From Clostridia bacterium (GTDB lineage Bacteria > Bacillota > Clostridia > Christensenellales > Aristaeellaceae): DNA of 59,650 nt. The notes beneath the pieces are model-generated. The model had not been told where the DNA came from and searched no databases. It saw nothing but the letters and a program-made list of their open reading frames with translations. The stretch lies in contig JAFZOG010000007.1 in NCBI GenBank assembly GCA_017550745.1, forward strand, positions 1 to 59,650. Reading direction: 5' to 3'. The translations under genes were made by a program, and so were the position numbers. Below are positions 1 to 59,650 of this stretch, piece after piece (position 1 is the first letter of the stretch; every line of letters begins with the position of its first letter).

Positions 1-172
1 AGCGCTACGTTGACCGGAGCAGCGCCGAGCGAAGCGAGGCTGAGGACGGGCAATCCTTGGATTGCCGCCCGAAACCCGCGCTTCCGCGCAGCGGAGCAGC
101 GTGGGGCGACCAAAGCAACGCCAGGACGGAAAAGACGCCGAAAGATGTTTGGTTTTTAGAAGAAGAATAGTA
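1..172. repeat. Dispersed non-coding repeat, family 2, copy 1 (cut by window edge)
   Basis: Bases 1-18 and about 122-175 match the second copy at 23475-23557 (16 of 18 bases at the left end; AAAAGACGCC then AAAGAT at the right end). Between them this copy carries about 100 extra bases with a small inverted repeat (GGCAATCC/GGATTGCC near 50-68) and a GAGCGAAGCGAGGCTGAGGA stretch. The right edge, AGTATTA, contains the stop codon of the neighbouring GH2 gene, and the same arrangement is seen at the other copy. No open frame with a ribosome site lies here. Seen in sequence; a mobile or REP-like origin is inference. Confidence 0.6.
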
Positions 173-2857
173 TTATTTCATCAATATTGATTCGATCCAA
201 GGGAGCCCAAGCTCCTGTATTGGTTCAAACACGGGGGAAGCCATATAATCAAAGATCGCCTGCCGCAGGGCCCGGGCTTCCGGGTATTGCTCCAATTCAT
301 GCAGCCCCATGGAAGAAACCATCAGCTTTCCCCCGCCGCACCGGCACTCGAACAGCTTTGCCATGGGCCGCAGGAAAGCGTAGGAATCCATTTCCGTAAT
401 GATCGCTTGGATGCGTTCCGGCAGGATCATCGCCCGGGTATTCGCCATGGGCCACCACTGCCAGTTATTGTATGTTTCCGTGGGGAAGGTCCTGAACAGG
501 GGATGGGCAGCGTCGATCAGCTGGCCCATGCCCCCCGCCTGGGTGGGAAAGGTGCAGACCGACCAAAAATCCGGGCTGAACTGGGCAGGGATGGCATGGG
601 GCAGCGCATCGGCTGTTGCGTCAGGGGCAAGAAAGACATTTCCCCCATCCCGTAAAACTTGCCTGGCTTTTTCATCCAGCACCCGGCATTCGTACACCGT
701 TTCGGGGCATTCGGGCCGGATGTCCGGATAGACCCAGAGGGGATAGGTATTCTCAATCCCGCAGAAGGAAAGCGTCAGGATCAGCTTCTCCGCCCGCTCA
801 AAACCTTCCAGCGGGATCCGCAGCGTGCCAAGGGATGTCAGGCCGCCCATGGGAGCGACAGCCACAGGCAGGGAGCCGTCCGCGAAAAAGCCGCTGCCGG
901 ACAGCGTCCAGACGCAGCTTCCCGCGAAATTGGTTTTCCCGTAATTCGCCATTTTGATTTCGGCTTCCAGCGTCTCCCCCGCCACGAAGGTAAACCGGGG
1001 CAGCAAAGCCATGGGCAGCGCGTCCCGGAAAAAGGCGCGGAAGCGCTTGGCCTTTGCAAAATCAAAAGGCTTAGGCCGCAAATGGCTGTTCATCATGCCC
1101 ACCAGCGCGGTGCCCTGGCCGGGGAAATCCTGCAACCCCAGCAGGGAAATGCCGCTGAAATCCTTCGTGGCAAGGGCGGCCTCCACTTCGGCGCGGTAGC
1201 ACAGCAGGGCGCTTTCCCCCGTTGCTTCCACCATGCGCTTCCAGGTTTCCTCCAGGCCGGAGGCGCTCACTTTTCTTTGGATATGCTTCAGGTTCTCCGG
1301 CCCGGTCACGCCGCGGAAATCGCCGATTTCATCAAAATCCGGCAGCACCTCATACTGCCCCACCTCAAACGGGAACACGGGCTGTTGGGAATCCTGCCGA
1401 AGAATGCTCATCTCCCGGTCGTAGTTTCGGCGGGTATTCGGGTATTCCTGATTCAATCTGCCATGGCAGTTGGCGGAGGTAAGGCGCAGCCTGCGCCCGC
1501 GGTCACCGGGGGACGTGTAGAAACCGCTGGCGGGATCAGGGCCCAGGGCGCCGTAATGCGGATTGGAGCCGTTGGCGTACAGGCGGGAGGAATCAAACTG
1601 CTTCGCTTTGTTCACCAGCCGGTCCATGAACGCGTGCCCCGCCGCGTCCGCGTGGAGCTCGTTTCCCAAGGTGAGCATCACAAAGGAGGGATGATTTGCC
1701 AGCATTTTCAGGATCTGCATCAGTTCCGTTTCATAATACCGCTTTGCTTCCTCGGCGGCAAAGGCGTCGCTGGGGTTCCAATGGGACAGCTCCGGCTGCA
1801 TGAGGATCCCCAGCTCGTCGGCGGCGGCAAACGCCGCTTCCGGCGGGCAATGGCTGTGGAACCGCAGGCAGTTGACGCCATACGCCTGATAGCGCCGGAT
1901 GATGTCCTTCCAGGCTTCCGTTTCCATGGGGATATAGCCCGTTTCCGGGAAGACGGCGCAGTTGGCTTCTCCACGGAGGAAAAACCTACGCCCGTTGATG
2001 GTCAGCCGGCCGTCCTCCCCACGGAAATCCCTAAGGCCGAAGGTCACGGTTTTGGGCTCCATTCCCTCCAATGAGACGGTCATGGCGGAAAGATTTCCTT
2101 CGTCAATGTCCCACTTTTTGATGTCGGCCCGCAATTCCAGATGAAAATACCATTTTTCCTGCCGCCCGGCTGTCAAACGTTCATGCGCGACGGCATCCTC
2201 CATGAGAACCGGTGAAGCAAGCCGCATATCTCCCTCCCAGTCCCGGGCCAGAGAAAGCTCTACCTGCACCCGCAGTTTGTTTTCCCCATCGGGATACCAG
2301 ACGCGGACGGCGGAAATGAAATCCGGCTCCTCCACGCGGATACGCACATAGCCCAGCAGCCCATTCCAGTTGGTCTGGGTTTCGTCGGAGGCGGCGGAGG
2401 AATACACCATGGCGTCGCGGGGCCAGCCGGGATAGCTGTTATCGGAAAGGAAAACAAATTCATCCCTTCCGTTTACCAGTCCCGTCACCTCAAACACATA
2501 GGGTGTGGAAATGCTGGCGGGCTCAAACAGCAGCGCCTCCCGCCCGTTGACCAGCAGGCGCAGATGCCGGGCGCGTTCGCACTCCACAAAAATCCTTTTA
2601 CCCTCCGGCACATCCCATTGAACAACGCGGGATATCCTCGCCCGGCCCTCAAATGTGCGCTTCCGGGTGAGCCGCGTCACGATGGGATCCCCCGGCTTCC
2701 AGAAGCCGATGCGCTCCACCTCGTCCACCTTCCACTGCCGGGCGGGGTTGTCCGGAAAGCCGATGCCGCTTTCATCCAACGTCCCCGGCAGACGCATTTC
2801 GCCGCCTCCGCCGGGGATTTCGCACATCCATGGGCCGGAAAGATCAACGTACTGCAT
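173..2857 (-). CDS. Glycoside hydrolase family 2 protein (beta-galactosidase/beta-glucuronidase-like)
   Basis: An 894-residue protein with the GH2 order: sugar-binding jelly-roll domain (about 1-180), immunoglobulin-like domain (about 180-285), TIM barrel (about 285-610) and a C-terminal extension with no recognised function. The acid/base is E400 in the motif LTLGNELHA and the likely nucleophile is E498 in FPFEVGQ. No signal peptide is visible, so it should act in the cytoplasm on an imported oligosaccharide or glycoside; the sugar cannot be read from sequence. It is the last gene of a minus-strand run after a Gfo/Idh/MocA dehydrogenase (12-base gap), which suggests a shared sugar-catabolic role. 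Its stop codon lies inside the edge of a dispersed repeat. Family assignment is firm, substrate unknown. Confidence 0.85.
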   Translation of the reverse strand: MQYVDLSGPWMCEIPGGGGEMRLPGTLDESGIGFPDNPARQWKVDEVERIGFWKPGDPIVTRLTRKRTFEGRARISRVVQWDVPEGKRIFVECERARHLRLLVNGREALLFEPASISTPYVFEVTGLVNGRDEFVFLSDNSYPGWPRDAMVYSSAASDETQTNWNGLLGYVRIRVEEPDFISAVRVWYPDGENKLRVQVELSLARDWEGDMRLASPVLMEDAVAHERLTAGRQEKWYFHLELRADIKKWDIDEGNLSAMTVSLEGMEPKTVTFGLRDFRGEDGRLTINGRRFFLRGEANCAVFPETGYIPMETEAWKDIIRRYQAYGVNCLRFHSHCPPEAAFAAADELGILMQPELSHWNPSDAFAAEEAKRYYETELMQILKMLANHPSFVMLTLGNELHADAAGHAFMDRLVNKAKQFDSSRLYANGSNPHYGALGPDPASGFYTSPGDRGRRLRLTSANCHGRLNQEYPNTRRNYDREMSILRQDSQQPVFPFEVGQYEVLPDFDEIGDFRGVTGPENLKHIQRKVSASGLEETWKRMVEATGESALLCYRAEVEAALATKDFSGISLLGLQDFPGQGTALVGMMNSHLRPKPFDFAKAKRFRAFFRDALPMALLPRFTFVAGETLEAEIKMANYGKTNFAGSCVWTLSGSGFFADGSLPVAVAPMGGLTSLGTLRIPLEGFERAEKLILTLSFCGIENTYPLWVYPDIRPECPETVYECRVLDEKARQVLRDGGNVFLAPDATADALPHAIPAQFSPDFWSVCTFPTQAGGMGQLIDAAHPLFRTFPTETYNNWQWWPMANTRAMILPERIQAIITEMDSYAFLRPMAKLFECRCGGGKLMVSSMGLHELEQYPEARALRQAIFDYMASPVFEPIQELGLPWIESILMK

Positions 2858-2869
2858 GGCTGTTTCTCC

Positions 2870-3871
2870 TTACCGATGCCGGGCCGGCGCGTGGCCGTGA
2901 TACGCCGCGTCCATCACGCGCATGGTCTCCAAAGCGTCCTCTGCCGTGACAAAGGGCGGCAGGCCCTCCCCCAGGCGGCGGTAAAAATCCACGATAAAAT
3001 GGTCGTGGCCGTCGCCCCAGTAATCCTTGCCCACGCCCTTCCCGGTGGAATAATCCTCCAGCGACGCGCCGCTTTCCGTAATGAGGGTCAGGCGCGCGCC
3101 GTCCATATGCATTTCGCCTTTTTCCAGGATCAGGTGCAGATAGATGTTTTCATTGACCGAAGCGCAGTTGGTGCAGTAAAAAACGAATCTGCCGCCCGCG
3201 CTGTTTTCCAGCAGCATATCGCAGGTGTCTTCCGTTTCGATGGCATCCGCAAGGCGCTTGGCCGTCATGGTCGAATGCCGAAGCTCAAAGCCGCCGGCCA
3301 GCCAGCGCATCAGGTCCAGGGTGTGGATGGCCTGATTGATCAGCACGGAGCCGCCCTCCGTTTTCCAGGAGCCGCGCCACGGGCAGGAAGCGTAATAGGC
3401 TTCGTCCCGATCCCAGCAGACGAATGCGCTGCCGCCGATGACCCGGCCCAGCGAACCGCCGTCGATCAGTTCCTTCATCCGCAGGGACGCGCCGTTATAG
3501 CGGTTCTGGAAGCAGACGGTCAGGGTTTTGCCGGATTCATCCGCCGCCCGTTTCATAGCCTGCGCGTCCGCAAGCGTCATACCCATGGGCTTTTCGCACA
3601 GCACATGCTTGCCGCTTTTCAGCGCGTCTATGCTGATCTGCGCGTGCAGGTAATGCGGCACGCAGATATGCACCGTGTCAATGTCCTGCCGGGCCAGCAG
3701 ATCATGATAGTCCGAATAGCCTGCCGCCTGCTGCTCCGCTGCGGCCTTTTGCAGCTTCGTTTCATCGATGTCGCACACAGCCGCAAGCCGCGCGTTCTCC
3801 GCCTGATGGATGCCATGAATATGGTTGCCGGAAATGGCCCCGCATCCGATCACGCCAACTTTGAATTCCAT
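2870..3871 (-). CDS. Gfo/Idh/MocA family oxidoreductase
   Basis: A 333-residue NAD(P)-dependent dehydrogenase of the kind that oxidises sugars, inositols or their derivatives. The Rossmann motif GCGAISG is at residues 9-15 and the EKP motif that positions nicotinamide and substrate is at 93-95. The start chosen is the ATG at 3871 because the protein then begins MEFKVGVIGCG, the family's normal N-terminus; the frame is open further upstream but that part overlaps the preceding gene. It sits between a secreted metallo-hydrolase gene and a GH2 glycosidase. The likely job is oxidation or epimerisation of the sugar released by the GH2 enzyme, which is inference. The substrate cannot be named. Confidence 0.87.
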   Translation of the reverse strand: MEFKVGVIGCGAISGNHIHGIHQAENARLAAVCDIDETKLQKAAAEQQAAGYSDYHDLLARQDIDTVHICVPHYLHAQISIDALKSGKHVLCEKPMGMTLADAQAMKRAADESGKTLTVCFQNRYNGASLRMKELIDGGSLGRVIGGSAFVCWDRDEAYYASCPWRGSWKTEGGSVLINQAIHTLDLMRWLAGGFELRHSTMTAKRLADAIETEDTCDMLLENSAGGRFVFYCTNCASVNENIYLHLILEKGEMHMDGARLTLITESGASLEDYSTGKGVGKDYWGDGHDHFIVDFYRRLGEGLPPFVTAEDALETMRVMDAAYHGHAPARHR

Positions 3872-3945
3872 CGTTTTCCCCCGCTTCCATCGCTTTGTTT
3901 TTCCATTGAAAACGCCGCCGCGCGCTTGCGCGCAAAGCGTCCGTT

Positions 3946-4833
3946 TTAGATCTGCCCCTTGATCTGATAGATATACCATTCTTTTCCGTCCGTTTCCAGC
4001 ACGATCCGCCCGCTGGCGCTGGTGCCGAATTTCGCATTATGCGCTTCCACCTGGTTCTGCGTGGTCTGGGCGTAATACAAGGTGTTGGAGCTGAACACAT
4101 ACGCGGGAGAAACCGCGTTCAGGAAATCCTTGACCATGATCGTGTAGGAATGGTGGGGCGATTTCAGAATATCCGCTTTCAGCCATTCATGGGGAACCTG
4201 GTCCAGTAAACCATGCTGGGCCATGCCCACCGCGTCGCCCGTAAGCAGCATGCTGGCATCGCCGAATTCGATGCGGGTGCAGCAGCTTAATTCATTGGGG
4301 TCATTCCCGCCGCTCCACCAGAAAAAGCGCAGGGTAGCGCCGCCCAGCGTCATTTCTTCATTCTGCTCCAGCACGTGGATCGGAATGCCGCGCCCCGTAA
4401 ACTCTTTCAGCGCCTGCTGCTGCATTTCATTGCGATAATCCACAGGAAAACTGGTGATGAACAGATCCGTGGTCATGCCGTTGCGCACCATCTGCCAAAA
4501 CCCCTGCAAATGATCGTCGTGGGGGTGGGTATTAAACAGGATCGGCATATAGACGTGGCCGTCTCCCGCGTCATACCCCAAATCAATCAAAGCCTGCTCC
4601 AGCACCCGGGCGAATTTGCGGGTGCCGCTGTCTATCATCATGCTTTCCCCGCCGCATTGCAGCAGCATGGCGTCGCAGGGCGTCACTTTGAATACAATCA
4701 GCCGCAGCAGATCACGCTCTTCCCAGTCCGCAGGCGGCGTTTTGCCGATATTCACCTTGGCTTCCGCGCAGGCGCCCGCATGCAGGGCGCAAAGAAGCAG
4801 CGCGAAAATGACGCAAATGATCCGTTTTTTCAT
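3946..4833 (-). CDS. Secreted metallo-beta-lactamase-fold hydrolase (ComEC C-domain-like)
   Basis: A 295-residue protein with a clear signal peptide (MKKRIICVIFALLLCALHA) and a metallo-beta-lactamase fold. The metal-binding motif HPHDDH is at residues 103-108 and later metal ligands lie in LLTGDAVG and SPHHSY. It resembles the hydrolase domain of ComEC and stand-alone exported relatives. The start at 4833 is preferred over an in-frame ATG at 4851 because GGAAGAG is six bases ahead of it; the upstream ATG has its purine run too close. It is 38 bases downstream of the alkD-like gene and 75 bases before the dehydrogenase. A possible lipobox around Cys22 (AGAC) is weak. The substrate, perhaps a phosphodiester, is unknown. 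Confidence 0.75.
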   Translation of the reverse strand: MKKRIICVIFALLLCALHAGACAEAKVNIGKTPPADWEERDLLRLIVFKVTPCDAMLLQCGGESMMIDSGTRKFARVLEQALIDLGYDAGDGHVYMPILFNTHPHDDHLQGFWQMVRNGMTTDLFITSFPVDYRNEMQQQALKEFTGRGIPIHVLEQNEEMTLGGATLRFFWWSGGNDPNELSCCTRIEFGDASMLLTGDAVGMAQHGLLDQVPHEWLKADILKSPHHSYTIMVKDFLNAVSPAYVFSSNTLYYAQTTQNQVEAHNAKFGTSASGRIVLETDGKEWYIYQIKGQI

Positions 4834-4871
4834 TTCTGACTCTTCCTTCATGTTCTTTCCGGATTCCCGTT

Positions 4872-5564
4872 TTACGAAATCCTGTATTCCTTCAGCGCTT
4901 CCTTGTGTTCCGGGGAAACGCGGAAACTTTCCACGGCTTTCTGGATGGTTTTGTTGTGTATCCAGGGGGAAAGGCGCTTCTTGGTGATGTAAGGCAGCAC
5001 AGCGTCGTACTGCTTGGCCAGTGCGGTGGCAAAATACCAGGCGATCATCATGTTCACGTAGTATTCATCGGAACAGACCGCGGCGACCCGGGCCGGATAA
5101 GCCGGGTCAAAGGCTTCGTCCAGATAGTGCTGCATCAGCATCCCGATGCCGAAGCGAACGGTGAACGGATGTGCATCGGCCATCCAGCGTTTGATATACG
5201 GGAGCAAGGCTTCCCGGTGCTTTTTGAATACCTTGGGGGAAAGCTGGTCGCAAGTAGCCCAGTTGTCCACATATGGCAGAAATGCGTCTACCCGCCGCAC
5301 ACAGCGTTCAAAATCCTTTTCCTCCGAAAGCAGGAAAGCGTGCAGCTGGTTTTCGTCAAAGTACCGATGCGGCAGGATCCGAAGGAACGCCTCCCCCTCC
5401 CCGCTTTTGTACAGCTCCTTGGCAAACGCCCGCAGGGCCGGAGTGCGCGCGCCGATGAAGCTGCCGGGCTGCGCCGTGGGAATCAGCCTGCTTTGGAACG
5501 CGGCGTTGGCCTCGTCCCCCATGGCCTGCAGCCTGGTGAAAATCTCTTCTTCCCGCACGTTCAT
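4872..5564 (-). CDS. DNA alkylation repair protein, AlkD-like (HEAT-like repeats)
   Basis: A 230-residue all-helical protein matching the AlkD/PF08713 family of DNA glycosylases, which excise N3- and N7-alkylated bases without flipping them. Family-typical stretches include YFDENQLHAF, DNWATCDQLSPK and RFGIGMLMQHYLDE. The true start is the ATG at 5564; it overlaps the stop codon of the ABC-F gene as ATGA (5561-5564), so the two are translationally coupled. The frame remains open upstream but that part is a shadow of the ABC-F gene. Pairing of an ABC-F protein with an alkylation-repair enzyme may only reflect operon economy. Function is well supported by family; biochemical specificity is inferred. 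Confidence 0.82.
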   Translation of the reverse strand: MNVREEEIFTRLQAMGDEANAAFQSRLIPTAQPGSFIGARTPALRAFAKELYKSGEGEAFLRILPHRYFDENQLHAFLLSEEKDFERCVRRVDAFLPYVDNWATCDQLSPKVFKKHREALLPYIKRWMADAHPFTVRFGIGMLMQHYLDEAFDPAYPARVAAVCSDEYYVNMMIAWYFATALAKQYDAVLPYITKKRLSPWIHNKTIQKAVESFRVSPEHKEALKEYRIS

Positions 5565-7489
5565 CCCTCCCCGGCTTCGGACAGCGCTTCTTCCGCCGCT
5601 TCCCAATCCGCGTAAGCCTGCGCCAGCGCCTCCTTTAACCGCTGATATTCTTTGGCCGCCTCCGCGGCCTTCTGCGGCGCGGCGTACACCTCCGGCGTCG
5701 CCATCAGCGCTTCCTGCCTGGCAATGGCTTCCTCGGTGTCGCTGACCGTTTTTTCCGCCTGGCGAACCGCCTCCTTCAAGGCTTTCAGCTGTTCCCTGGC
5801 CAGCCGGATCTTCCGCTTTTCCTTGCCCGCTTCCGTGCGGGTCATTTCGGCAAACCGGGGATCCTGGGCCTGCTGCCCCTGCTCCCATTGCAGCTTCGCC
5901 ATGTAATCGTCGAAGTTGCCCAAATACTCTTTGATCCCTTCTTCGGTCAGCACCGCCACGCGGGTGGCGAAGCGGTTGATGAAATACCTGTCATGGGATA
6001 CGGCGAGGATCGTTCCCTCGAAGTTTTCCAGCGCGTCCTCCAGCACCTCGCGGCTGTCCATGTCCAGGTGGTTGGTGGGTTCGTCCAGCAGCAGGACATT
6101 GTCCCTGTGCAGCATCAGCTTCGTCAGCGCCACGCGCCCCTTTTCCCCGCCGGACAGGGTGTGAATCGGCATAAACACATCCTCGCCGGTAAAAAGGAAC
6201 AAGCCCAGCGCGGAACGCACCTGGCTCTGCTCCAGGCGGGGGAAAGCGTCCCAAACCTCATCCAGCACGGTTTTCTGGGGATGCAGCCCTTCCTGCTTCT
6301 GGTCGTAATACCCCATATCCACGTTCGCGCCCCAGCGGACATTCCCCGTATCCGGCGCTTCCTCGCCCACCAGGCATTTGAGCAGCGTGGATTTTCCGAT
6401 GCCGTTCGGGCCCAGCAGCGCCACCCGGTCCCCGGCGCGCATGGACAGGTTCACGTTTTTAAACAGCGTACGGCCGCCGTAGGACTTGCTGTAATCCCGG
6501 ATGGACATCACGTCGTCTCCGGTGCGGCGCTTGGCCTCGAACCGGAAGCGCACCTGGCGCTCATCTTCTGGCCGTTCCAGCCGTTCCACCTTTTCCAGCC
6601 GCTTCTCCCTGCTTTCCGCGGCCCGGATGGACTTTTCCCGGTTGAAGGACTTGTACCGCGCGATAATCGCTTCTTCCCGGGCGATCATCCGCTGCTGCTG
6701 TTCCCAGGCCCGCATCCTGATCTCAAACCGCTCCGCCCGCTGGCCCATGTAGGCGGAATAATTGCCGCTGTACTGTTCCAGCGTTCCCAGGAGCAGCTCG
6801 GAAATATGGGTGCACACCTTGTCCAGAAAATAGCGGTCGTGGCTGACCACCAGCAGCGTGCCTTTATATTCGTTCAGATAGTTTTCCAGCCAGTCCAGCG
6901 CGGAAAGATCCAAATGGTTCGTCGGCTCGTCCAGCAGCAGTAAATCCGGTTTCTGCAAGAGCAGCTTCGCCAGGCACAGCCGGGTCAGCTCCCCGCCGGA
7001 CAGAAGGCGGGCGGGCTGGTCGTACTGCTCCTTTTTGAAGCCCAGGCCGGCAAGCACGCCCTGAATGGCAGATTTCCAGGCGTAGCCGTCGGCCTTTTCA
7101 AATGCGTCGCTCAAGCGGGCATAGGTCTCCCCCATGCGCCTGAGCTCAATTTCACTGGCTTCGGACATTTCATGCTCCAGGGCCCGCAGCTTTTCTTCCA
7201 TGGCAAACACGGGCTCAAACACCCGCTTGAGCTCCTCAAACACCGTGCTGTCGCCCTGGGCCTGATATTGCTGCTCCATATAGCCGACACGCAGGCCCTT
7301 CATCACGGATATGCTGCCGCCGTCGGCGTGCTCCCTGCCAGCCAGAATGTTGAGCAGCGTGGTTTTCCCGCAGCCGTTCACACCCACCAGGCCCATCCGC
7401 TGGCGGTCCTGGAGCGTGAGGCTTACATCCTTTAGCACAATGTTTCCGCCGAATGCCTTGCGAAGGTTCTGTACCGTCAATACAATCAT
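5561..7489 (-). CDS. ABC-F family ATP-binding protein (ribosome-associated type)
   Basis: A 642-residue protein with two ABC ATPase domains and no membrane segments, which defines the ABC-F family that acts on the ribosome. Walker A motifs are GVNGCGKT (residues 36-43) and GPNGIGKST in the second half; both domains have LSGGE signatures and LLLDEPTNHLD Walker B motifs. The two domains are joined by a charged linker rich in Arg and Glu, and the C-terminus (about 540-640) is a coiled coil as in Uup/YdiF. ABC-F proteins rescue stalled ribosomes, and some give antibiotic resistance; which applies cannot be told. It starts with ATG after AAAGGATTCATT and is the first gene of a minus-strand run coupled to alkD. 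Confidence 0.9.
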   Translation of the reverse strand: MIVLTVQNLRKAFGGNIVLKDVSLTLQDRQRMGLVGVNGCGKTTLLNILAGREHADGGSISVMKGLRVGYMEQQYQAQGDSTVFEELKRVFEPVFAMEEKLRALEHEMSEASEIELRRMGETYARLSDAFEKADGYAWKSAIQGVLAGLGFKKEQYDQPARLLSGGELTRLCLAKLLLQKPDLLLLDEPTNHLDLSALDWLENYLNEYKGTLLVVSHDRYFLDKVCTHISELLLGTLEQYSGNYSAYMGQRAERFEIRMRAWEQQQRMIAREEAIIARYKSFNREKSIRAAESREKRLEKVERLERPEDERQVRFRFEAKRRTGDDVMSIRDYSKSYGGRTLFKNVNLSMRAGDRVALLGPNGIGKSTLLKCLVGEEAPDTGNVRWGANVDMGYYDQKQEGLHPQKTVLDEVWDAFPRLEQSQVRSALGLFLFTGEDVFMPIHTLSGGEKGRVALTKLMLHRDNVLLLDEPTNHLDMDSREVLEDALENFEGTILAVSHDRYFINRFATRVAVLTEEGIKEYLGNFDDYMAKLQWEQGQQAQDPRFAEMTRTEAGKEKRKIRLAREQLKALKEAVRQAEKTVSDTEEAIARQEALMATPEVYAAPQKAAEAAKEYQRLKEALAQAYADWEAAEEALSEAGEG

Positions 7490-7624
7490 AATGAATCCTT
7501 TATTGGGCGTAGAAATACGAGTAAGAAATAGGAGGCAGGCCCCTTTGCATGCGTCGAAAAAACGCCGCGGTCACGCAGAAGCAGTTTATGGCAAGCCTTT
7601 CGCCGCCTCCTGCCAAAACCCAAA

Positions 7625-7656
7625 GAAAGGGCTGACCACATCCTGTCAGCCCTGGA
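7625..7656 (-). terminator. Intrinsic terminator of secG
   Basis: Perfect 8-base stem GGGCTGAC/GTCAGCCC (7629-7636 and 7645-7652) followed on the minus strand by TTTCTTT, placed 25 bases after the secG stop. Confidence 0.8.
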
Positions 7657-7677
7657 AAGCCGCGCGATAAACTCTGC

Positions 7678-7914
7678 TTATTTTACCAGCAGCATCACAA
7701 TCGCCAGCACCACGAACACGATGGAAGAAACCTTGGTGGCCATAGCCAGCTTGCCTTCCAGGGTATTGTTCTTGTTCTTGCCGAAGAATGTCTCGCTGCC
7801 GCCGGTCAAAGCGCCCATGCCGTCAGAATCGCTGTCCTGCATCAGAACGGTCACGATCATGACGAGGGCGGAAACCACCATCAGAATGTCCAGAATAACC
7901 TCAATAGCGCTCAT
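7678..7914 (-). CDS. secG: Preprotein translocase subunit SecG
   Basis: A 78-residue protein with two hydrophobic membrane segments (about residues 4-24 and 56-77) joined by a cytoplasmic loop that contains GGSETFFGKNKNNTLEG, the hallmark of SecG. It is the accessory subunit of the SecYEG channel and helps the SecA-driven translocation cycle. The start at 7914 has a strong AAGGAGGG site. It has its own promoter (7948-7976) and terminator, so it appears to be a single-gene unit, as is common for secG in Clostridia. Confidence 0.95.
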   Translation of the reverse strand: MSAIEVILDILMVVSALVMIVTVLMQDSDSDGMGALTGGSETFFGKNKNNTLEGKLAMATKVSSIVFVVLAIVMLLVK

Positions 7915-7947
7915 GTAAACAGTCCCTCCTTGAAATCGAACGAAAGT

Positions 7948-7976
7948 ATTCTATCACACGTTTTAGAAAAATACAA
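7948..7976 (-). promoter_or_regulatory. Predicted sigma-A promoter of secG
   Basis: On the minus strand -35 TTGTAT and -10 TAGAAT are separated by 17 bases, 34 bases upstream of the secG start. Confidence 0.65.
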
Positions 7977-8010
7977 GCACAATCTCAAAAAAAACAGAGA
8001 AATGGACAAG

Positions 8011-8362
8011 TTTTTTGTTATCATTTACATATTTGGGGAAAACCATTCTTTGCTTTCCGGGGCTGCCGCCCGGCCCAAAAAAGGTTTTCCCCAGGCCCCT
8101 TTCCAAGAAAGCCTTAAAGAAAAACAAACACAGCAGGTTGTTTCTTACAGTAAAAGTCTTTTCCCTTTTATAGCCTTTCCCGGAGGGGGACGAACCGTCG
8201 ATGACCGCCTGTGGCGGAAATCTCATCGACGGTGAGATCAGCCGAAACGAGCAATGTCCGCATGAAGCGGACTTGCGACTTTTGAGGTTGCGGAACTGGG
8301 GGAACCGCTCTTTGGGCAGCAAAGAGCGGTTCCCCCAGGAATACCTGAATCGTTACAGTTTT
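8011..8362. repeat. Modular hairpin repeat, family 1, long copy
   Basis: This gene-free stretch lies between the secG promoter and the 3' end of the MATE gene. Bases 8041-8075 are identical over 35 bases to 53441-53475, and the flank 8011-8040 matches 53411-53440 at about 24 of 30 positions. The right edge, AATACCTGAATCGT at about 8340-8354, also matches the other copy. About 245 extra bases (8096-8338) are bounded by two near-identical GGTT(T/C)(T/C)CCCCAGG boxes. They hold an 11-base stem (8194-8204/8223-8233) with an inner CCGCC/GGCGG hairpin, GTCCGC/GCGGAC (8256-8261/8267-8272), and a perfect 19-base stem (8296-8314/8320-8338). No gene is seen in it. Confidence 0.75.
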
Positions 8363-8367
8363 TTCCT

Positions 8368-9750
8368 TCAGGCGTCCGCCGCGATGCCGGTCAGGTCCTT
8401 CTTCCATTTGCCAGTGAAGATGAACCATCCGCCAAGGCAAACGCCCGCGATGGAGGCGGCCGGCCCGGCCAGGCCAACCCCCATCAGGCCCCAGCCCAGC
8501 ACGGACCCGAACAGGATCGCAACGGGAATGCGCAGCAGCAGCGAGGACAGGGAGGCGTTGAGCAGGGTAAAGCGTGTATGCCCCGCGCCCATGATCAGGC
8601 CGTTAAAACAGAACTGGATCGGCACCAGCAGGTAGTCAAAGCTGAACGTGCGCATGTATTCCACCCCGTTCTGAATCAGCTCCGGGTCGGGGCTGAAAAT
8701 GCCGATGATGGCGTCGGGGAAGGCCTGCACGGCCACGAAAACCACCAGTGAAATGTCCATGGCGATTTCTATGCCGACCCACAGGCTCTTTTTCGCCCGG
8801 TCATACAGGCGCGCCCCGATATTCTGCGCCGCAAAGGCGCTGACCGAGGAGGACATGGCCACGGCAGGCAGAATGGCGAAGGAATTGAACTTGCCCACCA
8901 CGCCAACAGCGGCGGAGGCGGTGTAGCCGCCGATGGCGTTCACCAGGCTGGTCATCACCAGGAAGGAAATGTTCACCACGATGCTCTGCACGCTGGAGGG
9001 CACGCCCAGCCTCACCATCAGCTTCATCTTTTGCTTATCGATGCGGAAGGACCTGAGCTTGAAATCGAAAATGAACTTGTTCCGGCTCAGATACCACGCG
9101 GCCAGCAGCAGGCTGATGGCCTGCGCCATCACCGTCGCCCAGGCCGCGCCGGCGGCGCCCATGCTCATGCCCTTCACCAGCCAAAGGTCGAGGAATATAT
9201 TCACCAGGCACGCGATGCCGACGAAAACCAGGGGACGCACCGAGTCGCCCAGGCCGCGCTGAATGGAGGATACGGCGTTATAACCGAAAATGAACAGCGT
9301 GCCGCTCAAGCAGATGTTCAGGTAAGACTTCGCGTGGGCAAAGGCTTCCTCAGGCGTATTCAGCAGATGCAGCATGGCGTCGGAGAAAAGGAGCATAATT
9401 GCCATCAGCACCACGCCCACCAGCGCCATGAGCGTGAACATGGTGCCCACGGTTTCGGAGGCGTCCTTTTGCTTTTTCGCGCCCACATACTGGCCCACCA
9501 TCACCGTGCCGGAGATCGTCAGGCCCGACACCATCATCACCACCAGGTTGGTGATCTGGCTGCCGATGTTCACGCCAGACAGGATTTGGGCGCTGACTAC
9601 CGGATCAGGATCGGAAAAATTGCCCACCACCAGCATATCCACCGCGCCGTAGAGCGCCTGCAGAATATTGGAAAGCAGGAAGGGCAGAGAGAACGCGATC
9701 ATGCTTCGGGCGATGGGGCCCTGGGTAAAATCCCGCTGCGTCTTGCTCAT
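8368..9750 (-). CDS. MATE family efflux transporter (1)
   Basis: A 460-residue membrane protein with about 12 hydrophobic segments and the two-fold repeat of the multidrug and toxic compound extrusion family. It exchanges Na+ or H+ for organic cations, drugs or metabolites across the cell membrane. Family features include the N-terminal PIARSMIAFSLPFLLSNILQ, ALYGAVDMLVVG and the matching second-half region GVPSSVQSIVVNISFLVMTSLVNAIGG. GAGG lies eight bases before the ATG at 9750. It is transcribed alone from a good promoter at 9789-9817 and is followed by a structured repeat. The substrate is unknown. A second MATE gene at 37918-39315 is a distinct paralogue. Confidence 0.92.
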   Translation of the reverse strand: MSKTQRDFTQGPIARSMIAFSLPFLLSNILQALYGAVDMLVVGNFSDPDPVVSAQILSGVNIGSQITNLVVMMVSGLTISGTVMVGQYVGAKKQKDASETVGTMFTLMALVGVVLMAIMLLFSDAMLHLLNTPEEAFAHAKSYLNICLSGTLFIFGYNAVSSIQRGLGDSVRPLVFVGIACLVNIFLDLWLVKGMSMGAAGAAWATVMAQAISLLLAAWYLSRNKFIFDFKLRSFRIDKQKMKLMVRLGVPSSVQSIVVNISFLVMTSLVNAIGGYTASAAVGVVGKFNSFAILPAVAMSSSVSAFAAQNIGARLYDRAKKSLWVGIEIAMDISLVVFVAVQAFPDAIIGIFSPDPELIQNGVEYMRTFSFDYLLVPIQFCFNGLIMGAGHTRFTLLNASLSSLLLRIPVAILFGSVLGWGLMGVGLAGPAASIAGVCLGGWFIFTGKWKKDLTGIAADA

Positions 9751-9788
9751 CTGAAAAACCTCGCTTGTATATCAGGATATTCAGCTTC

Positions 9789-9817
9789 ATCATATATCAT
9801 ACAAACGCAAAATTCAA
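9789..9817 (-). promoter_or_regulatory. Predicted promoter of the MATE gene
   Basis: Minus-strand -35 TTGAAT (9812-9817) and -10 TATGAT (9789-9794) with 17-base spacing, 39 bases upstream of the start codon. Confidence 0.65.
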
Positions 9818-9819
9818 CC

Positions 9820-10095
9820 CCGCAACCCGTTTTTTTCTTATTTATTTGCCTTTATTTGCCCGAAGTCTTTTATACGTTGTATATTCCGATCAAATTTGTC
9901 GGGATTATTCATGCAGGATTCAACAAAAACGTTCCGAAAATTCATCGGTTTTTTCGTCAGTTTTTTTCTTTTTGGGCGTGCATTTTCCGAAAAAGTATGG
10001 TATGATAGTCAATGGCGTATACCGTATATGGTGATGCCGCTATTTCGGATGCAGTATCCGACGCAACAAGTAATATAAGGAGGTCTTGAACTGTC
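9820..10095 (+). promoter_or_regulatory. AT-rich leader with extended -10 promoter for the hydrogenase operon
   Basis: The tract from 9820 to about 10000 is AT-rich and holds no gene. An extended -10 box, TGGTATGAT, ends near 10009 with no convincing -35. The transcribed leader contains CGGAT/ATCCG (a small hairpin near 10048-10062) and an AAGGAGG site 12 bases before the ATG at 10096. No Rex-like operator was recognised. Confidence 0.45.
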
Positions 10096-10572
10096 ATGCC
10101 GGACAACAAAGACAAGTATGAGCAGCTGAATCAGGTCATCGCTGAGCTGAAAGACCAGCCCGGCGCGCTGATGCCCGTGTTGCAGCGCGCGCAGGGGATC
10201 TTCGGCTGCGTGCCCATGGACGTACAGAAGATCATCGCGGAGGGGCTGGGCGTCACGCTGAGCGAGGTCTACGGCGTCGCCACCTTCTATTCCCAGTTCC
10301 GCCTGGAGCCCAACGGAAAGTATACCATCAGCGTATGCCTTGGCACCGCTTGCTACGTCAAGGGCAGCCAGAAGGTGCTGGATCGCCTGAGCGAAGAGCT
10401 GCAAACCCCCGTGGGCAAGACGTCTCCCGACGGTCTGTTCACCCTGAACGCCACCCGCTGCCTGGGCGCCTGCGGCCTGGCTCCCGTCATGACCGTCAAC
10501 GACGAGGTGTACGGCCGCCTGGTGCCCGACGATATTCCCGGCATCCTGGCCAAGTACAGAGAGCAGGCGTAA
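10096..10572 (+). CDS. NADH-dependent hydrogenase subunit, HndA/NuoE-like [2Fe-2S] protein
   Basis: A 158-residue thioredoxin-fold ferredoxin of the NuoE/HndA/HydC family. The four cluster ligands are C81, C86, C122 and C126, in SVCLGTACYVKG and CLGACG, the exact NuoE spacing. It would pass electrons between the NuoF-like flavin subunit and the hydrogenase. It is the first gene of a five-gene plus-strand operon ending with the [FeFe] catalytic subunit, so it is part of a multimeric, NAD-linked and possibly electron-bifurcating hydrogenase. Related genes are called hydC, hndA or nuoE in different organisms, so no symbol is given. Confidence in the family and complex is high. Confidence 0.9.
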   Translation: MPDNKDKYEQLNQVIAELKDQPGALMPVLQRAQGIFGCVPMDVQKIIAEGLGVTLSEVYGVATFYSQFRLEPNGKYTISVCLGTACYVKGSQKVLDRLSEELQTPVGKTSPDGLFTLNATRCLGACGLAPVMTVNDEVYGRLVPDDIPGILAKYREQA

Positions 10573-10575
10573 TAT

Positions 10576-11130
10576 ATGCGCGATTTGTCCCTGCATATCC
10601 TGGACCTGATGCAGAACAGCATCCGGGCCGAGGCCGCCGTGGTTTCCCTGAGCGTACTGCTGGATGAGAACGGCCTTCTTTCTATTGTAATAGAAGACGA
10701 CGGCACCGGCATGAGCGAGGAATTGCTTGCCCGGGTAACGAGCCCCTTCGCCACCACCCGCACCACAAGAAAGGTGGGCCTGGGCATCCCCATGATGGCG
10801 GAAAACTGCCGCCTGGCGGGGGGTGACCTGCGTTTGGAAAGCACGCTGGGAAAAGGCACGAAACTGACCGCCACCCTGGACACAGCGTCCATCGACTGCC
10901 TGCCGCTGGGCGATTTGCCCGGCACGGTAACGACGCTGGTGACCATGAATCCGGACAGGCCGGAATTCGTGCTGCACTGCCGCTCCCCCAAAGGGGAAAT
11001 ACAGTTCGACACCCGGGAAATCCGCGAAGCCTTGCAGGGCGTCCCTTTCAGTGAACCGGAAATCGCCGCATGGATCCTGGAATCTTTGCGGGAAGAAATA
11101 GAACCGATCTTTGGAGGTGTCATCTTATGA
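10576..11130 (+). CDS. GHKL-type ATP-binding protein of the hydrogenase operon
   Basis: A 184-residue protein that is essentially only a histidine-kinase-type ATPase domain: N-box around LHILDLMQNSIRAEA, G1 box DDGTGM (about residues 40-46), F-box SPFATTRTTRK and G2 box GLGIPM. No phosphoacceptor histidine domain or sensor region is present. Such stand-alone GHKL proteins recur between the NuoE-like and HndB-like genes of clostridial hydrogenase operons, where their role (assembly, regulation or anti-sigma-like activity) is not established. It starts three bases after the previous stop, and its last codon overlaps the next start as ATGA, so it is firmly in the operon. Confidence 0.83.
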   Translation: MRDLSLHILDLMQNSIRAEAAVVSLSVLLDENGLLSIVIEDDGTGMSEELLARVTSPFATTRTTRKVGLGIPMMAENCRLAGGDLRLESTLGKGTKLTATLDTASIDCLPLGDLPGTVTTLVTMNPDRPEFVLHCRSPKGEIQFDTREIREALQGVPFSEPEIAAWILESLREEIEPIFGGVIL

Positions 11131-11501
11131 AATCTTTGGCTGAATTGCAGGCCATCCGGGAAAAGACCCTGAACCGCATCAACCTGCGCAAGGAAGAAGA
11201 AGGCGAGACCATCCGTGTGGTCATCGGCATGGCCACCTGCGGCATCGCCGCCGGCGCCCGCCCCGTGATGCTCTCCTTTATGGATGAGATTCAGAAGCGC
11301 AATTTGCAGCATGTCACCGTCAGCCAGACCGGCTGCATCGGCATGTGCCGCCTGGAGCCCATGGTGGACGTGATCCTGCCCGGCCAGGAAAAGGTCACCT
11401 ATGTGCACATGACCCCCGAAAAGGTGGGCCGCGTGGTGGCAGAACACATCGTCAACGGCCGTCCTGTGGAAGAATACACCATCGGCGCCGCCGAAAAATA
11501 A
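11127..11501 (+). CDS. HndB-like (2Fe-2S) ferredoxin domain protein
   Basis: A 124-residue thioredoxin-like ferredoxin related to HndB of NADP-reducing hydrogenases. Likely cluster cysteines are in MATCGIAAGA (about residue 38) and QTGCIGMCRLEP (about 74 and 78); the first motif has only one cysteine, so a complete four-Cys set is not obvious. The start is the ATG of an ATGA overlap at 11127, supported by GGAGG shortly upstream, rather than the longer open frame. It lies between the GHKL ATPase and the NuoF-like subunit and is probably an electron-transfer or accessory subunit of the hydrogenase. The missing cysteine leaves cluster binding uncertain. Confidence 0.85.
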   Translation: MKSLAELQAIREKTLNRINLRKEEEGETIRVVIGMATCGIAAGARPVMLSFMDEIQKRNLQHVTVSQTGCIGMCRLEPMVDVILPGQEKVTYVHMTPEKVGRVVAEHIVNGRPVEEYTIGAAEK

Positions 11502-11533
11502 GCATATGATGCTGTAATAGGGAGGAAGAATCA

Positions 11534-13333
11534 ATGGATATCTATCGCGCTCATGTGCTCTGCTGCGGCGGTACCGGATGCAGCTCTTCCGGCTCCGCTC
11601 AGCTGATCGAGCGTTTTGAACAGAAAATCAAGGAAAACGGCCTGGACAAGGAAGTCAAGGTCATCCGCACCGGCTGCTTCGGCCTGTGCGAAGCGGGCCC
11701 CGTGGTCATCGTGTACCCCGAAGGCACCTTCTATTCCCGGGTGAAGGTGGACGACGTGGACGAGATCGTCACCGAACACCTGCTCAAAGGCCGCAAGGTG
11801 CAGCACCTGGTCTACAGCGACCACAGCACCCACGAGCAGAACGCCAACAAAGCGCTGTCCGACATCAATTTCTATAAGCATCAGCACCGTATCGCGCTGC
11901 GCAACTGCGGCGTCATCGACCCCGAAAACATCGACGAATATCTGGCCTTCGACGGCTATAAGGCTTTGGAAAAAGCCCTGACCACCATGACTCGGGAGCA
12001 GGTCATTGAGGAAATCCTGAAATCCGGCCTGCGCGGACGCGGCGGCGGCGGCTTCCCCACCGGCCTCAAGTGGAAATTCGCGGCGGCTTCCGTGGCCGAC
12101 CAGAAGTACGTGGCCTGCAACGCCGACGAGGGCGACCCCGGCGCGTTCATGGACCGCTCCGTGCTGGAAGGCGATCCCCACTCCGTGCTGGAAGCCATGG
12201 CCATCGCCGGCTATGCCATCGGAGCCAGCGAAGGGTATATTTACGTCCGCGCTGAGTATCCTATCGCTGTGAAGCGCCTGGAAATCGCCATCGGCCAGGC
12301 CCGGGATTACGGCCTGCTGGGCAAGAACATTTTTGAAACGGGCTTTGACTTCGACATCAAGATCCGCCTCGGCGCCGGCGCGTTTGTGTGCGGCGAGGAA
12401 ACCGCCCTCATGCGCTCCATCGAAGGCAAGCGCGGCGAGCCCACGCCCCGTCCTCCCTTCCCCGCGGTCAAGGGCCTCTTTGCCAAGCCCACCATGCTGA
12501 ACAACGTGGAAACCTACGCAAACGTTGCCCAGATCATCCTGAACGGCGCGGACTGGTTCGCCGCGATGGGCACCGAAAAGAGCAAGGGCACCAAGGTGTT
12601 CGCCCTGGGCGGCAAGATCAACAATACCGGCCTGGTGGAGGTTCCCATGGGCACCCCGCTGCGCACCATCATCTACGATATCGGCGGCGGCATCCCCAAC
12701 GGCAAGAAATTCAAGGCCGTGCAGACCGGCGGCCCCTCCGGCGGCTGCCTGCCCACGGAGCTGCTGGATACCCCCGTGGACTATGACAACCTGATCGCGG
12801 CTGGCTCCATGATGGGCTCCGGCGGTATGATCGTCATGGACGAGGATAACTGCATGGTGGACATCGCCCGCTTCTTCCTGGACTTCACCGTGGACGAAAG
12901 CTGCGGCAAGTGCGCTCCCTGCCGTATCGGCACCCGCCGGATGCTGGAGATCCTGGAACGCATCGTCAACGGCAAGGGTGAGGAAGGCGACATCGAAAAG
13001 CTGGAAAACCTGGCCAACACCATCAAGGCCACCGCCCTGTGCGGCCTGGGCCAGACGGCGCCCAACCCCGTGCTTTCCACCATCAAGTTCTTCCGTCATG
13101 AATACGAAGCCCATATCCGGGACAAGAAGTGCCCCGCGCATCACTGCCAGGCGCTGCTCAGCTACGTGATCGATCCCGAAAAGTGCCGCGGCTGTACGGC
13201 CTGCGCCCGCGTCTGCCCCGGCGGCGCCATCAGCGGCGAGGTCAAGAAGCCCCACGTGATCGACCCCAGCAAGTGCCTGAAGTGCGGCGCGTGCATCGAA
13301 AAGTGCCGCTTCGGCGCGATCTCCAAACAGTGA
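11534..13333 (+). CDS. NuoF-like NADH-binding subunit of the [FeFe] hydrogenase (HydB/HndC type)
   Basis: A 599-residue flavoprotein subunit that binds NAD(H), FMN and iron-sulfur clusters. An N-terminal thioredoxin-like [2Fe-2S] domain begins with VLCCGGTGCSSS. The NADH/FMN core (about 130-440) has GRGGGGFPTGLKW and the GEETALMRSIEG segment. A [4Fe-4S] site follows in ESCGKCAPCRIGT, then two C-terminal ferredoxin clusters, CRGCTACARVCP and CLKCGACIEKC. This domain order is the one found in bifurcating or NADH-dependent hydrogenases. GGAGG lies eight bases before the start. The partner catalytic subunit is 22 bases downstream. Whether it bifurcates electrons with ferredoxin is inferred from subunit type, not shown. 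Confidence 0.93.
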   Translation: MDIYRAHVLCCGGTGCSSSGSAQLIERFEQKIKENGLDKEVKVIRTGCFGLCEAGPVVIVYPEGTFYSRVKVDDVDEIVTEHLLKGRKVQHLVYSDHSTHEQNANKALSDINFYKHQHRIALRNCGVIDPENIDEYLAFDGYKALEKALTTMTREQVIEEILKSGLRGRGGGGFPTGLKWKFAAASVADQKYVACNADEGDPGAFMDRSVLEGDPHSVLEAMAIAGYAIGASEGYIYVRAEYPIAVKRLEIAIGQARDYGLLGKNIFETGFDFDIKIRLGAGAFVCGEETALMRSIEGKRGEPTPRPPFPAVKGLFAKPTMLNNVETYANVAQIILNGADWFAAMGTEKSKGTKVFALGGKINNTGLVEVPMGTPLRTIIYDIGGGIPNGKKFKAVQTGGPSGGCLPTELLDTPVDYDNLIAAGSMMGSGGMIVMDEDNCMVDIARFFLDFTVDESCGKCAPCRIGTRRMLEILERIVNGKGEEGDIEKLENLANTIKATALCGLGQTAPNPVLSTIKFFRHEYEAHIRDKKCPAHHCQALLSYVIDPEKCRGCTACARVCPGGAISGEVKKPHVIDPSKCLKCGACIEKCRFGAISKQ

Positions 13334-13355
13334 TTCGTGCAAGGAGGAAAGAAAA

Positions 13356-15104
13356 ATGGAACAAATGGTCAACCTTACGATTGATAACGTTAAGGTTTCT
13401 GTCCCCGCTGGCACGACCGTTCTGGAGGCTGCCAAGCAGGCGGGCATTAACATCCCCACCCTGTGTTATCTGAAAGACGTGAACGCCATCGGCGCGTGCC
13501 GCATGTGCGTGGTCAATGCGGGCGGACGCGCCCTGCAGGCTGCCTGCGTGCTCCCCGTCAGCGAGGGCATGGACGTCAAGACCAATACCCCCCAGATCCG
13601 CCAGTACCGCAAGAACCTGCTGGAACTGGTGCTTTCCGCCCATGAGCAGAAGTGCCTCTCCTGCATCCGTTCCACCAACTGCGAGCTTCAGAAGCTGTGC
13701 CGCGAGCTGGGCGTGGAAAACGGCGACAAATACGCCGGCAAGCAGAACCACTACGACGTGGACGACGTGAGCCCCTCCATCGTGCGCGACAACAACAAGT
13801 GCATCCTGTGCCGCCGCTGCGTGGCCGTGTGCTCCAAGGTACAGAACGTGGGCGTCATCGGCGCGGTGAACCGCGGCTTCGTGACCGCCATCGAATCCCC
13901 CTGGAACCTGAAGCTGGCCGATATGCCCTGCATCAACTGCGGCCAGTGCATCACCGCCTGCCCCGTGGGCGCGCTGTATGAGAAGGACGAGACCGGTAAG
14001 GTCTGGGAGCTGCTGGCCGACGAAACCAAGCACGTGGTTGTGCAGCCCGCTCCCGCCGTGCGCGCCGCCCTGGGCGAGGAATTCGGCCTGCCCATGGGCA
14101 CCTCCGTTACCGGCAAGCTGGCCGCCGCCCTGCGGCGTATGGGCTTTGACCGGGTGTTCGACACCGACTTCGGCGCTGACCTGACCATCATGGAAGAAGC
14201 CACCGAGCTGGTGAACCGGGTCAAGAACAACGGCGTCCTGCCCATGATCACCTCCTGCTCTCCCGGCTGGATCAAGTTCTGCGAGACCTACTATCCGGAC
14301 TTCATCCCCAACCTTTCTTCCTGCAAGAGCCCCCACGAAATGCTGGGCGCCATCATCAAGAGCTACTACGCGGAAAAAGCGGGCATCGACCCCAAGGATA
14401 TCGCCGTGGTCTCCGTGATGCCCTGCACCGCCAAGAAGTTCGAGGCGGACCGTGAGGAACTGGCGGGCACCGGCTATCCCGATGTGGACGCCGTCATCAC
14501 GACCCGCGAGCTGGCCCGGATGATCAAGGAAGCGGGCATCGACTTTGTGAACCTGCCCGACGAAGACTTTGACGACCTCTGCGGCGAGTCCACCGGCGCC
14601 GCCGTCATCTTCGGCGCCACCGGCGGCGTGATGGAAGCGGCCCTGCGTACCGCTTACGAAACCATCACCGGCGAAACCCTGGAGGATGTAAACTTCACCG
14701 CCGTCCGCGGCATCGAAGGCATCAAGGAAGCCACCGTCCAGGTGGGCGACCTGCCCGTATCCGTGGCCGTGGCCCATTCCACCGGCGCCGCTTCCAAGCT
14801 GCTGGATATGGTGCGCTCCGGCGAAAAGAAGTACACCTTCATCGAAGTCATGGCCTGCCCCGGCGGCTGCGTCACCGGCGGCGGCCAGCCCATCGTATCC
14901 AGCCAGGATAAGATGACCTGCGATCCCAGAGTGGAGCGCGCCAAGGCCCTCTACGGCGAAGACCTGAGCAAGCCTAAGCGCAAGAGCCACGAAAACGAAC
15001 AGATCAAGAAGCTGTACGCCGATTACCTGGGCGAGCCCAACGGCCATCTGTCCCACAAGCTGCTGCATACGCATTACACCAAGCGCGAAAAGTATACAAA
15101 ATAA
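13356..15104 (+). CDS. hydA: [FeFe] hydrogenase catalytic subunit, NADH-linked (group A)
   Basis: A 582-residue enzyme that makes or oxidises H2. Domains: plant-type [2Fe-2S] (C37, C48, C51, C64), His-Cys3 cluster site (H96, C100, C103, C109), two [4Fe-4S] clusters (about 149-205) and the H-cluster domain. The three H-cluster motifs are TSCSPGW (299-305), MPCTAKK (355-361) and EVMACPGGC (497-505). The first differs from the textbook TSCCPxW by having Ser at the second of the adjacent cysteines. A C-terminal extension ends the chain. It follows the NuoF-like subunit by 22 bases with AGGAGG before the start. With its operon partners it should couple NADH (perhaps plus reduced ferredoxin) to H2. 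Confidence 0.94.
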   Translation: MEQMVNLTIDNVKVSVPAGTTVLEAAKQAGINIPTLCYLKDVNAIGACRMCVVNAGGRALQAACVLPVSEGMDVKTNTPQIRQYRKNLLELVLSAHEQKCLSCIRSTNCELQKLCRELGVENGDKYAGKQNHYDVDDVSPSIVRDNNKCILCRRCVAVCSKVQNVGVIGAVNRGFVTAIESPWNLKLADMPCINCGQCITACPVGALYEKDETGKVWELLADETKHVVVQPAPAVRAALGEEFGLPMGTSVTGKLAAALRRMGFDRVFDTDFGADLTIMEEATELVNRVKNNGVLPMITSCSPGWIKFCETYYPDFIPNLSSCKSPHEMLGAIIKSYYAEKAGIDPKDIAVVSVMPCTAKKFEADREELAGTGYPDVDAVITTRELARMIKEAGIDFVNLPDEDFDDLCGESTGAAVIFGATGGVMEAALRTAYETITGETLEDVNFTAVRGIEGIKEATVQVGDLPVSVAVAHSTGAASKLLDMVRSGEKKYTFIEVMACPGGCVTGGGQPIVSSQDKMTCDPRVERAKALYGEDLSKPKRKSHENEQIKKLYADYLGEPNGHLSHKLLHTHYTKREKYTK

Positions 15105-15111
15105 AACAATC

Positions 15112-15150
15112 GATCCCCGGGGGAGGCAAGCGCCCCTCTCGGGGATTCTG
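15112..15150 (+). terminator. Hairpin after the hydrogenase operon
   Basis: Stem ATCCCCG/CGGGGAT (15113-15119 and 15140-15146) enclosing GGGAGG/CCCCTC. The trailing run TTCTGCTAT is poor in T, so it may be an mRNA-stabilising hairpin or a weak terminator rather than a strong one. Confidence 0.5.
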
Positions 15151-15171
15151 CTATGAAAGGAAGGAAATTCC

Positions 15172-15552
15172 ATGGCTGATTTTGAGGAAATACTGCGTAA
15201 AGCGACCGCGGAAGCGCAGGATTTTATCAATAACCCTTCCCGCCTTGACCAATTGCTGGTCAGCCTGGAAACGACCCTGCAAAAGGTGCCCGTCATCGGT
15301 GAATCCGTTTCCGAGCTGCCTACCATGGTCGCCATGGTGAAAAGCTGGATCAAAAAGGAATACACCGTTTCCGGCAAGGTGCTTGCCACCATCATCGGCG
15401 CGTTCATTTATGTGGTCAAGGGCAAGGATATCATTCCGGACAGCATCCCCGTGGTGGGCCGCGCCGACGATATCGCGGTGGTGGGCCTGGCGCTTAAATT
15501 CGTGGAACCGGAAGTGAAAGCCTATAAGGCATGGCGCGACGGAAGAAGGTAA
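15172..15552 (+). CDS. DUF1232 (YkvA-type) membrane protein
   Basis: A 126-residue protein whose C-terminal part (about 60-115) carries the DUF1232 signature: a hydrophobic segment, GKDIIPDSIPVVGRADDIAVVGLALK, shared by YkvA proteins. The N-terminal half is amphipathic and charged. No biochemical function is established for the family. GGAAGG precedes the ATG. It lies between the hydrogenase operon hairpin and a VanY-like gene whose TTG start is only 35 bases after this stop, so the two may be co-transcribed. Confidence 0.8.
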   Translation: MADFEEILRKATAEAQDFINNPSRLDQLLVSLETTLQKVPVIGESVSELPTMVAMVKSWIKKEYTVSGKVLATIIGAFIYVVKGKDIIPDSIPVVGRADDIAVVGLALKFVEPEVKAYKAWRDGRR

Positions 15553-15587
15553 AGGCATACCCTGTTTCATCCGGAGGATTTTCATTC

Positions 15588-16520
15588 TTGATTGCCAAAG
15601 AAAAAGCGTCTGAAAGCATGAACTACCTCGTCCTTGTGAACAGGCTGAACCCGCTGCCGGAGCACTGGGAGGACGGGCTGGAAACCGTGCGCGTTTCCAA
15701 TTCCGTAGGGGATGAGGTGGAGGTGGAGCGCAAAACGTATGCGGCTTATCTGCTCCTCCGCTATGATCTTGAGGAAAACGACGGCATCCGCCTTGAGCTG
15801 GATTCCGGCCGCCGCAGCGTTGCGGTTCAGCAGGAAATCATGGATCGCTTCACAGAGAAGTACGGCGCGGATTATGCCGCGAAGACAGTGGCCGTCCCTG
15901 GTTATTCAGAGCATCACACGGGGCTCGCGCTGGATCTCTATTACCGGCTGGACGGAAAGGACATTTATACCAACGAAGAGATGGCGCGGTATCCCGGCAT
16001 CTGGGAAAAGATCCACGCAAAGCTGGCCGCCTACGGCTTCATCCTGCGCTATCCCGATAACAAGGAGCATATTACCGGATACGGCTACGAGCCCTGGCAC
16101 GTCCGGTATATTGACAGCGCGGAAATCGCGGGAAAAATCATGTCCCGGCCGGGCATGACCCTGGAAGTATACCTGGGCGCGGTCAACGATGCCGATCCCG
16201 TGATCGGCTGCGGCCCTTCCGCGCTTTACAGTGAAGAAGAGCTGAAAGAAGCCGCGGTGCAGATCAAGTGCAAATTCGCGTCCTTTCCCGGCTGCGAGCT
16301 TCACGCCCTGCGATATGCCGGAGATCCATGCTGCGGCGCGGAAAGCCTGCAGCGGATCAACAGCCTGGACCCGGGCAGGGGCTTTATTCAGGCCGCCAAG
16401 TTCCTCAGCGATTTTACGGGCGGCGAAGGAACGGAAGCAGGCCGGGCATACGCGGATTATCCCTGGTGGCTGGGGCGGACAGCCAACGGCGGCTGGCAGC
16501 TGATAAGCTGGGGACAGTGA
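15588..16520 (+). CDS. VanY-like D-Ala-D-Ala carboxypeptidase with C-terminal extension
   Basis: A 310-residue protein with the VanY/peptidase M15 fold, which trims D-Ala from peptidoglycan stem peptides. Zinc-site motifs are SEHHTGLALDL and EPWHVRYI, and LDSGRRSVAVQQEI is also family-typical. The start chosen is TTG at 15588 because GGAGG lies ten bases ahead; the upstream ATG at 15531 overlaps the DUF1232 gene and lacks such a site, and the ATG at 15618 has only a weak one. No signal peptide or membrane anchor is visible, which is odd for an enzyme acting outside the cell. About 120 residues follow the catalytic domain with no recognised fold. Confidence 0.82.
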   Translation: MIAKEKASESMNYLVLVNRLNPLPEHWEDGLETVRVSNSVGDEVEVERKTYAAYLLLRYDLEENDGIRLELDSGRRSVAVQQEIMDRFTEKYGADYAAKTVAVPGYSEHHTGLALDLYYRLDGKDIYTNEEMARYPGIWEKIHAKLAAYGFILRYPDNKEHITGYGYEPWHVRYIDSAEIAGKIMSRPGMTLEVYLGAVNDADPVIGCGPSALYSEEELKEAAVQIKCKFASFPGCELHALRYAGDPCCGAESLQRINSLDPGRGFIQAAKFLSDFTGGEGTEAGRAYADYPWWLGRTANGGWQLISWGQ

Positions 16521-16657
16521 CCGGATGCCCCGGAAGCCGTAAACGGGACGCCCCCTTGAGCTGCTCTGACCGCTCCAACCATACAGTGCTTTTATATTTC
16601 TTTCCTTGCCCTGTCCCTTGTGATCAAACTACAAATCAGTTAAAGGAGGCGGTTTCC

Positions 16658-18205
16658 ATGCCCGCAAAATGGCTGAAAGACACGGTGTTCTATGAGATTT
16701 ATCCCCAGTCCTTCTGCGATACCAACAAGGACGGTATCGGCGACATCAACGGCATCATCGAAAAGCTGGACTATATCAAAAGCCTGGGCTGCAACGCCCT
16801 GTGGATCAACCCCTGCTATGATTCCCCGTTCAAGGACGCGGGCTACGACGTAAGGGATTATAAAAAAGTCGCGCCCCGCTACGGCACCAACAACGACCTG
16901 TACCGCCTCTTCGACCTTGCCCATCAGAAGGGCATCCGTGTGCTGCTGGATCTGGTGCCCGGCCATACCAGCGAGGAGCATGACTGGTTCAAGATGAGCT
17001 CCAAGGCGGAGCCCAACGACCTCTCCGGCCGCTACATCTGGACGGGCAAATGGTTCCTGGGGTGCCGGAATATTCCCTACATCGGCGGTGAAACCGAGCG
17101 GGCCTCCACCTACCTGATCAATTTCTTCAAGTGCCAGCCTTCCCTGAACTATGGCTTCCTCCAGCCTGAAGAGCCCTGGCAGAATCCCATCGACCACCCC
17201 GACGCCATCGCTACCCGGGAGGCGCTGAAGGACATCATGCGCTTCTGGCTCAGCCACGGCTGCGACGGCTTCCGCGTGGACATGGCCATGTCGCTTGTCA
17301 AATACGACGACGAGCAGAAAACAGGCACCCGGGCCGTGTGGAGCGACGTGAAGAAGATGCTGGAAGCGGAATTCCCCGACGCCGCCATGGTGTCCGAGTG
17401 GAGCGCGCCGAAGCTGTCCCTGCGCTGCGGGTTCGACATGGACTTCTACTTAAGCGACTGGGGCAACGGATACGTGCAGCTGCTGCGCGAATACTCCACC
17501 CATGGGGACGAGAAAAAGGACAACAGCTATTTCCGCAAAGATTCCGACCACGACATGACCGCTTTCCTGACCCAGTATATGGACTGGTATCAGGATACCA
17601 AAGGCCTGGGCTACATCTCCCTGCTCACCTGCAACCATGACACAGTGCGGCCCCGCTTCAACATGGATGAAACCGAGCTCAAGCTCTGCTACGCTTTCCT
17701 GTTCACCATGCCCGGCGTGCCCTTCCTCTACTACGGCGATGAGATCGGCATGCATTACCAGCAGCTTCCCACCAAGGAGGGCGGCTATTTCCGCACCGGT
17801 TCCCGTACGCCGATGCAGTGGAACCAGGGCAGGAACCTGGGCTTCTCTGAGGGCTGCGCGGATGCGCTGTATCTGCCTGTTGACCCGGCTCCCGACGCGC
17901 CCACCGTGGAAGCGCAGGAAAAGGATCCCGCTTCCCTGCTGCATACTGTCCGCGCGCTGCTTTCGCTGCGGCATCAGGAAGAAGACCTGCAGGCCGACGC
18001 TCCCCTCAGTATCGTATGCAGCGAACCCGGCAAGCCTGTGGTTTACCGCCGGGGCGGTCTTCTGCTGGCTGTCAACGCCGCGGGCGAAGCCATGCCGACC
18101 GCTGCGGAGGCGGAAGGAAAACAGATCCTTTTCTCCCTGGGCGAAGCCAAGGTTGAAAACGGACAGCTCCTCCTCGGCGCCCAGTCCTTCGCGGTGCTGA
18201 AATAA
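16658..18205 (+). CDS. Glycoside hydrolase family 13 enzyme (alpha-amylase/alpha-glucosidase-like)
   Basis: A 515-residue GH13 protein. The conserved barrel regions are visible: DLVPGHTSEEH (region I), GFRVDMA (nucleophile Asp), VSEWSAP (acid/base Glu) and LLTCNHDTVR (transition-state Asp). The N-terminal DTVFYEIYPQSFCDTNKDGIGD with its Asn/Asp-rich loop is typical of oligo-1,6-glucosidase, trehalulose or amylosucrase-like subfamilies. No signal peptide is present, so it should act on imported alpha-glucosides. A short beta-sandwich domain C ends the protein. The start at 16658 has AAAGGAGG nine bases upstream; the frame is open further back but without a site. It is followed by a good terminator. 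The exact substrate cannot be assigned. Confidence 0.88.
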   Translation: MPAKWLKDTVFYEIYPQSFCDTNKDGIGDINGIIEKLDYIKSLGCNALWINPCYDSPFKDAGYDVRDYKKVAPRYGTNNDLYRLFDLAHQKGIRVLLDLVPGHTSEEHDWFKMSSKAEPNDLSGRYIWTGKWFLGCRNIPYIGGETERASTYLINFFKCQPSLNYGFLQPEEPWQNPIDHPDAIATREALKDIMRFWLSHGCDGFRVDMAMSLVKYDDEQKTGTRAVWSDVKKMLEAEFPDAAMVSEWSAPKLSLRCGFDMDFYLSDWGNGYVQLLREYSTHGDEKKDNSYFRKDSDHDMTAFLTQYMDWYQDTKGLGYISLLTCNHDTVRPRFNMDETELKLCYAFLFTMPGVPFLYYGDEIGMHYQQLPTKEGGYFRTGSRTPMQWNQGRNLGFSEGCADALYLPVDPAPDAPTVEAQEKDPASLLHTVRALLSLRHQEEDLQADAPLSIVCSEPGKPVVYRRGGLLLAVNAAGEAMPTAAEAEGKQILFSLGEAKVENGQLLLGAQSFAVLK

Positions 18206-18258
18206 TACAGGGCCAAGCCGCTTTTACTCACGCGTCTTTCCGTGATCGGAGGCTTTGG

Positions 18259-18298
18259 AAGAACCCGTTTTTCAAGCAATTGAAAGGCGGGTTCTTTT
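18259..18298 (+). terminator. Terminator of the GH13 gene
   Basis: AAGAACCCG pairs with CGGGTTCTT (about 18259-18267 and 18288-18296), with an inner TCA/TGA extension, followed by TTT. Confidence 0.75.
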
Positions 18299-18316
18299 GG
18301 TATACAGATTTTTCAT

Positions 18317-18344
18317 TTGCTTTTTCGCTATTCTTCGATATAAT
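18317..18344 (+). promoter_or_regulatory. Predicted promoter of the SpoIID-like gene
   Basis: -35 TTGCTT and consensus -10 TATAAT with a 16-base spacer, directly after the GH13 terminator. The leader to the proposed start is about 145 bases, and nothing else was recognised in it. Confidence 0.6.
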
Positions 18345-18494
18345 AAATATGGCAGGAATAAAAGAAACAAGCCGGGAAAAGCTATGGGCGTATGACAAAG
18401 CACCCGGTGGAAGAATTTACAATTTGCCATTGATCATTCACCGGGATACCGACATATATTGAAACATCAATTCACCGGGAAAGGGGCTGTGCGT

Positions 18495-20222
18495 TTGAAG
18501 AGAACCATCCGATTCCTGTCTGTGATCCTGGCGATGCTGCTGGTCTTTCCCTTTTCAATGCAGGCGAAAGCGGAAAAGACCACCGGCATCGTGCGTGTGC
18601 TGCTGACGAAGCTCAAAACTACCGACCAGCTGAAAATCTCTCTGGACGGCAGCTATACCCTGGGCGATATCGCGTTTCAGCGGGGCAGCAGCCTGACCGT
18701 TGTCAGCGACGGCAAGGCGCTGTATGTATACTATGAAGGCATGTCCCTGAAGATGGGCAAAGAAATGGCCCTGATCCGCCATGCGGTGGAGGAGGGCCTG
18801 GAAAACGGGCTTCGCTTCAACGGCGCTTATGAACTGCATCCCGGCGACCTCAAACTGTCCGTTGCCGGCGGGGGCATCCGCGCCGTGCTGTACGCGCCGG
18901 TGGAAGAATACCTGCTGGGCGTAGTGCCTTATGAGATGAATGATTCCTTCCCCCTGGAAGCGCTGAAAGCGCAGGCTGTGGCCGCGCGAACCTACGCCTT
19001 GAAAAGAACCGGCGCCGACAGGGATTACGACGTGGAGGACAATACCAACGACCAGGCGTATTACGGCGTGAAGGCGGAGCATAAAAACGCCGCCCGGGCT
19101 GTGCGGGAAACCGCCGGCCAGTGCGGTTTTTACAAAGGAAGCATGGCGGACTGCTATTACTCCGCCAGCAACGGCGGGCAGACGGAGCTGCCCTCCCACG
19201 TTTGGGGCAAAACCAATCCGGGCTACCTGCAAATGAACGACGACCCTTACGACCTGCAAAACCCGGAAAGCGCGGTAAAGCGCGCGTCCCTGCCGAAAAC
19301 GCTGAAAACAAACGACGATTTGGGCGCGCTGAAAACACCGATCCTCAGCGCCTTGTCTGAGCTTCTGGAAAGCAAGGGCTACGACGGCGATATGGCGCAG
19401 ATCCGCGTGGTCGGCATTCAAGGCGCGGAAACAGCCCTGCCCATGTACCAGGACGCTCCGTCGAAAATCATGACCCTGCTGCGGCTGTTCCTGACCGTGG
19501 AAGCAAGACAATTGATCCCGGAAGACTTTTCGGACGAAGTGGAATACTCCATTTTTTCCGTGATCCACGACGACGCGCCGCTGCCGACGCCCTCCCCCTC
19601 TCCCGCCTCCGCTGCGGGCGAACAATGGAGCGCGCCGAAAACGCTGCCGGAAGCCGTGCTGGTGACGCTGGACATCTTCCCGCTGGTAGAGCAGCGCTTG
19701 AATCTTTCCATCAACGGCGGCAGCAACGAGCTGATCACTGTCCGGGAAACGAGCTCCGCCTTCGTGCTGGAATCCCGGCGCTACGGACACGGAGTGGGTC
19801 TGAGCCAGCGCGGCGCACAGTACATGGCGGGGCTGTACCGCTGGACGTATGACCGGATCCTTCAGTTTTATTATCCCGGCATGAAGCTGGAAACTATCGC
19901 CTACACCTTCTCTATGCCGCAAAAGCTGGACAGCCGCTTCCTCGCCACCCCCGGCCCGGCCGCGACGCCCACGCCCCGGCCCACGGTGATGCCGGTTCTG
20001 GCCACTCCCGGGCCCCGGGAATACAAAGTGCGCGTTACGAACATCGGCGTGAATTCCTACCTGAATCTCCGCGCTCAGCCCAACACCCAGGCGGAAGTGC
20101 TCCGCCAGCTGTATTACGGCCAGGAGCTGATCGTGACCGAAGAAACGGAGGACTGGCTCACCGTACATACCGACGATCTGTCGGGGTATGTGATGAAAGA
20201 ATTCGTTCAGAAAATCCCATGA
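18495..20222 (+). CDS. Secreted SpoIID/LytB domain protein with C-terminal SH3 domain
   Basis: A 575-residue exported protein. A signal peptide (RTIRFLSVILAMLLVFPF) leads into a SpoIID domain (about 120-470). SpoIID proteins are peptidoglycan lytic transglycosylases that remove stem-less glycan, acting in sporulation engulfment or general wall remodelling. Family motifs include LLGVVPYEM, LKAQAVAARTYAL, YYSASNGGQTE and the late RRYGHGVGLSQRGAQYMA. A Pro/Thr-rich linker (ATPGPAATPTPRPT) joins a bacterial SH3 domain, NSYLNLRAQPNTQAEVL, likely for wall binding. No ATG fits: the TTG at 18495 has AAAGGGG eight bases upstream, while an earlier TTG at 18459 has no site. The inserted TPSPSPAS linker near 365 interrupts the catalytic domain. 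Confidence 0.87.
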   Translation: MKRTIRFLSVILAMLLVFPFSMQAKAEKTTGIVRVLLTKLKTTDQLKISLDGSYTLGDIAFQRGSSLTVVSDGKALYVYYEGMSLKMGKEMALIRHAVEEGLENGLRFNGAYELHPGDLKLSVAGGGIRAVLYAPVEEYLLGVVPYEMNDSFPLEALKAQAVAARTYALKRTGADRDYDVEDNTNDQAYYGVKAEHKNAARAVRETAGQCGFYKGSMADCYYSASNGGQTELPSHVWGKTNPGYLQMNDDPYDLQNPESAVKRASLPKTLKTNDDLGALKTPILSALSELLESKGYDGDMAQIRVVGIQGAETALPMYQDAPSKIMTLLRLFLTVEARQLIPEDFSDEVEYSIFSVIHDDAPLPTPSPSPASAAGEQWSAPKTLPEAVLVTLDIFPLVEQRLNLSINGGSNELITVRETSSAFVLESRRYGHGVGLSQRGAQYMAGLYRWTYDRILQFYYPGMKLETIAYTFSMPQKLDSRFLATPGPAATPTPRPTVMPVLATPGPREYKVRVTNIGVNSYLNLRAQPNTQAEVLRQLYYGQELIVTEETEDWLTVHTDDLSGYVMKEFVQKIP

Positions 20223-20224
20223 AA

Positions 20225-20253
20225 AAAGACGCGGGAAATGTACCCGCGTCTTT
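20225..20253. terminator. Bidirectional terminator between convergent genes
   Basis: Perfect 11-base stem AAAGACGCGGG/CCCGCGTCTTT (20225-20235 and 20243-20253). Plus strand continues TTTCATT and minus strand continues TTTTTTC, so it can serve both the SpoIID gene and the small gene facing it. Confidence 0.88.
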
Positions 20254-20274
20254 CATTCATCTCTGAATGGGCCT

Positions 20275-20502
20275 TCAGGCCTTCTGCCATTCATCAGCCT
20301 TGGCGGCGGAAATGCGCTTGATGGTTTCTTCCGCGTAGGGAGATTCAGCGCCGCCGATGCCGTAGAGGAACAGCTTGCCGTCCTGGGTCTTATACAGGGC
20401 TTCTTCATAGCCGGCGGGATCGCCGAAAGATCCGAAGGTTTTCTTCTGAACCAGTTCGGAAGCTTCTGTATCATATTCAACCTTGCAAATAACCTTCTTC
20501 AT
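20275..20502 (-). CDS. Small protein of unknown function (75 aa)
   Basis: Begins MKKVICKVEYDTEASELVQK and ends KRISAAKADEWQKA. The composition is soluble, with a central GYEEALYKTQDGKLFLYGIGG segment that reads like a small beta-rich fold carrying a metal- or nucleotide-free core; nothing identifies a function. AAAGGA lies ten bases before the ATG at 20502; two in-frame ATGs upstream (20520, 20529) lack better sites. It faces the SpoIID gene across a shared terminator and stands alone, so context is not informative. It is probably real because the frame, ribosome site and terminator agree. Confidence 0.7.
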   Translation of the reverse strand: MKKVICKVEYDTEASELVQKKTFGSFGDPAGYEEALYKTQDGKLFLYGIGGAESPYAEETIKRISAAKADEWQKA

Positions 20503-20653
20503 GCTGCCGAGTCCTTTCATGTACGGCATATTGCCGTGTTCTTATTTCTGTGCCTTTTTCAGCACAGGTATATCATATCACAAGGGAATACCGAACGCAA
20601 TGTTCCTTATTTGTCTGATAATTGCCAAATCAGGCAAATCTGAGGGTTTTTCC

Positions 20654-21442
20654 CTATTTTTTGGGTTCGTCCGGCGGCTTTTTTTCCATGCCGTCTTTCA
20701 TGCGGTGGGCCAGCGCCCTTTGGACATGGCCGGCCAGCATGGAGAGGAACTCCGCGTTGGTGGGTTTCCCCCGCTCCGCGTCCACGGAATATCCGAACAG
20801 GTTTTGAATCGCGCCCAGATCTCCATGGAGCCAGGTGTGCTCGATGGCAGTCCGGACGGCTTTTTCCACAGCGGAGGACGATGTGCCGCACCGCGCGGCG
20901 ATAAGCGGATACAGCATTCCGGAATAGGAGGCCCCGAGCTGCGGAGCGCAGGCCAGCACGGACACGGCCTGACAGATATAGTTTTTCCCCTTCACAGCAT
21001 TCGATATACCAAGCCGCGCAGCAAGTTTTTCAGAGATTTCCCTCCTGTCCGCTTCCCACGGTTCCGACAGCCTTGGCAGAGGCGTTTGGGCGGTTGCCTG
21101 CGCAAGGCGCGCCAGGTCCGCGTCCCCGCAATCCCACAGGGCAGCGGCATCGGCCCCTTTGGAAAGCGCTGTACGGATCCATTCTTCTTCCCGGCCTAAA
21201 TACAGCACCCGCGGCGGCGCGGGCATACTGTCCCGCATCCAACGGAGCAGGTTCAGGCTGTCAACCCCGGAAAGAACACCGTCCAGCAGCAGAAAATCTG
21301 GGCGCAGGCTGTTGATGTCAGGCAATATCGCTTCATCGCTGCCGCTGCCGACCACGGACAGGGAATCCGCCCGGCCCAGCAGCGCTTCAAAGCGCAGCGG
21401 TTCCAGCGCCGCGATATAAGCGCTCCTTTGCGTGTTCAGCAT
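20654..21442 (-). CDS. Spo0A-like response regulator with eroded receiver domain
   Basis: A 262-residue protein. The C-terminal half (about 135-245) clearly matches the Spo0A DNA-binding effector: LYPLIAARCGTSSSAVEKAVRTAIEH and LFGYSVDAERGKPTNAEFLSMLAGHVQ, including the PTNAEF signature. Spo0A is the master regulator of sporulation entry. The N-terminal half (1-115) looks like a receiver fold with one candidate phosphoacceptor Asp (LLLDGVLSGVD, about residue 54). It lacks the paired acidic residues near the N-terminus and the conserved Lys after beta-5 (VLYLGREEE). It overlaps the upstream exporter gene by seven bases. It is therefore an atypical paralogue or a divergent Spo0A that may not be phosphorylated normally. 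Confidence 0.78.
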   Translation of the reverse strand: MLNTQRSAYIAALEPLRFEALLGRADSLSVVGSGSDEAILPDINSLRPDFLLLDGVLSGVDSLNLLRWMRDSMPAPPRVLYLGREEEWIRTALSKGADAAALWDCGDADLARLAQATAQTPLPRLSEPWEADRREISEKLAARLGISNAVKGKNYICQAVSVLACAPQLGASYSGMLYPLIAARCGTSSSAVEKAVRTAIEHTWLHGDLGAIQNLFGYSVDAERGKPTNAEFLSMLAGHVQRALAHRMKDGMEKKPPDEPKK

Positions 21443-21876
21443 GAAGCGCCTCTCTTTGTATTCTTTCTGTGCCAGAACGCTGAAAAAACCACCGAGGAAA
21501 TCGTGATCGCCATGGCGATGCCGCAGATGCCAAGCAGCGTCGCCGCGCCGGTCTGGACGGCATTGCTGTATTCTCCATCCACCACATAGAGCATGGTGCG
21601 GTACAGGCCGACGCCGGGCACCAGCGGGATGATGGCCCCGGTCACAAACAGCGTGGCGGCGCGTTTCATCAGCCTGGCCGCCAGCTCACAGATCAGGCCG
21701 ATCAAAAGGCTGGCGACGAAATAGGCCAGCGTGCTCTGCCGGAGCCCCAAAAACACGGTATAGCCGAGAATACCCACCAGGGAACTGACCAGGATAGTGC
21801 TTTTCGGCTGATGCAGCAGCACCGAAAAGCTGGCTGCCGCGATTCCGCAGGCAATCAGCTGAATCCACAGGCTCAC
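21436..21876 (-). CDS. Threonine/serine exporter family, C-terminal-type half (DUF3815)
   Basis: A 146-residue membrane protein with about four to five hydrophobic segments, matching the smaller half of the split ThrE exporter family. GAIIPLVPGVGLYRTMLYVVDG is the family signature. In two-gene systems this half pairs with the longer DUF1212 protein encoded immediately upstream; the two genes overlap as ATGA at 21873-21876. Together they should export threonine, serine or a related small polar metabolite. Being translationally linked to a Spo0A-like regulator on the other side is unusual. Confidence 0.85.
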   Translation of the reverse strand: MSLWIQLIACGIAAASFSVLLHQPKSTILVSSLVGILGYTVFLGLRQSTLAYFVASLLIGLICELAARLMKRAATLFVTGAIIPLVPGVGLYRTMLYVVDGEYSNAVQTGAATLLGICGIAMAITISSVVFSAFWHRKNTKRGASC

Positions 21877-22637
21877 AGCAAACCGCCTCCCCGCATGCTC
21901 AGCATCAGGCCGATACCGGCTGCCAGCATCATCACCGACAGGATGGCCTCCCCCAGCCGCGCGCCGCCCGACACCAGATCCCCCCGGATGGTATCGCGCA
22001 TGGCGTTGGTGGTAGCCAGGCCGGGCAGCAGCGGCATGATGGCCCCGCTGATCACCGGCTCAATGCTCACCTGGCAGAATAATGCCTTTCCCAGCAGCGC
22101 CAGCAGCGTGGTCAGCGCGCCTGCGATCATGCTGGAAATCAGCGGCGGTGTTTTCATTTTTTGCAGCGGCGTCAATACCCACTGCACCAAAGCGCCGCAA
22201 AAAAAAGAAACGCCAAAATCCGTCCAGCTGCCCCCCAGCATGATCGTAAAGCAGGCCGCGGTCACGGCGCTGGCAGCGGTCAAAAGCCATCGCTTTTCTT
22301 TTTCCGGGCGTTTGATTTCCTTCAGCGCTTTGACTGCTTCTTCGGCCGTCATGCTGCCGGAAGCTACCTTCCGGGAAATACCGTTGCATTCGTCGATGCG
22401 GTTCAAGTCGATGGAACGGCTGTGTACCCGCACGATCCGGGTGATCGTATTATCCTCCTCCAGCGTCAGCGTCAGCATCAGGCCGGTCGGCAGCGCCAGC
22501 ACATCCACCCGGGGAATGCCAAGGCCCTGGCACATCCTCTCCACGGTTTCCTCCGCCCGGTAGGTTTCCCCCCCGTTTTCCAGGATCAGCTGGGAGGCCA
22601 GGCATACCGCGTCCAGCGTTGTGGTAATGGAATCCAT
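21873..22637 (-). CDS. Threonine/serine exporter family, N-terminal-type half (DUF1212/ThrE)
   Basis: A 254-residue protein. The N-terminal 110 residues are a soluble domain containing LILENGGETYRAEETVERMCQGLG and LPTGLMLTL, diagnostic of the DUF1212 part of ThrE. The rest is four to five membrane segments with SIEPVISGAIMPLLPGLATTNAMRD, the family's pore-lining motif. It works with the downstream DUF3815 half as an exporter. The YhhN-family gene ends 33 bases upstream, so all four genes from 23300 to 20654 probably form one transcript. The substrate is inferred from the family only. Confidence 0.86.
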   Translation of the reverse strand: MDSITTTLDAVCLASQLILENGGETYRAEETVERMCQGLGIPRVDVLALPTGLMLTLTLEEDNTITRIVRVHSRSIDLNRIDECNGISRKVASGSMTAEEAVKALKEIKRPEKEKRWLLTAASAVTAACFTIMLGGSWTDFGVSFFCGALVQWVLTPLQKMKTPPLISSMIAGALTTLLALLGKALFCQVSIEPVISGAIMPLLPGLATTNAMRDTIRGDLVSGGARLGEAILSVMMLAAGIGLMLSMRGGGLL

Positions 22638-22670
22638 TTGGCAAATCCCCTTTGTTATCGCACGTCCCGA

Positions 22671-23300
22671 TCAGAAAACAGTGGATGAGGCGATCAGGAA
22701 CTGCGCCAGATAATAACAGCCCATGGCCAGATAATCATAGCATTTGGAAGAAATATTCCGAACAATGCGGAACAGCAGCATAATGTCCGACACAACAAAC
22801 AGGAGCGCCCCTGCCATCATCAGCGGCTTCTGGCCAATCGCCAGGGACAGCATGGCGCTGATGAGCAGGGCATAGGCCAGATAAGGAAGCGCGCTTTTTC
22901 CCTTTGACAGCTTTTTGATCTGCGGGTACAGAACGGCCACCGCCGCAGCCAGCAGCATAAACACCGCCAGGCTGGTTCTTCCGGGGGGGCCGGACATAAG
23001 CAGCGCCGCGCAGTAGCACAGATGCCCGATGCCAAAGAAAACGGTGCCCGTGAGAAAACTCAGATCCAGGATCACATCGGCCAGCACGCATACGCTCAGG
23101 CCGATCGCCGTCATCAGATGAACGGGGGACAGGGAAAAGGAATACCCATAAAAGGCCAGCACCGCGGCCATTGCCGTGGCGGCGCCTTTAAAGAACCATT
23201 CCTGCCATTTATGCTCCACCGAGCCCCATTTGATGGACTGGTAGATCAGATACAGCATGGTCATCAGCGCAAGGCATCCGCCTGCCCAATACCATTTCAT
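22671..23300 (-). CDS. YhhN/lysoplasmalogenase-family membrane protein
   Basis: A 209-residue protein with about eight predicted membrane segments, matching the YhhN family, whose characterised animal and bacterial members hydrolyse the vinyl-ether bond of lysoplasmalogens. The conserved acidic residues in VLADVILDLSF and VVSDIMLLFRI fit the family's active-site aspartates. The start at 23300 has AGGAG eight bases upstream; longer open frame 5' to it is rejected. Anaerobic Clostridia make plasmalogens, so the activity is plausible. First gene of a probable four-gene unit with the exporter pair and the Spo0A-like gene. Confidence 0.8.
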   Translation of the reverse strand: MKWYWAGGCLALMTMLYLIYQSIKWGSVEHKWQEWFFKGAATAMAAVLAFYGYSFSLSPVHLMTAIGLSVCVLADVILDLSFLTGTVFFGIGHLCYCAALLMSGPPGRTSLAVFMLLAAAVAVLYPQIKKLSKGKSALPYLAYALLISAMLSLAIGQKPLMMAGALLFVVSDIMLLFRIVRNISSKCYDYLAMGCYYLAQFLIASSTVF

Positions 23301-23435
23301 GCGTGACGCTCCTCTCCTTGGAACGATTTTCGGAGGCGCAGCGAAGGCTGTCCTCCCGCACATGCCGAGTCAGGATATGCCGGGCGTTTTGCTTATACTT
23401 TTTGCGGATAAAAATGTCAAAAGATTTGGGATGGA

Positions 23436-23557
23436 TTTTTCGTTCCAGCTAAGTCGAACGAAGGGAGGCGCAGCAGCGCTGCGTTGGCCGGAATGAGACG
23501 GCGCTGGAACAGAAAAGACGCCCAAAGATTTGACGTTTTCATCCAAGAAAAGTATTA
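23436..23557. repeat. Dispersed non-coding repeat, family 2, copy 2
   Basis: Bases 23475-23492 match window bases 1-18 at 16 of 18 positions, and 23505-23557 match about 122-175. The family's right edge (AGTATTA) again contains the TAA stop of the adjacent minus-strand gene. An inverted pair, GTTCCAGC/GCTGGAAC (about 23442-23449 and 23501-23508), encloses the left part. This copy lacks the roughly 100-base inner segment of copy 1. The region 23301-23554 contains nothing else recognisable. Confidence 0.6.
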
Positions 23558-23884
23558 AACAATTTCGGTGAAGCGATAGCCTGCTTCTTCTATTTTATTC
23601 CGCATTTCCCGCAGGCGCGCCGTATCCGACGTTTTTTTGGAAAACAGCGCTTTCAGCACCGGTTCGTTTTCAAACGCCAGGCGCGTATAGATACGGTCGG
23701 AATAGAAGAGAAAATATTTCAGGCTGCCCGCCGCGCGGCACTCCCCCACGCATGCGCTGTCGCCGCCGCGCTCTCTTCCATACCGGGCAGCGCATTCACG
23801 AAAATCAATGAAGCCGCCCAGGTAATGGATCCCTTCTCCGGTAACCTCCTCCACGTCGCGATCCCATATGGTAAAGCAATCCAT
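23555..23884 (-). CDS. Unknown small protein (109 aa)
   Basis: Starts MDCFTIWDRDVEEVTGEGIHYLGGF and has a middle rich in Arg, Glu and Cys (FRECAARYGRER, ACVGECRAAGS), then SLKYFLFYSDRIYTRLAFEN and a charged helical end. GGGGGAAA lies shortly before the ATG at 23884, 14 bases after the murC stop, so it is probably the second gene of the murC transcript. No family was recognised. Three cysteines within about 15 residues could bind metal, but the spacing fits no known motif. The stop codon lies inside a dispersed repeat. Confidence 0.65.
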   Translation of the reverse strand: MDCFTIWDRDVEEVTGEGIHYLGGFIDFRECAARYGRERGGDSACVGECRAAGSLKYFLFYSDRIYTRLAFENEPVLKALFSKKTSDTARLREMRNKIEEAGYRFTEIV

Positions 23885-23898
23885 GGTATTTCCCCCGT

Positions 23899-25290
23899 TT
23901 ATCGGTCGGTGTCTCCGTGCAGCTGCATCTGCTCGTTCAGCAGGTTGATGTTGCCACAGCCCATGGTGAGCACCAGGTCGCCCGGCTGCCAATGGCTGCG
24001 AAGGTATTTTTCGGTGTCGTCGAAGGTGGGGGTATGCACTGCGTCCACGCCGTGGGCGCGCATCCCTTCCACCACCATTTCCGCCTTGATGTCGCCGGGG
24101 TCTTTTTCCCGCGCCGCGTAAATATCCGTGACCAGGGTATAGTCTGCCGCTTCAGTACAGGTGAGATAATCCTGGAACAGGCCCTTCACCCGGCTGTAAG
24201 TATGGGGCTGCATCACCGCCCACAGGTGATTGGGCCGCTGCATCTTCGCCACCGACAGCGCGGCCCGCATTTCGGCGGGATTGTGGCCGTAATCGTGGTA
24301 CATTTTCACACCGTCGATGATTCCTGTCAGCTCAAACCTCCGGTGCACGCCCGCGAAGCGGCTCAGGGACGCGGCGATTTCCTCCGGCTTTACGCCCAAC
24401 ACGTGGGCCGCGGCAAATGCCGCCAGGGAATTGATCACATTAAACTGGCCCGCCACCCGCAGTTTTACATGCGCCAAACGCTCCCCCCGGAACATCACGT
24501 CGTATTCCGGGCAGCCGGTATCGCTGAAAGCCAGCCGATCGGGATAATAGTCGTCCCCCGGTTCCATGCCAAAGGTCCGCTTATCGCAGGAAAGGCGGGT
24601 AAACAGGCGCAGGATGCGCCGGTCCTCGCCCCAGCCCAGCGCCGTGCCGTGGGGAGGCAGCAGGCCGAGGAACTTTCCGAACGCATGCTCGATATCGTCA
24701 ATATCTTTGTACCAGTCCAGATGGTCGGCGTCGATGTTCAGCACCACCGCCACGGTGGGACGCATCTCCAGGAAGCTGCCGTGGAATTCGCAGGCTTCCG
24801 CCACGAACACGTCTTTCTTTCCGATCCGGCTGCCGCCCCCCAAGGCGTCCAGCCGCCCGCCGATATGCACTGTCGGGTCAAGCCCGCATTCCAGCATGGA
24901 TTCCGCGATCATGGAGGAGGTGGTGGTCTTTCCGTGGGCTCCGCAGACACAGACGGCGTTTTTATGCCCCCGCATCAGCTGGCCCAGCAGGGTGGAACGC
25001 TCCATTTCCGGAATGCCCAACCGTTTTGCCTCCTGCCTTTCCGGATTCTCCGAAGCGATGGCCGCGGAAAAAATAAGCAGCTTGGCGCCCTGCACATTCT
25101 CGGCCCGGTGGCCCACCGCCACCTGGATGCCCATGTTCCGCAGCCTCTCCACCGCGTGGGAATTGGCATTGTCGGAGCCGGTAACGGTATATCCTTCCTT
25201 GAGCAGCATTTCCGCCAGCCCGCTCATGCTGCTGCCGCCGATGCCGATCATATGCACCCGCTGCCCCTGATAATCCAAAATGTCGATCAT
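23899..25290 (-). CDS. murC: UDP-N-acetylmuramate--L-alanine ligase
   Basis: A 463-residue Mur ligase that adds L-Ala to UDP-MurNAc with ATP in the cytoplasm, the first stem-peptide step. The N-terminal domain has VHMIGIGGSSMSGLAE, the MurC-specific nucleotide-sugar motif. The ATP loop GAHGKTTT is at about 117-124. HIGGRLDALGG and the late MYHDYGHNPAEMRAAL, with His-Asn ligands, complete the family signature. The start at 25290 follows GAGGTGGAGC; the upstream open frame lacks a site. Some residues differ from E. coli MurC, and a MurC-like (Mpl-type) role is possible but less likely. It is driven by a good promoter at 25328-25357. Confidence 0.9.
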   Translation of the reverse strand: MIDILDYQGQRVHMIGIGGSSMSGLAEMLLKEGYTVTGSDNANSHAVERLRNMGIQVAVGHRAENVQGAKLLIFSAAIASENPERQEAKRLGIPEMERSTLLGQLMRGHKNAVCVCGAHGKTTTSSMIAESMLECGLDPTVHIGGRLDALGGGSRIGKKDVFVAEACEFHGSFLEMRPTVAVVLNIDADHLDWYKDIDDIEHAFGKFLGLLPPHGTALGWGEDRRILRLFTRLSCDKRTFGMEPGDDYYPDRLAFSDTGCPEYDVMFRGERLAHVKLRVAGQFNVINSLAAFAAAHVLGVKPEEIAASLSRFAGVHRRFELTGIIDGVKMYHDYGHNPAEMRAALSVAKMQRPNHLWAVMQPHTYSRVKGLFQDYLTCTEAADYTLVTDIYAAREKDPGDIKAEMVVEGMRAHGVDAVHTPTFDDTEKYLRSHWQPGDLVLTMGCGNINLLNEQMQLHGDTDR

Positions 25291-25327
25291 GCTCCACCTC
25301 GAAATCAACCGTTTTTTTCCTTGTCCT

Positions 25328-25357
25328 ATTATACGACGGAACCAAGGCAAATATCAA
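25328..25357 (-). promoter_or_regulatory. Predicted promoter of murC
   Basis: Minus-strand -35 TTGATA (25352-25357) and consensus -10 TATAAT (25328-25333) with 18-base spacing. Confidence 0.7.
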
Positions 25358-25389
25358 GAGGGCCCCGGAACATCTTTTTTATTCCGGCA

Positions 25390-25418
25390 TTGACAATCAC
25401 CGGACGGGGCATTATCAT
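25390..25418 (+). promoter_or_regulatory. Predicted promoter of the GNAT-prmA unit
   Basis: Consensus -35 TTGACA and -10 TATCAT with 17-base spacing. It is divergent from the murC promoter, with about 30 bases between them. Confidence 0.7.
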
Positions 25419-25444
25419 AAAAAAGAAAGAAGGGGGGAACGCCC

Positions 25445-25969
25445 ATGTATGAAGGCAGGCTGGTCCGCTTGCGGGCGTTTGACAACAGCGATTTAATGAA
25501 GCTGCTGTCCTATCAGAATGATTATGACGTGATGCGCGGCGCGTCCGGCGCGATCCTGTACCCTTCCACAGTGGACGACACGGCGCGTGAAATGGGAAAG
25601 AACACCGGCTTTACCGCCGGGGAATACCAATTCGCCATCGAAACAAAAACGGATCAGCGCTTCATCGGGCAATGCGGATTCGTGAAAGTGAACTGGAAAA
25701 ACAGGGTGGGCGAGCTGGCGATCCTGATCGGCGACAAGGAATACCGCGGCAAGGGCTATGGGGCAGACGCCATCGAAACGCTGTGTACCTTCGGTTTCGG
25801 GGAAATGAATCTGCGCAAGATCAAAGCCCAGGTGTTTGACTTTAATGAAGCTGCCATCCGGTGCTACGAAAAGTGCGGGTTCGTGCGGGAAGGCACGCTG
25901 AAGCAGGAAATATACCGCGAAGGCGCTTATCACGACGTGGTATGCATGGCGCTGTTTCGTAAGGCTTAA
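25445..25969 (+). CDS. GNAT family N-acetyltransferase (RimJ/RimL-like)
   Basis: A 174-residue acetyltransferase of the RimJ/RimL/SpeG-like branch that moves acetyl from acetyl-CoA to an amine. The CoA-binding motif is IGDKEYRGKGYGADAIETL (Q/RxxGxG/A type), followed by NLRKIKAQVFDFNEAAIRCYEKCGFVREG, the usual B-motif. The substrate (protein N-terminus, polyamine or antibiotic) cannot be read. GGGG lies just before the ATG. It is 14 bases upstream of prmA, so the pair is probably co-transcribed, and a ribosomal or translation-related target is possible by context only. Confidence 0.87.
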   Translation: MYEGRLVRLRAFDNSDLMKLLSYQNDYDVMRGASGAILYPSTVDDTAREMGKNTGFTAGEYQFAIETKTDQRFIGQCGFVKVNWKNRVGELAILIGDKEYRGKGYGADAIETLCTFGFGEMNLRKIKAQVFDFNEAAIRCYEKCGFVREGTLKQEIYREGAYHDVVCMALFRKA

Positions 25970-25983
25970 CGGAGGATTGTGTC

Positions 25984-26907
25984 ATGGATTATACAGAAGT
26001 CACCATTTCCACCACCACCCGGGGGGCAGAAATCGTATCGGATATCCTGCTGCGCCTGGGCGCGGCGGGCACGCAGATCCTGGACCGGGCCGATCTGCCG
26101 GATCCCAATAAACCCACCGCCAACTGGGAGCTGATGGATCAATCCGTCATCGACGCCATGCCCGAGGACGTGCAGGTGAAAGCCTGGTTCGACGAAGCGA
26201 GGCTGAAGGGCATCATCGGTTCCCTGCGGGAACAGCTGGCGCTGGCGAAAAACCCGGATATGGGCACGCTGAACCTGACTTTGCAGGGCGTGAAGGAAGA
26301 GGACTGGGCAGAGAACTGGAAGCAATATTACAAGCCTTTCCGCATCGGAGCGCATATGGTGGTGAAGCCCACCTGGGAATCCTGGGACGCCCAGCCCGGC
26401 GACCTGATCATCGAGATCGACCCCGGCATGGCCTTTGGCACTGGCACCCATGAAACCACCGCCATGTGCGTGGGCCTGATCGAAAAATACTACCGCGGCG
26501 GCACGCTGCTGGACGTAGGCACCGGCAGCGGCATTCTGGCCATCGCGGCGGCGCGGCTGGGCGCGAAGGGCATTGTAGCCGTGGACATCGACCCGGATGC
26601 CGTGCGCGTGGCCAAGGAAAACGTGGCCCACAACGGCCTGGAAGCCGCCATCGACGTACGGAAGGGCGACCTGCTGCAGGGCCTGTCCCAGCAGTTCGAT
26701 TTCGCCGTAGCCAATATCCTGGCCCCCGTCATTTGCATGCTGGCAGCGCCGCTGAAAAAACACCTAACCCACGGCGGTATTTTTGTCTGCTCCGGCATCA
26801 TCGCCGAGGCTGAACAGGATGTGCGCACTGCTCTGCTGGCCGCGGGCTATACCATCACGGAAGTCCGGCATCAGGGCGATTGGGTGGCCTTTGCCTGCGC
26901 CGCTTAA
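25984..26907 (+). CDS. prmA: Ribosomal protein L11 methyltransferase
   Basis: A 307-residue SAM-dependent enzyme that trimethylates ribosomal protein L11. The N-terminal substrate-recognition domain (about 1-95) begins MDYTEVTISTTTRGAEIVSDIL. The linker has DWAENWKQYYKPFRIG and the methyltransferase domain has MAFGTGTHETT, LLDVGTGSGILAIAA (SAM-binding motif I) and FAVANILAPVI (NxxA/P catalytic region). Length is normal. GGAGGATTGTGTC precedes the start. The next gene, a LacI regulator, begins 34 bases downstream. Confidence 0.95.
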   Translation: MDYTEVTISTTTRGAEIVSDILLRLGAAGTQILDRADLPDPNKPTANWELMDQSVIDAMPEDVQVKAWFDEARLKGIIGSLREQLALAKNPDMGTLNLTLQGVKEEDWAENWKQYYKPFRIGAHMVVKPTWESWDAQPGDLIIEIDPGMAFGTGTHETTAMCVGLIEKYYRGGTLLDVGTGSGILAIAAARLGAKGIVAVDIDPDAVRVAKENVAHNGLEAAIDVRKGDLLQGLSQQFDFAVANILAPVICMLAAPLKKHLTHGGIFVCSGIIAEAEQDVRTALLAAGYTITEVRHQGDWVAFACAA

Positions 26908-26941
26908 CGGCCGTATGCTGTCCTGAAAGGGGTCGATCGGA

Positions 26942-27991
26942 ATGAGGAAAGAAAGCGACAAAAAGTCGCTGCTCCGGCAAATCGCCGACCAAGCGGGCGT
27001 GTCGGTCAGCACGGTTTCCATCGTGCTGAACGGACGGGGCGAGGAGATGCGGATTTCGGCGTCCACCCAGGCCAGGGTGCGGGAGTGCGCCAGGCTTGCG
27101 GACTACACGCCGAATGTGTACGCCAGAAAGCTGCGCAAATCCGCCGACGGCAACGGGGCAAAGGTGGTGGGCGTTTTCTGGAGCACCGATTTTCTGGATG
27201 AAAGTATGGGCGAATTTTTCCTCAACGCCAACCAGACCATCGCCGAAAAAGGCTACTCCGTCGATTTCTCCATTCACTTTTTCCCGCCCGGAAAGCTGTC
27301 GGAGGTGCGGGAGCAGCTGAACCCATGGCAGTACAACGGGCTGCTGTTCTGCGGCACCCGCAGTGAGGACGTGGAGTTTCTCGAAACGCTGAACCTGGAT
27401 ATTCCTGTTGTGCTGTCCAATAATTCGCAGTCCGACCGGCTGAGCAGCGTATATGTGGACAATATCGACGTGGGCAAGCGCAGTGCCCGGGAGCTGTACA
27501 GCCACGGCTACCGCCGGGCGGGGATCATCACCCAGAGCAGGGTCACTTCCGGCGCGGGCATCCGCCGCTTCGGCTTTACCAGCGAGGCGGAGCGCCTGGG
27601 CATCACCGTTCGTCCCGAATGGTGCGCCAGCGTGGATTTTGCGGATTTTTACGCGGCCAACCGGGAAATCGAACGCATCTTTTCCGGAGAGGAAAAGCCG
27701 GAAGCGCTGTTTGTGGTCAGCTACCACAACGTCATCAGCATCATCGTGGCCATCAATAACCGCGCGACGATGCAAACGGCGGAAGAGCCCTGCGCCCTGA
27801 TGATCTGCGGCGGAAGAGGAAAGCTAAACGTTTTAGCAAGCAACGCCGCCTTTATCAACCTGGGGATCGGCAATTATGCGGAGCAAAGCCTGGAGATGCT
27901 GTGGCTGCTGATGGACAGCAGCCTGAAGGGACCGGTCAAATGGGCCATGACCCCGCAGATCGACACCGAAAATTTAAAATTTGTCCCATAA
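26942..27991 (+). CDS. LacI family transcriptional regulator
   Basis: A 349-residue repressor. The HTH is at about residues 12-35 (LRQIADQAGVSVSTVSIVLNG), with hinge-helix sequence ASTQARVRECARLADYTPNVYARKLR. The rest is a periplasmic-binding-like sensor domain with no obvious truncation, although the usual late FDD-type sugar-contact motif was not identified. The next genes are a sugar ABC transporter and hydrolases, and a perfect palindrome (28143-28167) lies just after their promoter. The simplest reading is that it represses that operon until the imported sugar or ester product binds. Its own gene ends in a terminator, so it is a separate transcript from the operon. Confidence 0.9.
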   Translation: MRKESDKKSLLRQIADQAGVSVSTVSIVLNGRGEEMRISASTQARVRECARLADYTPNVYARKLRKSADGNGAKVVGVFWSTDFLDESMGEFFLNANQTIAEKGYSVDFSIHFFPPGKLSEVREQLNPWQYNGLLFCGTRSEDVEFLETLNLDIPVVLSNNSQSDRLSSVYVDNIDVGKRSARELYSHGYRRAGIITQSRVTSGAGIRRFGFTSEAERLGITVRPEWCASVDFADFYAANREIERIFSGEEKPEALFVVSYHNVISIIVAINNRATMQTAEEPCALMICGGRGKLNVLASNAAFINLGIGNYAEQSLEMLWLLMDSSLKGPVKWAMTPQIDTENLKFVP

Positions 27992-28017
27992 TCATCCGGA
28001 TTACACAAGTAATATCC

Positions 28018-28053
28018 ACGCCGAAGCCGCTGCTGTTTCGGCGTTCTTTTTTT
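28018..28053 (+). terminator. Terminator of the lacI-type gene
   Basis: ACGCCGAA/TTCGGCGT stem (28018-28025 and 28037-28044) followed by TCTTTTTTT. Confidence 0.85.
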
Positions 28054-28103
28054 CAGTATGAACCGGCAAACAAAAAAAATGGGAAAAATATTTCCAAAAT
28101 GGG

Positions 28104-28132
28104 TTGACAAGCAGTGCTTGCTGCGCTATAAT
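28104..28132 (+). promoter_or_regulatory. Consensus sigma-A promoter of the ABC-hydrolase operon
   Basis: Perfect -35 TTGACA and perfect -10 TATAAT with 17-base spacing. This is the strongest promoter seen in the window, as expected for a gene kept off by a repressor. Confidence 0.9.
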
Positions 28133-28142
28133 ACAGCTACTA

Positions 28143-28167
28143 AAACGAAATAGCACAAATTTCGTTT
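28143..28167 (+). promoter_or_regulatory. Palindromic operator, probable LacI-family site
   Basis: Perfect inverted repeat AAACGAAAT-7-ATTTCGTTT, starting about four bases after the expected transcription start. The place fits a steric block on transcription. LacI sites usually have a central CG with no spacer, so a spaced palindrome with CGAAA half-sites is somewhat atypical. Assignment to the upstream regulator is inference. Confidence 0.7.
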
Positions 28168-28202
28168 CACAAAAATGGAGACAAAAAGGAGGATTCCCAA
28201 CA

Positions 28203-29468
28203 ATGAAGAAGGCTCTGTCATTCATCCTGGCGGCGATGATGCTGCTCAGCATCGTGAGCATCGGTTCTGCCGAAGCCCCCGTCACGGTCACCTTCTGGAA
28301 CGGCTGGACCGGCTCCGACGGCGACGTACTGATCGAAATGGTGGATGAATTCAACAAGACCAACCCCTACAACATCCATGTGGAAATGGACATCAACGCT
28401 GACTTCCAGACCAAGATCGCGGCCACCTTCGCCGCTGACGAAGGCCCCACCATGATCCTGGGCGCGCATTCCTATAAAGACACCTATCCGGATTACCTGA
28501 TCGACATGAACGAAGTGTTTGAGAAGACCGCCCTCAAGAGCGAAGACTTCGTGCAGGGCTATCTGGATCTGTGCTCCAAGAACGGCATCCTGTACGTGGT
28601 GCCTTTCCAGGTGACGGGCCGCTATATGTACTGGAACAAGGACCTGTTCGAGGCCGCCGGCCTGGATCCCAACACGCCCCCCAAGGACTATGACGAGTGG
28701 GTGGAAATGGCCGAGAAGATCACCAACCCGGATATGAACGTGTACGGCTCCGGCGTCAGCTACAACGCCATCTACACCAACCTGCAGGTGATCCAGCGCA
28801 TGGGCGGCCTGTTCGTGGTGCATGACAGCGAAGGCAAGCTGGTGCCCACCTTCGCCAACGCCGACGGCGTGAACCCCGGCTACGCCAAGTTCCTCACCTG
28901 GTTCAAGGGCATGACGGATAAAGAAATCAACCCCATTGAAGCGGACACCACCTCCATGTTCCAGGCCGGCCAGATCGGCATCATGCCCGACGGCGCCTGG
29001 GCCAGCGCCGGCGCTGACGCCGCCGGAATCAACTACGGCGTGTCCCAGCTGCCCTACGGCGACGCAGGCGCGATGAACCCCTGCTCCGTGTCCGGCTTCT
29101 CCATCACCAAGTACGCCTCTGAGGAAGAAAAGCTGGCCGCCATGAAATTCATTGAATGGTGGCACAACGGGTTTGAGACCACGGAAACCACCGCCTGCCT
29201 GACCTGGTCCCTGCGCTGCGGCTTCCCCGGCTACTATATGCCCGCGATCAACGATGCCCGTTATCAGGCCTCCGAAAAGCTGGCCATGATGACCTGCACC
29301 GATAACGAAGCTTCCACCACCTATATGGCGCCTGACGATTTCGTCTTCACCTTCCAGCTGGCCTCCGAAGTCATCGAAGTGATGGTGGAAGACGTGATCA
29401 TCGGCGGCATGGACGTCGAAGCCGCCCTGCTCAAGGCCGAGCAAGGCGCGGAAGCCCTGCTGAAGTAA
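28203..29468 (+). CDS. Extracellular sugar-binding protein of ABC transporter (family 1)
   Basis: A 421-residue solute-binding protein. The signal peptide is MKKALSFILAAMMLLSIV, with cleavage likely after GSAEA. Mature sequence starts VTVTFWNGWTGSDGDVL, typical of carbohydrate-binding family 1 proteins. There is no lipobox cysteine near the cleavage site, so it does not look like a standard Gram-positive lipoprotein. The start at 28203 has AAGGAGG ten bases upstream. It feeds the two permeases encoded downstream; no ATPase gene is in the operon, so a shared MsmK-type ATPase is expected. A hairpin after the stop should make this gene the most abundant product of the transcript. Confidence 0.92.
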   Translation: MKKALSFILAAMMLLSIVSIGSAEAPVTVTFWNGWTGSDGDVLIEMVDEFNKTNPYNIHVEMDINADFQTKIAATFAADEGPTMILGAHSYKDTYPDYLIDMNEVFEKTALKSEDFVQGYLDLCSKNGILYVVPFQVTGRYMYWNKDLFEAAGLDPNTPPKDYDEWVEMAEKITNPDMNVYGSGVSYNAIYTNLQVIQRMGGLFVVHDSEGKLVPTFANADGVNPGYAKFLTWFKGMTDKEINPIEADTTSMFQAGQIGIMPDGAWASAGADAAGINYGVSQLPYGDAGAMNPCSVSGFSITKYASEEEKLAAMKFIEWWHNGFETTETTACLTWSLRCGFPGYYMPAINDARYQASEKLAMMTCTDNEASTTYMAPDDFVFTFQLASEVIEVMVEDVIIGGMDVEAALLKAEQGAEALLK

Positions 29469-29497
29469 TCCGTTCACAAAGCAACTTGCATCGCATC

Positions 29498-29531
29498 GGA
29501 GGGGTGGGGGTAAAGCCCCGCCCCTCCTTTT
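29498..29531 (+). terminator. Strong GC hairpin with T-tract between binding protein and permease
   Basis: A 12-base stem (29498-29509 with 29516-29527, one U-G pair) followed by TTTT. Such partial terminators between a binding-protein gene and its permeases are a known way to keep the binding protein in excess. Confidence 0.8.
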
Positions 29532-29590
29532 CGCACTTTATGATACCCCCGAGCGAATAACCGAACCGCTGCTGAAAGGTGGAGTCCTGT

Positions 29591-30481
29591 ATGCAGGCAA
29601 CAGCAAGAAAGAGCAAACGGCGGGGCGCGCTGGCGCCTTATCTGTTCATCGCGCCGGTGATCATCCTCCTGTTCGTGTTCAATATTGCCCCGCTGCTCGT
29701 CAGTTTTTTCATCAGTCTGTTTGACGCGGACATTTCGTTCAACCTGACCAAATTCATCGGATTGGGCAATTTCGCGGAAGTGTTCCGGGACAACAGGTTC
29801 TACAACAGCCTGAGCGTGACGCTGAAATGGACGGTGGTGGAAGTGCCCTGCCAGCTGCTCATCGCGCTGCTGCTCGCCGGGCTGCTCACCCGCAACACCG
29901 TAACCAACAAGCTCTTCCGCGCCATTTACTTCATGCCCATCGTGTGCTCCGCCACGGCGACAGGCATCATGTGGAAGCTGATCCTGCACTCCAACGTAGG
30001 CTACATCACCTATGTGCTGCGGATCATGGGCTTTGGCAAGATCAACTTCATGAACACCGCAGGGCTTACGTTCTACGTGATCGTGTTCATGTCGGTGTGG
30101 AAAACCTTCGGCATTTCCACCACCATCCTCATCGGCGCCATGCAGAACGTCCCCACCGTGCTGTACGAGGCCGCCGATATCGACGGATGCAGCCGGTTCC
30201 GCCAGTTTTTCTGCATCACGCTGCCGGGCATCAAATCCACGCTGTGGTTCCTGATCATGACCCGCATCATCGGGTCCTTCCAGGTGTTTGATATCGTATA
30301 TACCACCACGGGCGGCGGGCCGAGCCTGACCACGGAAACGCTGGTCACCTACATCTACACCCGCGGCTTCGAGGTGTTCAGGATGGGATATGCGTCCGCC
30401 CTGTCCGTGGTGCTGCTGGGGCTGATCCTGATCATCACGGTGATCATGTACAGCGCCATGCTCAAGGGCGAGAAGGAGTGA
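29591..30481 (+). CDS. Sugar ABC transporter permease (MalF/UgpA type)
   Basis: A 296-residue membrane protein with six membrane segments and the binding-protein-dependent transport (MetI-like) domain. The EAA loop, YEAADIDGCSRFRQFFCITLPGIKS (about 195-219), is where the ATPase docks. It starts at the ATG at 29591, six bases after GGTGGAG; an in-frame GTG at 29579 has no better site. It pairs with the next permease to form the channel for the sugar-binding protein upstream. Confidence 0.92.
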   Translation: MQATARKSKRRGALAPYLFIAPVIILLFVFNIAPLLVSFFISLFDADISFNLTKFIGLGNFAEVFRDNRFYNSLSVTLKWTVVEVPCQLLIALLLAGLLTRNTVTNKLFRAIYFMPIVCSATATGIMWKLILHSNVGYITYVLRIMGFGKINFMNTAGLTFYVIVFMSVWKTFGISTTILIGAMQNVPTVLYEAADIDGCSRFRQFFCITLPGIKSTLWFLIMTRIIGSFQVFDIVYTTTGGGPSLTTETLVTYIYTRGFEVFRMGYASALSVVLLGLILIITVIMYSAMLKGEKE

Positions 30482-30491
30482 GGTGAACGGT

Positions 30492-31325
30492 ATGTCGACG
30501 AAAACGATGAAACGGATAAAATACCTGCCCATCTTCCTCCTGCTGCTGTTTTTTGCCCTGCTGATCATCCTGCCGGTGCTGTGGATGGCGCTGAGCGCGT
30601 TCAAGCCCGCCAAGGAAATCATCAAGTATCCGCCCACCCTGTTTCCCAGCAGGTTTGACACCGGCAATTTCGCCCGCCTGAAAACCCGGCTGCGCATCAT
30701 CGACTATATCCGCAATTCGCTGATCTACGCCCTGGGCACCACGCTGCCGTCGGTATTCCTGTGCACGCTGGCGGGCTACGGCTTCGCCCGGTACCAGTTC
30801 AAGGGCCGCAGCGCGCTGTTCATCGTGGTGCTGGCCACCATGATGATCCCCTTCCAGGTCACGATGATCCCGCTGTTCCTGGTGGTCAAGAAGATGGGGA
30901 TGTATGACACCTATGCCGGCCTGATCCTGCCAAAGCTGGCGGCGGCCATCACGATTTTCATGATGCGCTCGGCCTTCGTGACGCTGCCCAAGGAGCTGGA
31001 GGAAGCGGCGCGCATCGACGGCGCGTCGGAGTTCGGCATATTCTGGCGCATCATGCTGCCCCAGGTAAAGCCCTCCATCATTACCATGCTGATCCTGGGC
31101 GTCAACGCGGCGTGGAACGACCTGATGTGGCCCCTCCTGGTAACGGGCGATACAAAAATGCGCACGCTGGCCAACGGCCTGGCGCTGTTCATCGGCTCAG
31201 ACACCACCGAATACGGCCCTGCCTTTGCGGGCGCGGTGTGCTCCATCCTGCCGATGCTGCTGCTGTACGTTTTCGGCCAAAGGTACTTCGTGGAAGGCAC
31301 CGTGACCAGCGGCCTGAAAGGGTGA
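30492..31325 (+). CDS. Sugar ABC transporter permease (MalG/UgpE type)
   Basis: A 277-residue membrane protein with six membrane segments. The EAA loop is LEEAARIDGASEFGIFWRIMLPQVKP. AGGTG lies seven bases before the ATG at 30492; a GTG at 30483 is an alternative start. It is separated from the first permease by ten bases and from the following hydrolase gene by six, so the operon is tight. No ATPase follows. Together with its partner it imports a sugar whose identity is unknown but which is probably decorated with ester groups, given the four hydrolases behind it. Confidence 0.92.
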   Translation: MSTKTMKRIKYLPIFLLLLFFALLIILPVLWMALSAFKPAKEIIKYPPTLFPSRFDTGNFARLKTRLRIIDYIRNSLIYALGTTLPSVFLCTLAGYGFARYQFKGRSALFIVVLATMMIPFQVTMIPLFLVVKKMGMYDTYAGLILPKLAAAITIFMMRSAFVTLPKELEEAARIDGASEFGIFWRIMLPQVKPSIITMLILGVNAAWNDLMWPLLVTGDTKMRTLANGLALFIGSDTTEYGPAFAGAVCSILPMLLLYVFGQRYFVEGTVTSGLKG

Positions 31326-31331
31326 TAAAAG

Positions 31332-34189
<2,858 letters not shown>

Positions 34190-34206
34190 CGCGGGAGGCA
34201 AAAACC

Positions 34207-35067
34207 ATGGCAACGATGCGATACAGTTTTTTTTCCCAGGTACTGAGCCTATGCACCGACGTGACCATCACCTATCCCGACCGGCAGTTTGACTACTGCG
34301 AATCCCCGAAGCTGGAGCGCATCGTGGCCCGGGAGCGCCGCCAGACGCTGCATCCCGGCATGAAGCTGCAAACGGTGTATATCCTGCACGGCGGCAGCGA
34401 CGACGACACGCTCATCCACCGCTACACCAACCTGGAGCGCTATGCCGAGGACAACTGTGTCATGACGGTCACGGCCCAGGTGAAGGACAGCTTCTTCATC
34501 GACACATCTTACGGGTTCCGGTACTATACCTATATCACGGAAGAGCTGCCCCGGGTGATGCAGAGCCTGTTCGCTTCCTCGCCCCGGCGGGAGGATAATT
34601 TCGTGCTGGGCATGGCCATGGGCGGAAACGCCGCGCTGATGCTGGCCATGAAGCGCCCCGATCTTTACGCCGGGGTGGTGGATCTCTCCGGCGGCATCGG
34701 ATGCAGCATTGACTCGGATTACTTCGGCCGGGAGCTGAAGGAACTCAGCGGCATCCGCCGCATGGCCTCCGCTTTCCCGGCCCCGGAGAACGCCGTCGGC
34801 GGGGAATGGGACATCGGCCTGTGCGCCCGCAGAAACAAAGAAAACGGCGTGGACGTGCCCCCGCTGTTCATGGCGGTGGGCGAAAAGGATTTCATCCGCG
34901 ATGTGGTGCGCAAGGACAGGGATGCCCTGCTTGCCCTGGGCTATCCGCTGCATTACGAGGAAGCCCCGGGCCTTGCCCACGAGTGGGATTTCTGGGATAT
35001 GTATGTCAAGAAAGCGCTGTACGCTTGGCTTCCTTTGAAGCGCGCGGCGGCGGATCGGGAGGGATAA
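34207..35067 (+). CDS. CE1-like esterase homologue lacking the nucleophile serine
   Basis: A 286-residue protein of the esterase-D/CE1 family, shown by YILHGGSDDDTLIHRYTNLERYA, the DLSGGIG strand after the elbow and the C-terminal LAHEWDFWDMYVKKAL histidine region. The nucleophile elbow reads VLGMAMGGNAAL: A137 occupies the serine position (codon GCC), so classical ester hydrolysis should be lost. The chain is otherwise full length with no frameshift and sits between two intact esterase genes with 17- and four-base gaps. It may be a structural partner, a sugar-binding pseudoenzyme, or use another residue. Confidence 0.8.
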   Translation: MATMRYSFFSQVLSLCTDVTITYPDRQFDYCESPKLERIVARERRQTLHPGMKLQTVYILHGGSDDDTLIHRYTNLERYAEDNCVMTVTAQVKDSFFIDTSYGFRYYTYITEELPRVMQSLFASSPRREDNFVLGMAMGGNAALMLAMKRPDLYAGVVDLSGGIGCSIDSDYFGRELKELSGIRRMASAFPAPENAVGGEWDIGLCARRNKENGVDVPPLFMAVGEKDFIRDVVRKDRDALLALGYPLHYEEAPGLAHEWDFWDMYVKKALYAWLPLKRAAADREG

Positions 35068-35071
35068 ACCG

Positions 35072-36583
35072 ATGCTGAGAGAAACGAAAACCGAAAACGG
35101 ATGGGTGCGGGGCATTCCCGCCGCCGATCCGCGCATCACTGCTTTCAAGGGGCTCCCCTTCGCCGCTCCGCCGGTGGGCGATCTGCGCTGGCGCGCGCCG
35201 CAGCCCGCCGCTGATTGGGAAGGCGTGCTGGACTGCGCCCGTTTCGGCCCCATTTCCATGCAGGAAACCCCTGGCTTAGGCGGCGGGTTTTACGATAAGG
35301 AATGGCACGTGGATCCCGATATCCCCATGGACGAGGACTGCCTGTACCTGAACGTATGGACGCCCGCCAAAGCCGCCGATGAAAAGCTGCCCGTGATGGT
35401 GTGGATTTTCGGCGGCGGCATGGCCTGCGGCTACCCGGCGGAAATGGAATTTGACGGCGAGCGAATCGCCCGCCGGGGCGTGATCCTGGTGTCGGTGAAT
35501 TACCGTCTGAACGCTTTCGGCTTCCTGGCCCACCCGGAACTGACAAAGGAAGCCGCCGCCCACGGCGAAATCGGCTTAAACTTCGGCCTGCTGGACCAGC
35601 AGGCGGGCATCCGCTGGGTCAAGCGCAATATCGCCGCTTTCGGCGGCGACCCGGAAAACATCACTGTGTTCGGCCAGTCGGCGGGCGGGCGCAGCACCTG
35701 GATGCAGGTGACCTCCCCCGCCAACAGGGGCCTGTTCCAGAAAGCCATCGTGCAGAGCGGGGCGCTGGACAGCGGCATCGCCACGTATCCCGATCTTGGG
35801 CAGGCGGAGACAGAGGGGCAGGATTTTCTAAAGGATCTGGGCGTGCACAGCATCGCCGAGGCACGGGCGCTGCCCGCAAAGGAAGTGCTCAAAAAAGCCC
35901 TGGCCTGCCGTCCCTTCCGCTGGGGGCCGATCATTGACGGCAAGTTCCTGCCCGTCAGCCCGGTAAAAGCCTTCGCCCTGCATCTGGAAAACGACGTAGC
36001 GCTGATGGCAGGCGACACCGCGGACGAAGTGCGCGGCCTGAGGCCCGCGCCCGACGCGGAAGCCTTCCGGGTAAAAATGGCCGCGCGCTACGGCGATGAC
36101 TGGCCGGAGTTTGACAGGCTGACCAATGTAAAGGACGAAGAGAGCTTGCAGCGCTATTACGAAAGCCCTGCGTTCAACACCTTTGAGATCGGCAACCATT
36201 ACGCGGCGGCCAAGCGCCTGGAATGCGGCGGCAAGCCGGTCTACCTGTACCGCTTCAATCCCGACATTCCGGGAGACAACGCGGGCTCCTTCCATTCCAG
36301 CGACCTATGGTTCGTTTTCGAAACGCTGGCCAAATGCTGGCGGCCCTTCCGGGGCGCGCATTACGACCTGGCCCGGCGCATGTGCAATTACTGGACGAAT
36401 TTTGCTAAGAACGGCGACCCCAACGGCCCGGACAGCGACGGGCGTCCCATGCCGGACTGGCAGCCCGTGAGCGGCAGCGCCTGGAACGTCATGATGCTTG
36501 GCAACGAACAATTCACGGCGCGGGAAGCAGCTGATCCGGTGCTGGCTTTTGAAATGGATCGGCTGGACCGTAAAAACAGGTAA
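35072..36583 (+). CDS. Type-B carboxylesterase
   Basis: A 503-residue carboxylesterase/lipase of the acetylcholinesterase-like family. The N-terminal TENGWVRGIP and FKGLPFAAPPVGDLRWRAPQP are diagnostic, EDCLYLNVWTP and WIFGGGMACG supply the oxyanion hole, and the nucleophile is in TVFGQSAGGRS (about residue 207). The late FHSSDLWFVF gives the histidine. No signal peptide. It lies four bases after the pseudo-esterase gene and about 105 bases before the MFS gene. It completes a set of four alpha/beta-hydrolase genes under the LacI-type promoter. The substrate is unknown; small acyl or aryl esters are typical. Confidence 0.9.
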   Translation: MLRETKTENGWVRGIPAADPRITAFKGLPFAAPPVGDLRWRAPQPAADWEGVLDCARFGPISMQETPGLGGGFYDKEWHVDPDIPMDEDCLYLNVWTPAKAADEKLPVMVWIFGGGMACGYPAEMEFDGERIARRGVILVSVNYRLNAFGFLAHPELTKEAAAHGEIGLNFGLLDQQAGIRWVKRNIAAFGGDPENITVFGQSAGGRSTWMQVTSPANRGLFQKAIVQSGALDSGIATYPDLGQAETEGQDFLKDLGVHSIAEARALPAKEVLKKALACRPFRWGPIIDGKFLPVSPVKAFALHLENDVALMAGDTADEVRGLRPAPDAEAFRVKMAARYGDDWPEFDRLTNVKDEESLQRYYESPAFNTFEIGNHYAAAKRLECGGKPVYLYRFNPDIPGDNAGSFHSSDLWFVFETLAKCWRPFRGAHYDLARRMCNYWTNFAKNGDPNGPDSDGRPMPDWQPVSGSAWNVMMLGNEQFTAREAADPVLAFEMDRLDRKNR

Positions 36584-36688
36584 AAGACACTGATCGGCTG
36601 CAAGCGGCATCCCTTGGAGAGAGAAAGCGCGGCAGGGCCTCCTGCTTCTCAATCATGCCGCCGTAGAAAGCCTGTCGGGGAGGTAAGT

Positions 36689-37873
36689 ATGAACTCAAAA
36701 ACAGGTTCACCGGAAAAGCTTTGGAACAGGAACTACATCATGGTGCTGATCGTATGCACGCTCAGCGCGTTTTCCTTCTACACCAACCAGACCATCCTGT
36801 CCAAGCACCTGACCGGGAATATTGGCGCTACCATGACGCTGGCCGGAACCATTGTGGGGCTGTTTTCCCTCACGTCGCTGTTCTGCCGCCCCTTCTGCGG
36901 CCTGATGGCTGACCGGATGAACAAGGTGCTGCTGATGGTGATCAGCAACATGCTGATGACGGTGGGCCTGATCGGCTTTGCCTATGCCAAAAGCATCCCG
37001 CTGTTCATTGCCATGCGCATCATCAACGGCATCGGCTTTGCCGTAGGCAGCACAGCGCAGGTGGCGCTGTGCACCTGCTTCATTCCCAAATCCCGCATGG
37101 GCGAAGGCATCGGCTACATGGGCCTGAGCATGGTGCTGGCCTCGGCCACGGCGCCCGGCCTTGGCATCGCCATCAGCCAGGCTATGGGCATGAAAGCCGT
37201 GTTTCTCGTGTCCGCGGCCATGCCGGTGGCTGGGTGCGTCCTGCTCCTGTTCATGCGGTCGGACGAGGCGAAGCCCAAAAAAGAAAAAAGAGCCATCCGG
37301 CTGGAAGACATACTGGAATGGCGGGCCTGGGCCTTCTCGCTTTGCGGCGGCATGTTTTCCTTCGTAAACGGCATCATCAACGCCTATATCGTGCTGTATT
37401 CCGACCTGCGCGGCATCGCGGATATCAGCCTGTACTTCACCGTGTACGCGGTCTGCCTGTTTGTGGTGCGGCCCCTCTCCGGCAAGCTCATGGATAAGAA
37501 AGGCATCCGGCTTACCGTGCTGCCCGCCATGCTGCTGACCGCGGTATCCATGATCGTGCTGAGCCAAAGCACTTCTTTCGTCCTGATCATTGTCTCCGCC
37601 GTGCTGCGCGCCGTGGGCCAGGGAACCGCCCAGCCCTCCCTGCAGGCGGGCTGCATCAACTATATCGGCCGCGACAGGAGCGGCGTCGCCACCAGCACCT
37701 ATTACCTCTTCGGCGACGTGGGCCAGGGCGTCGGCCCCATGCTGGGCGGTATGGCCCTGGAAATGATCACGGGCCTGAGCGGATACCAGTTTCTGTTTTA
37801 TGTATGCGCCGCCCTGCTGGCGCTGGGCTTTGTGATCTTTGAAGTGTTCACCCGGAAAAAAGGGCTGAAATAA
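36689..37873 (+). CDS. MFS transporter
   Basis: A 394-residue protein with 12 predicted membrane segments. It has the family's loop 2-3 motif in CGLMADRMNKVLLM (GxxaDrxgrr type) and a repeat of this in the second half (GKLMDKKGIRL). Members export or import many small molecules. The start at 36689 has GGGGAGG seven bases upstream; the longer open frame is rejected. It is the last plus-strand gene of the LacI-controlled cluster. It may carry out the acyl or aryl acid released by the esterases, or take up a second substrate; this is inference. Confidence 0.88.
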   Translation: MNSKTGSPEKLWNRNYIMVLIVCTLSAFSFYTNQTILSKHLTGNIGATMTLAGTIVGLFSLTSLFCRPFCGLMADRMNKVLLMVISNMLMTVGLIGFAYAKSIPLFIAMRIINGIGFAVGSTAQVALCTCFIPKSRMGEGIGYMGLSMVLASATAPGLGIAISQAMGMKAVFLVSAAMPVAGCVLLLFMRSDEAKPKKEKRAIRLEDILEWRAWAFSLCGGMFSFVNGIINAYIVLYSDLRGIADISLYFTVYAVCLFVVRPLSGKLMDKKGIRLTVLPAMLLTAVSMIVLSQSTSFVLIIVSAVLRAVGQGTAQPSLQAGCINYIGRDRSGVATSTYYLFGDVGQGVGPMLGGMALEMITGLSGYQFLFYVCAALLALGFVIFEVFTRKKGLK

Positions 37874-37879
37874 AGAAGA

Positions 37880-37908
37880 AGCCGGATCGGTCCCAGGCCG
37901 GCGTTTTC
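37880..37908. terminator. Weak terminator-like hairpin between convergent genes
   Basis: GCCGG/CCGGC (37881-37885 and 37898-37902) followed on the plus strand by GTTTTCC. Short stem and poor T-tract. Confidence 0.4.
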
Positions 37909-37917
37909 CGGACAGCG

Positions 37918-39315
37918 TTACGCCCGCTTTCCGCTCACCAGGCGCTCCTGGCAGCGCTTCATCCAATCGCCTTTCAGGTAGTATATGATAAACAGGGCGG
38001 ACGCCACGATCCAGGTCACGGGGTAGCTGATCATCGTAAGCGCCACGGAGGGATTGCGCGAAACGAATCCCAGCAGCCATACCAGCCGCAGCACGCACAC
38101 GCCAAAGAAGGTAAACAGGGTAGGCATCAGCGATTCCCCCGCCCCGCGCAGGGCGCCGCCCAGGATTTCAACAAAAACGTAGGTAACGAAGAACGGCGCG
38201 ACCAGATACAGGATCTCCATGCCCCGTTCAACCACCGCTTCTTCATTGGCGAAAAGCAGGTAAATTCTTTTCCCGAACAGCAGCATCAATCCGCTGCATA
38301 GCGCGGCGGCGGCAAGCGCCATCAAAAGGCATTGCCGCACGCCTTTTTTTACGCGGTCAAACTTCATCGCGCCGAAATTCTGCCCCACAAAAGTGGTGAT
38401 GGAAATGCCGAAGGCGTTCAGGATCATCCAGTACAGGCCATCCATGCGGCCCCAGGCGCTCCAGGCGGCGGAAACATCGGTGCCAAAGCCGTTGATAAAG
38501 GTCTGGATGATGACATTGGATATGGAATACATCACGGATTGCAGCCCCGCGGGCAGGCCGATGCGCACGATGCGGGCCAGCAGGTCGCCGTGGAAACGGA
38601 TCCTTTTCCAATCCAGATGGTATGCCATCGGCGAGCGGACCAGCACCACGATCACCAGCACGGCGCTGACGGTCTGGGACAGGATGGTGGCCAGGGCCGC
38701 GCCGGATACGCCCATATCCAGGCCCATGACCAGAAACAGGTCCAGCACAATGTTTGTCATGCAGGCGGCGATGAGAAAAAACAGCGGACGCCGGGAATCC
38801 CCCACCGCGCGGAGGATGCCGCTGCCCACGTTGTATATCAGGGAAGGGATCATGCCCAGGAAATAGATGCGGATGTAGCTGACCGCCGGCTCCATCACGT
38901 CCTCCGGCGTGCGCATCCAGCGCAGCAGCGTCGGGGAAAGGAAATACCCGAACAGGGTCAGCGCCAGCCCGCCGGTGATGGCAATGGCCAGGGCGGTATG
39001 TACCGTGCGGGACACCTGGCCATGCTGCCGCGCGCCGAAGAACTGGGAAATGATCACCGTCGCGCCGGAGGACAGGCCGATGAAAAAGCCCACGATCAGA
39101 TTGATCAGGTTGCCTGTAGCGCCGCCCACCGCCGCCAGCGCCTGCTTGCCCACATACTTGCCCACGATCATCGCGTCGGCTGTGTTGTAAAGCTGTTGAA
39201 AAAACGTCCCCAATAAGATCGGGAAAAAGAAAAACAGGATCTGCTGCCAGATCACACCGTCCACGATCCCATAGCCCGTATCCCGCTTCGGCGCTGTGCT
39301 CCGCGTTTTTTCCAT
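37918..39315 (-). CDS. MATE family efflux transporter (2)
   Basis: A 465-residue MATE exporter with about 12 membrane segments. LLGTFFQQLYNTADAMIVGKYVG and the second-half GLPAGLQSVMYSISNVIIQTFINGFGTD are the repeated family motifs. The start at 39315 has AAGGAG seven bases upstream; the upstream open frame is rejected. It converges with the MFS gene and lies 61 bases downstream of the pseudouridine synthase gene. The substrate is unknown. It is not closely similar to the first MATE protein in the window. Confidence 0.92.
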   Translation of the reverse strand: MEKTRSTAPKRDTGYGIVDGVIWQQILFFFFPILLGTFFQQLYNTADAMIVGKYVGKQALAAVGGATGNLINLIVGFFIGLSSGATVIISQFFGARQHGQVSRTVHTALAIAITGGLALTLFGYFLSPTLLRWMRTPEDVMEPAVSYIRIYFLGMIPSLIYNVGSGILRAVGDSRRPLFFLIAACMTNIVLDLFLVMGLDMGVSGAALATILSQTVSAVLVIVVLVRSPMAYHLDWKRIRFHGDLLARIVRIGLPAGLQSVMYSISNVIIQTFINGFGTDVSAAWSAWGRMDGLYWMILNAFGISITTFVGQNFGAMKFDRVKKGVRQCLLMALAAAALCSGLMLLFGKRIYLLFANEEAVVERGMEILYLVAPFFVTYVFVEILGGALRGAGESLMPTLFTFFGVCVLRLVWLLGFVSRNPSVALTMISYPVTWIVASALFIIYYLKGDWMKRCQERLVSGKRA

Positions 39316-39376
39316 GGTGCCGCTCCTTAAAATTCCTGTTGTGAAAAAAGGCAGTAACAATCTTCATCCGTTTGCA

Positions 39377-40258
39377 TCAATCGGCCAAAGCGGAATCTTC
39401 GCAAAAGGGGCAGGGAGCGGTGAAGCGCATCCTCTCCCCCGTGGCCGGATGGGTAAATTCCAGGGAATAGGCGTGAAGCATCAGGCGGTCGGCAGCGGGC
39501 ATCCGCTTGTGACCGTACAGGGGATCGCCCAATACGGGATGGCCGGCGGAGGACATATGCACGCGGATCTGGTGCGTGCGGCCTGTAATGATATGCACGT
39601 CCAGGAGCGTTCGGTCAGGATACTCCCTGAGCACCTTCCATTCCGTTTTCGCCCAGCGCCCGTTCTCGTCCACCGCCATTTTCTTGCGGTCCGTTTTGCT
39701 GCGGCCGATGGGCTTTTCAATCACGCCCGCCTGTTCTTTCATTTTTCCGTATACCATTGCCCGGTAATGCTTTTCCATCTGCCGGTCGGCAAGCTGCCGG
39801 GACAGCGCGGCATGGGCAGCGTCGTCCTTGGCCACCAGCATCAGGCCGCTGGTATCTTTATCCAGGCGGTGCACGATGCCAGGCCGCATTTCCCCGCCGA
39901 TGCCGCTGAGGCTGTCCAGGTGATAGAGCAGCGCGTTCACCAGGGTGCCGTCGCCGTTCCCGGCGGCGGGATGCACCACCATGCCGCAGGGCTTCACCAC
40001 CACAGCCAGATGCTCGTCCTGGTAAAGGATCTCCAAAGGAATATCCTGCGCTTCCGCTTTGGCGGGCCTTGCCTCCGGCAGCGTCACGGTCACGGGCATG
40101 CCCACCGCAGTTTTCAGCGAGGGCTTGGTCTCCACCCTCTCCCCCACTTTGACGCAGCCATCCTTGATCAGCGCCGCCGCCCGGCTGCGGCTCAGTTCTC
40201 CGTCGGAGGACAAAAGCACGTCCAGCCTCTCGCCGTTTCCCATATATTCCCGGGTCAT
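39377..40258 (-). CDS. RluA/RluD-family pseudouridine synthase
   Basis: A 293-residue enzyme that converts uridine to pseudouridine in rRNA or tRNA. An N-terminal S4 RNA-binding domain (about 10-65, RLDVLLSSDGELSRSRAAALIKDG) leads into the catalytic domain with the HRLDKDTSGLM motif, whose Asp is the nucleophile, and GRTHQIRVHM. The start at 40258 overlaps the lspA stop as ATGA, which is the common lspA-rluD arrangement in Firmicutes (YlyB-like). RluD itself acts at 23S positions 1911/1915/1917; the exact target here is not certain. Confidence 0.92.
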   Translation of the reverse strand: MTREYMGNGERLDVLLSSDGELSRSRAAALIKDGCVKVGERVETKPSLKTAVGMPVTVTLPEARPAKAEAQDIPLEILYQDEHLAVVVKPCGMVVHPAAGNGDGTLVNALLYHLDSLSGIGGEMRPGIVHRLDKDTSGLMLVAKDDAAHAALSRQLADRQMEKHYRAMVYGKMKEQAGVIEKPIGRSKTDRKKMAVDENGRWAKTEWKVLREYPDRTLLDVHIITGRTHQIRVHMSSAGHPVLGDPLYGHKRMPAADRLMLHAYSLEFTHPATGERMRFTAPCPFCEDSALAD

Positions 40259-40707
40259 TGCCCCCTCCACTCCTGCGGGCGGAATTGCAGGCTGACGAAG
40301 CACAGGATCGCGCCGAGCACCACGCCAACGTCCGCCATATTGAAAATATAAAAATCCATAAACAGCAGTTCAAACATGTCGATCACATAGCCGAACGCCA
40401 GCCGGTCAATCATGTTGCCCAGGGCGCCTCCGGCGATCATGGAGATGGAAGCGGCCGCCAGTCCGGTGGGACGTATCCTGCGGACGATCCGAATGCTCAG
40501 CAGCGCCAGCAGCACAGAAACCGCCAGGATCACATACGAATGATTCTGAAACAGCCCCAGGGCCATGCCCGTGTTCCGCACCGGATGCAGGGCCAGCACC
40601 CCGGGAATCAGCCTGCGGTAAAACGTGTCCGCCGTGAGCAGCTTCACCAGCCGGTCGATCCCCAGTACCATCAGGCCGGGAAAAAACCATAATGCTTTTC
40701 TCTTCAT
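40255..40707 (-). CDS. lspA: Lipoprotein signal peptidase (signal peptidase II)
   Basis: A 150-residue membrane protein with four hydrophobic segments that cleaves prolipoprotein signal peptides after lipidation. The two catalytic aspartates lie in GNMIDRL and FNMADVGV, and HPVRNTGMALGLFQ is the other conserved patch (usually N-x-G-x-x-F/LG). It is coupled to the pseudouridine synthase gene by an ATGA overlap and preceded four bases upstream by the DUF5665 gene. Its presence confirms that the organism makes lipoproteins, which makes the lack of a lipobox in the sugar-binding protein more notable. Confidence 0.94.
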   Translation of the reverse strand: MKRKALWFFPGLMVLGIDRLVKLLTADTFYRRLIPGVLALHPVRNTGMALGLFQNHSYVILAVSVLLALLSIRIVRRIRPTGLAAASISMIAGGALGNMIDRLAFGYVIDMFELLFMDFYIFNMADVGVVLGAILCFVSLQFRPQEWRGQ

Positions 40708-40711
40708 GCGC

Positions 40712-40978
40712 TCAATGTATCCTGCTTTCCACCAGCATGACGACCTTCGCCAGATAATCGCCGATGAGGGGGATATTCGCCCGCATCAGTGCCTGCAAGA
40801 TATACACCAGCAAAGCGCCGATCAGAGAGAATCCCACCATGAAGCCAAGGCCCCGCAGCACGCCTTCTAAGAAAGCGTCCCGCAGGCGGGCCCGCCTGTC
40901 GGACTGGTAGCGCACATACTCCCCCAGCCGCATCCGCTCCGCCGCGTCGATGATCCGCTCCACCCGTTCATCCAGCAT
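40712..40978 (-). CDS. DUF5665 small membrane protein
   Basis: An 88-residue protein with a charged N-terminal half and a hydrophobic segment, GLGFMVGFSLIGALLVYILQAL (about 44-65), matching the DUF5665 family of Clostridia. No function is known. GGAGG lies six bases before the ATG. It heads the operon DUF5665-lspA-rluA type, with four bases to lspA. A promoter is predicted at 41025-41053. Confidence 0.8.
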   Translation of the reverse strand: MLDERVERIIDAAERMRLGEYVRYQSDRRARLRDAFLEGVLRGLGFMVGFSLIGALLVYILQALMRANIPLIGDYLAKVVMLVESRIH

Positions 40979-41024
40979 AGCTGCCCTCCAGACCGATTCC
41001 TGTTCCTATCATCTCCACTTTCCC

Positions 41025-41053
41025 ATCATATCACAACTATTCTTTTCCGTAAA
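41025..41053 (-). promoter_or_regulatory. Predicted promoter of the DUF5665-lspA-pseudouridine synthase operon
   Basis: Minus-strand -35 TTTACG and -10 TATGAT with 17-base spacing, 47 bases before the start codon. Confidence 0.5.
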
Positions 41054-41064
41054 TCATTTTCCAT

Positions 41065-41368
41065 GAAAAAACCCTCCGGCGCAATCGCCAGAGGGACAGA
41101 TTGTCGAAAAACCCCCGGGATGCATCGAAGGGCCGCAGCCCTTCGAATGTAATCCGCAGGCGGCGGCGTGTACGTCGCCGAAGGAGCAACAGAACATTGC
41201 TTCCTATATCAATTTCCGGCCGTAATAAGAGCGTTTCGCTTGCGAAATGCCTTTTTACAGGAAATTGATGCTTCGAATGAAAATGGAATCCCGATTCCAT
41301 TTTCATTCGAAAACTGTCGAAAATACTTTTTCGACAGCCTGACTCTCCGGCGCAATGGCCAGAGGGAT
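41065..41368 (-). repeat. Hairpin-rich non-coding tract bounded by near-identical terminator-like repeats
   Basis: No gene is present between 40979 and 41382. The tract begins and ends with copies of a 24-base unit (about 41073-41096 and 41344-41367, about 22 of 24 identical). The distal copy on the minus strand is a proper intrinsic terminator (stem 41072-41081/41086-41095, then TTTTTT). Between them lie further hairpins: TCGAAGGGC/GCCCTTCGA (41125-41146), CGGCGGCG/CGTCGCCG (41161-41180), a nested pair ATCAATTTCC/GGAAATTGAT (41208-41217/41260-41269) around GCGTTTCG/CGAAATGC, a perfect 19-base stem (41272-41290/41293-41311) and CTGTCGAAAA/TTTTCGACAG (41314-41337). All follow the oxidoreductase operon, so it is transcribed as its 3' tail unless stopped earlier. 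Confidence 0.75.
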
Positions 41369-41381
41369 TCGGGCAGAATAT

Positions 41382-41906
41382 TTATTCGTTCATGAACGCC
41401 TGTTTGTTCAGGGGGATCAGGGCCGCTTTACGCCCGGAAAACACCTTTTCAAACACCTTGAACACGGTTTCCACCTGCACCACGCCGGTGCCGCGGACCA
41501 CTTCGCCCAGCATGGCCATGTTGGCCACCTTGTCGTTGCCCAGCGCGGCGCACCGGGCGGCCAGATCAACAGCAACGGCTTTGATGTCGCTGCGCTGGGG
41601 CTGGCGGTCGATGATGGATTCATTGTAGAACATGTATCCGCCCGCCTTGACCATGGGCTCAAACTTGTCCATGGAGGGGCGGTTCATGACCACGGCGATG
41701 TCCGCCTCGTAAATCAGCGGGGAGGATACGGGCCTGTCGGAAACGACCACGGTGCAGTTGGCGGTGCCGCCGCGCATTTCCGGGCCGTAGGAGGGCAGGA
41801 AGGTGGCTTCCTTGCCTTCCAGCATGGCGGCATACGTGATGATCTGGCCCATCAGCAGCACGCCCTGGCCGCCGGAACCGGCGAAAAACATTTTGTAGGT
41901 ACTCAT
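41382..41906 (-). CDS. 2-oxoacid:ferredoxin oxidoreductase, gamma subunit (VorC/KorC type)
   Basis: A 174-residue subunit. FFAGSGGQGVLLMGQIITYAAM and SYGPEMRGGTANCTVVVSD are signature stretches of the gamma subunit, which binds CoA and helps shuttle electrons. It overlaps the beta-subunit gene as ATGA at 41903-41906; the longer open frame is rejected. It is the last gene of the operon. Family assignment is firm. Which 2-oxoacid is used depends on the alpha and beta subunits. Confidence 0.92.
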   Translation of the reverse strand: MSTYKMFFAGSGGQGVLLMGQIITYAAMLEGKEATFLPSYGPEMRGGTANCTVVVSDRPVSSPLIYEADIAVVMNRPSMDKFEPMVKAGGYMFYNESIIDRQPQRSDIKAVAVDLAARCAALGNDKVANMAMLGEVVRGTGVVQVETVFKVFEKVFSGRKAALIPLNKQAFMNE

Positions 41907-42655
41907 GCCTGTTTCTCCTCCTTCGGCTCCTTGATCACGCCCAGGGGATAATACGCCATCACGTTGTTGCGCACCCACTCCAGGGCTTTCACCGGGGGCA
42001 GGCCCCAGTTGGTGGGGCAGGTGGAGAGGAATTCCACCAGCGTGAAGCCCAAGCCTTTTTTCTGGATCTCAAAGGCCCGGCGCACGGCTTTTTTCGCCTG
42101 GCGGATATGGGCAGGGCTGTCCAGCGCCACGCGCTCCACATAGGCGGCGCCGTCGATGGAGCCCAGCATTTCGCTCATCTTCACGGGCATACCGTTCAGT
42201 TCCTTGCTGCGCCCGTCCTGGCTGGTGGTGCTCTTCTGGCCGATCAGGGTGGTGGGGGCCATCTGGCCGCCGGTCATGCCGTAAATGCCGTTGTTGATAA
42301 AGAAGGTGGAAAACTTTTCCCCGCGCACGGCGGCATGGACGATTTCGCCGGTGCCGATGGAGGCCAGGTCGCCGTCGCCCTGGTAGGTGAACACGATCTT
42401 GTCGGGATGCACCCGGCGGATGCCGCTGGCAACGGCGGGGGCGCGCCCGTGGGCGGCCTCGCACATATCCACGTTCATGTATTCATGGGCGGTGACGGAG
42501 CAGCCGATGGGGGCCACGCCGATGGTGTTTCCCAGCTCTCCCATTTCCTCCAGCACTTCCATGATGATGCGGTGGGCGATGCCGTGGGTGCAGCCGGGGC
42601 AGTAATGGGTAGGCACGTCGGTCATGCCCTTGGTGTATTCAAAGATGGGCTTCAT
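41903..42655 (-). CDS. 2-oxoacid:ferredoxin oxidoreductase, beta subunit (TPP-binding)
   Basis: A 250-residue thiamine pyrophosphate-binding subunit. The TPP motif runs from GDGDLASIGTGEIVHAAVRG to INNGIYGMTGGQMAPTT. The N-terminal HYCPGCTHGIAHRI carries cysteines typical of the beta subunit. It is coupled by ATGA overlaps to both the alpha gene (42652-42655) and the gamma gene. With them it interconverts a 2-oxoacid plus CoA with acyl-CoA, CO2 and reduced ferredoxin. Confidence 0.93.
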   Translation of the reverse strand: MKPIFEYTKGMTDVPTHYCPGCTHGIAHRIIMEVLEEMGELGNTIGVAPIGCSVTAHEYMNVDMCEAAHGRAPAVASGIRRVHPDKIVFTYQGDGDLASIGTGEIVHAAVRGEKFSTFFINNGIYGMTGGQMAPTTLIGQKSTTSQDGRSKELNGMPVKMSEMLGSIDGAAYVERVALDSPAHIRQAKKAVRRAFEIQKKGLGFTLVEFLSTCPTNWGLPPVKALEWVRNNVMAYYPLGVIKEPKEEKQA

Positions 42656-43746
42656 TTCAATCCCTCCAATACAGCCTTGGCCCGCGCGGCCACTTCCAGA
42701 GAGGTGGGCACCATGCCGCCGGTGCGGTGGGCCAGGAATGCGGGCAGACGCCCGTTCAGCGCCAGTTGCACGTCGGTGATCATCTGGCCCATGGACAGCT
42801 CGGTGGAAATGACGGCTTTCGTAACGCCATAATCGATTTCGTCAAACGCCTTGTTGGGGAAGGGCCACAGGCTGATGGGCCGGATGAGGCCCGCCTTGAT
42901 GCCCTGCTCAGCCAGCACCTCGCAGGCTTCGCGGCAGATGCGGGCGGTGGTGCCAAAGGCTACCAGCACCACCTGCGCGCCTTTCAGGTTTTCGGTTTCA
43001 TAGCGGCAAAGCTCTTTCTCGGCGCGGGCGTATTTCTCAAACAGCTTTTCCACGTGCTTTTCCAGATCCTCGGGCTTCATGCGCAGGGACTTGACCACCC
43101 GGCGGTTCTGTTCGCCGCCCCGGTCATTGTAGCCGGTGCAGGCCCAGTCCCTTAAGCCCGCGATTTCGTTGGGCTTAGGCACGGGCTTAAACTCCGGCAG
43201 GCGCACGGGCTCCATCATCTGGCCGATCATGCCGTCGGCCAAAATCATGATAGGATTGCGCCACTTCTGGGCCAGCTCGGTGCCCTCATAGAGCAGATCC
43301 ACAGCCTCCTGGATGGAACTGGGGGCGAACACGGGAATCCGGTAGTCGCCGTTGCCGCCGCCCCGGGTAACCTGGTAATAGTCCGCCTGGCCGGGCTGGA
43401 TGCCGCCGATGCCGGGGCCGCCGCGGGAGACGTTCATACAAAGCAGAGGCACTTCGGCGGAGCACAGGAAGCTCATGCCCTCCTGCATCAGAGCGATGCC
43501 CGGAGAGGAGGATGAAATAAACACCGTACCTCCCGCGGCGCCCGCGCCGTAGGACATGTTGATGGCGCCCAGCTCGCTTTCCGCCTGCACGAAATAGCCG
43601 CCGTGTTTGGGCAGTTCCCGGCTCATATACTCGGGAACCTCGCTCTGGGGCGTGATGGGATAGCCGAAATACATCCGCGCGCCGCCGCGGATGGCGGCTT
43701 CGGCAAAGGCTTCGTTGCCTTTCATGAGCACTTTGTCGGTGGTCAT
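42652..43746 (-). CDS. 2-oxoacid:ferredoxin oxidoreductase, alpha subunit (VorB-type)
   Basis: A 364-residue alpha subunit. [32 protein letters not shown] is typical of the group usually annotated as 3-methyl-2-oxobutanoate (2-oxoisovalerate) dehydrogenase VorB, though 2-oxoglutarate forms (KorA) look similar. The middle has [13 protein letters not shown] and [17 protein letters not shown]. Domains I and II of the pyruvate:ferredoxin oxidoreductase family are both present. The start overlaps the ferredoxin gene as ATGA at 43743-43746. Branched-chain preference is supported only by resemblance and by the neighbouring T-box; it needs a phylogeny to settle. Confidence 0.88.
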
Positions 43747-43970
43747 TGGTCGCCCTCCTCCTTCTCATAGATGGCAATGGCCCCGTCGGGGCACATCAGA
43801 GCGCAGCTCTGGCAGCCGATGCACGCTTCTTGGTTCACCGCGCAGGCGGGATGATACCCCTTGGCATTGACCTGGGCGGACATGCCGATCACGCCCTTGG
43901 GGCAGGCGTTCCGGCAAAGCTCGCACCCTTTGCACCTTTCCGGACGGAAAACAAGCTGGAACGAACGCAT
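43743..43970 (-). CDS. 2-oxoacid:ferredoxin oxidoreductase, delta subunit (2[4Fe-4S] ferredoxin)
   Basis: A 75-residue ferredoxin with two clusters: [12 protein letters not shown] and [12 protein letters not shown]. It carries electrons from the TPP centre to free ferredoxin. The start at 43970 has GGAAAGGAG seven bases upstream; the longer open frame is rejected. It follows the ATPase gene by 37 bases and is coupled to the alpha subunit. Confidence 0.93.
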
Positions 43971-44007
43971 CTTTTTTCTCCTTTCCAAAACCAGAAATTG
44001 TAACAGA

Positions 44008-44685
44008 CTATTTATCCAGATATGCGGGCCGCATATACAGACCCAGGGGACGCAGCGGAGCCATGCCCGACAGGTCCTCCGGGGTGACGATGCCCGCGGG
44101 ATAACAGGTGAATAACAGGGGAACGCCCATCTCCTCAGAGAGGGCTTGCGCCTTTTCATAGCCCTCCCGGATGATTTCGGCGGTGGTTTCGCGTAGCAGG
44201 TGGGTGTTGTTCACCAGGCCGGTGACGGGGATTTGCAGTTCACGCTGGATCGCCTCCACGTGCTCCCGGCAGGCACCAATATCCCGCGTCTCATAGCGGC
44301 GGAAGTTCACCACCGCCCACAGCTCATGGTCGTTTCCCTCAAAGTATTTGCCAAACTGCCGCAGCACCCGCGCACCGGCGTCGTTGCCGCCCAGGTCGAT
44401 GATGGCCTGGCAGCCTGCATCCTCCAGCGGCGCGCGCAGGGCGGCGGTCAGGGCGGGCAGCTCCGCCGTGGCCCCGGTGGAATTGTACACGTCGCCGTAC
44501 AGGGCCACGCCGTTTTCCTCCAGCAGCGCCTTGCGCTCCCGGGAACGGAAATAAGGGTTCGCCACGTCCAGATCCACCACTGCCAGCCGCTCATACAGCC
44601 GATTTTTATCCCTGGCCAGCTCCATCGCCAGGCTCACCGACAGCTCGGTTTTCCCGCTGCCATAGTGCCCGGCGATCACGATCAT
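44008..44685 (-). CDS. P-loop ATPase (MinD/CobQ-like) heading the oxidoreductase operon
   Basis: A 225-residue protein with a deviant Walker A motif, [17 protein letters not shown], at the N-terminus, [15 protein letters not shown] (Walker A' / switch-like) and [14 protein letters not shown]. It resembles SIMIBI-class ATPases such as MinD, ParA and CobQ-related cofactor proteins. The start may be the ATG at 44685 or a TTG at 44694; neither has an ideal site. It is the first gene of the operon and is driven by a promoter at 44739-44767. A role in metal-cluster maturation or in regulating the enzyme is plausible by class and context but not established. Confidence 0.75.
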
Positions 44686-44738
44686 GCGCCGCAACGCCCT
44701 CTTCCCCCTTTCCCCGCGTCATTGGAAGCGCTTTTTTC

Positions 44739-44767
44739 ATTATGGCGCGGCGCGCGAAAAATGTCAA
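44739..44767 (-). promoter_or_regulatory. Predicted promoter of the oxidoreductase operon
   Basis: Minus-strand consensus -35 TTGACA (44762-44767) and -10 CATAAT (44739-44744) with 17-base spacing. It diverges from the T-box promoter, with about 55 bases between the -35 boxes. Confidence 0.75.
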
Positions 44768-44822
44768 CCCACAATGTTTGTATTTCTTCTGTACAGACAG
44801 AAAAAAAGGGCGAAAAAAGCTG

Positions 44823-44851
44823 TTGACTTTTCGCTGTTTCTCTGCTAAACT
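44823..44851 (+). promoter_or_regulatory. Predicted promoter of the T-box leader
   Basis: -35 TTGACT and -10 TAAACT with 17-base spacing. Expected start is near 44858, about 310 bases before the coding start. Confidence 0.65.
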
Positions 44852-44869
44852 ACATCCAATCGCATACCA

Positions 44870-45137
44870 AAGGCAATGACGAAGAAGGCGGGGTCTTGCG
44901 TCCACCGAAAGAGAGCCGGGGCAGCTGAAAACCGGCGGCGGAAGAGATCCAGGCTGTGGCTTCCGAGCCGGGCGCTTGAACACATTTCCAGTAGGGCGTC
45001 CCGTCACCGCCGCGTCAGGGCGGAGGGCTTCAAAAGGAGCCCATGAGCGGCGCTGCAATGCGCAATTTGAGTGGTACCGCGAGCTGAAAGGGATATATTC
45101 AGCCCGTCTCAAAGAAAATACTTTGGGGCGGGTTTTT
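44870..45137 (+). promoter_or_regulatory. T-box leader RNA
   Basis: Every canonical T-box landmark is present: AATGACGAAGAAG at the 5' base of stem I (about 44875), AGAGAG with a GCCGG/CCGGC distal stem (44909-44935), CCAGTAGGGCG after stem I (44988), and the antiterminator T-box TGGTACCGCG (45072-45081). The terminator is CCCGTCTCAAAG/CTTTGGGGCGGG then TTTTTT (45104-45137). The variable base after TGG is T, which pairs with a tRNA whose discriminator base is A. The specifier is not certain; GTG at 44956-44958 (Val) is the best-spaced candidate, while TGG at 44957-44959 (Trp) conflicts with the discriminator rule. It regulates the downstream fusion gene. Confidence 0.93.
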
Positions 45138-45170
45138 TATCTGCCCGGACTCACAAGGAGGATGTACGCC

Positions 45171-47447
45171 ATGCCCAGCACGCCCCAGGCCCCCGCTATG
45201 CTGCGGGATGTGGCCGCCCGTATCCGAGAACTGAAAGAAATCTCCGGCTTCACCACCGCCGAACTGGCCCGCATGACGGGCTTCAGCGAAGGCGAAGTGG
45301 GCCAGTATGAGACCGGCACGGTGGAAATGCCGTTCTCCTTTGTGCATAAAGCCGCCATCGCCTTTGGCGTTGATATGATGGACCTGATCGAGGGCACCAG
45401 CCCGCGCCTGTCCAACTACACCATCACGCGCCACGGCCAGGGCGAAGTGGTCACCGATATTGAGGGCATTGAGATGCGCAATCTGGCCCCCCTGTTCCGT
45501 AAGCGCATCGTGGAGCCCTACCTGACCCGGTATTCCTACGATCCGAAGCTGCAGGCCGCGCCCATTGAAACCGTCAGCCACCCCGGGCAGGAGTTTGACT
45601 ACATCCTCTCCGGCGTGCTTCGCGCGCAGATCGGCGAGCACACCGAAACCCTGCGGCCCGGCGATTCCATCTTCTTTGACTCCTCCACCCCCCACGGGCT
45701 GATCGCCGCCGAGGGACAGGACTGCGTATTCCTGGCCGTGGTCATCCCCGGCGAGGAAACGGATGAAAGGCCGCATGTGGATGACGTCGCCGTTCCCGCG
45801 CCCGTAAAGGCTGCCACCATCGCCGACAGATACATCGACACGACCACCAACGACGCGGGCACCCCCACCTCCATCCATTACCACAACATCGACCGCTTCA
45901 ATTTCGCCTTTGACATCATGGACGAGCTGGCACGGGAGCATCCCGACCAGATGGCAATGCTGCATTTGGATATCAATAAGAAGGAACGCCGCTTCACCTT
46001 TGAGGACTTCCGCAAGATGTCCAACCGCGCGGCGAACTACTATAAATCCCTGGGCATCAAGCGGGGCGACAGGATCTTGCTGGTGCTCAGGCGGCAGTAC
46101 CACTTCTGGATCACCATGCTGGCCATGGAAAAGCTGGGCGCGGTGGTCATTCCCGCGACGGATCAGTTGCTGTGCAAGGACTACATTTACCGCTTCCAGA
46201 CCGGCGAGATCAGCGGCGTGATCTGTACCAGCCACGGCCAGGCGGCTGCTGAAATCGAAAAAGCCCTGCCCGAGAGCCCCAACGTGAAGCACCTGATCTA
46301 CTGCGGCGGCAAGCGCGAAGGCTGGCATGACTTCGACAGCGAATACGCCGATTATTCCTCCCACTTTGAGCGCGCCGACGACGCGCCCGGCGGGGACGAC
46401 CCCATGCTCATGTTCTTCACCTCCGGCACCACAGGCTATCCCAAGCTGGTGTGCCACAGCCATAAGTACCCCCTGGGCCACTACATCACCGCCAAATACT
46501 GGCACAATGTCATCCCCGGCAAGCTGCACCTGACCATCTCCGACACCGGCTGGGCCAAGGCCTGCTGGGGCAAGATCTTTGGGCAATGGCTGTGTGAGGC
46601 GGCGCTGTTCGTGTATGACTTTGACCGCTTCCACGCCAGCGATATCCTGCCGCTCTTCAAGGAATACGACATCAAGACCTTCTGTGCCCCGCCCACCATG
46701 TACCGCATGCTCATCAAGGAAGACTTAAGCAAATACGACCTGTCTTCCATCGTCCATGCCTCCATCGCCGGCGAAGCGCTGAACCCCGAAGTGTTCCAGA
46801 AATTCAAGGAAGCCACCGGGCTGTCCATCATGGAGGGCTTCGGCCAGAGCGAAACCGCCGTCATCATCGGCAACCTCACCGGCATGATCCCCAAGCCCGG
46901 CTCCATGGGCAAGCCCGTGCCCCTGTATGACGTGGATCTGGTGGATCACGACGGCAAGCCCGTGCCCGTCGGCGAGGTAGGCGAAATCGTCATCCGCACA
47001 GACCATGGCCCCGCCTGCGGCCTGCTGACAGGCTACTACGGAAGCGAAGACCGCAATGTAAACGGCAACTGGCACGACGATCTCTACCACACCGGCGACA
47101 CCGCCTGGCGGGATGAGGACGGCTACTTCTGGTATGTGGGCCGCGTGGACGACCTCATCAAATCCTCCGGCTACCGCATCGGGCCGTTTGAAATCGAATC
47201 GGTCATTATGGAGCTTCCCTACGTCCTCGAGTGCGGCGTTTCCGCCGCGCCCGATCCTGTCCGCGGCCAGGTGGTCAAGGCCAGCATCGTGCTGATCAAG
47301 GGCAAGGAAGGCACGGAGGAGCTCAAGAAAGAAATCCAGAGCTATGTAAAGCAGCGCACAGCGCCGTACAAGTATCCCCGCATCGTGGTGTTCAAGGACG
47401 AACTGCCCAAAACCACCAGCGGGAAAATCCAGCGCGCGCTGCTGTAA
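45171..47447 (+). CDS. XRE-cupin-acyl-CoA synthetase fusion protein
   Basis: A 758-residue three-part protein. Residues about 8-72 are an XRE helix-turn-helix (LRDVAARIRELKEISGFTTAELARMTGFSEGEVGQYE). About 110-195 are a cupin (HPGQEFDYILSGVLRAQIGEH, LRPGDSIFFDSSTPHGL). About 225-750 are a complete ANL-family AMP-forming acyl-CoA synthetase: phosphate loop FFTSGTTGYPK, A5 GFGQSE, GDTAWRDEDGYFWYVGRVDD and the C-terminal catalytic lysine in LPKTTSGKIQR. The synthetase is closest in style to medium/short-chain ACSM-type enzymes. The start at 45171 has AGGAGG nine bases upstream; an ATG at 45162 abuts the site. It is under a T-box and divergent from the 2-oxoacid oxidoreductase operon. It may both activate an acid to acyl-CoA and regulate DNA. 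Confidence 0.9.
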   Translation: MPSTPQAPAMLRDVAARIRELKEISGFTTAELARMTGFSEGEVGQYETGTVEMPFSFVHKAAIAFGVDMMDLIEGTSPRLSNYTITRHGQGEVVTDIEGIEMRNLAPLFRKRIVEPYLTRYSYDPKLQAAPIETVSHPGQEFDYILSGVLRAQIGEHTETLRPGDSIFFDSSTPHGLIAAEGQDCVFLAVVIPGEETDERPHVDDVAVPAPVKAATIADRYIDTTTNDAGTPTSIHYHNIDRFNFAFDIMDELAREHPDQMAMLHLDINKKERRFTFEDFRKMSNRAANYYKSLGIKRGDRILLVLRRQYHFWITMLAMEKLGAVVIPATDQLLCKDYIYRFQTGEISGVICTSHGQAAAEIEKALPESPNVKHLIYCGGKREGWHDFDSEYADYSSHFERADDAPGGDDPMLMFFTSGTTGYPKLVCHSHKYPLGHYITAKYWHNVIPGKLHLTISDTGWAKACWGKIFGQWLCEAALFVYDFDRFHASDILPLFKEYDIKTFCAPPTMYRMLIKEDLSKYDLSSIVHASIAGEALNPEVFQKFKEATGLSIMEGFGQSETAVIIGNLTGMIPKPGSMGKPVPLYDVDLVDHDGKPVPVGEVGEIVIRTDHGPACGLLTGYYGSEDRNVNGNWHDDLYHTGDTAWRDEDGYFWYVGRVDDLIKSSGYRIGPFEIESVIMELPYVLECGVSAAPDPVRGQVVKASIVLIKGKEGTEELKKEIQSYVKQRTAPYKYPRIVVFKDELPKTTSGKIQRALL

Positions 47448-47516
47448 GCCTTCCTCGGCAGGCTGATATTCTTTAAAACACGCGCGCTTGCATCCAGACC
47501 ATCAACAGGAAAGCGG

Positions 47517-48263
47517 ATGAATAACAGTATGACGATTACGGACGATGGCATTCAATTAAGCGCTGTGCTGGAAAGGCCGGCACAGGCCCCCTGTCCGCTG
47601 GTGATCTTTTTCCACGGCTTCACCAGCACTAAGGATAAGCCGCACAATATCGCCTCCTGCGAAGCGATGCGGGAGGCGGGCTGCGCCACGCTGTGCCTGG
47701 ACCTGTACGGCCACGGAGAAAGCGGCGGGACGTTTGAAAACCACACGCTGTACAAATGGATCTCCAACGCGATGGCCGCCATCCGCTATGCCAGGGGCCT
47801 TGATTTTGTGACGGACATTTACCTCTCCGGCCATTCGCAGGGGGGATTGCTGGCCGCTCTGGCGGCGGGCATGGAACCGGACCATGTGAAAGGACTGATT
47901 CTCCGTGCCCCCGCGTTCATGATCCCGCAGTGCGCAAGAGATGGAAACATGCTGGGGCGGTCTTTTGATCCCCTGCACATTCCGGATGAAGTGCCGGTCG
48001 TCAAAGGGCTGAACCTGCGCGGGGAATATATCCGCGTCGCCCAGACCATCGATGCGGAGAAGGCCATGGACCGTTTCAAGGGGCCCGTGCTGATCCTCCA
48101 TGGGGATGAGGACGATCTGGTGCCCCTCCGGTATTCCGCGGACGCCGCCGCGCGGTACGCGGATTGCCGCCTTGAAATCATCCAGGGCGAATCCCACCAC
48201 TTTGACCGGCATCCGGACAGGATGAAGGAAATCATCCGGGCATGGCTGGCAGAAACCGTATAA
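47517..48263 (+). CDS. Alpha/beta hydrolase (serine aminopeptidase/esterase S33-like)
   Basis: A 248-residue cytoplasmic hydrolase. FFHGFTSTKD gives the oxyanion region, the nucleophile is in LSGHSQGGLLAAL, LHGDEDDLVPL gives the Asp and ESHHFDRHP the His, so the triad is complete. This group includes cinnamoyl esterases and acyl-peptide-like hydrolases, and the DLYGHGESGGTFENHTL stretch resembles the cinnamoyl-esterase branch. AGGAAAG lies before the ATG. It is 69 bases after the synthetase fusion and could release the acid that enzyme activates, but may be separately transcribed. Confidence 0.85.
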   Translation: MNNSMTITDDGIQLSAVLERPAQAPCPLVIFFHGFTSTKDKPHNIASCEAMREAGCATLCLDLYGHGESGGTFENHTLYKWISNAMAAIRYARGLDFVTDIYLSGHSQGGLLAALAAGMEPDHVKGLILRAPAFMIPQCARDGNMLGRSFDPLHIPDEVPVVKGLNLRGEYIRVAQTIDAEKAMDRFKGPVLILHGDEDDLVPLRYSADAAARYADCRLEIIQGESHHFDRHPDRMKEIIRAWLAETV

Positions 48264-48335
48264 TAATCTTTATTGATCCCCCAATTTATTCCTGAATTTG
48301 TATTAGCGAAACCAACTCCATCTGTCATGACTTCG

Positions 48336-48470
48336 CCGCGCCGATACGGATGGCGCGTGCGAAGGACCTCCCTCCTTCGAGATTGTTGATTTTACGAAGG
48401 AGTTTATTCCCACGTCCCCATCCGTATCGTGAGGTCCTTCGCTTCGCTCAGGATGACAGGGCTCAGAATG
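48336..48470. repeat. Palindromic intergenic repeat with crossing inverted pairs
   Basis: Three inverted pairs: CGATACGGATGG/CCATCCGTATCG (48342-48353/48418-48429), GAAGGACCTC/GAGGTCCTTC (48361-48370/48431-48440) and CTCCTTCG/CGAAGGAG (48372-48379/48395-48402). The first two cross rather than nest. The right side, CTTCGCTTCGCTCAGGATGACA with a second CTCAGAATGACA, is a motif of a repeat family that is widespread in bacterial intergenic DNA. No gene was seen from 48264 to 48615. Confidence 0.65.
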
Positions 48471-48529
48471 ACAGGGTGGGTTGATTTCACGAAATAATTC
48501 AAGAATGAATTGGTACAGCAATAACAAAG

Positions 48530-48558
48530 AAAAGCCGGTAAAAAACGGCTTTTTTTTA
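48530..48558. terminator. Bidirectional terminator
   Basis: AAAGCCG/CGGCTTT stem around a T/A-rich loop followed by eight T on the plus strand and TTTTCTTT on the minus strand, between convergent genes. Confidence 0.75.
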
Positions 48559-48615
48559 TTCGCAGAACAGATGGTCTTTGGATTGTTTAAAAACTTGCAC
48601 GTTGATCACGGTTTT

Positions 48616-49167
48616 CTACTCATTCAGCGACAAACCTGCTTTTTCCATGGCAATCACCAGCAGGGGAATCAGGACCAGCTGCAGGATGATACCGGGCAAA
48701 GCGTTGGTCACTGCCCCTGCCAGGAACAGGGCCACGGTGAACGGACTGCCCGTCATGCCCGCAATCACCAGATGCGCGGCGCCCCACACCAGGCGGCCTA
48801 AAACCATGGCGATCACCAGTACGGGATAGACGGTCCAATTCCTGCGCGGCAATAAGCGGTACAGCAGTCCCGCAAAACCGCCGTAAGCCGCAAGCTCAAA
48901 AGCCATCGCCACGGCAGTCGGAAACAGGGCGGGCATACCGAACAGGACACTCCGCAGCAGCGGCGCGATGAACCCCACCGCGCATCCCCAGGGCCAGCCG
49001 CACATAAATCCGCACAGGAGCGCCGGAATATGCATCGGGCACAGCATGGCGCCGATTTCCGGGATCTGCCCCGTCACGAAGGGCAGCACCATCGCAATTG
49101 CCAGATACAGCGCGGCATAGGTCATCTTCCGAACCTGGAACGAGCGCTTTCTTTGATCATTGGCCAT
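48616..49167 (-). CDS. ECF transporter S component
   Basis: A 183-residue membrane protein with about six hydrophobic segments. The motif MHIPALLCGFMCGWPWGCAVGFIAPLLRS is typical of a family of ECF S components that bind vitamins or related micronutrients. The start at 49167 (MANDQRKRSF) is chosen because GGAGG is seven bases upstream. It overlaps the end of the DUF3842 gene by 11 bases. No ATPase or T component is nearby, so it would use the cell's shared ECF module. The ligand cannot be named. Confidence 0.82.
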   Translation of the reverse strand: MANDQRKRSFQVRKMTYAALYLAIAMVLPFVTGQIPEIGAMLCPMHIPALLCGFMCGWPWGCAVGFIAPLLRSVLFGMPALFPTAVAMAFELAAYGGFAGLLYRLLPRRNWTVYPVLVIAMVLGRLVWGAAHLVIAGMTGSPFTVALFLAGAVTNALPGIILQLVLIPLLVIAMEKAGLSLNE

Positions 49168-49591
49168 CAGGTTTTCCTCCATTGACCAGCGCGCGGATGT
49201 GTTCAACCGCATCCTCCAGGATGGCCGCAGAGCCTTTCACGACGCCTGCCACGTACGTATTGCACAGATTCATGGGGATCAGCACCCGGTATGCCCGGCT
49301 GGATGCGACAGCATTCGCCATCGCCGGGGATATTTCACCCATCAGGGCGTCGGCAGTGGCGATCCCGAAGGGGCCCACAATGATATCCGCCGTTCTGCAG
49401 GCCACGACCACGGCGTTTTCACCGGTGGCCAGATGGGTGGCGCAATTGGAATTCATCATGTTTTCCGTTGCGATGCTGTTGGTACCGATGGCCAGGATCT
49501 CCGCTTCCGGGCACGCTTTGCGAATGCTCTCCGCAAGTCTCCTGCCCAGCCTGCCTCCCTGGCCGTCAATCACCACGATTTTCATCATCAT
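49157..49591 (-). CDS. DUF3842 family protein
   Basis: A 144-residue protein. It opens KIVVIDGQGGRLGRRLAESI, a nucleotide-binding-like beta-alpha start, and includes IGTNSIATENMM, GENAVVVACRTADIIVGPFGIA and LMGEISPAMANAVASS, characteristic of DUF3842. The family has no assigned function. It is often next to an ECF S component in Clostridia, as here, and the two are overlapped, which implies a joint role in uptake or sensing of a cofactor. Start is the first of several ATGs after GGGG. Confidence 0.82.
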   Translation of the reverse strand: MMMKIVVIDGQGGRLGRRLAESIRKACPEAEILAIGTNSIATENMMNSNCATHLATGENAVVVACRTADIIVGPFGIATADALMGEISPAMANAVASSRAYRVLIPMNLCNTYVAGVVKGSAAILEDAVEHIRALVNGGKPDGQ

Positions 49592-49687
49592 CCCCCATTT
49601 CTAAAAATGCCGGAATCTCCTCGCCTGAAAGGAACGCCGCATTTTCCGCGCATGACAGACCGATCGTTATCCGCATCCACGCGCGTG

Positions 49688-49716
49688 ATCTTACCATATC
49701 CATGAAAAATTGTCAA
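49688..49716 (-). promoter_or_regulatory. Predicted promoter of the DUF3842-ECF operon
   Basis: Minus-strand consensus -35 TTGACA (49711-49716) and -10 TAAGAT (49688-49693) with 17-base spacing. The leader is about 90 bases; no known riboswitch was recognised in it. Confidence 0.7.
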
Positions 49717-49788
49717 TTTCTGGCGAAGCGTCCGGGCCTTTTGCCCCCGTCATTTGTTAGGGCAGAAAGCTTTCTCGTTTTTTTCCAG

Positions 49789-50958
49789 TTACAGCCTGGC
49801 GACCCCGCTGTCCCGCGCGGCTTTGGCGACGGCGGCGGCCACGGCGGGGCCGATGCGCTTGTCAAAGGCCTTGGGCAGGATATACTTGTCGCTCAGTTCT
49901 TCCGGGGCCACCAGGTTCGCCAGGGCGAAGGAAGCGGCCTGCTTCATTTCCTCGTTGATGTCCCGGGCCCTCACGTCCAGCGCGCCGCGGAACAGGCCGG
50001 GGAAGCACATCACGTTGTTGATCTGGTTGGGATGGTCGCTGCGGCCGGTGCCCACCACGGCAGCCCCCGCCGCCAGCGCATCGTCCGGCTCGATTTCCGG
50101 CACGGGATTCGCCATGGGGAACACGATCGCGCCCTTTGCCATGGACTGCACCATTTCTTTGCTCACGATATGCGGCGCGCTGACGCCGATGAACACATCC
50201 GCGCCCTTCATGGCGTCGGAAAGCTTGCCGGAGAACTTTTCAGGGTTGGTGATCTTCGCCATTTCTTCCTGGGCAGGGTTCATCTCCTCGCCCGCGCACA
50301 GCACGCCGAAGCGGTCCACCATCTTGAGATGCTTCACACCCAGGTTCAGCAGGTGCCTGCCGATGGCGATGCCCGCGCTGCCCGCGCCGTTGATGACTAC
50401 CTTCGCTTCACCGATCTCTTTTTTGACCACCCGAAGGGCGTTGATCAGCGCCGCGGCCACCACCACGGCGGTGCCGTGCTGGTCATCGTGGAACACGGGA
50501 ATATCGCAGATTTCTTTCAGCTTCCGTTCGATCTCGAAGCACCGGGGCGCGGCGATGTCCTCCAGGTTGATGCCGCCGAAGGAGCCGGAGATCAGGTATA
50601 CGGTGCGCACGATTTCATCCACGTCCTTGCTGCGGATGCAGATGGGGAAAGCGTCCACATCGCCGAAGGCCTTGAACAGGGCGCATTTTCCCTCCATGAC
50701 CGGCATGCCCGCCTCCGGCCCGATGTCGCCCAGGCCCAGCACGGCGGTGCCGTCGGTGATCACGGCCACAAGGTTGTGGCGGCGGGTGAGGGTAAAGGAT
50801 TTGTCATAGTCCTTCTGAATCTCCAGGCAGGGCTGGGCCACGCCCGGCGTGTATGCCAGGGAAAGGTCGTCCTTATTCATAACCGGAACACGGGATACCA
50901 CTTCGATCTTGCCTTGCCATTCGGCGTGCCTGCGCAGGGATTCTTCCATATAATTCAT
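49789..50958 (-). CDS. NAD(P)-dependent malic enzyme
   Basis: A 389-residue malic enzyme that decarboxylates malate to pyruvate with NAD(P)+ and a divalent metal. SLAYTPGVAQPC (catalytic Tyr), DGTAVLGLGDIGPEAGMPVMEGK (metal/malate site), FHDDQHGTAVVVAAAL and GAGSAGIAIGRHLL (Rossmann loop) are all present. The length is that of the short bacterial form without a phosphotransacetylase domain. The start at 50958 has GGAGGAGGG upstream. It is probably transcribed alone from 50992-51021. Confidence 0.95.
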   Translation of the reverse strand: MNYMEESLRRHAEWQGKIEVVSRVPVMNKDDLSLAYTPGVAQPCLEIQKDYDKSFTLTRRHNLVAVITDGTAVLGLGDIGPEAGMPVMEGKCALFKAFGDVDAFPICIRSKDVDEIVRTVYLISGSFGGINLEDIAAPRCFEIERKLKEICDIPVFHDDQHGTAVVVAAALINALRVVKKEIGEAKVVINGAGSAGIAIGRHLLNLGVKHLKMVDRFGVLCAGEEMNPAQEEMAKITNPEKFSGKLSDAMKGADVFIGVSAPHIVSKEMVQSMAKGAIVFPMANPVPEIEPDDALAAGAAVVGTGRSDHPNQINNVMCFPGLFRGALDVRARDINEEMKQAASFALANLVAPEELSDKYILPKAFDKRIGPAVAAAVAKAARDSGVARL

Positions 50959-50991
50959 TGGGATTCCCTCCTCCAGAGTATTGATAGGTTT

Positions 50992-51021
50992 ATTGTATCC
51001 CAATATACGTGAAAAAAGCAA
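50992..51021 (-). promoter_or_regulatory. Predicted promoter of the malic enzyme gene
   Basis: Minus-strand -35 TTGCTT (51016-51021) and -10 TACAAT (50992-50997) with 18-base spacing. Confidence 0.55.
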
Positions 51022-51081
51022 TACCGCATTTAACAAATCCTATGTCCTATCATCACGCATACCCGTCATCAGCAGGAGGTA

Positions 51082-51110
51082 TTGATTTTTCGATGGCGAT
51101 CGTATAGAAT
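51082..51110 (+). promoter_or_regulatory. Predicted promoter of the NusG-like gene
   Basis: -35 TTGATT and -10 TAGAAT with 17-base spacing. It diverges from the malic enzyme promoter. The leader before the TTG start is under 20 bases. Confidence 0.65.
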
Positions 51111-51134
51111 AGGAAGGCGTAAGGGTATCTTCAT

Positions 51135-51731
51135 TTGAAAATATCTTTATACGGAAAGCGCTGTCAGTTTTTTACGCGGGAGGGGATATCAATTTACGCG
51201 TATTGTCTGTACTGCGAAACGCAGCGATGCAGGCTGATCGCTTCCCTGCTGGAATTAAACGTGCCCGGACTGCGGGCTTTCTCCCCGCAAATCGTCAAGC
51301 GGCAGAGAAAGCAGGGAAAAAACGTGGATGTCTGCTTCGATTTACTGCCCGGATATGTATTTGTCTTTGTCACCGAGAAGCTTTTGTCCTTCAATCTTTT
51401 TCACGGCATTTCGGGGATCCTCCGGCAGATCGGGAATGCGGAAGACGGCTATGCGCTTTCGGGCGGGGATCTTGACTTTGCGATGAATCTGTATGAAAAA
51501 GACGGCTTGGTAGGCCAGGTCACGCTTTTCAAGAACGGCGAATCCGTGGTGCTTTCCGATCCGCTGTTCAACGGCTGCCAGGGAAAAATCACCCAGGTGG
51601 ACTACCGGAAACAGCGTGCCCGGGTGGATTACCGGTTCGCCGGGATGGGCTGCTTCACCTGGGTCGCATTCGATATGATCGTAAGGCCGGCATCCGCCGA
51701 GCAAACAGCGGACAGCCCGCCGCCGCTATGA
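51135..51731 (+). CDS. NusG-like antiterminator paralogue (LoaP/specialised NusG family)
   Basis: A 198-residue protein with an N-terminal NGN domain and a C-terminal KOW domain. YCLYCETQRCRLIASLL replaces the usual NusG start, FDLLPGYVFVFVTEKLL is the conserved NGN strand, and GESVVLSDPLFNGCQGKITQVDYRKQRARVDY is the KOW motif. Its departure from housekeeping NusG suggests a specialised elongation factor such as LoaP, which relieves termination in chosen operons. The only plausible start is TTG at 51135; an AAGG lies about ten bases upstream. It precedes an inositol monophosphatase-like and a PHP phosphatase gene. The target operon is unknown. Confidence 0.78.
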   Translation: MKISLYGKRCQFFTREGISIYAYCLYCETQRCRLIASLLELNVPGLRAFSPQIVKRQRKQGKNVDVCFDLLPGYVFVFVTEKLLSFNLFHGISGILRQIGNAEDGYALSGGDLDFAMNLYEKDGLVGQVTLFKNGESVVLSDPLFNGCQGKITQVDYRKQRARVDYRFAGMGCFTWVAFDMIVRPASAEQTADSPPPL

Positions 51732-51774
51732 ACGCCGCTTGCTGATCAATTGCTTCTACAGAAAAAGAGGGCTT

Positions 51775-52542
51775 ATGCTGACAAGAATCCTTGAGCTTGC
51801 CCGCGAGGCGGGCCGCATCATGCTGAAGTACCGCGCCGCCGCCGCGCATCAAAAAGAAGGGCATTTCAACTTCGTCACCGACGCGGACGTGGCGGTGCAG
51901 GCGTTCCTTAAAAAGGAGCTGCTCTCCCTTTTACCATCCTCCCGCTTTTTTGCTGAGGAACAGGACAATGAACCCCTTGGCGACGCGCCGACGTTTGTGG
52001 TGGATCCCATTGACGGCACGCTGAATTTCATGCGCGGCCGGAACATGTCCGCGGTTTCCATCGGCCTGCTGGAGCACAGGCAGCCTGTGCTGGGCGTGAT
52101 CTGCAACCCCTATGCTGATGAAGTGTTCTCTGCCGAGGCCGGAAAAGGCGCATGGCTGAACGGGCGGAAAATCACCGTCTCCTCCACGCCTTTTGACAAG
52201 ACCATGGTCTGCTTCGGCACCTCCCCTTACGACGCCGATCTGGTCAGCCGCTCCATGGATGCCGCCCGGCAGTTTCTGCTGCGGGCAGGGGACCTGAGGC
52301 GCAGCGGGTCCGCCGCCATCGACCTGTGCGACGTCGCCTGCGGACGGGCCGATATTTTCTTTGAGCTTCGCCTGCGGCCGTGGGACGTGGCCGCGGGTTC
52401 CCTGATCGTCCGGGAAGCGGGCGGCGCATTCGTTTCCCTGGGGCATGACCGGCCTTATTATGATGACGCCTGCGGAATACTGGCCTGCAATCAATCGTGT
52501 GAGGCCTTCGCGCGGGAGATTCTGGAGGGAGCAGATCCATGA
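51775..52542 (+). CDS. Inositol monophosphatase family protein
   Basis: A 255-residue metal-dependent phosphatase of the IMPase/CysQ/FBPase superfamily. Motifs: FAEEQD (metal Glu), VDPIDGTLNFMRG (the DxDGT-type metal site) and LRPWDVAAGSLIVREAGG (WDxAAG). It hydrolyses a small phosphate ester such as myo-inositol-1-phosphate, PAP or histidinol phosphate; the true substrate is not clear. The start at 51775 is preferred over the upstream TTG. It ends in an ATGA overlap with the PHP phosphatase gene, and such a pair could cooperate in histidine or inositol phosphate metabolism. Confidence 0.88.
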   Translation: MLTRILELAREAGRIMLKYRAAAAHQKEGHFNFVTDADVAVQAFLKKELLSLLPSSRFFAEEQDNEPLGDAPTFVVDPIDGTLNFMRGRNMSAVSIGLLEHRQPVLGVICNPYADEVFSAEAGKGAWLNGRKITVSSTPFDKTMVCFGTSPYDADLVSRSMDAARQFLLRAGDLRRSGSAAIDLCDVACGRADIFFELRLRPWDVAAGSLIVREAGGAFVSLGHDRPYYDDACGILACNQSCEAFAREILEGADP

Positions 52543-53366
52543 GCGTATTATCTTCCGCCCACGTGCATACCACCTACTGCGACGGAAAAACCCCCGCCCG
52601 GGAAATGGCGGAGCGTGCCTATGCGCTGGGGTTCATCTCCCTGGGGTTCACCTCCCACGCGCCGCAGACCTTTGATCCCGGCTACTGCATCCCCCCCGAA
52701 CAGGAAGGCGCTTACAAAGCGGAAATCAGCGGCATTAAAGCGGAATACGCGGGCCGCATGACCGTATATACCGGCGTGGAACGGGATTATTACTCCTGCT
52801 GTTCGGCTGACGGGTATGATTTTTATATCGCTTCCGTGCACTATTTCCTGCTTCCCGGCGGGCACCACTGCCCCATCGACGCGGCCCCGGAAAAGCTGAA
52901 AAGCTATGTGGACGAGCACTGCGGCGGGGACGGGCTGGAAATGGCGCGGCGGTATTTTACTCTGCTCCGGGATTACGTGCTGGCTTCCCGCCCCCCTATC
53001 ATCGGGCATTTTGATCTGTTGAGAAAAAACAACGCAGCGCTGCATCTGTACGACGAAAACAGCCCGGCATACCGGGATTTATCCCTGGACTGCCTTCGCC
53101 CCCTTGCCGATACCGGCGCGCTGCTGGAGGTAAACACAGGCGCCATCGCGCGGGGGTATCTTTCCACGCCCTATCCTTCCCCCGTGCTTTTGAAAGCCTG
53201 GAAGGCATGGGGCGGCGAGGTGATCATCAATTCAGACTGCCACGACGCCCGCTTTCTGACCACCGGCTACGATGACGCGGAGGCGCTGCTTTCTTCCCTG
53301 GGCTACGATCACGCGGTACGCCTCGGGAAAGACGTCCTCTGGGAGCGCTATCCCCTGGGACAGTAA
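52539..53366 (+). CDS. PHP-domain phosphatase (histidinol-phosphatase, HisK-like)
   Basis: A 275-residue PHP-fold metal phosphatase. Family motifs: SAHVHTTYCDG (HxHxxxxD), FTSHAP, GVERDYY, IASVHYF, IIGHFDLLRKNN and INSDCHDARFL, which together supply the trinuclear metal site. HisJ/HisK members convert histidinol phosphate to histidinol. It is coupled by ATGA to the inositol-monophosphatase-like gene and is followed by a good terminator. No other his gene is present in the window, so the substrate is inferred from the family alone. Confidence 0.88.
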   Translation: MSVLSSAHVHTTYCDGKTPAREMAERAYALGFISLGFTSHAPQTFDPGYCIPPEQEGAYKAEISGIKAEYAGRMTVYTGVERDYYSCCSADGYDFYIASVHYFLLPGGHHCPIDAAPEKLKSYVDEHCGGDGLEMARRYFTLLRDYVLASRPPIIGHFDLLRKNNAALHLYDENSPAYRDLSLDCLRPLADTGALLEVNTGAIARGYLSTPYPSPVLLKAWKAWGGEVIINSDCHDARFLTTGYDDAEALLSSLGYDHAVRLGKDVLWERYPLGQ

Positions 53367-53392
53367 TCATTCTTTCCCTTTGCACCCGGCCT

Positions 53393-53416
53393 GCGCAGTG
53401 CGGACTGCGCTTTTTT
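53393..53416 (+). terminator. Terminator after the PHP phosphatase gene
   Basis: GCGCAGT/ACTGCGC stem (53393-53399 and 53404-53410) followed by six T. Confidence 0.88.
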
Positions 53417-53560
53417 GTTACCATTATCATATCTGGAGGAAACCATTCTTTGCTTTCCGGGGCTGCCGCCCGGCCTGCGCTGAAAACAGTCCACCGGACT
53501 GTTTTCCGGGCGCTTCGGCCCCAAAGAAGGTTTCCCCAGAAATACCTGAATCGTAACCTT
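53411..53560. repeat. Modular hairpin repeat, family 1, short copy
   Basis: Bases 53441-53475 are identical to 8041-8075. Next comes a copy-specific hairpin, GAAAACAGTCC/GGACTGTTTTC (53482-53492/53496-53506), then GGTTTCCCCAG and AATACCTGAATCGTAAC, which match 8082-8093 and about 8340-8356. The outer boxes CTGGAGGAAACC and GGTTTCCCCAG can pair. It lies between a terminator and the ctsR promoter and holds no gene. Confidence 0.75.
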
Positions 53561-53597
53561 TTTTGTGTCCTTTCGACGAAATTTGCGGAAATAACCC

Positions 53598-53648
53598 TTG
53601 CATGATTCCTTTTTCTGTGGTACAATCAAATGGTCAAAGAAAGACAAT
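53598..53648 (+). promoter_or_regulatory. ctsR promoter with imperfect CtsR operator
   Basis: -35 TTGCAT (53598-53603) and -10 TACAAT (53621-53626) with 17-base spacing. GGTCAAA-GAAA-GACAATT at 53632-53649 resembles the tandem CtsR heptads (GGTCAAA), with a degenerate second half, placed at the start of transcription, as expected for autorepression. Confidence 0.7.
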
Positions 53649-53666
53649 TTCTTTGGAGGGATCATT

Positions 53667-54152
53667 ATGCGGTTAAGTGATACGATTGAAAGCTTCATCA
53701 AGGCCATGATTCAGGAAGACACGCCTGAGGTGGAGCTGAAACGGAACGAGCTGGCGGAGTATTTCCATTGCGCCCCGTCCCAGATCAATTATGTGCTGGC
53801 CACGCGGTTCACGCCCGACCACGGCTATGTCACCTCTTCCCAGCGTGGGGGCGGCGGGTTCATCCGCATCGTGCGGGTGCGGCAGAGCGGCGGAGACCAT
53901 CTGAGCTATCTGCTCCACGAACGGATCGGAGACAGCCTGGACGCCCAGTCGGCGCAGGTGCTTTGCGCGCAGCTGGCGGAGCGCAAGGTGGTCACGCCCT
54001 CGGAAGCCCATCTGATGGCTGCCGCCGTATCGCCCCAGGCGCTTTCTGCGCCCATGCCGGAAGCGATGAAGGACGCGCTGCGGTCGAAAATATTGAAATG
54101 CATGCTGCTCTCCGTGGTGCAGCACCGGGCGCAGCAGGCCGAAAACGGTTGA
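53667..54152 (+). CDS. ctsR: Transcriptional repressor of heat-shock genes CtsR
   Basis: A 161-residue repressor of class III heat-shock genes. The winged HTH region is LSDTIESFIKAMI ... VELKRNELAEYFHCAPSQINYVLATRFTPDHGYVTSSQRGGGGFIRI; the RGGGGFIRI wing with its glycine-rich loop is the heat-sensing element. The C-terminal dimerisation part has LLHERIGDSL. GGAGGG lies six bases before the ATG at 53667. It heads the standard ctsR-mcsA-mcsB-clpC operon and should bind the site near 53632 until released by heat or by McsB-directed degradation. Confidence 0.94.
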   Translation: MRLSDTIESFIKAMIQEDTPEVELKRNELAEYFHCAPSQINYVLATRFTPDHGYVTSSQRGGGGFIRIVRVRQSGGDHLSYLLHERIGDSLDAQSAQVLCAQLAERKVVTPSEAHLMAAAVSPQALSAPMPEAMKDALRSKILKCMLLSVVQHRAQQAENG

Positions 54153-54221
54153 ATTTGCCGATGTACGCGCGCCGTTCCGGGCGCATAATATAGGATGCGC
54201 CATTTTATTGAGGAGGAATTT

Positions 54222-54719
54222 ATGCTCTGCGAAGAATGCGGAAAAAACCAGGCGGAGGTGCTGATGACCACTGTGGTCAACGGCCAGTCCGCCACCCGGC
54301 ATCTGTGCCGGGAATGCCTGAAAAAATATCAGGCCGGAGATCTGCAGACCGTTCTGGCGGCAATTCTGTCCACCATGGTCGGCAAGCTCCAGGAGCAGGA
54401 TGAGGAAATGCCGGACATCGTTTGTCCCCAGTGCGGCGAAACCTACGCCGAATTCCGGAAAACAGGCATGCTGGGCTGCGCGGAATGCTACCAGGCCTTC
54501 CGCAGGGAGCTGGCGCCGGTCATCACCCGCGTCCAGGGCCGCACGCAGCACGCCGGGCGTCGGCCTCCCGTCAGCGAGGAAGAGCAGGCGCGGCAGACCC
54601 GGATGGAGGAGCTGCGCAGCCTGATGGAAGCGGCGGTAGCGGAAGAAAATTTTGAGGAAGCCGCCCGCCTGCGGGATGAACTGCGGGCCATGGCGCCCGC
54701 CAGGGAGGCGAAATCATGA
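54222..54719 (+). CDS. mcsA: McsA, activator of the arginine kinase McsB
   Basis: A 165-residue zinc-binding adaptor. Four CxxC motifs (MLCEECGK, HLCRECLKK, IVCPQCGET and LGCAECYQA) form two zinc sites, and a C-terminal UVR motif (about 130-160, LMEAAVAEENFEEAARLRDELRA) binds partners. It activates McsB and modulates CtsR. The start at 54222 has AGGAGG six bases upstream. It ends in an ATGA overlap with mcsB, and the operon order is the classical one. Confidence 0.93.
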   Translation: MLCEECGKNQAEVLMTTVVNGQSATRHLCRECLKKYQAGDLQTVLAAILSTMVGKLQEQDEEMPDIVCPQCGETYAEFRKTGMLGCAECYQAFRRELAPVITRVQGRTQHAGRRPPVSEEEQARQTRMEELRSLMEAAVAEENFEEAARLRDELRAMAPAREAKS

Positions 54720-55702
54720 GCGAAATCGTGGTCTCCTCCCGCGTCAGGCTGGCCCGGAACTATGCCGACCTGCCTTTCAGGAACAAAATCACCAGGGAAC
54801 AGAGCGAGGACTGCGTACAGCGCACCCTGAACGCCCTGCGCGTCCTGCCCCAGCCTTACACGTTTCTGGTTTTAAAAGGGATGGAGCAGAATGAAACGAA
54901 AGCGCTGGTGGAAGCGCACCTCATCAGCCCTGACCTGGCGGAGCATGAAGAAACCGGCGCGGTGCTGCTGCGCGACGATGAAAAGATCTCCGTCATGATG
55001 AACGAAGAAGACCATCTGCGCATCCAGGGCTTCACCCTGGGCGAAAACCTGAACGGCGCGGCGGAGTGTGCTTTTTCCATTGAGGATGCCCTGCAGGAAC
55101 AGCTTTCCTTCGCTTTCGATCCGCAATGGGGGTATCTTACCGCCTGCCCCACCAACGCGGGAACGGGCCTGCGGGCTTCCATGATGCTGCATCTGCCCAT
55201 GCTGACCGCGCAAAAGCAGATGGGAAAGGTGAACCAGATCGCCGCTAAGCTGGGGCTGACCCTGCGGGGTATTTACGGCGAGGGCAGCGAAGCCCAGGGC
55301 AACCTGTACCAGCTGAGCAACCAGGTGACGCTGGGCCGCACGGAAAAGGAAATCATCGACGCGGTGGCCGCCACCGCCCGGCAGATGGCTGAAATGGAAC
55401 GGGTGTACCGGCATAAAGCCCAGGACAAAGACCCTGTCGCCTTTGAGGATCAATTGTTCCGTTCTTACGGGCTGCTCACCAACGCCCGGCTGATGCCGAT
55501 AAAAGAATTCATGGCCCACTGGTCCAGCCTGCGGCTCGGCGCGTCGATGGGCAAACTGCCTGTCAGCCTCAAAACCTGCGACGCGCTGCTCACCGCGGCC
55601 CAGCCCGCCCATGTGCAGAAGGCCGCCGGCACCGCGCTGAACGATAAGGACATGGACGCTTACCGCAGCGAACTGATACGAAACGCTTTAAATGGAGGAT
55701 AA
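54716..55702 (+). CDS. mcsB: Protein arginine kinase McsB
   Basis: A 328-residue guanido-kinase-type enzyme that phosphorylates arginine residues and so marks proteins for ClpCP. VSSRVRLARNYADLPF is the conserved N-terminal motif, EDHLRIQ is the phosphagen-specific region, and CPTNAGTGLRAS carries the catalytic cysteine. The C-terminus ends with LIRNALNGG. It is coupled to mcsA by ATGA and its stop overlaps the clpC ribosome site. Length and motifs are normal. Confidence 0.95.
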   Translation: MSEIVVSSRVRLARNYADLPFRNKITREQSEDCVQRTLNALRVLPQPYTFLVLKGMEQNETKALVEAHLISPDLAEHEETGAVLLRDDEKISVMMNEEDHLRIQGFTLGENLNGAAECAFSIEDALQEQLSFAFDPQWGYLTACPTNAGTGLRASMMLHLPMLTAQKQMGKVNQIAAKLGLTLRGIYGEGSEAQGNLYQLSNQVTLGRTEKEIIDAVAATARQMAEMERVYRHKAQDKDPVAFEDQLFRSYGLLTNARLMPIKEFMAHWSSLRLGASMGKLPVSLKTCDALLTAAQPAHVQKAAGTALNDKDMDAYRSELIRNALNGG

Positions 55703-55712
55703 ATCTGGATAT

Positions 55713-58127
55713 ATGCCGATTTTTGGACGATTTAACGAACGGGCCCAGCGGGTGATCGCTTCCGCCCAGAAAACCGCGGTGGAAATGGGCCACAGCTATG
55801 TGGGCAGCGAGCATTTTCTGATCGGTCTTTTAAAAGAAGCCCGCACCGACGCGCCTGCCCTGCCGGACAATGTGATTCCCGAAACCGTGACGGAGGCCGT
55901 GAAGCAGATCGCCGGCACCGGCGAACAGGCGCCCAATAAACTGGAAATGACGCCCCGGGTCAAAAAGCTGCTGGAAACCAGCGTGCGGGAGGCCCACCGC
56001 CTGGGCCAGCCCTATGTGACGGCGGGACATTTCTGGCTGGCGCTGCTCAGCGACGATGAAAGCGTGGCTGTGCGGGTGCTCACCAACATGGGCTGCGATG
56101 TGGATAAGCTGAAAAACAGCGTTCAGGAAACGCTGGGAAAAAATACCGTCATGCCCAACGGAGCCGCCCAGAGCGGCGGCGAAAACTCCCCGCTGAAAAA
56201 ATACGGCCATGATCTGACCGAAGCAGCGGAAAAGGGCGAACTGGACCCCGTGATCGGGCGGGCCAATGAAATTGAGCGCATCGTGCAGATCCTGTCCCGG
56301 CGCACCAAGAACAATCCCGTCCTCATCGGCGAGCCGGGGGTCGGCAAATCGGCCGTGGCGGAGGGCCTGGCCCAGAAGATCAGCCAGGGCGCAGTGCCGG
56401 AAACATTGACCAACAAGAAAATCATTTCCCTGGATATGGGCAGCATGGTCGCCGGCAGCAAGTACCGCGGCGAATTTGAAGAGCGCCTCAAAAACACGCT
56501 GGACGAAGTGAAAAAGCGCGGGGACGTGATCCTGTTCATCGACGAATTGCAGAACATCATCGGCGCTGGCGCGGCGGAAGGCAGCATGGACGCGGCCAAC
56601 ATCTTAAAGCCCGCCCTGGCACGGGGAGAGATCCAGTGCATCGGCGCCACCACCCTGGACGAATACCGCAAGCACATCGAAAAGGATGCCGCGCTGGCGC
56701 GGCGCTTCCAGCCGGTGACGGTGAACGAGCCCAGCGAGGAAGAAACCATCGCCATCATGAAGGGGCTTAGGGACCGCTACGAAGCGCACCACAAGGTGCG
56801 CATTACCGACGAAGCCCTGGACGCCGCCGTGAAGCTGTCCAACCGCTATATCGCCGACCGCTTCCAGCCGGACAAAGCCATCGACCTGATGGACGAAGCC
56901 GCTTCCCGCGTGCGCATCCAGGCCTTCACCGCCCCGCCGGACGTAAAAGCCCAGGAAAAGAAGCTGGAAGGCGTGCTGCGTGAAAAGCGGGAAGCCATTG
57001 ACAAGCAGGACTACGAAAAAGCCGCGGCCCTCCGGGACGAGGAGCACGCCCTCCGGGCTGAAATCGACGAAAAGCGCACGGCCTGGGAGCAGCAGAAATC
57101 AGCGGCAAAGGACACCGTGGGCGAAGAGGAGATCGCGCAGGTGGTGGCGGGGTGGACGGGCATCCCGGTCAAAAAAATGACGGAGGAAGAATCCGAGCGG
57201 CTTCTGCATCTGGAAGATTTGCTTCACAACCGCGTCGTGGGCCAGACTGAAGCAGTCGCCGCCGTCAGCCGGGCCATCCGCCGCGCGCGGGCGGGCCTGA
57301 AAGACCCGAAACGTCCCATCGGCAGCTTCATTTTCCTGGGGCCTACCGGCGTAGGCAAGACAGAGCTTTGCCGCGCCCTGGGCGAAGCCATGTTCGGGGA
57401 CGAAAACGCGCTCATCCGCCTGGACATGTCGGAATACATGGAAAAGCACACGGTCAGCCGCATGGTGGGCTCGCCCCCCGGCTACGTGGGTTATGACGAG
57501 GGCGGCCAGCTCACCGAGGCCGTGCGCCGCAAACCCTATTCCGTGGTGCTCTTTGACGAGGTGGAAAAGGCCCATCCCGATGTGTTCAACATCCTCCTGC
57601 AGATCCTGGAGGACGGGCGGCTTACCGATAATATGGGCCGGGTGGTCAGCTTCAAGAACTGCGTGATCGTCATGACCAGCAACGCGGGGGCCCAGTCCGC
57701 CCAGCGTTCCGGCATGGGCTTCGGCGCGGGCATGGCGGACGCCATGGACTACGAGCGGATGCGGGAGCGGGTGCTCTCCGACATCAAGAGCGTGTTCCGG
57801 CCGGAGTTCTTAAACCGTGTGGACGAGATCATCGTGTTCCATAAGCTGGAACAGAAGGATATCGAATCCATCGCCGCCCTCATGCTGGGGCAGGTGGCCA
57901 AGCGGCTGGAGGAAAGGGACATTGCCCTCACCTACGGAGAAGACGTGGTGGCGCATCTGGCTCAGGCAGGCTTTGATCCCCAGTACGGCGCGCGGCCCCT
58001 GCGCCGCGTGATCCAGCGCACCATTGAGGACGCCCTCAGCGAAAAGCTCATCGCAGGGGAAATCCACCTGGGCTGCACGGTGAACATGCGCATGGACGGG
58101 GAACAAATCACGTTTGAACAGGCATAA
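55713..58127 (+). CDS. clpC: ATP-dependent Clp protease ATP-binding subunit ClpC
   Basis: An 804-residue HSP100 unfoldase that feeds substrates to ClpP. Two Clp N repeats (about 5-145) are followed by D1 with [13 protein letters not shown] and [12 protein letters not shown], a middle coiled-coil/UVR segment (about 420-460) that is the site of McsB/adaptor docking, and D2 with [30 protein letters not shown] and [15 protein letters not shown] LxxF-like tripeptide loop for ClpP was not pinned down. The start at 55713 ([12 protein letters not shown]) follows GGAGG at 12 bases; an ATG at 55692 inside mcsB lacks a site. Confidence 0.95.
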
Positions 58128-58129
58128 TT

Positions 58130-58194
58130 TATAAACGAAAGGCACTGCGCTGTTTATTATTTGGCGGCAGTGTCTTTTTTCGTTTACGAAACTT
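58130..58194 (+). terminator. Terminator of the ctsR operon
   Basis: GGCACTGC/GCAGTGTC stem (one G-U pair) extended by AAACGAA/TTCGTTT arms, with TTTTTT inside the descending arm. It lies just after the clpC stop. Confidence 0.65.
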
Positions 58195-58233
58195 TTTTTC
58201 ATTTTTTCTGCGTTTGGGGGTAGCGCGACAGGC

Positions 58234-58252
58234 GCGATTATGTTAAAATACA
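58234..58252 (+). promoter_or_regulatory. Extended -10 promoter before the Xaa-Pro peptidase gene
   Basis: TGTTAAAAT gives an extended -10; no convincing -35 was found at 16-18 bases, so this is tentative. Confidence 0.35.
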
Positions 58253-58293
58253 ATGTGGCGTGCAATTCAACGCCATTTTGGAGGACCAAACAC

Positions 58294-59361
58294 ATGAGCA
58301 GATTGGAAAAAATGATGCGGACGGCAGGCGTCGGCGCAAACGAAGCCGTGCTGGTCCATAAGCCTTCCAACATCTTTTATCTCAGTGGCTATACCGGCGA
58401 AGGGCTGCTGGCGGCGGGCGAAGGCTTTCAGGCCATCGTGACCGACTTCCGCTACACCGAGCAGGCCCAGCGGCAGGCTCCCGGCTTTGAGGTGCTGATG
58501 GTGGAAAAGGGCGTGAGCCACGCGAAGCTGGCCGCAAAGCTCTTTGCCGAGCACGGGATCAAGGCCGTCCGGTACGAGGACGACGAAGTGACCGTCCGCG
58601 CCTTTGAAAAAATGAAGCAGGACATTCCCGGCGTGGAATTTTCCCCGCTGAACGGCGCGCCCGAAAAAGTGCGCCGGATCAAGGATGGAAAGGAACTCTC
58701 CCTGATCGAAGAAGCCTGCGGCATTTCCTGCAAAGCCCTGGACGCGGTGCTGGAAAAGATCAGGCCCGGCATGACGGAAAAGCAGCTGCAGCTTTTGCTG
58801 GACTTTACCATGCTGGAGCTGGGCGGCGACGGCCTGGCCTTCAACACCATCGTGGCTTCCGGCGTGAACGGCTCCCTGCCCCACGCCATCCCCAGCGACA
58901 AAAAGATCGAAAAAGGCGACATGATCACCCTGGACTTCGGCGCAAAAAAAGGCGGCTACTGCGCGGATATGACCCGCACTGTCGCCCTGGGCCAGCCCAG
59001 CGCTGAAATGAAAAAGATCTACGACACCGTGCTGCTGGCGCAGGAAACCTGCGAAGCCATGCTGGCTCCCGGAAAAGTATGCTTCGATATCGACTCGGAA
59101 GCGCACCGCATCATCGACGCGGCGGGCTATGCGGGCCGATTCGGCCACGGCCTGGGCCACAGCGTGGGCATCGACATTCACGAAGAACCCCGCCTGTCCC
59201 AGATGTGCCACGATGTTTTGGAGCCCGGCGTCACCATCACCGTGGAGCCCGGCATCTATGTGCCCGGCCTGGGCGGCGTGCGGATCGAAAACACATGCGT
59301 CGTAACCGAGTCCGGCGGACGCACCTTAGTACATGCACAAAAGGCGCTGCTGATCCTGTGA
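58294..59361 (+). CDS. Xaa-Pro aminopeptidase/dipeptidase (M24)
   Basis: A 355-residue M24-family metallopeptidase that releases N-terminal residues before proline. Metal ligands: [17 protein letters not shown] (two Asp), [11 protein letters not shown] region (His), DIHEEPRL (Glu) and [16 protein letters not shown] (Glu). An N-terminal creatinase-like domain (about 1-120) begins [13 protein letters not shown]. The start at 58294 has GGAGG nine bases upstream. It lies 46 bases before efp, the usual pepP/pepQ-efp pairing of Firmicutes. Confidence 0.93.
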
Positions 59362-59407
59362 TCGGCCCCTTATGCAAATAGACCAACAAGAAAATGGAGG
59401 AATTACA

Positions 59408-59650
59408 ATGATTACTGCTGGCGATTTCAAAAAGGGCATCACCATCGAATGGGACGGCGGCGTGTGGAACATCGTGGATTTCCAGCACGTGAAGCCCGGC
59501 AAGGGCGCGGCCTTCGTGCGCACCAAGATCAAGAACGTCATGACCGGCGCCGTGGTGGAACGCACCTTCAACCCCACCGACAAAATGCCCCGGGCCATCA
59601 TCGAAACCAAGGAAATGCAGTACCTGTACAACGACGGCGACCTCTACTAC
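59408..59650 (+). CDS. efp: Elongation factor P (5' part, cut by window end)
   Basis: The first 81 residues of [23 protein letters not shown], then [20 protein letters not shown] with the loop lysine in KPGKGA that is modified in many bacteria. EF-P relieves ribosome stalling at polyproline. GGAGG lies eight bases before the ATG. The rest of the gene is beyond the window. Proline-rich motifs in neighbouring SpoIID protein would be among its clients. Confidence 0.95.

Follow-up and report, generated by a model that had tools for sequence, protein, structure and literature searches.

What role would a T-box leader play in front of an acyl-CoA synthetase gene? T-box leaders of branched-chain amino acid genes are an established kind of regulatory RNA (RF00230), and a T-box switches genes on when the matching amino acid is short. 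The question is raised by the window examined here – the whole 59,650-nucleotide stretch of DNA analysed, from a Clostridia bacterium with a draft genome assembly (88.8% complete, 7.45% contamination) – in which a T-box–synthetase unit is divergent from an ATPase–ferredoxin–VorABG operon. A reading made previously from the sequence alone (the original prediction) proposed that these genes salvage branched-chain acids, and all of the parts that it named – T-box, fusion, VorB-type oxidoreductase, ATPase and divergent arrangement – were found in the sequence.

The forward strand encodes a 758-residue XRE–cupin–acyl-CoA synthetase fusion (45171..47447, with an ATG at 45171), identified by its open reading frame, Pfam, NCBIfam and a match to a solved structure, and preceded by the T-box leader (44867..45114, forward) and a promoter-like site (44823..44851, forward; TTGACT-17-TAAACT). 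The reverse strand carries a P-loop ATPase (44008..44694), a two-cluster ferredoxin subunit (OorD/VorD-like, 43743..43970), and the alpha (VorB family, 42652..43746), beta (TPP, 41903..42655) and gamma (41382..41906) subunits of a 2-oxoacid:ferredoxin oxidoreductase, with ferredoxin, beta and gamma assigned from their reading frames, Pfam and NCBIfam. This operon has its own promoter-like site (44739..44767, reverse; TTGACA-17-CATAAT), the hexamers of which are partly kept across the window's clade, and no T-box was found on this side of the window. The two sides had been described as sharing a 140-base region, but the actual gaps are about 170 bases from the ATPase start to the T-box start and 477 from coding start to coding start, with separate promoter-like sites. 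Between the divergent promoters, the six aligned members of the window's clade share a block around TGTATTTC. An aminotransferase gene is not adjacent in the window, and the single ilvE_II match of the genome lies on another contig (C174).

The leader matches the full RF00230 model (1-219) in a covariance-model search, at 69 bits (E 5.9e-15); because this is below the Rfam gathering score of 93, a whole-window Rfam scan at the gathering score listed nothing. Leaders of relatives score from 40 to 106 bits, and a few exceed gathering. Stem I folded alone by energy is uninformative (z +1.4), and a strong intrinsic terminator that competes with the antiterminator is present at 45101..45134 (forward; folding z -7.0). 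The specifier is GUG, for valine (44956..44958, forward), in a register fixed by relatives, and is matched by the tRNA-Val(CAC) of the genome, whose ACCA end (discriminator A) fits the UGGU bulge (45072..45075, forward). The Rfam alignment alone would give UGU (cysteine), a candidate that was rejected, as the relatives show that register to be one base off and the UGGU bulge misfits a tRNA-Cys with discriminator U. The codon is thus one connected with the enzymes of the locus, as the original prediction required.

The fusion contains HTH_31, Cupin_2, AMP-binding and AMP-binding_C in one protein by Pfam, with HTH_31 and Cupin_2 over the cut-off. Its best NCBIfam match is MbcS (NF047394), although the score of 428.2 bits is only half of the equivalog cut-off of 850, and membership of that family was rejected. 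The nearest solved enzyme, ranked first both by sequence and by fold, is MacsMa (3etc), of which Lys256 and Trp259 align with K463 and W466 of the fusion, both invariant in 32 aligned copies. Since this nearest solved synthetase uses a branched acid, the fusion is probably not of a kind that acts on unrelated acids. The oxidoreductase is complete in its subunits – alpha, beta, gamma and ferredoxin – but alone among them alpha passes a Vor cut-off (NF005507, 459.8 bits against 399), while beta, gamma and ferredoxin fall below every listed cut-off, and the VorB name of the alpha family is itself a prediction. Each of the 16 alpha subunits scanned gave a VorB match, the best E-value being 4.3e-169 for that family and 2.4e-100 for the runner-up, and the enzyme fits VorB better than the 2-oxoglutarate families and so is not assigned to KorAB, as judged by profile score rather than by phylogeny with characterised enzymes. 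A close relative of characterised activity did not come to light. The ATPase has a CbiA/ParA-like character, with a CbiA match that stays under the curated cut-off and none to any NCBIfam family; in relatives it regularly sits between the synthetase and ferredoxin genes.

A survey of genomes for co-occurrence of the fusion, VorB-type operon and T-box, as originally suggested, showed the pattern to be widespread. Relatives often hold two synthetases, the first behind an isoleucine (AUC) T-box and the second behind a valine (GUN) one, and these tandem genes are followed by ATPase–ferredoxin–VorABG and often by a branched-chain aminotransferase. Among the best 80 of at least 591 relatives, a sample that favours close relatives, the isoleucine copy, valine copy and VorA lie in that order on one strand in 31 of the 35 loci holding both copies, and an IlvE gene is present in 31 of the 80 loci, each of which also has VorA. 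T-boxes of relatives were located with a regular expression for the T-box core. Their specifiers were read in 123 synthetase copies, using labels that accept only isoleucine, valine and leucine codons (a first reading had no codon filter) and choosing the isoleucine or valine place where several fitted the frame, a choice made also for the further copies read to compare residue 462 (e.g. L095, L099, L100 and L225); this gave 65 isoleucine and 49 valine leaders, the remainder being labelled T? (2), noT (6) and edge (1). Matches with an internal stop, fewer than 500 residues or less than 35% identity had been dropped from this set, and three pairs within it are at least 97% identical. Within loci L094-L122, three (L101, L106 and L110) are without a readable codon, L096 repeats L026, and L098 is counted although two stops lie near or inside its match; loci L212-L226 include no near copies of earlier sets. 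The isoleucine partner and a leucine module were absent from the original prediction.

The two T-box classes differ at one residue of the enzyme. In the alignment of copies, residue 462 (codon 46554..46556, forward; Ala in the window) is Gly in 86/86 readable isoleucine-T-box synthetases and Ala in 64/64 valine ones, and it likely lies beside the acyl pocket. Codon and residue agree in all 150 readable fused copies, which makes this a clean case of co-change between an RNA and an enzyme pocket, and one that is usable for predicting substrates from sequence. Ala462 is carried by valine copies in two separate clades; a single origin of the valine copies was rejected by an AU test (p 7.2e-6, using 35 of 122 tree rows), and on this phylogenetic evidence the window's valine copy arose separately from the main valine clade and shares its Ala462. 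Two-gene relatives without a T-box also have Ala at this place in 9 of 10 cases, so Ala462 alone is no mark of isobutyrate.

Genes for de novo synthesis are rare in the carriers. In 42 genomes with the pattern, ilvC is over the cut-off in three and ilvD in five, while ilvE_II is found in 40. Among 391 genomes of the class, 17 of the 80 that carry the fusion have ilvC, these 80 being taken from the matches listed (to near E 3e-204), against 190 of the 311 without the fusion; the 80 include two copies with internal stops (G115 and G088) and omit one truncated at a contig end (G386). leuB has little power as a test: 9 of 14 controls pass its cut-off, and in three more genomes (G011, G022 and G023) strong matches fall just or well short of it. 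By these profile matches, de novo synthesis of valine and isoleucine is lost in most genomes tested. Salvage does not always replace synthesis, since a T-box is present alongside ilvC in 9 of the 13 ilvC-positive fusion genomes with the locus examined.

Clostridia of the gut and rumen appear to build valine and isoleucine from branched short-chain acids available in the environment, and for each of the two amino acids an RNA switch that senses the matching uncharged tRNA appears to turn on its own acid-activating enzyme. We consider it likely that the system is a starvation-induced salvage route from isobutyrate to valine and from 2-methylbutyrate to isoleucine, through activation, reductive carboxylation and transamination. 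When valine is short, uncharged tRNA-Val would pair with the leader at its GUG specifier and its UGGU bulge, stabilising the antiterminator so that transcription reaches the synthetase gene. The synthetase would use ATP to convert isobutyrate to isobutyryl-CoA, VorABG with reduced ferredoxin would carboxylate this to 2-oxoisovalerate, and the aminotransferase IlvE would yield valine. The paralog under the isoleucine T-box would handle 2-methylbutyrate likewise, and the two arms together would replace de novo synthesis of both amino acids. We infer the substrates and the direction of the reactions, and infer induction by starvation from the established T-box mechanism. This core of the original prediction seems well supported by the GUG T-box, the kind of synthetase, VorABG, the aminotransferase in the operons of many relatives and the apparent loss of de novo synthesis.

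The original prediction also held that fusing a regulator to the enzyme would tie expression of both sides together, and this part is not supported. The helix-turn-helix domain has a mean net charge of about -6 (120 copies) and an acidic recognition helix, set against charges of +1 and +3 in a comparison of only two unrelated XRE domains. Such acidity makes DNA binding doubtful, and the XRE domain is probably not a DNA-binding regulator. A comparison of palindromes at 20 loci found no operator shared between them: the window, L012 and L013 have a candidate palindrome upstream of the promoter, but this is disrupted in L009, L010 and L011, and it is not the best palindrome in the remaining loci. 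The vor operon of the window has its own promoter-like site and is without a T-box; many relatives have the operon downstream of the synthetase with the valine T-box, where coupling would be by read-through.

Three other explanations were weighed. The synthetase could, like MbcS in Staphylococcus aureus, provide isobutyryl-CoA and 2-methylbutyryl-CoA to prime the synthesis of branched membrane fatty acids; the T-box would then report a shortage of valine or isoleucine, from which such primers usually derive. MbcS is the best NCBIfam match, if at half the cut-off, and is described as feeding membrane lipid synthesis (PMC10026030). Yet the neighbours are VorABG and IlvE, ilvC is rare in the carriers, and a pair of copies, one with a valine and the other with an isoleucine codon, suits amino acid supply better, so that we regard primer supply as unlikely. 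Vor-type enzymes are reversible and are used in peptide fermentation by archaea, and an oxidative Vor in amino acid fermentation, with the synthetase handling its acyl-CoA product, would draw on this. Such a role is very improbable: a T-box that is on at amino acid shortage is switched the opposite way to what breakdown would need, AMP-forming synthetases consume ATP instead of producing it, and loss of ilvC leaves the cell needing these amino acids. It is just as improbable that the module serves another acid (such as phenylacetate, propionate or a 2-oxoglutarate precursor) with an indirect T-box link. The breadth of the acyl-CoA synthetase superfamily and the sub-threshold beta, gamma and ferredoxin subunits would allow it, and the tryptophan-labelled conserved leader before Geobacter iorAB-paaK (PMC2700814) provides an instance of this logic with an aromatic acid. 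Against it are the readable specifiers, which are isoleucine or valine codons (under the isoleucine, valine and leucine filter of the 123-copy labels), the VorB match of every alpha subunit scanned, and a nearest solved enzyme that uses 2-methylbutyrate.

Taking starvation-induced salvage as the preferred reading, we lean slightly towards a broader one in which a large group of gut and rumen Clostridia exchanged de novo branched-chain synthesis for amino-acid-labelled salvage arms for valine, isoleucine and perhaps leucine, every arm having a T-box and a synthetase to itself. The RNA codon would predict the acid of the enzyme, because codon and pocket residue changed together on at least two separate occasions; in the same joint reading the change from Gly to Ala would leave room for one methyl less, and the XRE–cupin part would be a former regulator, now an enzyme-bound control domain. 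With salvage of this kind, isobutyrate and 2-methylbutyrate would act as growth factors for many bacteria of the gut and rumen, and the implied cross-feeding link is directly testable and bears on isoacid feeding of ruminants.

Components of the proposed system resemble several that are known. MacsMa of Methanosarcina acetivorans prefers 2-methylbutyrate (PMC10455477) and has Gly at the place of residue 462, as in the isoleucine copies, but its solved chain is without the XRE–cupin part of the fusion. MbcS activates 2-methylbutyrate and isobutyrate with similar affinity in the service of membrane lipids (PMC10026030), so one enzyme could serve both acids, whereas the fusion scores half of that family's cut-off. 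As in known branched-chain T-box leaders, the leader has a specifier, a UGGN bulge and a terminator, but here it precedes the gene of an acyl-CoA synthetase, a target without precedent in the literature searched; that limited search turned up no publication describing this gene set or its control by a T-box. The Geobacter iorAB-paaK genes likewise place an oxidoreductase and CoA ligase under amino acid biosynthesis with a conserved leader, but concern an aromatic acid and are not two copies divided by amino acid, and the T-box footnote of the passages cited is for leuA only (PMC2700814). Rumen bacteria and methanogens reductively carboxylate branched volatile fatty acids to amino acids, obtaining valine from isobutyrate, isoleucine from 2-methylbutyrate and leucine from isovalerate, along the lines proposed here (Allison and others, cited in PMC7356843 and PMC10658910), although the passages concerned name no gene set, T-box control or synthetase per amino acid. 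The chemistry is old, rumen conversion of these acids to amino acids having been known since the 1960s; the locus described here adds a concrete candidate gene set in Clostridia, in which the leader RNA itself names the amino acid.

The original prediction described a T-box controlling a single-polypeptide XRE-cupin-acyl-CoA synthetase, with a VorB-type oxidoreductase and accessory ATPase transcribed divergently from it, and all of these parts were found in the window by open reading frame, Pfam, NCBIfam and Rfam evidence. The 758-residue fusion (45171–47447, plus strand, ATG at 45171) contains HTH_31, Cupin_2 and two AMP-binding domains, and on the minus strand the vor operon has genes for an ATPase, for a ferredoxin with two clusters and for a 2-oxoacid:ferredoxin oxidoreductase (alpha, beta and gamma subunits), of which alpha (VorA) scores above the VorB cut-off. 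The T-box leader (44867–45114) matches its Rfam model over the full length at 69 bits (E 5.9e-15); because this is below the gathering score of 93, a standard Rfam scan of the window is empty, and leaders of relatives score from 40 to 106 bits. Reading toward the fusion gene, a promoter-like site comes first, then the leader, a strong terminator and finally the start codon; vor has a promoter-like site of its own. The divergent promoter-like sites flank a block around TGTATTTC (44778–44800), common to six aligned members of the window clade and a possible regulator site. The P-loop ATPase gene (44008–44694) has family matches below cut-off only, and it or a relative is present in 52 of the 53 loci holding VorA.

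The Rfam alignment suggests UGU as the specifier, which was rejected because relatives fix another frame: in their leaders the codon and one further base precede a conserved CUUCCGAGC-like string, the codon being AUC in most and GUA, GUG or GUC in the others. The window specifier is GUG in this frame. Among the 30 of 38 tRNA places scanned in the same draft assembly (the own genome), tRNA-Val has anticodon CAC and a 3′ end of ACCA that fits the UGGU bulge, and the discriminator of tRNA-Cys is U. A second fusion copy in this genome, on contig C38, is 69% identical and has an AUC specifier.

Scanning genome contigs yielded at least 591 relatives. The analysis retained the 80 best loci, and a T-box core precedes at least one fusion copy in 78 of them. 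The specifiers of 123 copies – including two from the own genome – are AUC (isoleucine; Ile copies) in 65 and GUN (valine; Val copies) in 49, the remainder being six without a core, two without a readable codon and one at a contig edge. Both classes occur together in 35 loci, 31 of which have the Ile copy, the Val copy and VorA in that order on a single strand. VorA occurs in 53 of the 80 loci (25 of the 31 that are at least 18 kb long), including all 31 with an IlvE gene. The window layout, with vor divergent from a Val copy, recurs in four loci (L010–L013), and three others (L031, L032 and L066) are similar but have an Ile copy. One locus, L040, has two additional genes between its Ile and Val copies (10588–12472), coding for a 476-residue protein with no confident family assignment and for a small protein resembling hydratases. 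In a sample of 391 genomes of the class, 201 have a match at E 1e-100 or better, with 80 full fusions, in 23 family codes, among the matches listed.

The solved structure nearest to the window fusion, both by sequence (E 6.8e-176) and by fold, is the Methanosarcina acetivorans acyl-CoA synthetase MacsMa (PDB 3etc), for which the available text of PMC10455477 gives 2-methylbutyrate as the preferred acid. Across 112 aligned copies, columns 97, 102 and 462 (window fusion numbering) share no residue between the Ile and Val classes, and 462 alone has one residue per class, glycine in 63/63 Ile and alanine in 49/49 Val copies; adding the class sample and two shorter copies brings these to 86/86 and 64/64. 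Numbering the 3etc alignment by Gly459, Tyr460 and Lys461, as named in that same text, and by Lys256 of the PDB title, places 462 at Gly255, adjoining Lys256 and one helix turn ahead of Trp259, which the text describes as critical for substrate binding. In a predicted model 462 shares one helix with the equivalents of Lys256 and Trp259, at low confidence for 462–464. The change from glycine to alanine would fill roughly the space of one methyl group, which is what would distinguish 2-methylbutyrate from isobutyrate in the pocket. The residue is also alanine in nine of ten two-gene relatives without a T-box, and is glycine in eight, alanine in one and methionine in one of ten other relatives encoded without fusion; alanine in such proteins counts against a simple reading of residue 462.

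A tree of 122 copies gives support of 100 to the main Val clade, made up of 43 Val copies and two unread ones; six window-type Val copies form a separate clade (support 100) among Ile types, adjoining the Ile copies of L002 and L014 (support 99). A single grouping of all Val copies is rejected (p 7.2e-6, 35 rows), and thus codon and residue have changed together at least twice. At 38 columns differing between the main classes, window copies are Val-type and their Ile paralog Ile-type in nine, and the reverse holds in two.

We propose that uncharged tRNA-Val would open the leader – an established mechanism in general, with the codon and bulge fit observed here – and that the synthetase would convert isobutyrate, ATP and CoA to isobutyryl-CoA, as family, pocket and codon suggest. 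The VorB family, the gene order and the absence of the de novo route point to reductive carboxylation of isobutyryl-CoA with CO2 and reduced ferredoxin to 2-oxoisovalerate, from which IlvE, encoded on another contig of the own genome, would make valine. Among 42 fusion genomes (the own genome and 41 picked from the loci), ilvC exceeds its cut-off in three, ilvD in five, leuB in the same three as ilvC, and ilvE_II in 40; the corresponding controls are 14/14, 14/14, 9/14 and 4/14. leuB is a weak test because only nine controls pass, and three further fusion genomes have strong leuB matches below cut-off. ilvC at E 1e-50 or better is rarer with the fusion in the class sample (17/80 versus 190/311; Fisher p 1.2e-10, inflated by shared descent), and 12 of the 17 positives belong to two family codes. 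A T-box core precedes the fusion in nine of the 13 ilvC-positive genomes whose locus was fetched (the other four are all of family f21), so the module is able to coexist with de novo synthesis. All are drafts, in which single gene absences are weak evidence and the overall pattern is not; the T-box module mostly sits where de novo synthesis is missing.

Over 120 copies, the helix-turn-helix of the fusion averages a net charge of about −6, with an acidic recognition helix. It is equally acidic in related two-gene forms, where the XRE-cupin gene is separate and immediately upstream of the synthetase; the only two unrelated XRE domains compared have +1 and +3. No palindrome common to the relatives' loci was found in a search for an operator. 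We infer with moderate confidence that the XRE-cupin part no longer binds DNA and acts as a control domain associated with the enzyme. In ten loci (L123–L132) the two parts are separate genes, XRE-cupin immediately ahead of synthetase, with 44–46% identity and no T-box core, and this arrangement probably preceded the fusion. A single genome (L141), outside the counts, has separate XRE-cupin and synthetase genes behind a T-box, with an AUC specifier read by eye and glycine at 462.

A protein derived from 2-isopropylmalate synthase is encoded in the own genome (L092, G000:C174:26000–42000, 10708 to 6687, minus strand, with a leucine CUC T-box) and in 35 more of the 42; further loci are L061 (2792–7590), L054 and L143–L172. 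A T-box core lies within 450 bases of the LeuA-like gene in 25 of 30 loci read, with a leucine codon matched automatically in 13 (12 CUC, one UUG) and CUC in frame, by eye, in most of the remainder. The catalytic LeuA motifs TLRDGEQ and H.HND occur in none of 30 LeuA-like proteins, and the LeuA regulatory domain is present in both proteins scanned with Pfam. These loci look like a leucine arm, in which a dead synthase may serve as leucine sensor. A TIM-barrel-acyl-CoA synthetase fusion adjoins the LeuA-like gene in 12 loci, and in some an amidohydrolase does too. Another T-box core of the own genome, with a UGGC bulge and presumably for tryptophan, precedes ABC transporter genes (L093, contig C38, minus strand, 14994). 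A second VorB-type alpha subunit (L203, G000:C180:275–1333, 568 bits), on a 3.3-kb contig, is 96% identical to that of locus L071 and 55% to that of the window, and would belong either to a second Vor system or to contaminating DNA in the draft.

Carboxylation of branched volatile fatty acids to amino acids by rumen microbes is old knowledge, according to the available text of PMC7356843 and PMC10658910. A literature search that took in part of the work on T-boxes turned up no paper linking a T-box to acyl-CoA synthetase plus branched-chain, to ketoisovalerate ferredoxin oxidoreductase or to isobutyrate, and neither acyl-CoA nor ferredoxin is mentioned in the main text of PMC2494555 or of PMC3766115; we do not claim absence from print. 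The nearest precedent found is in PMC2700814, the available text of which describes a T-box for leuA and, ahead of iorAB-paaK, a conserved leader with the label tryptophan. T-box regulons themselves are known; as far as the search reached, what is new here is the kind of target.
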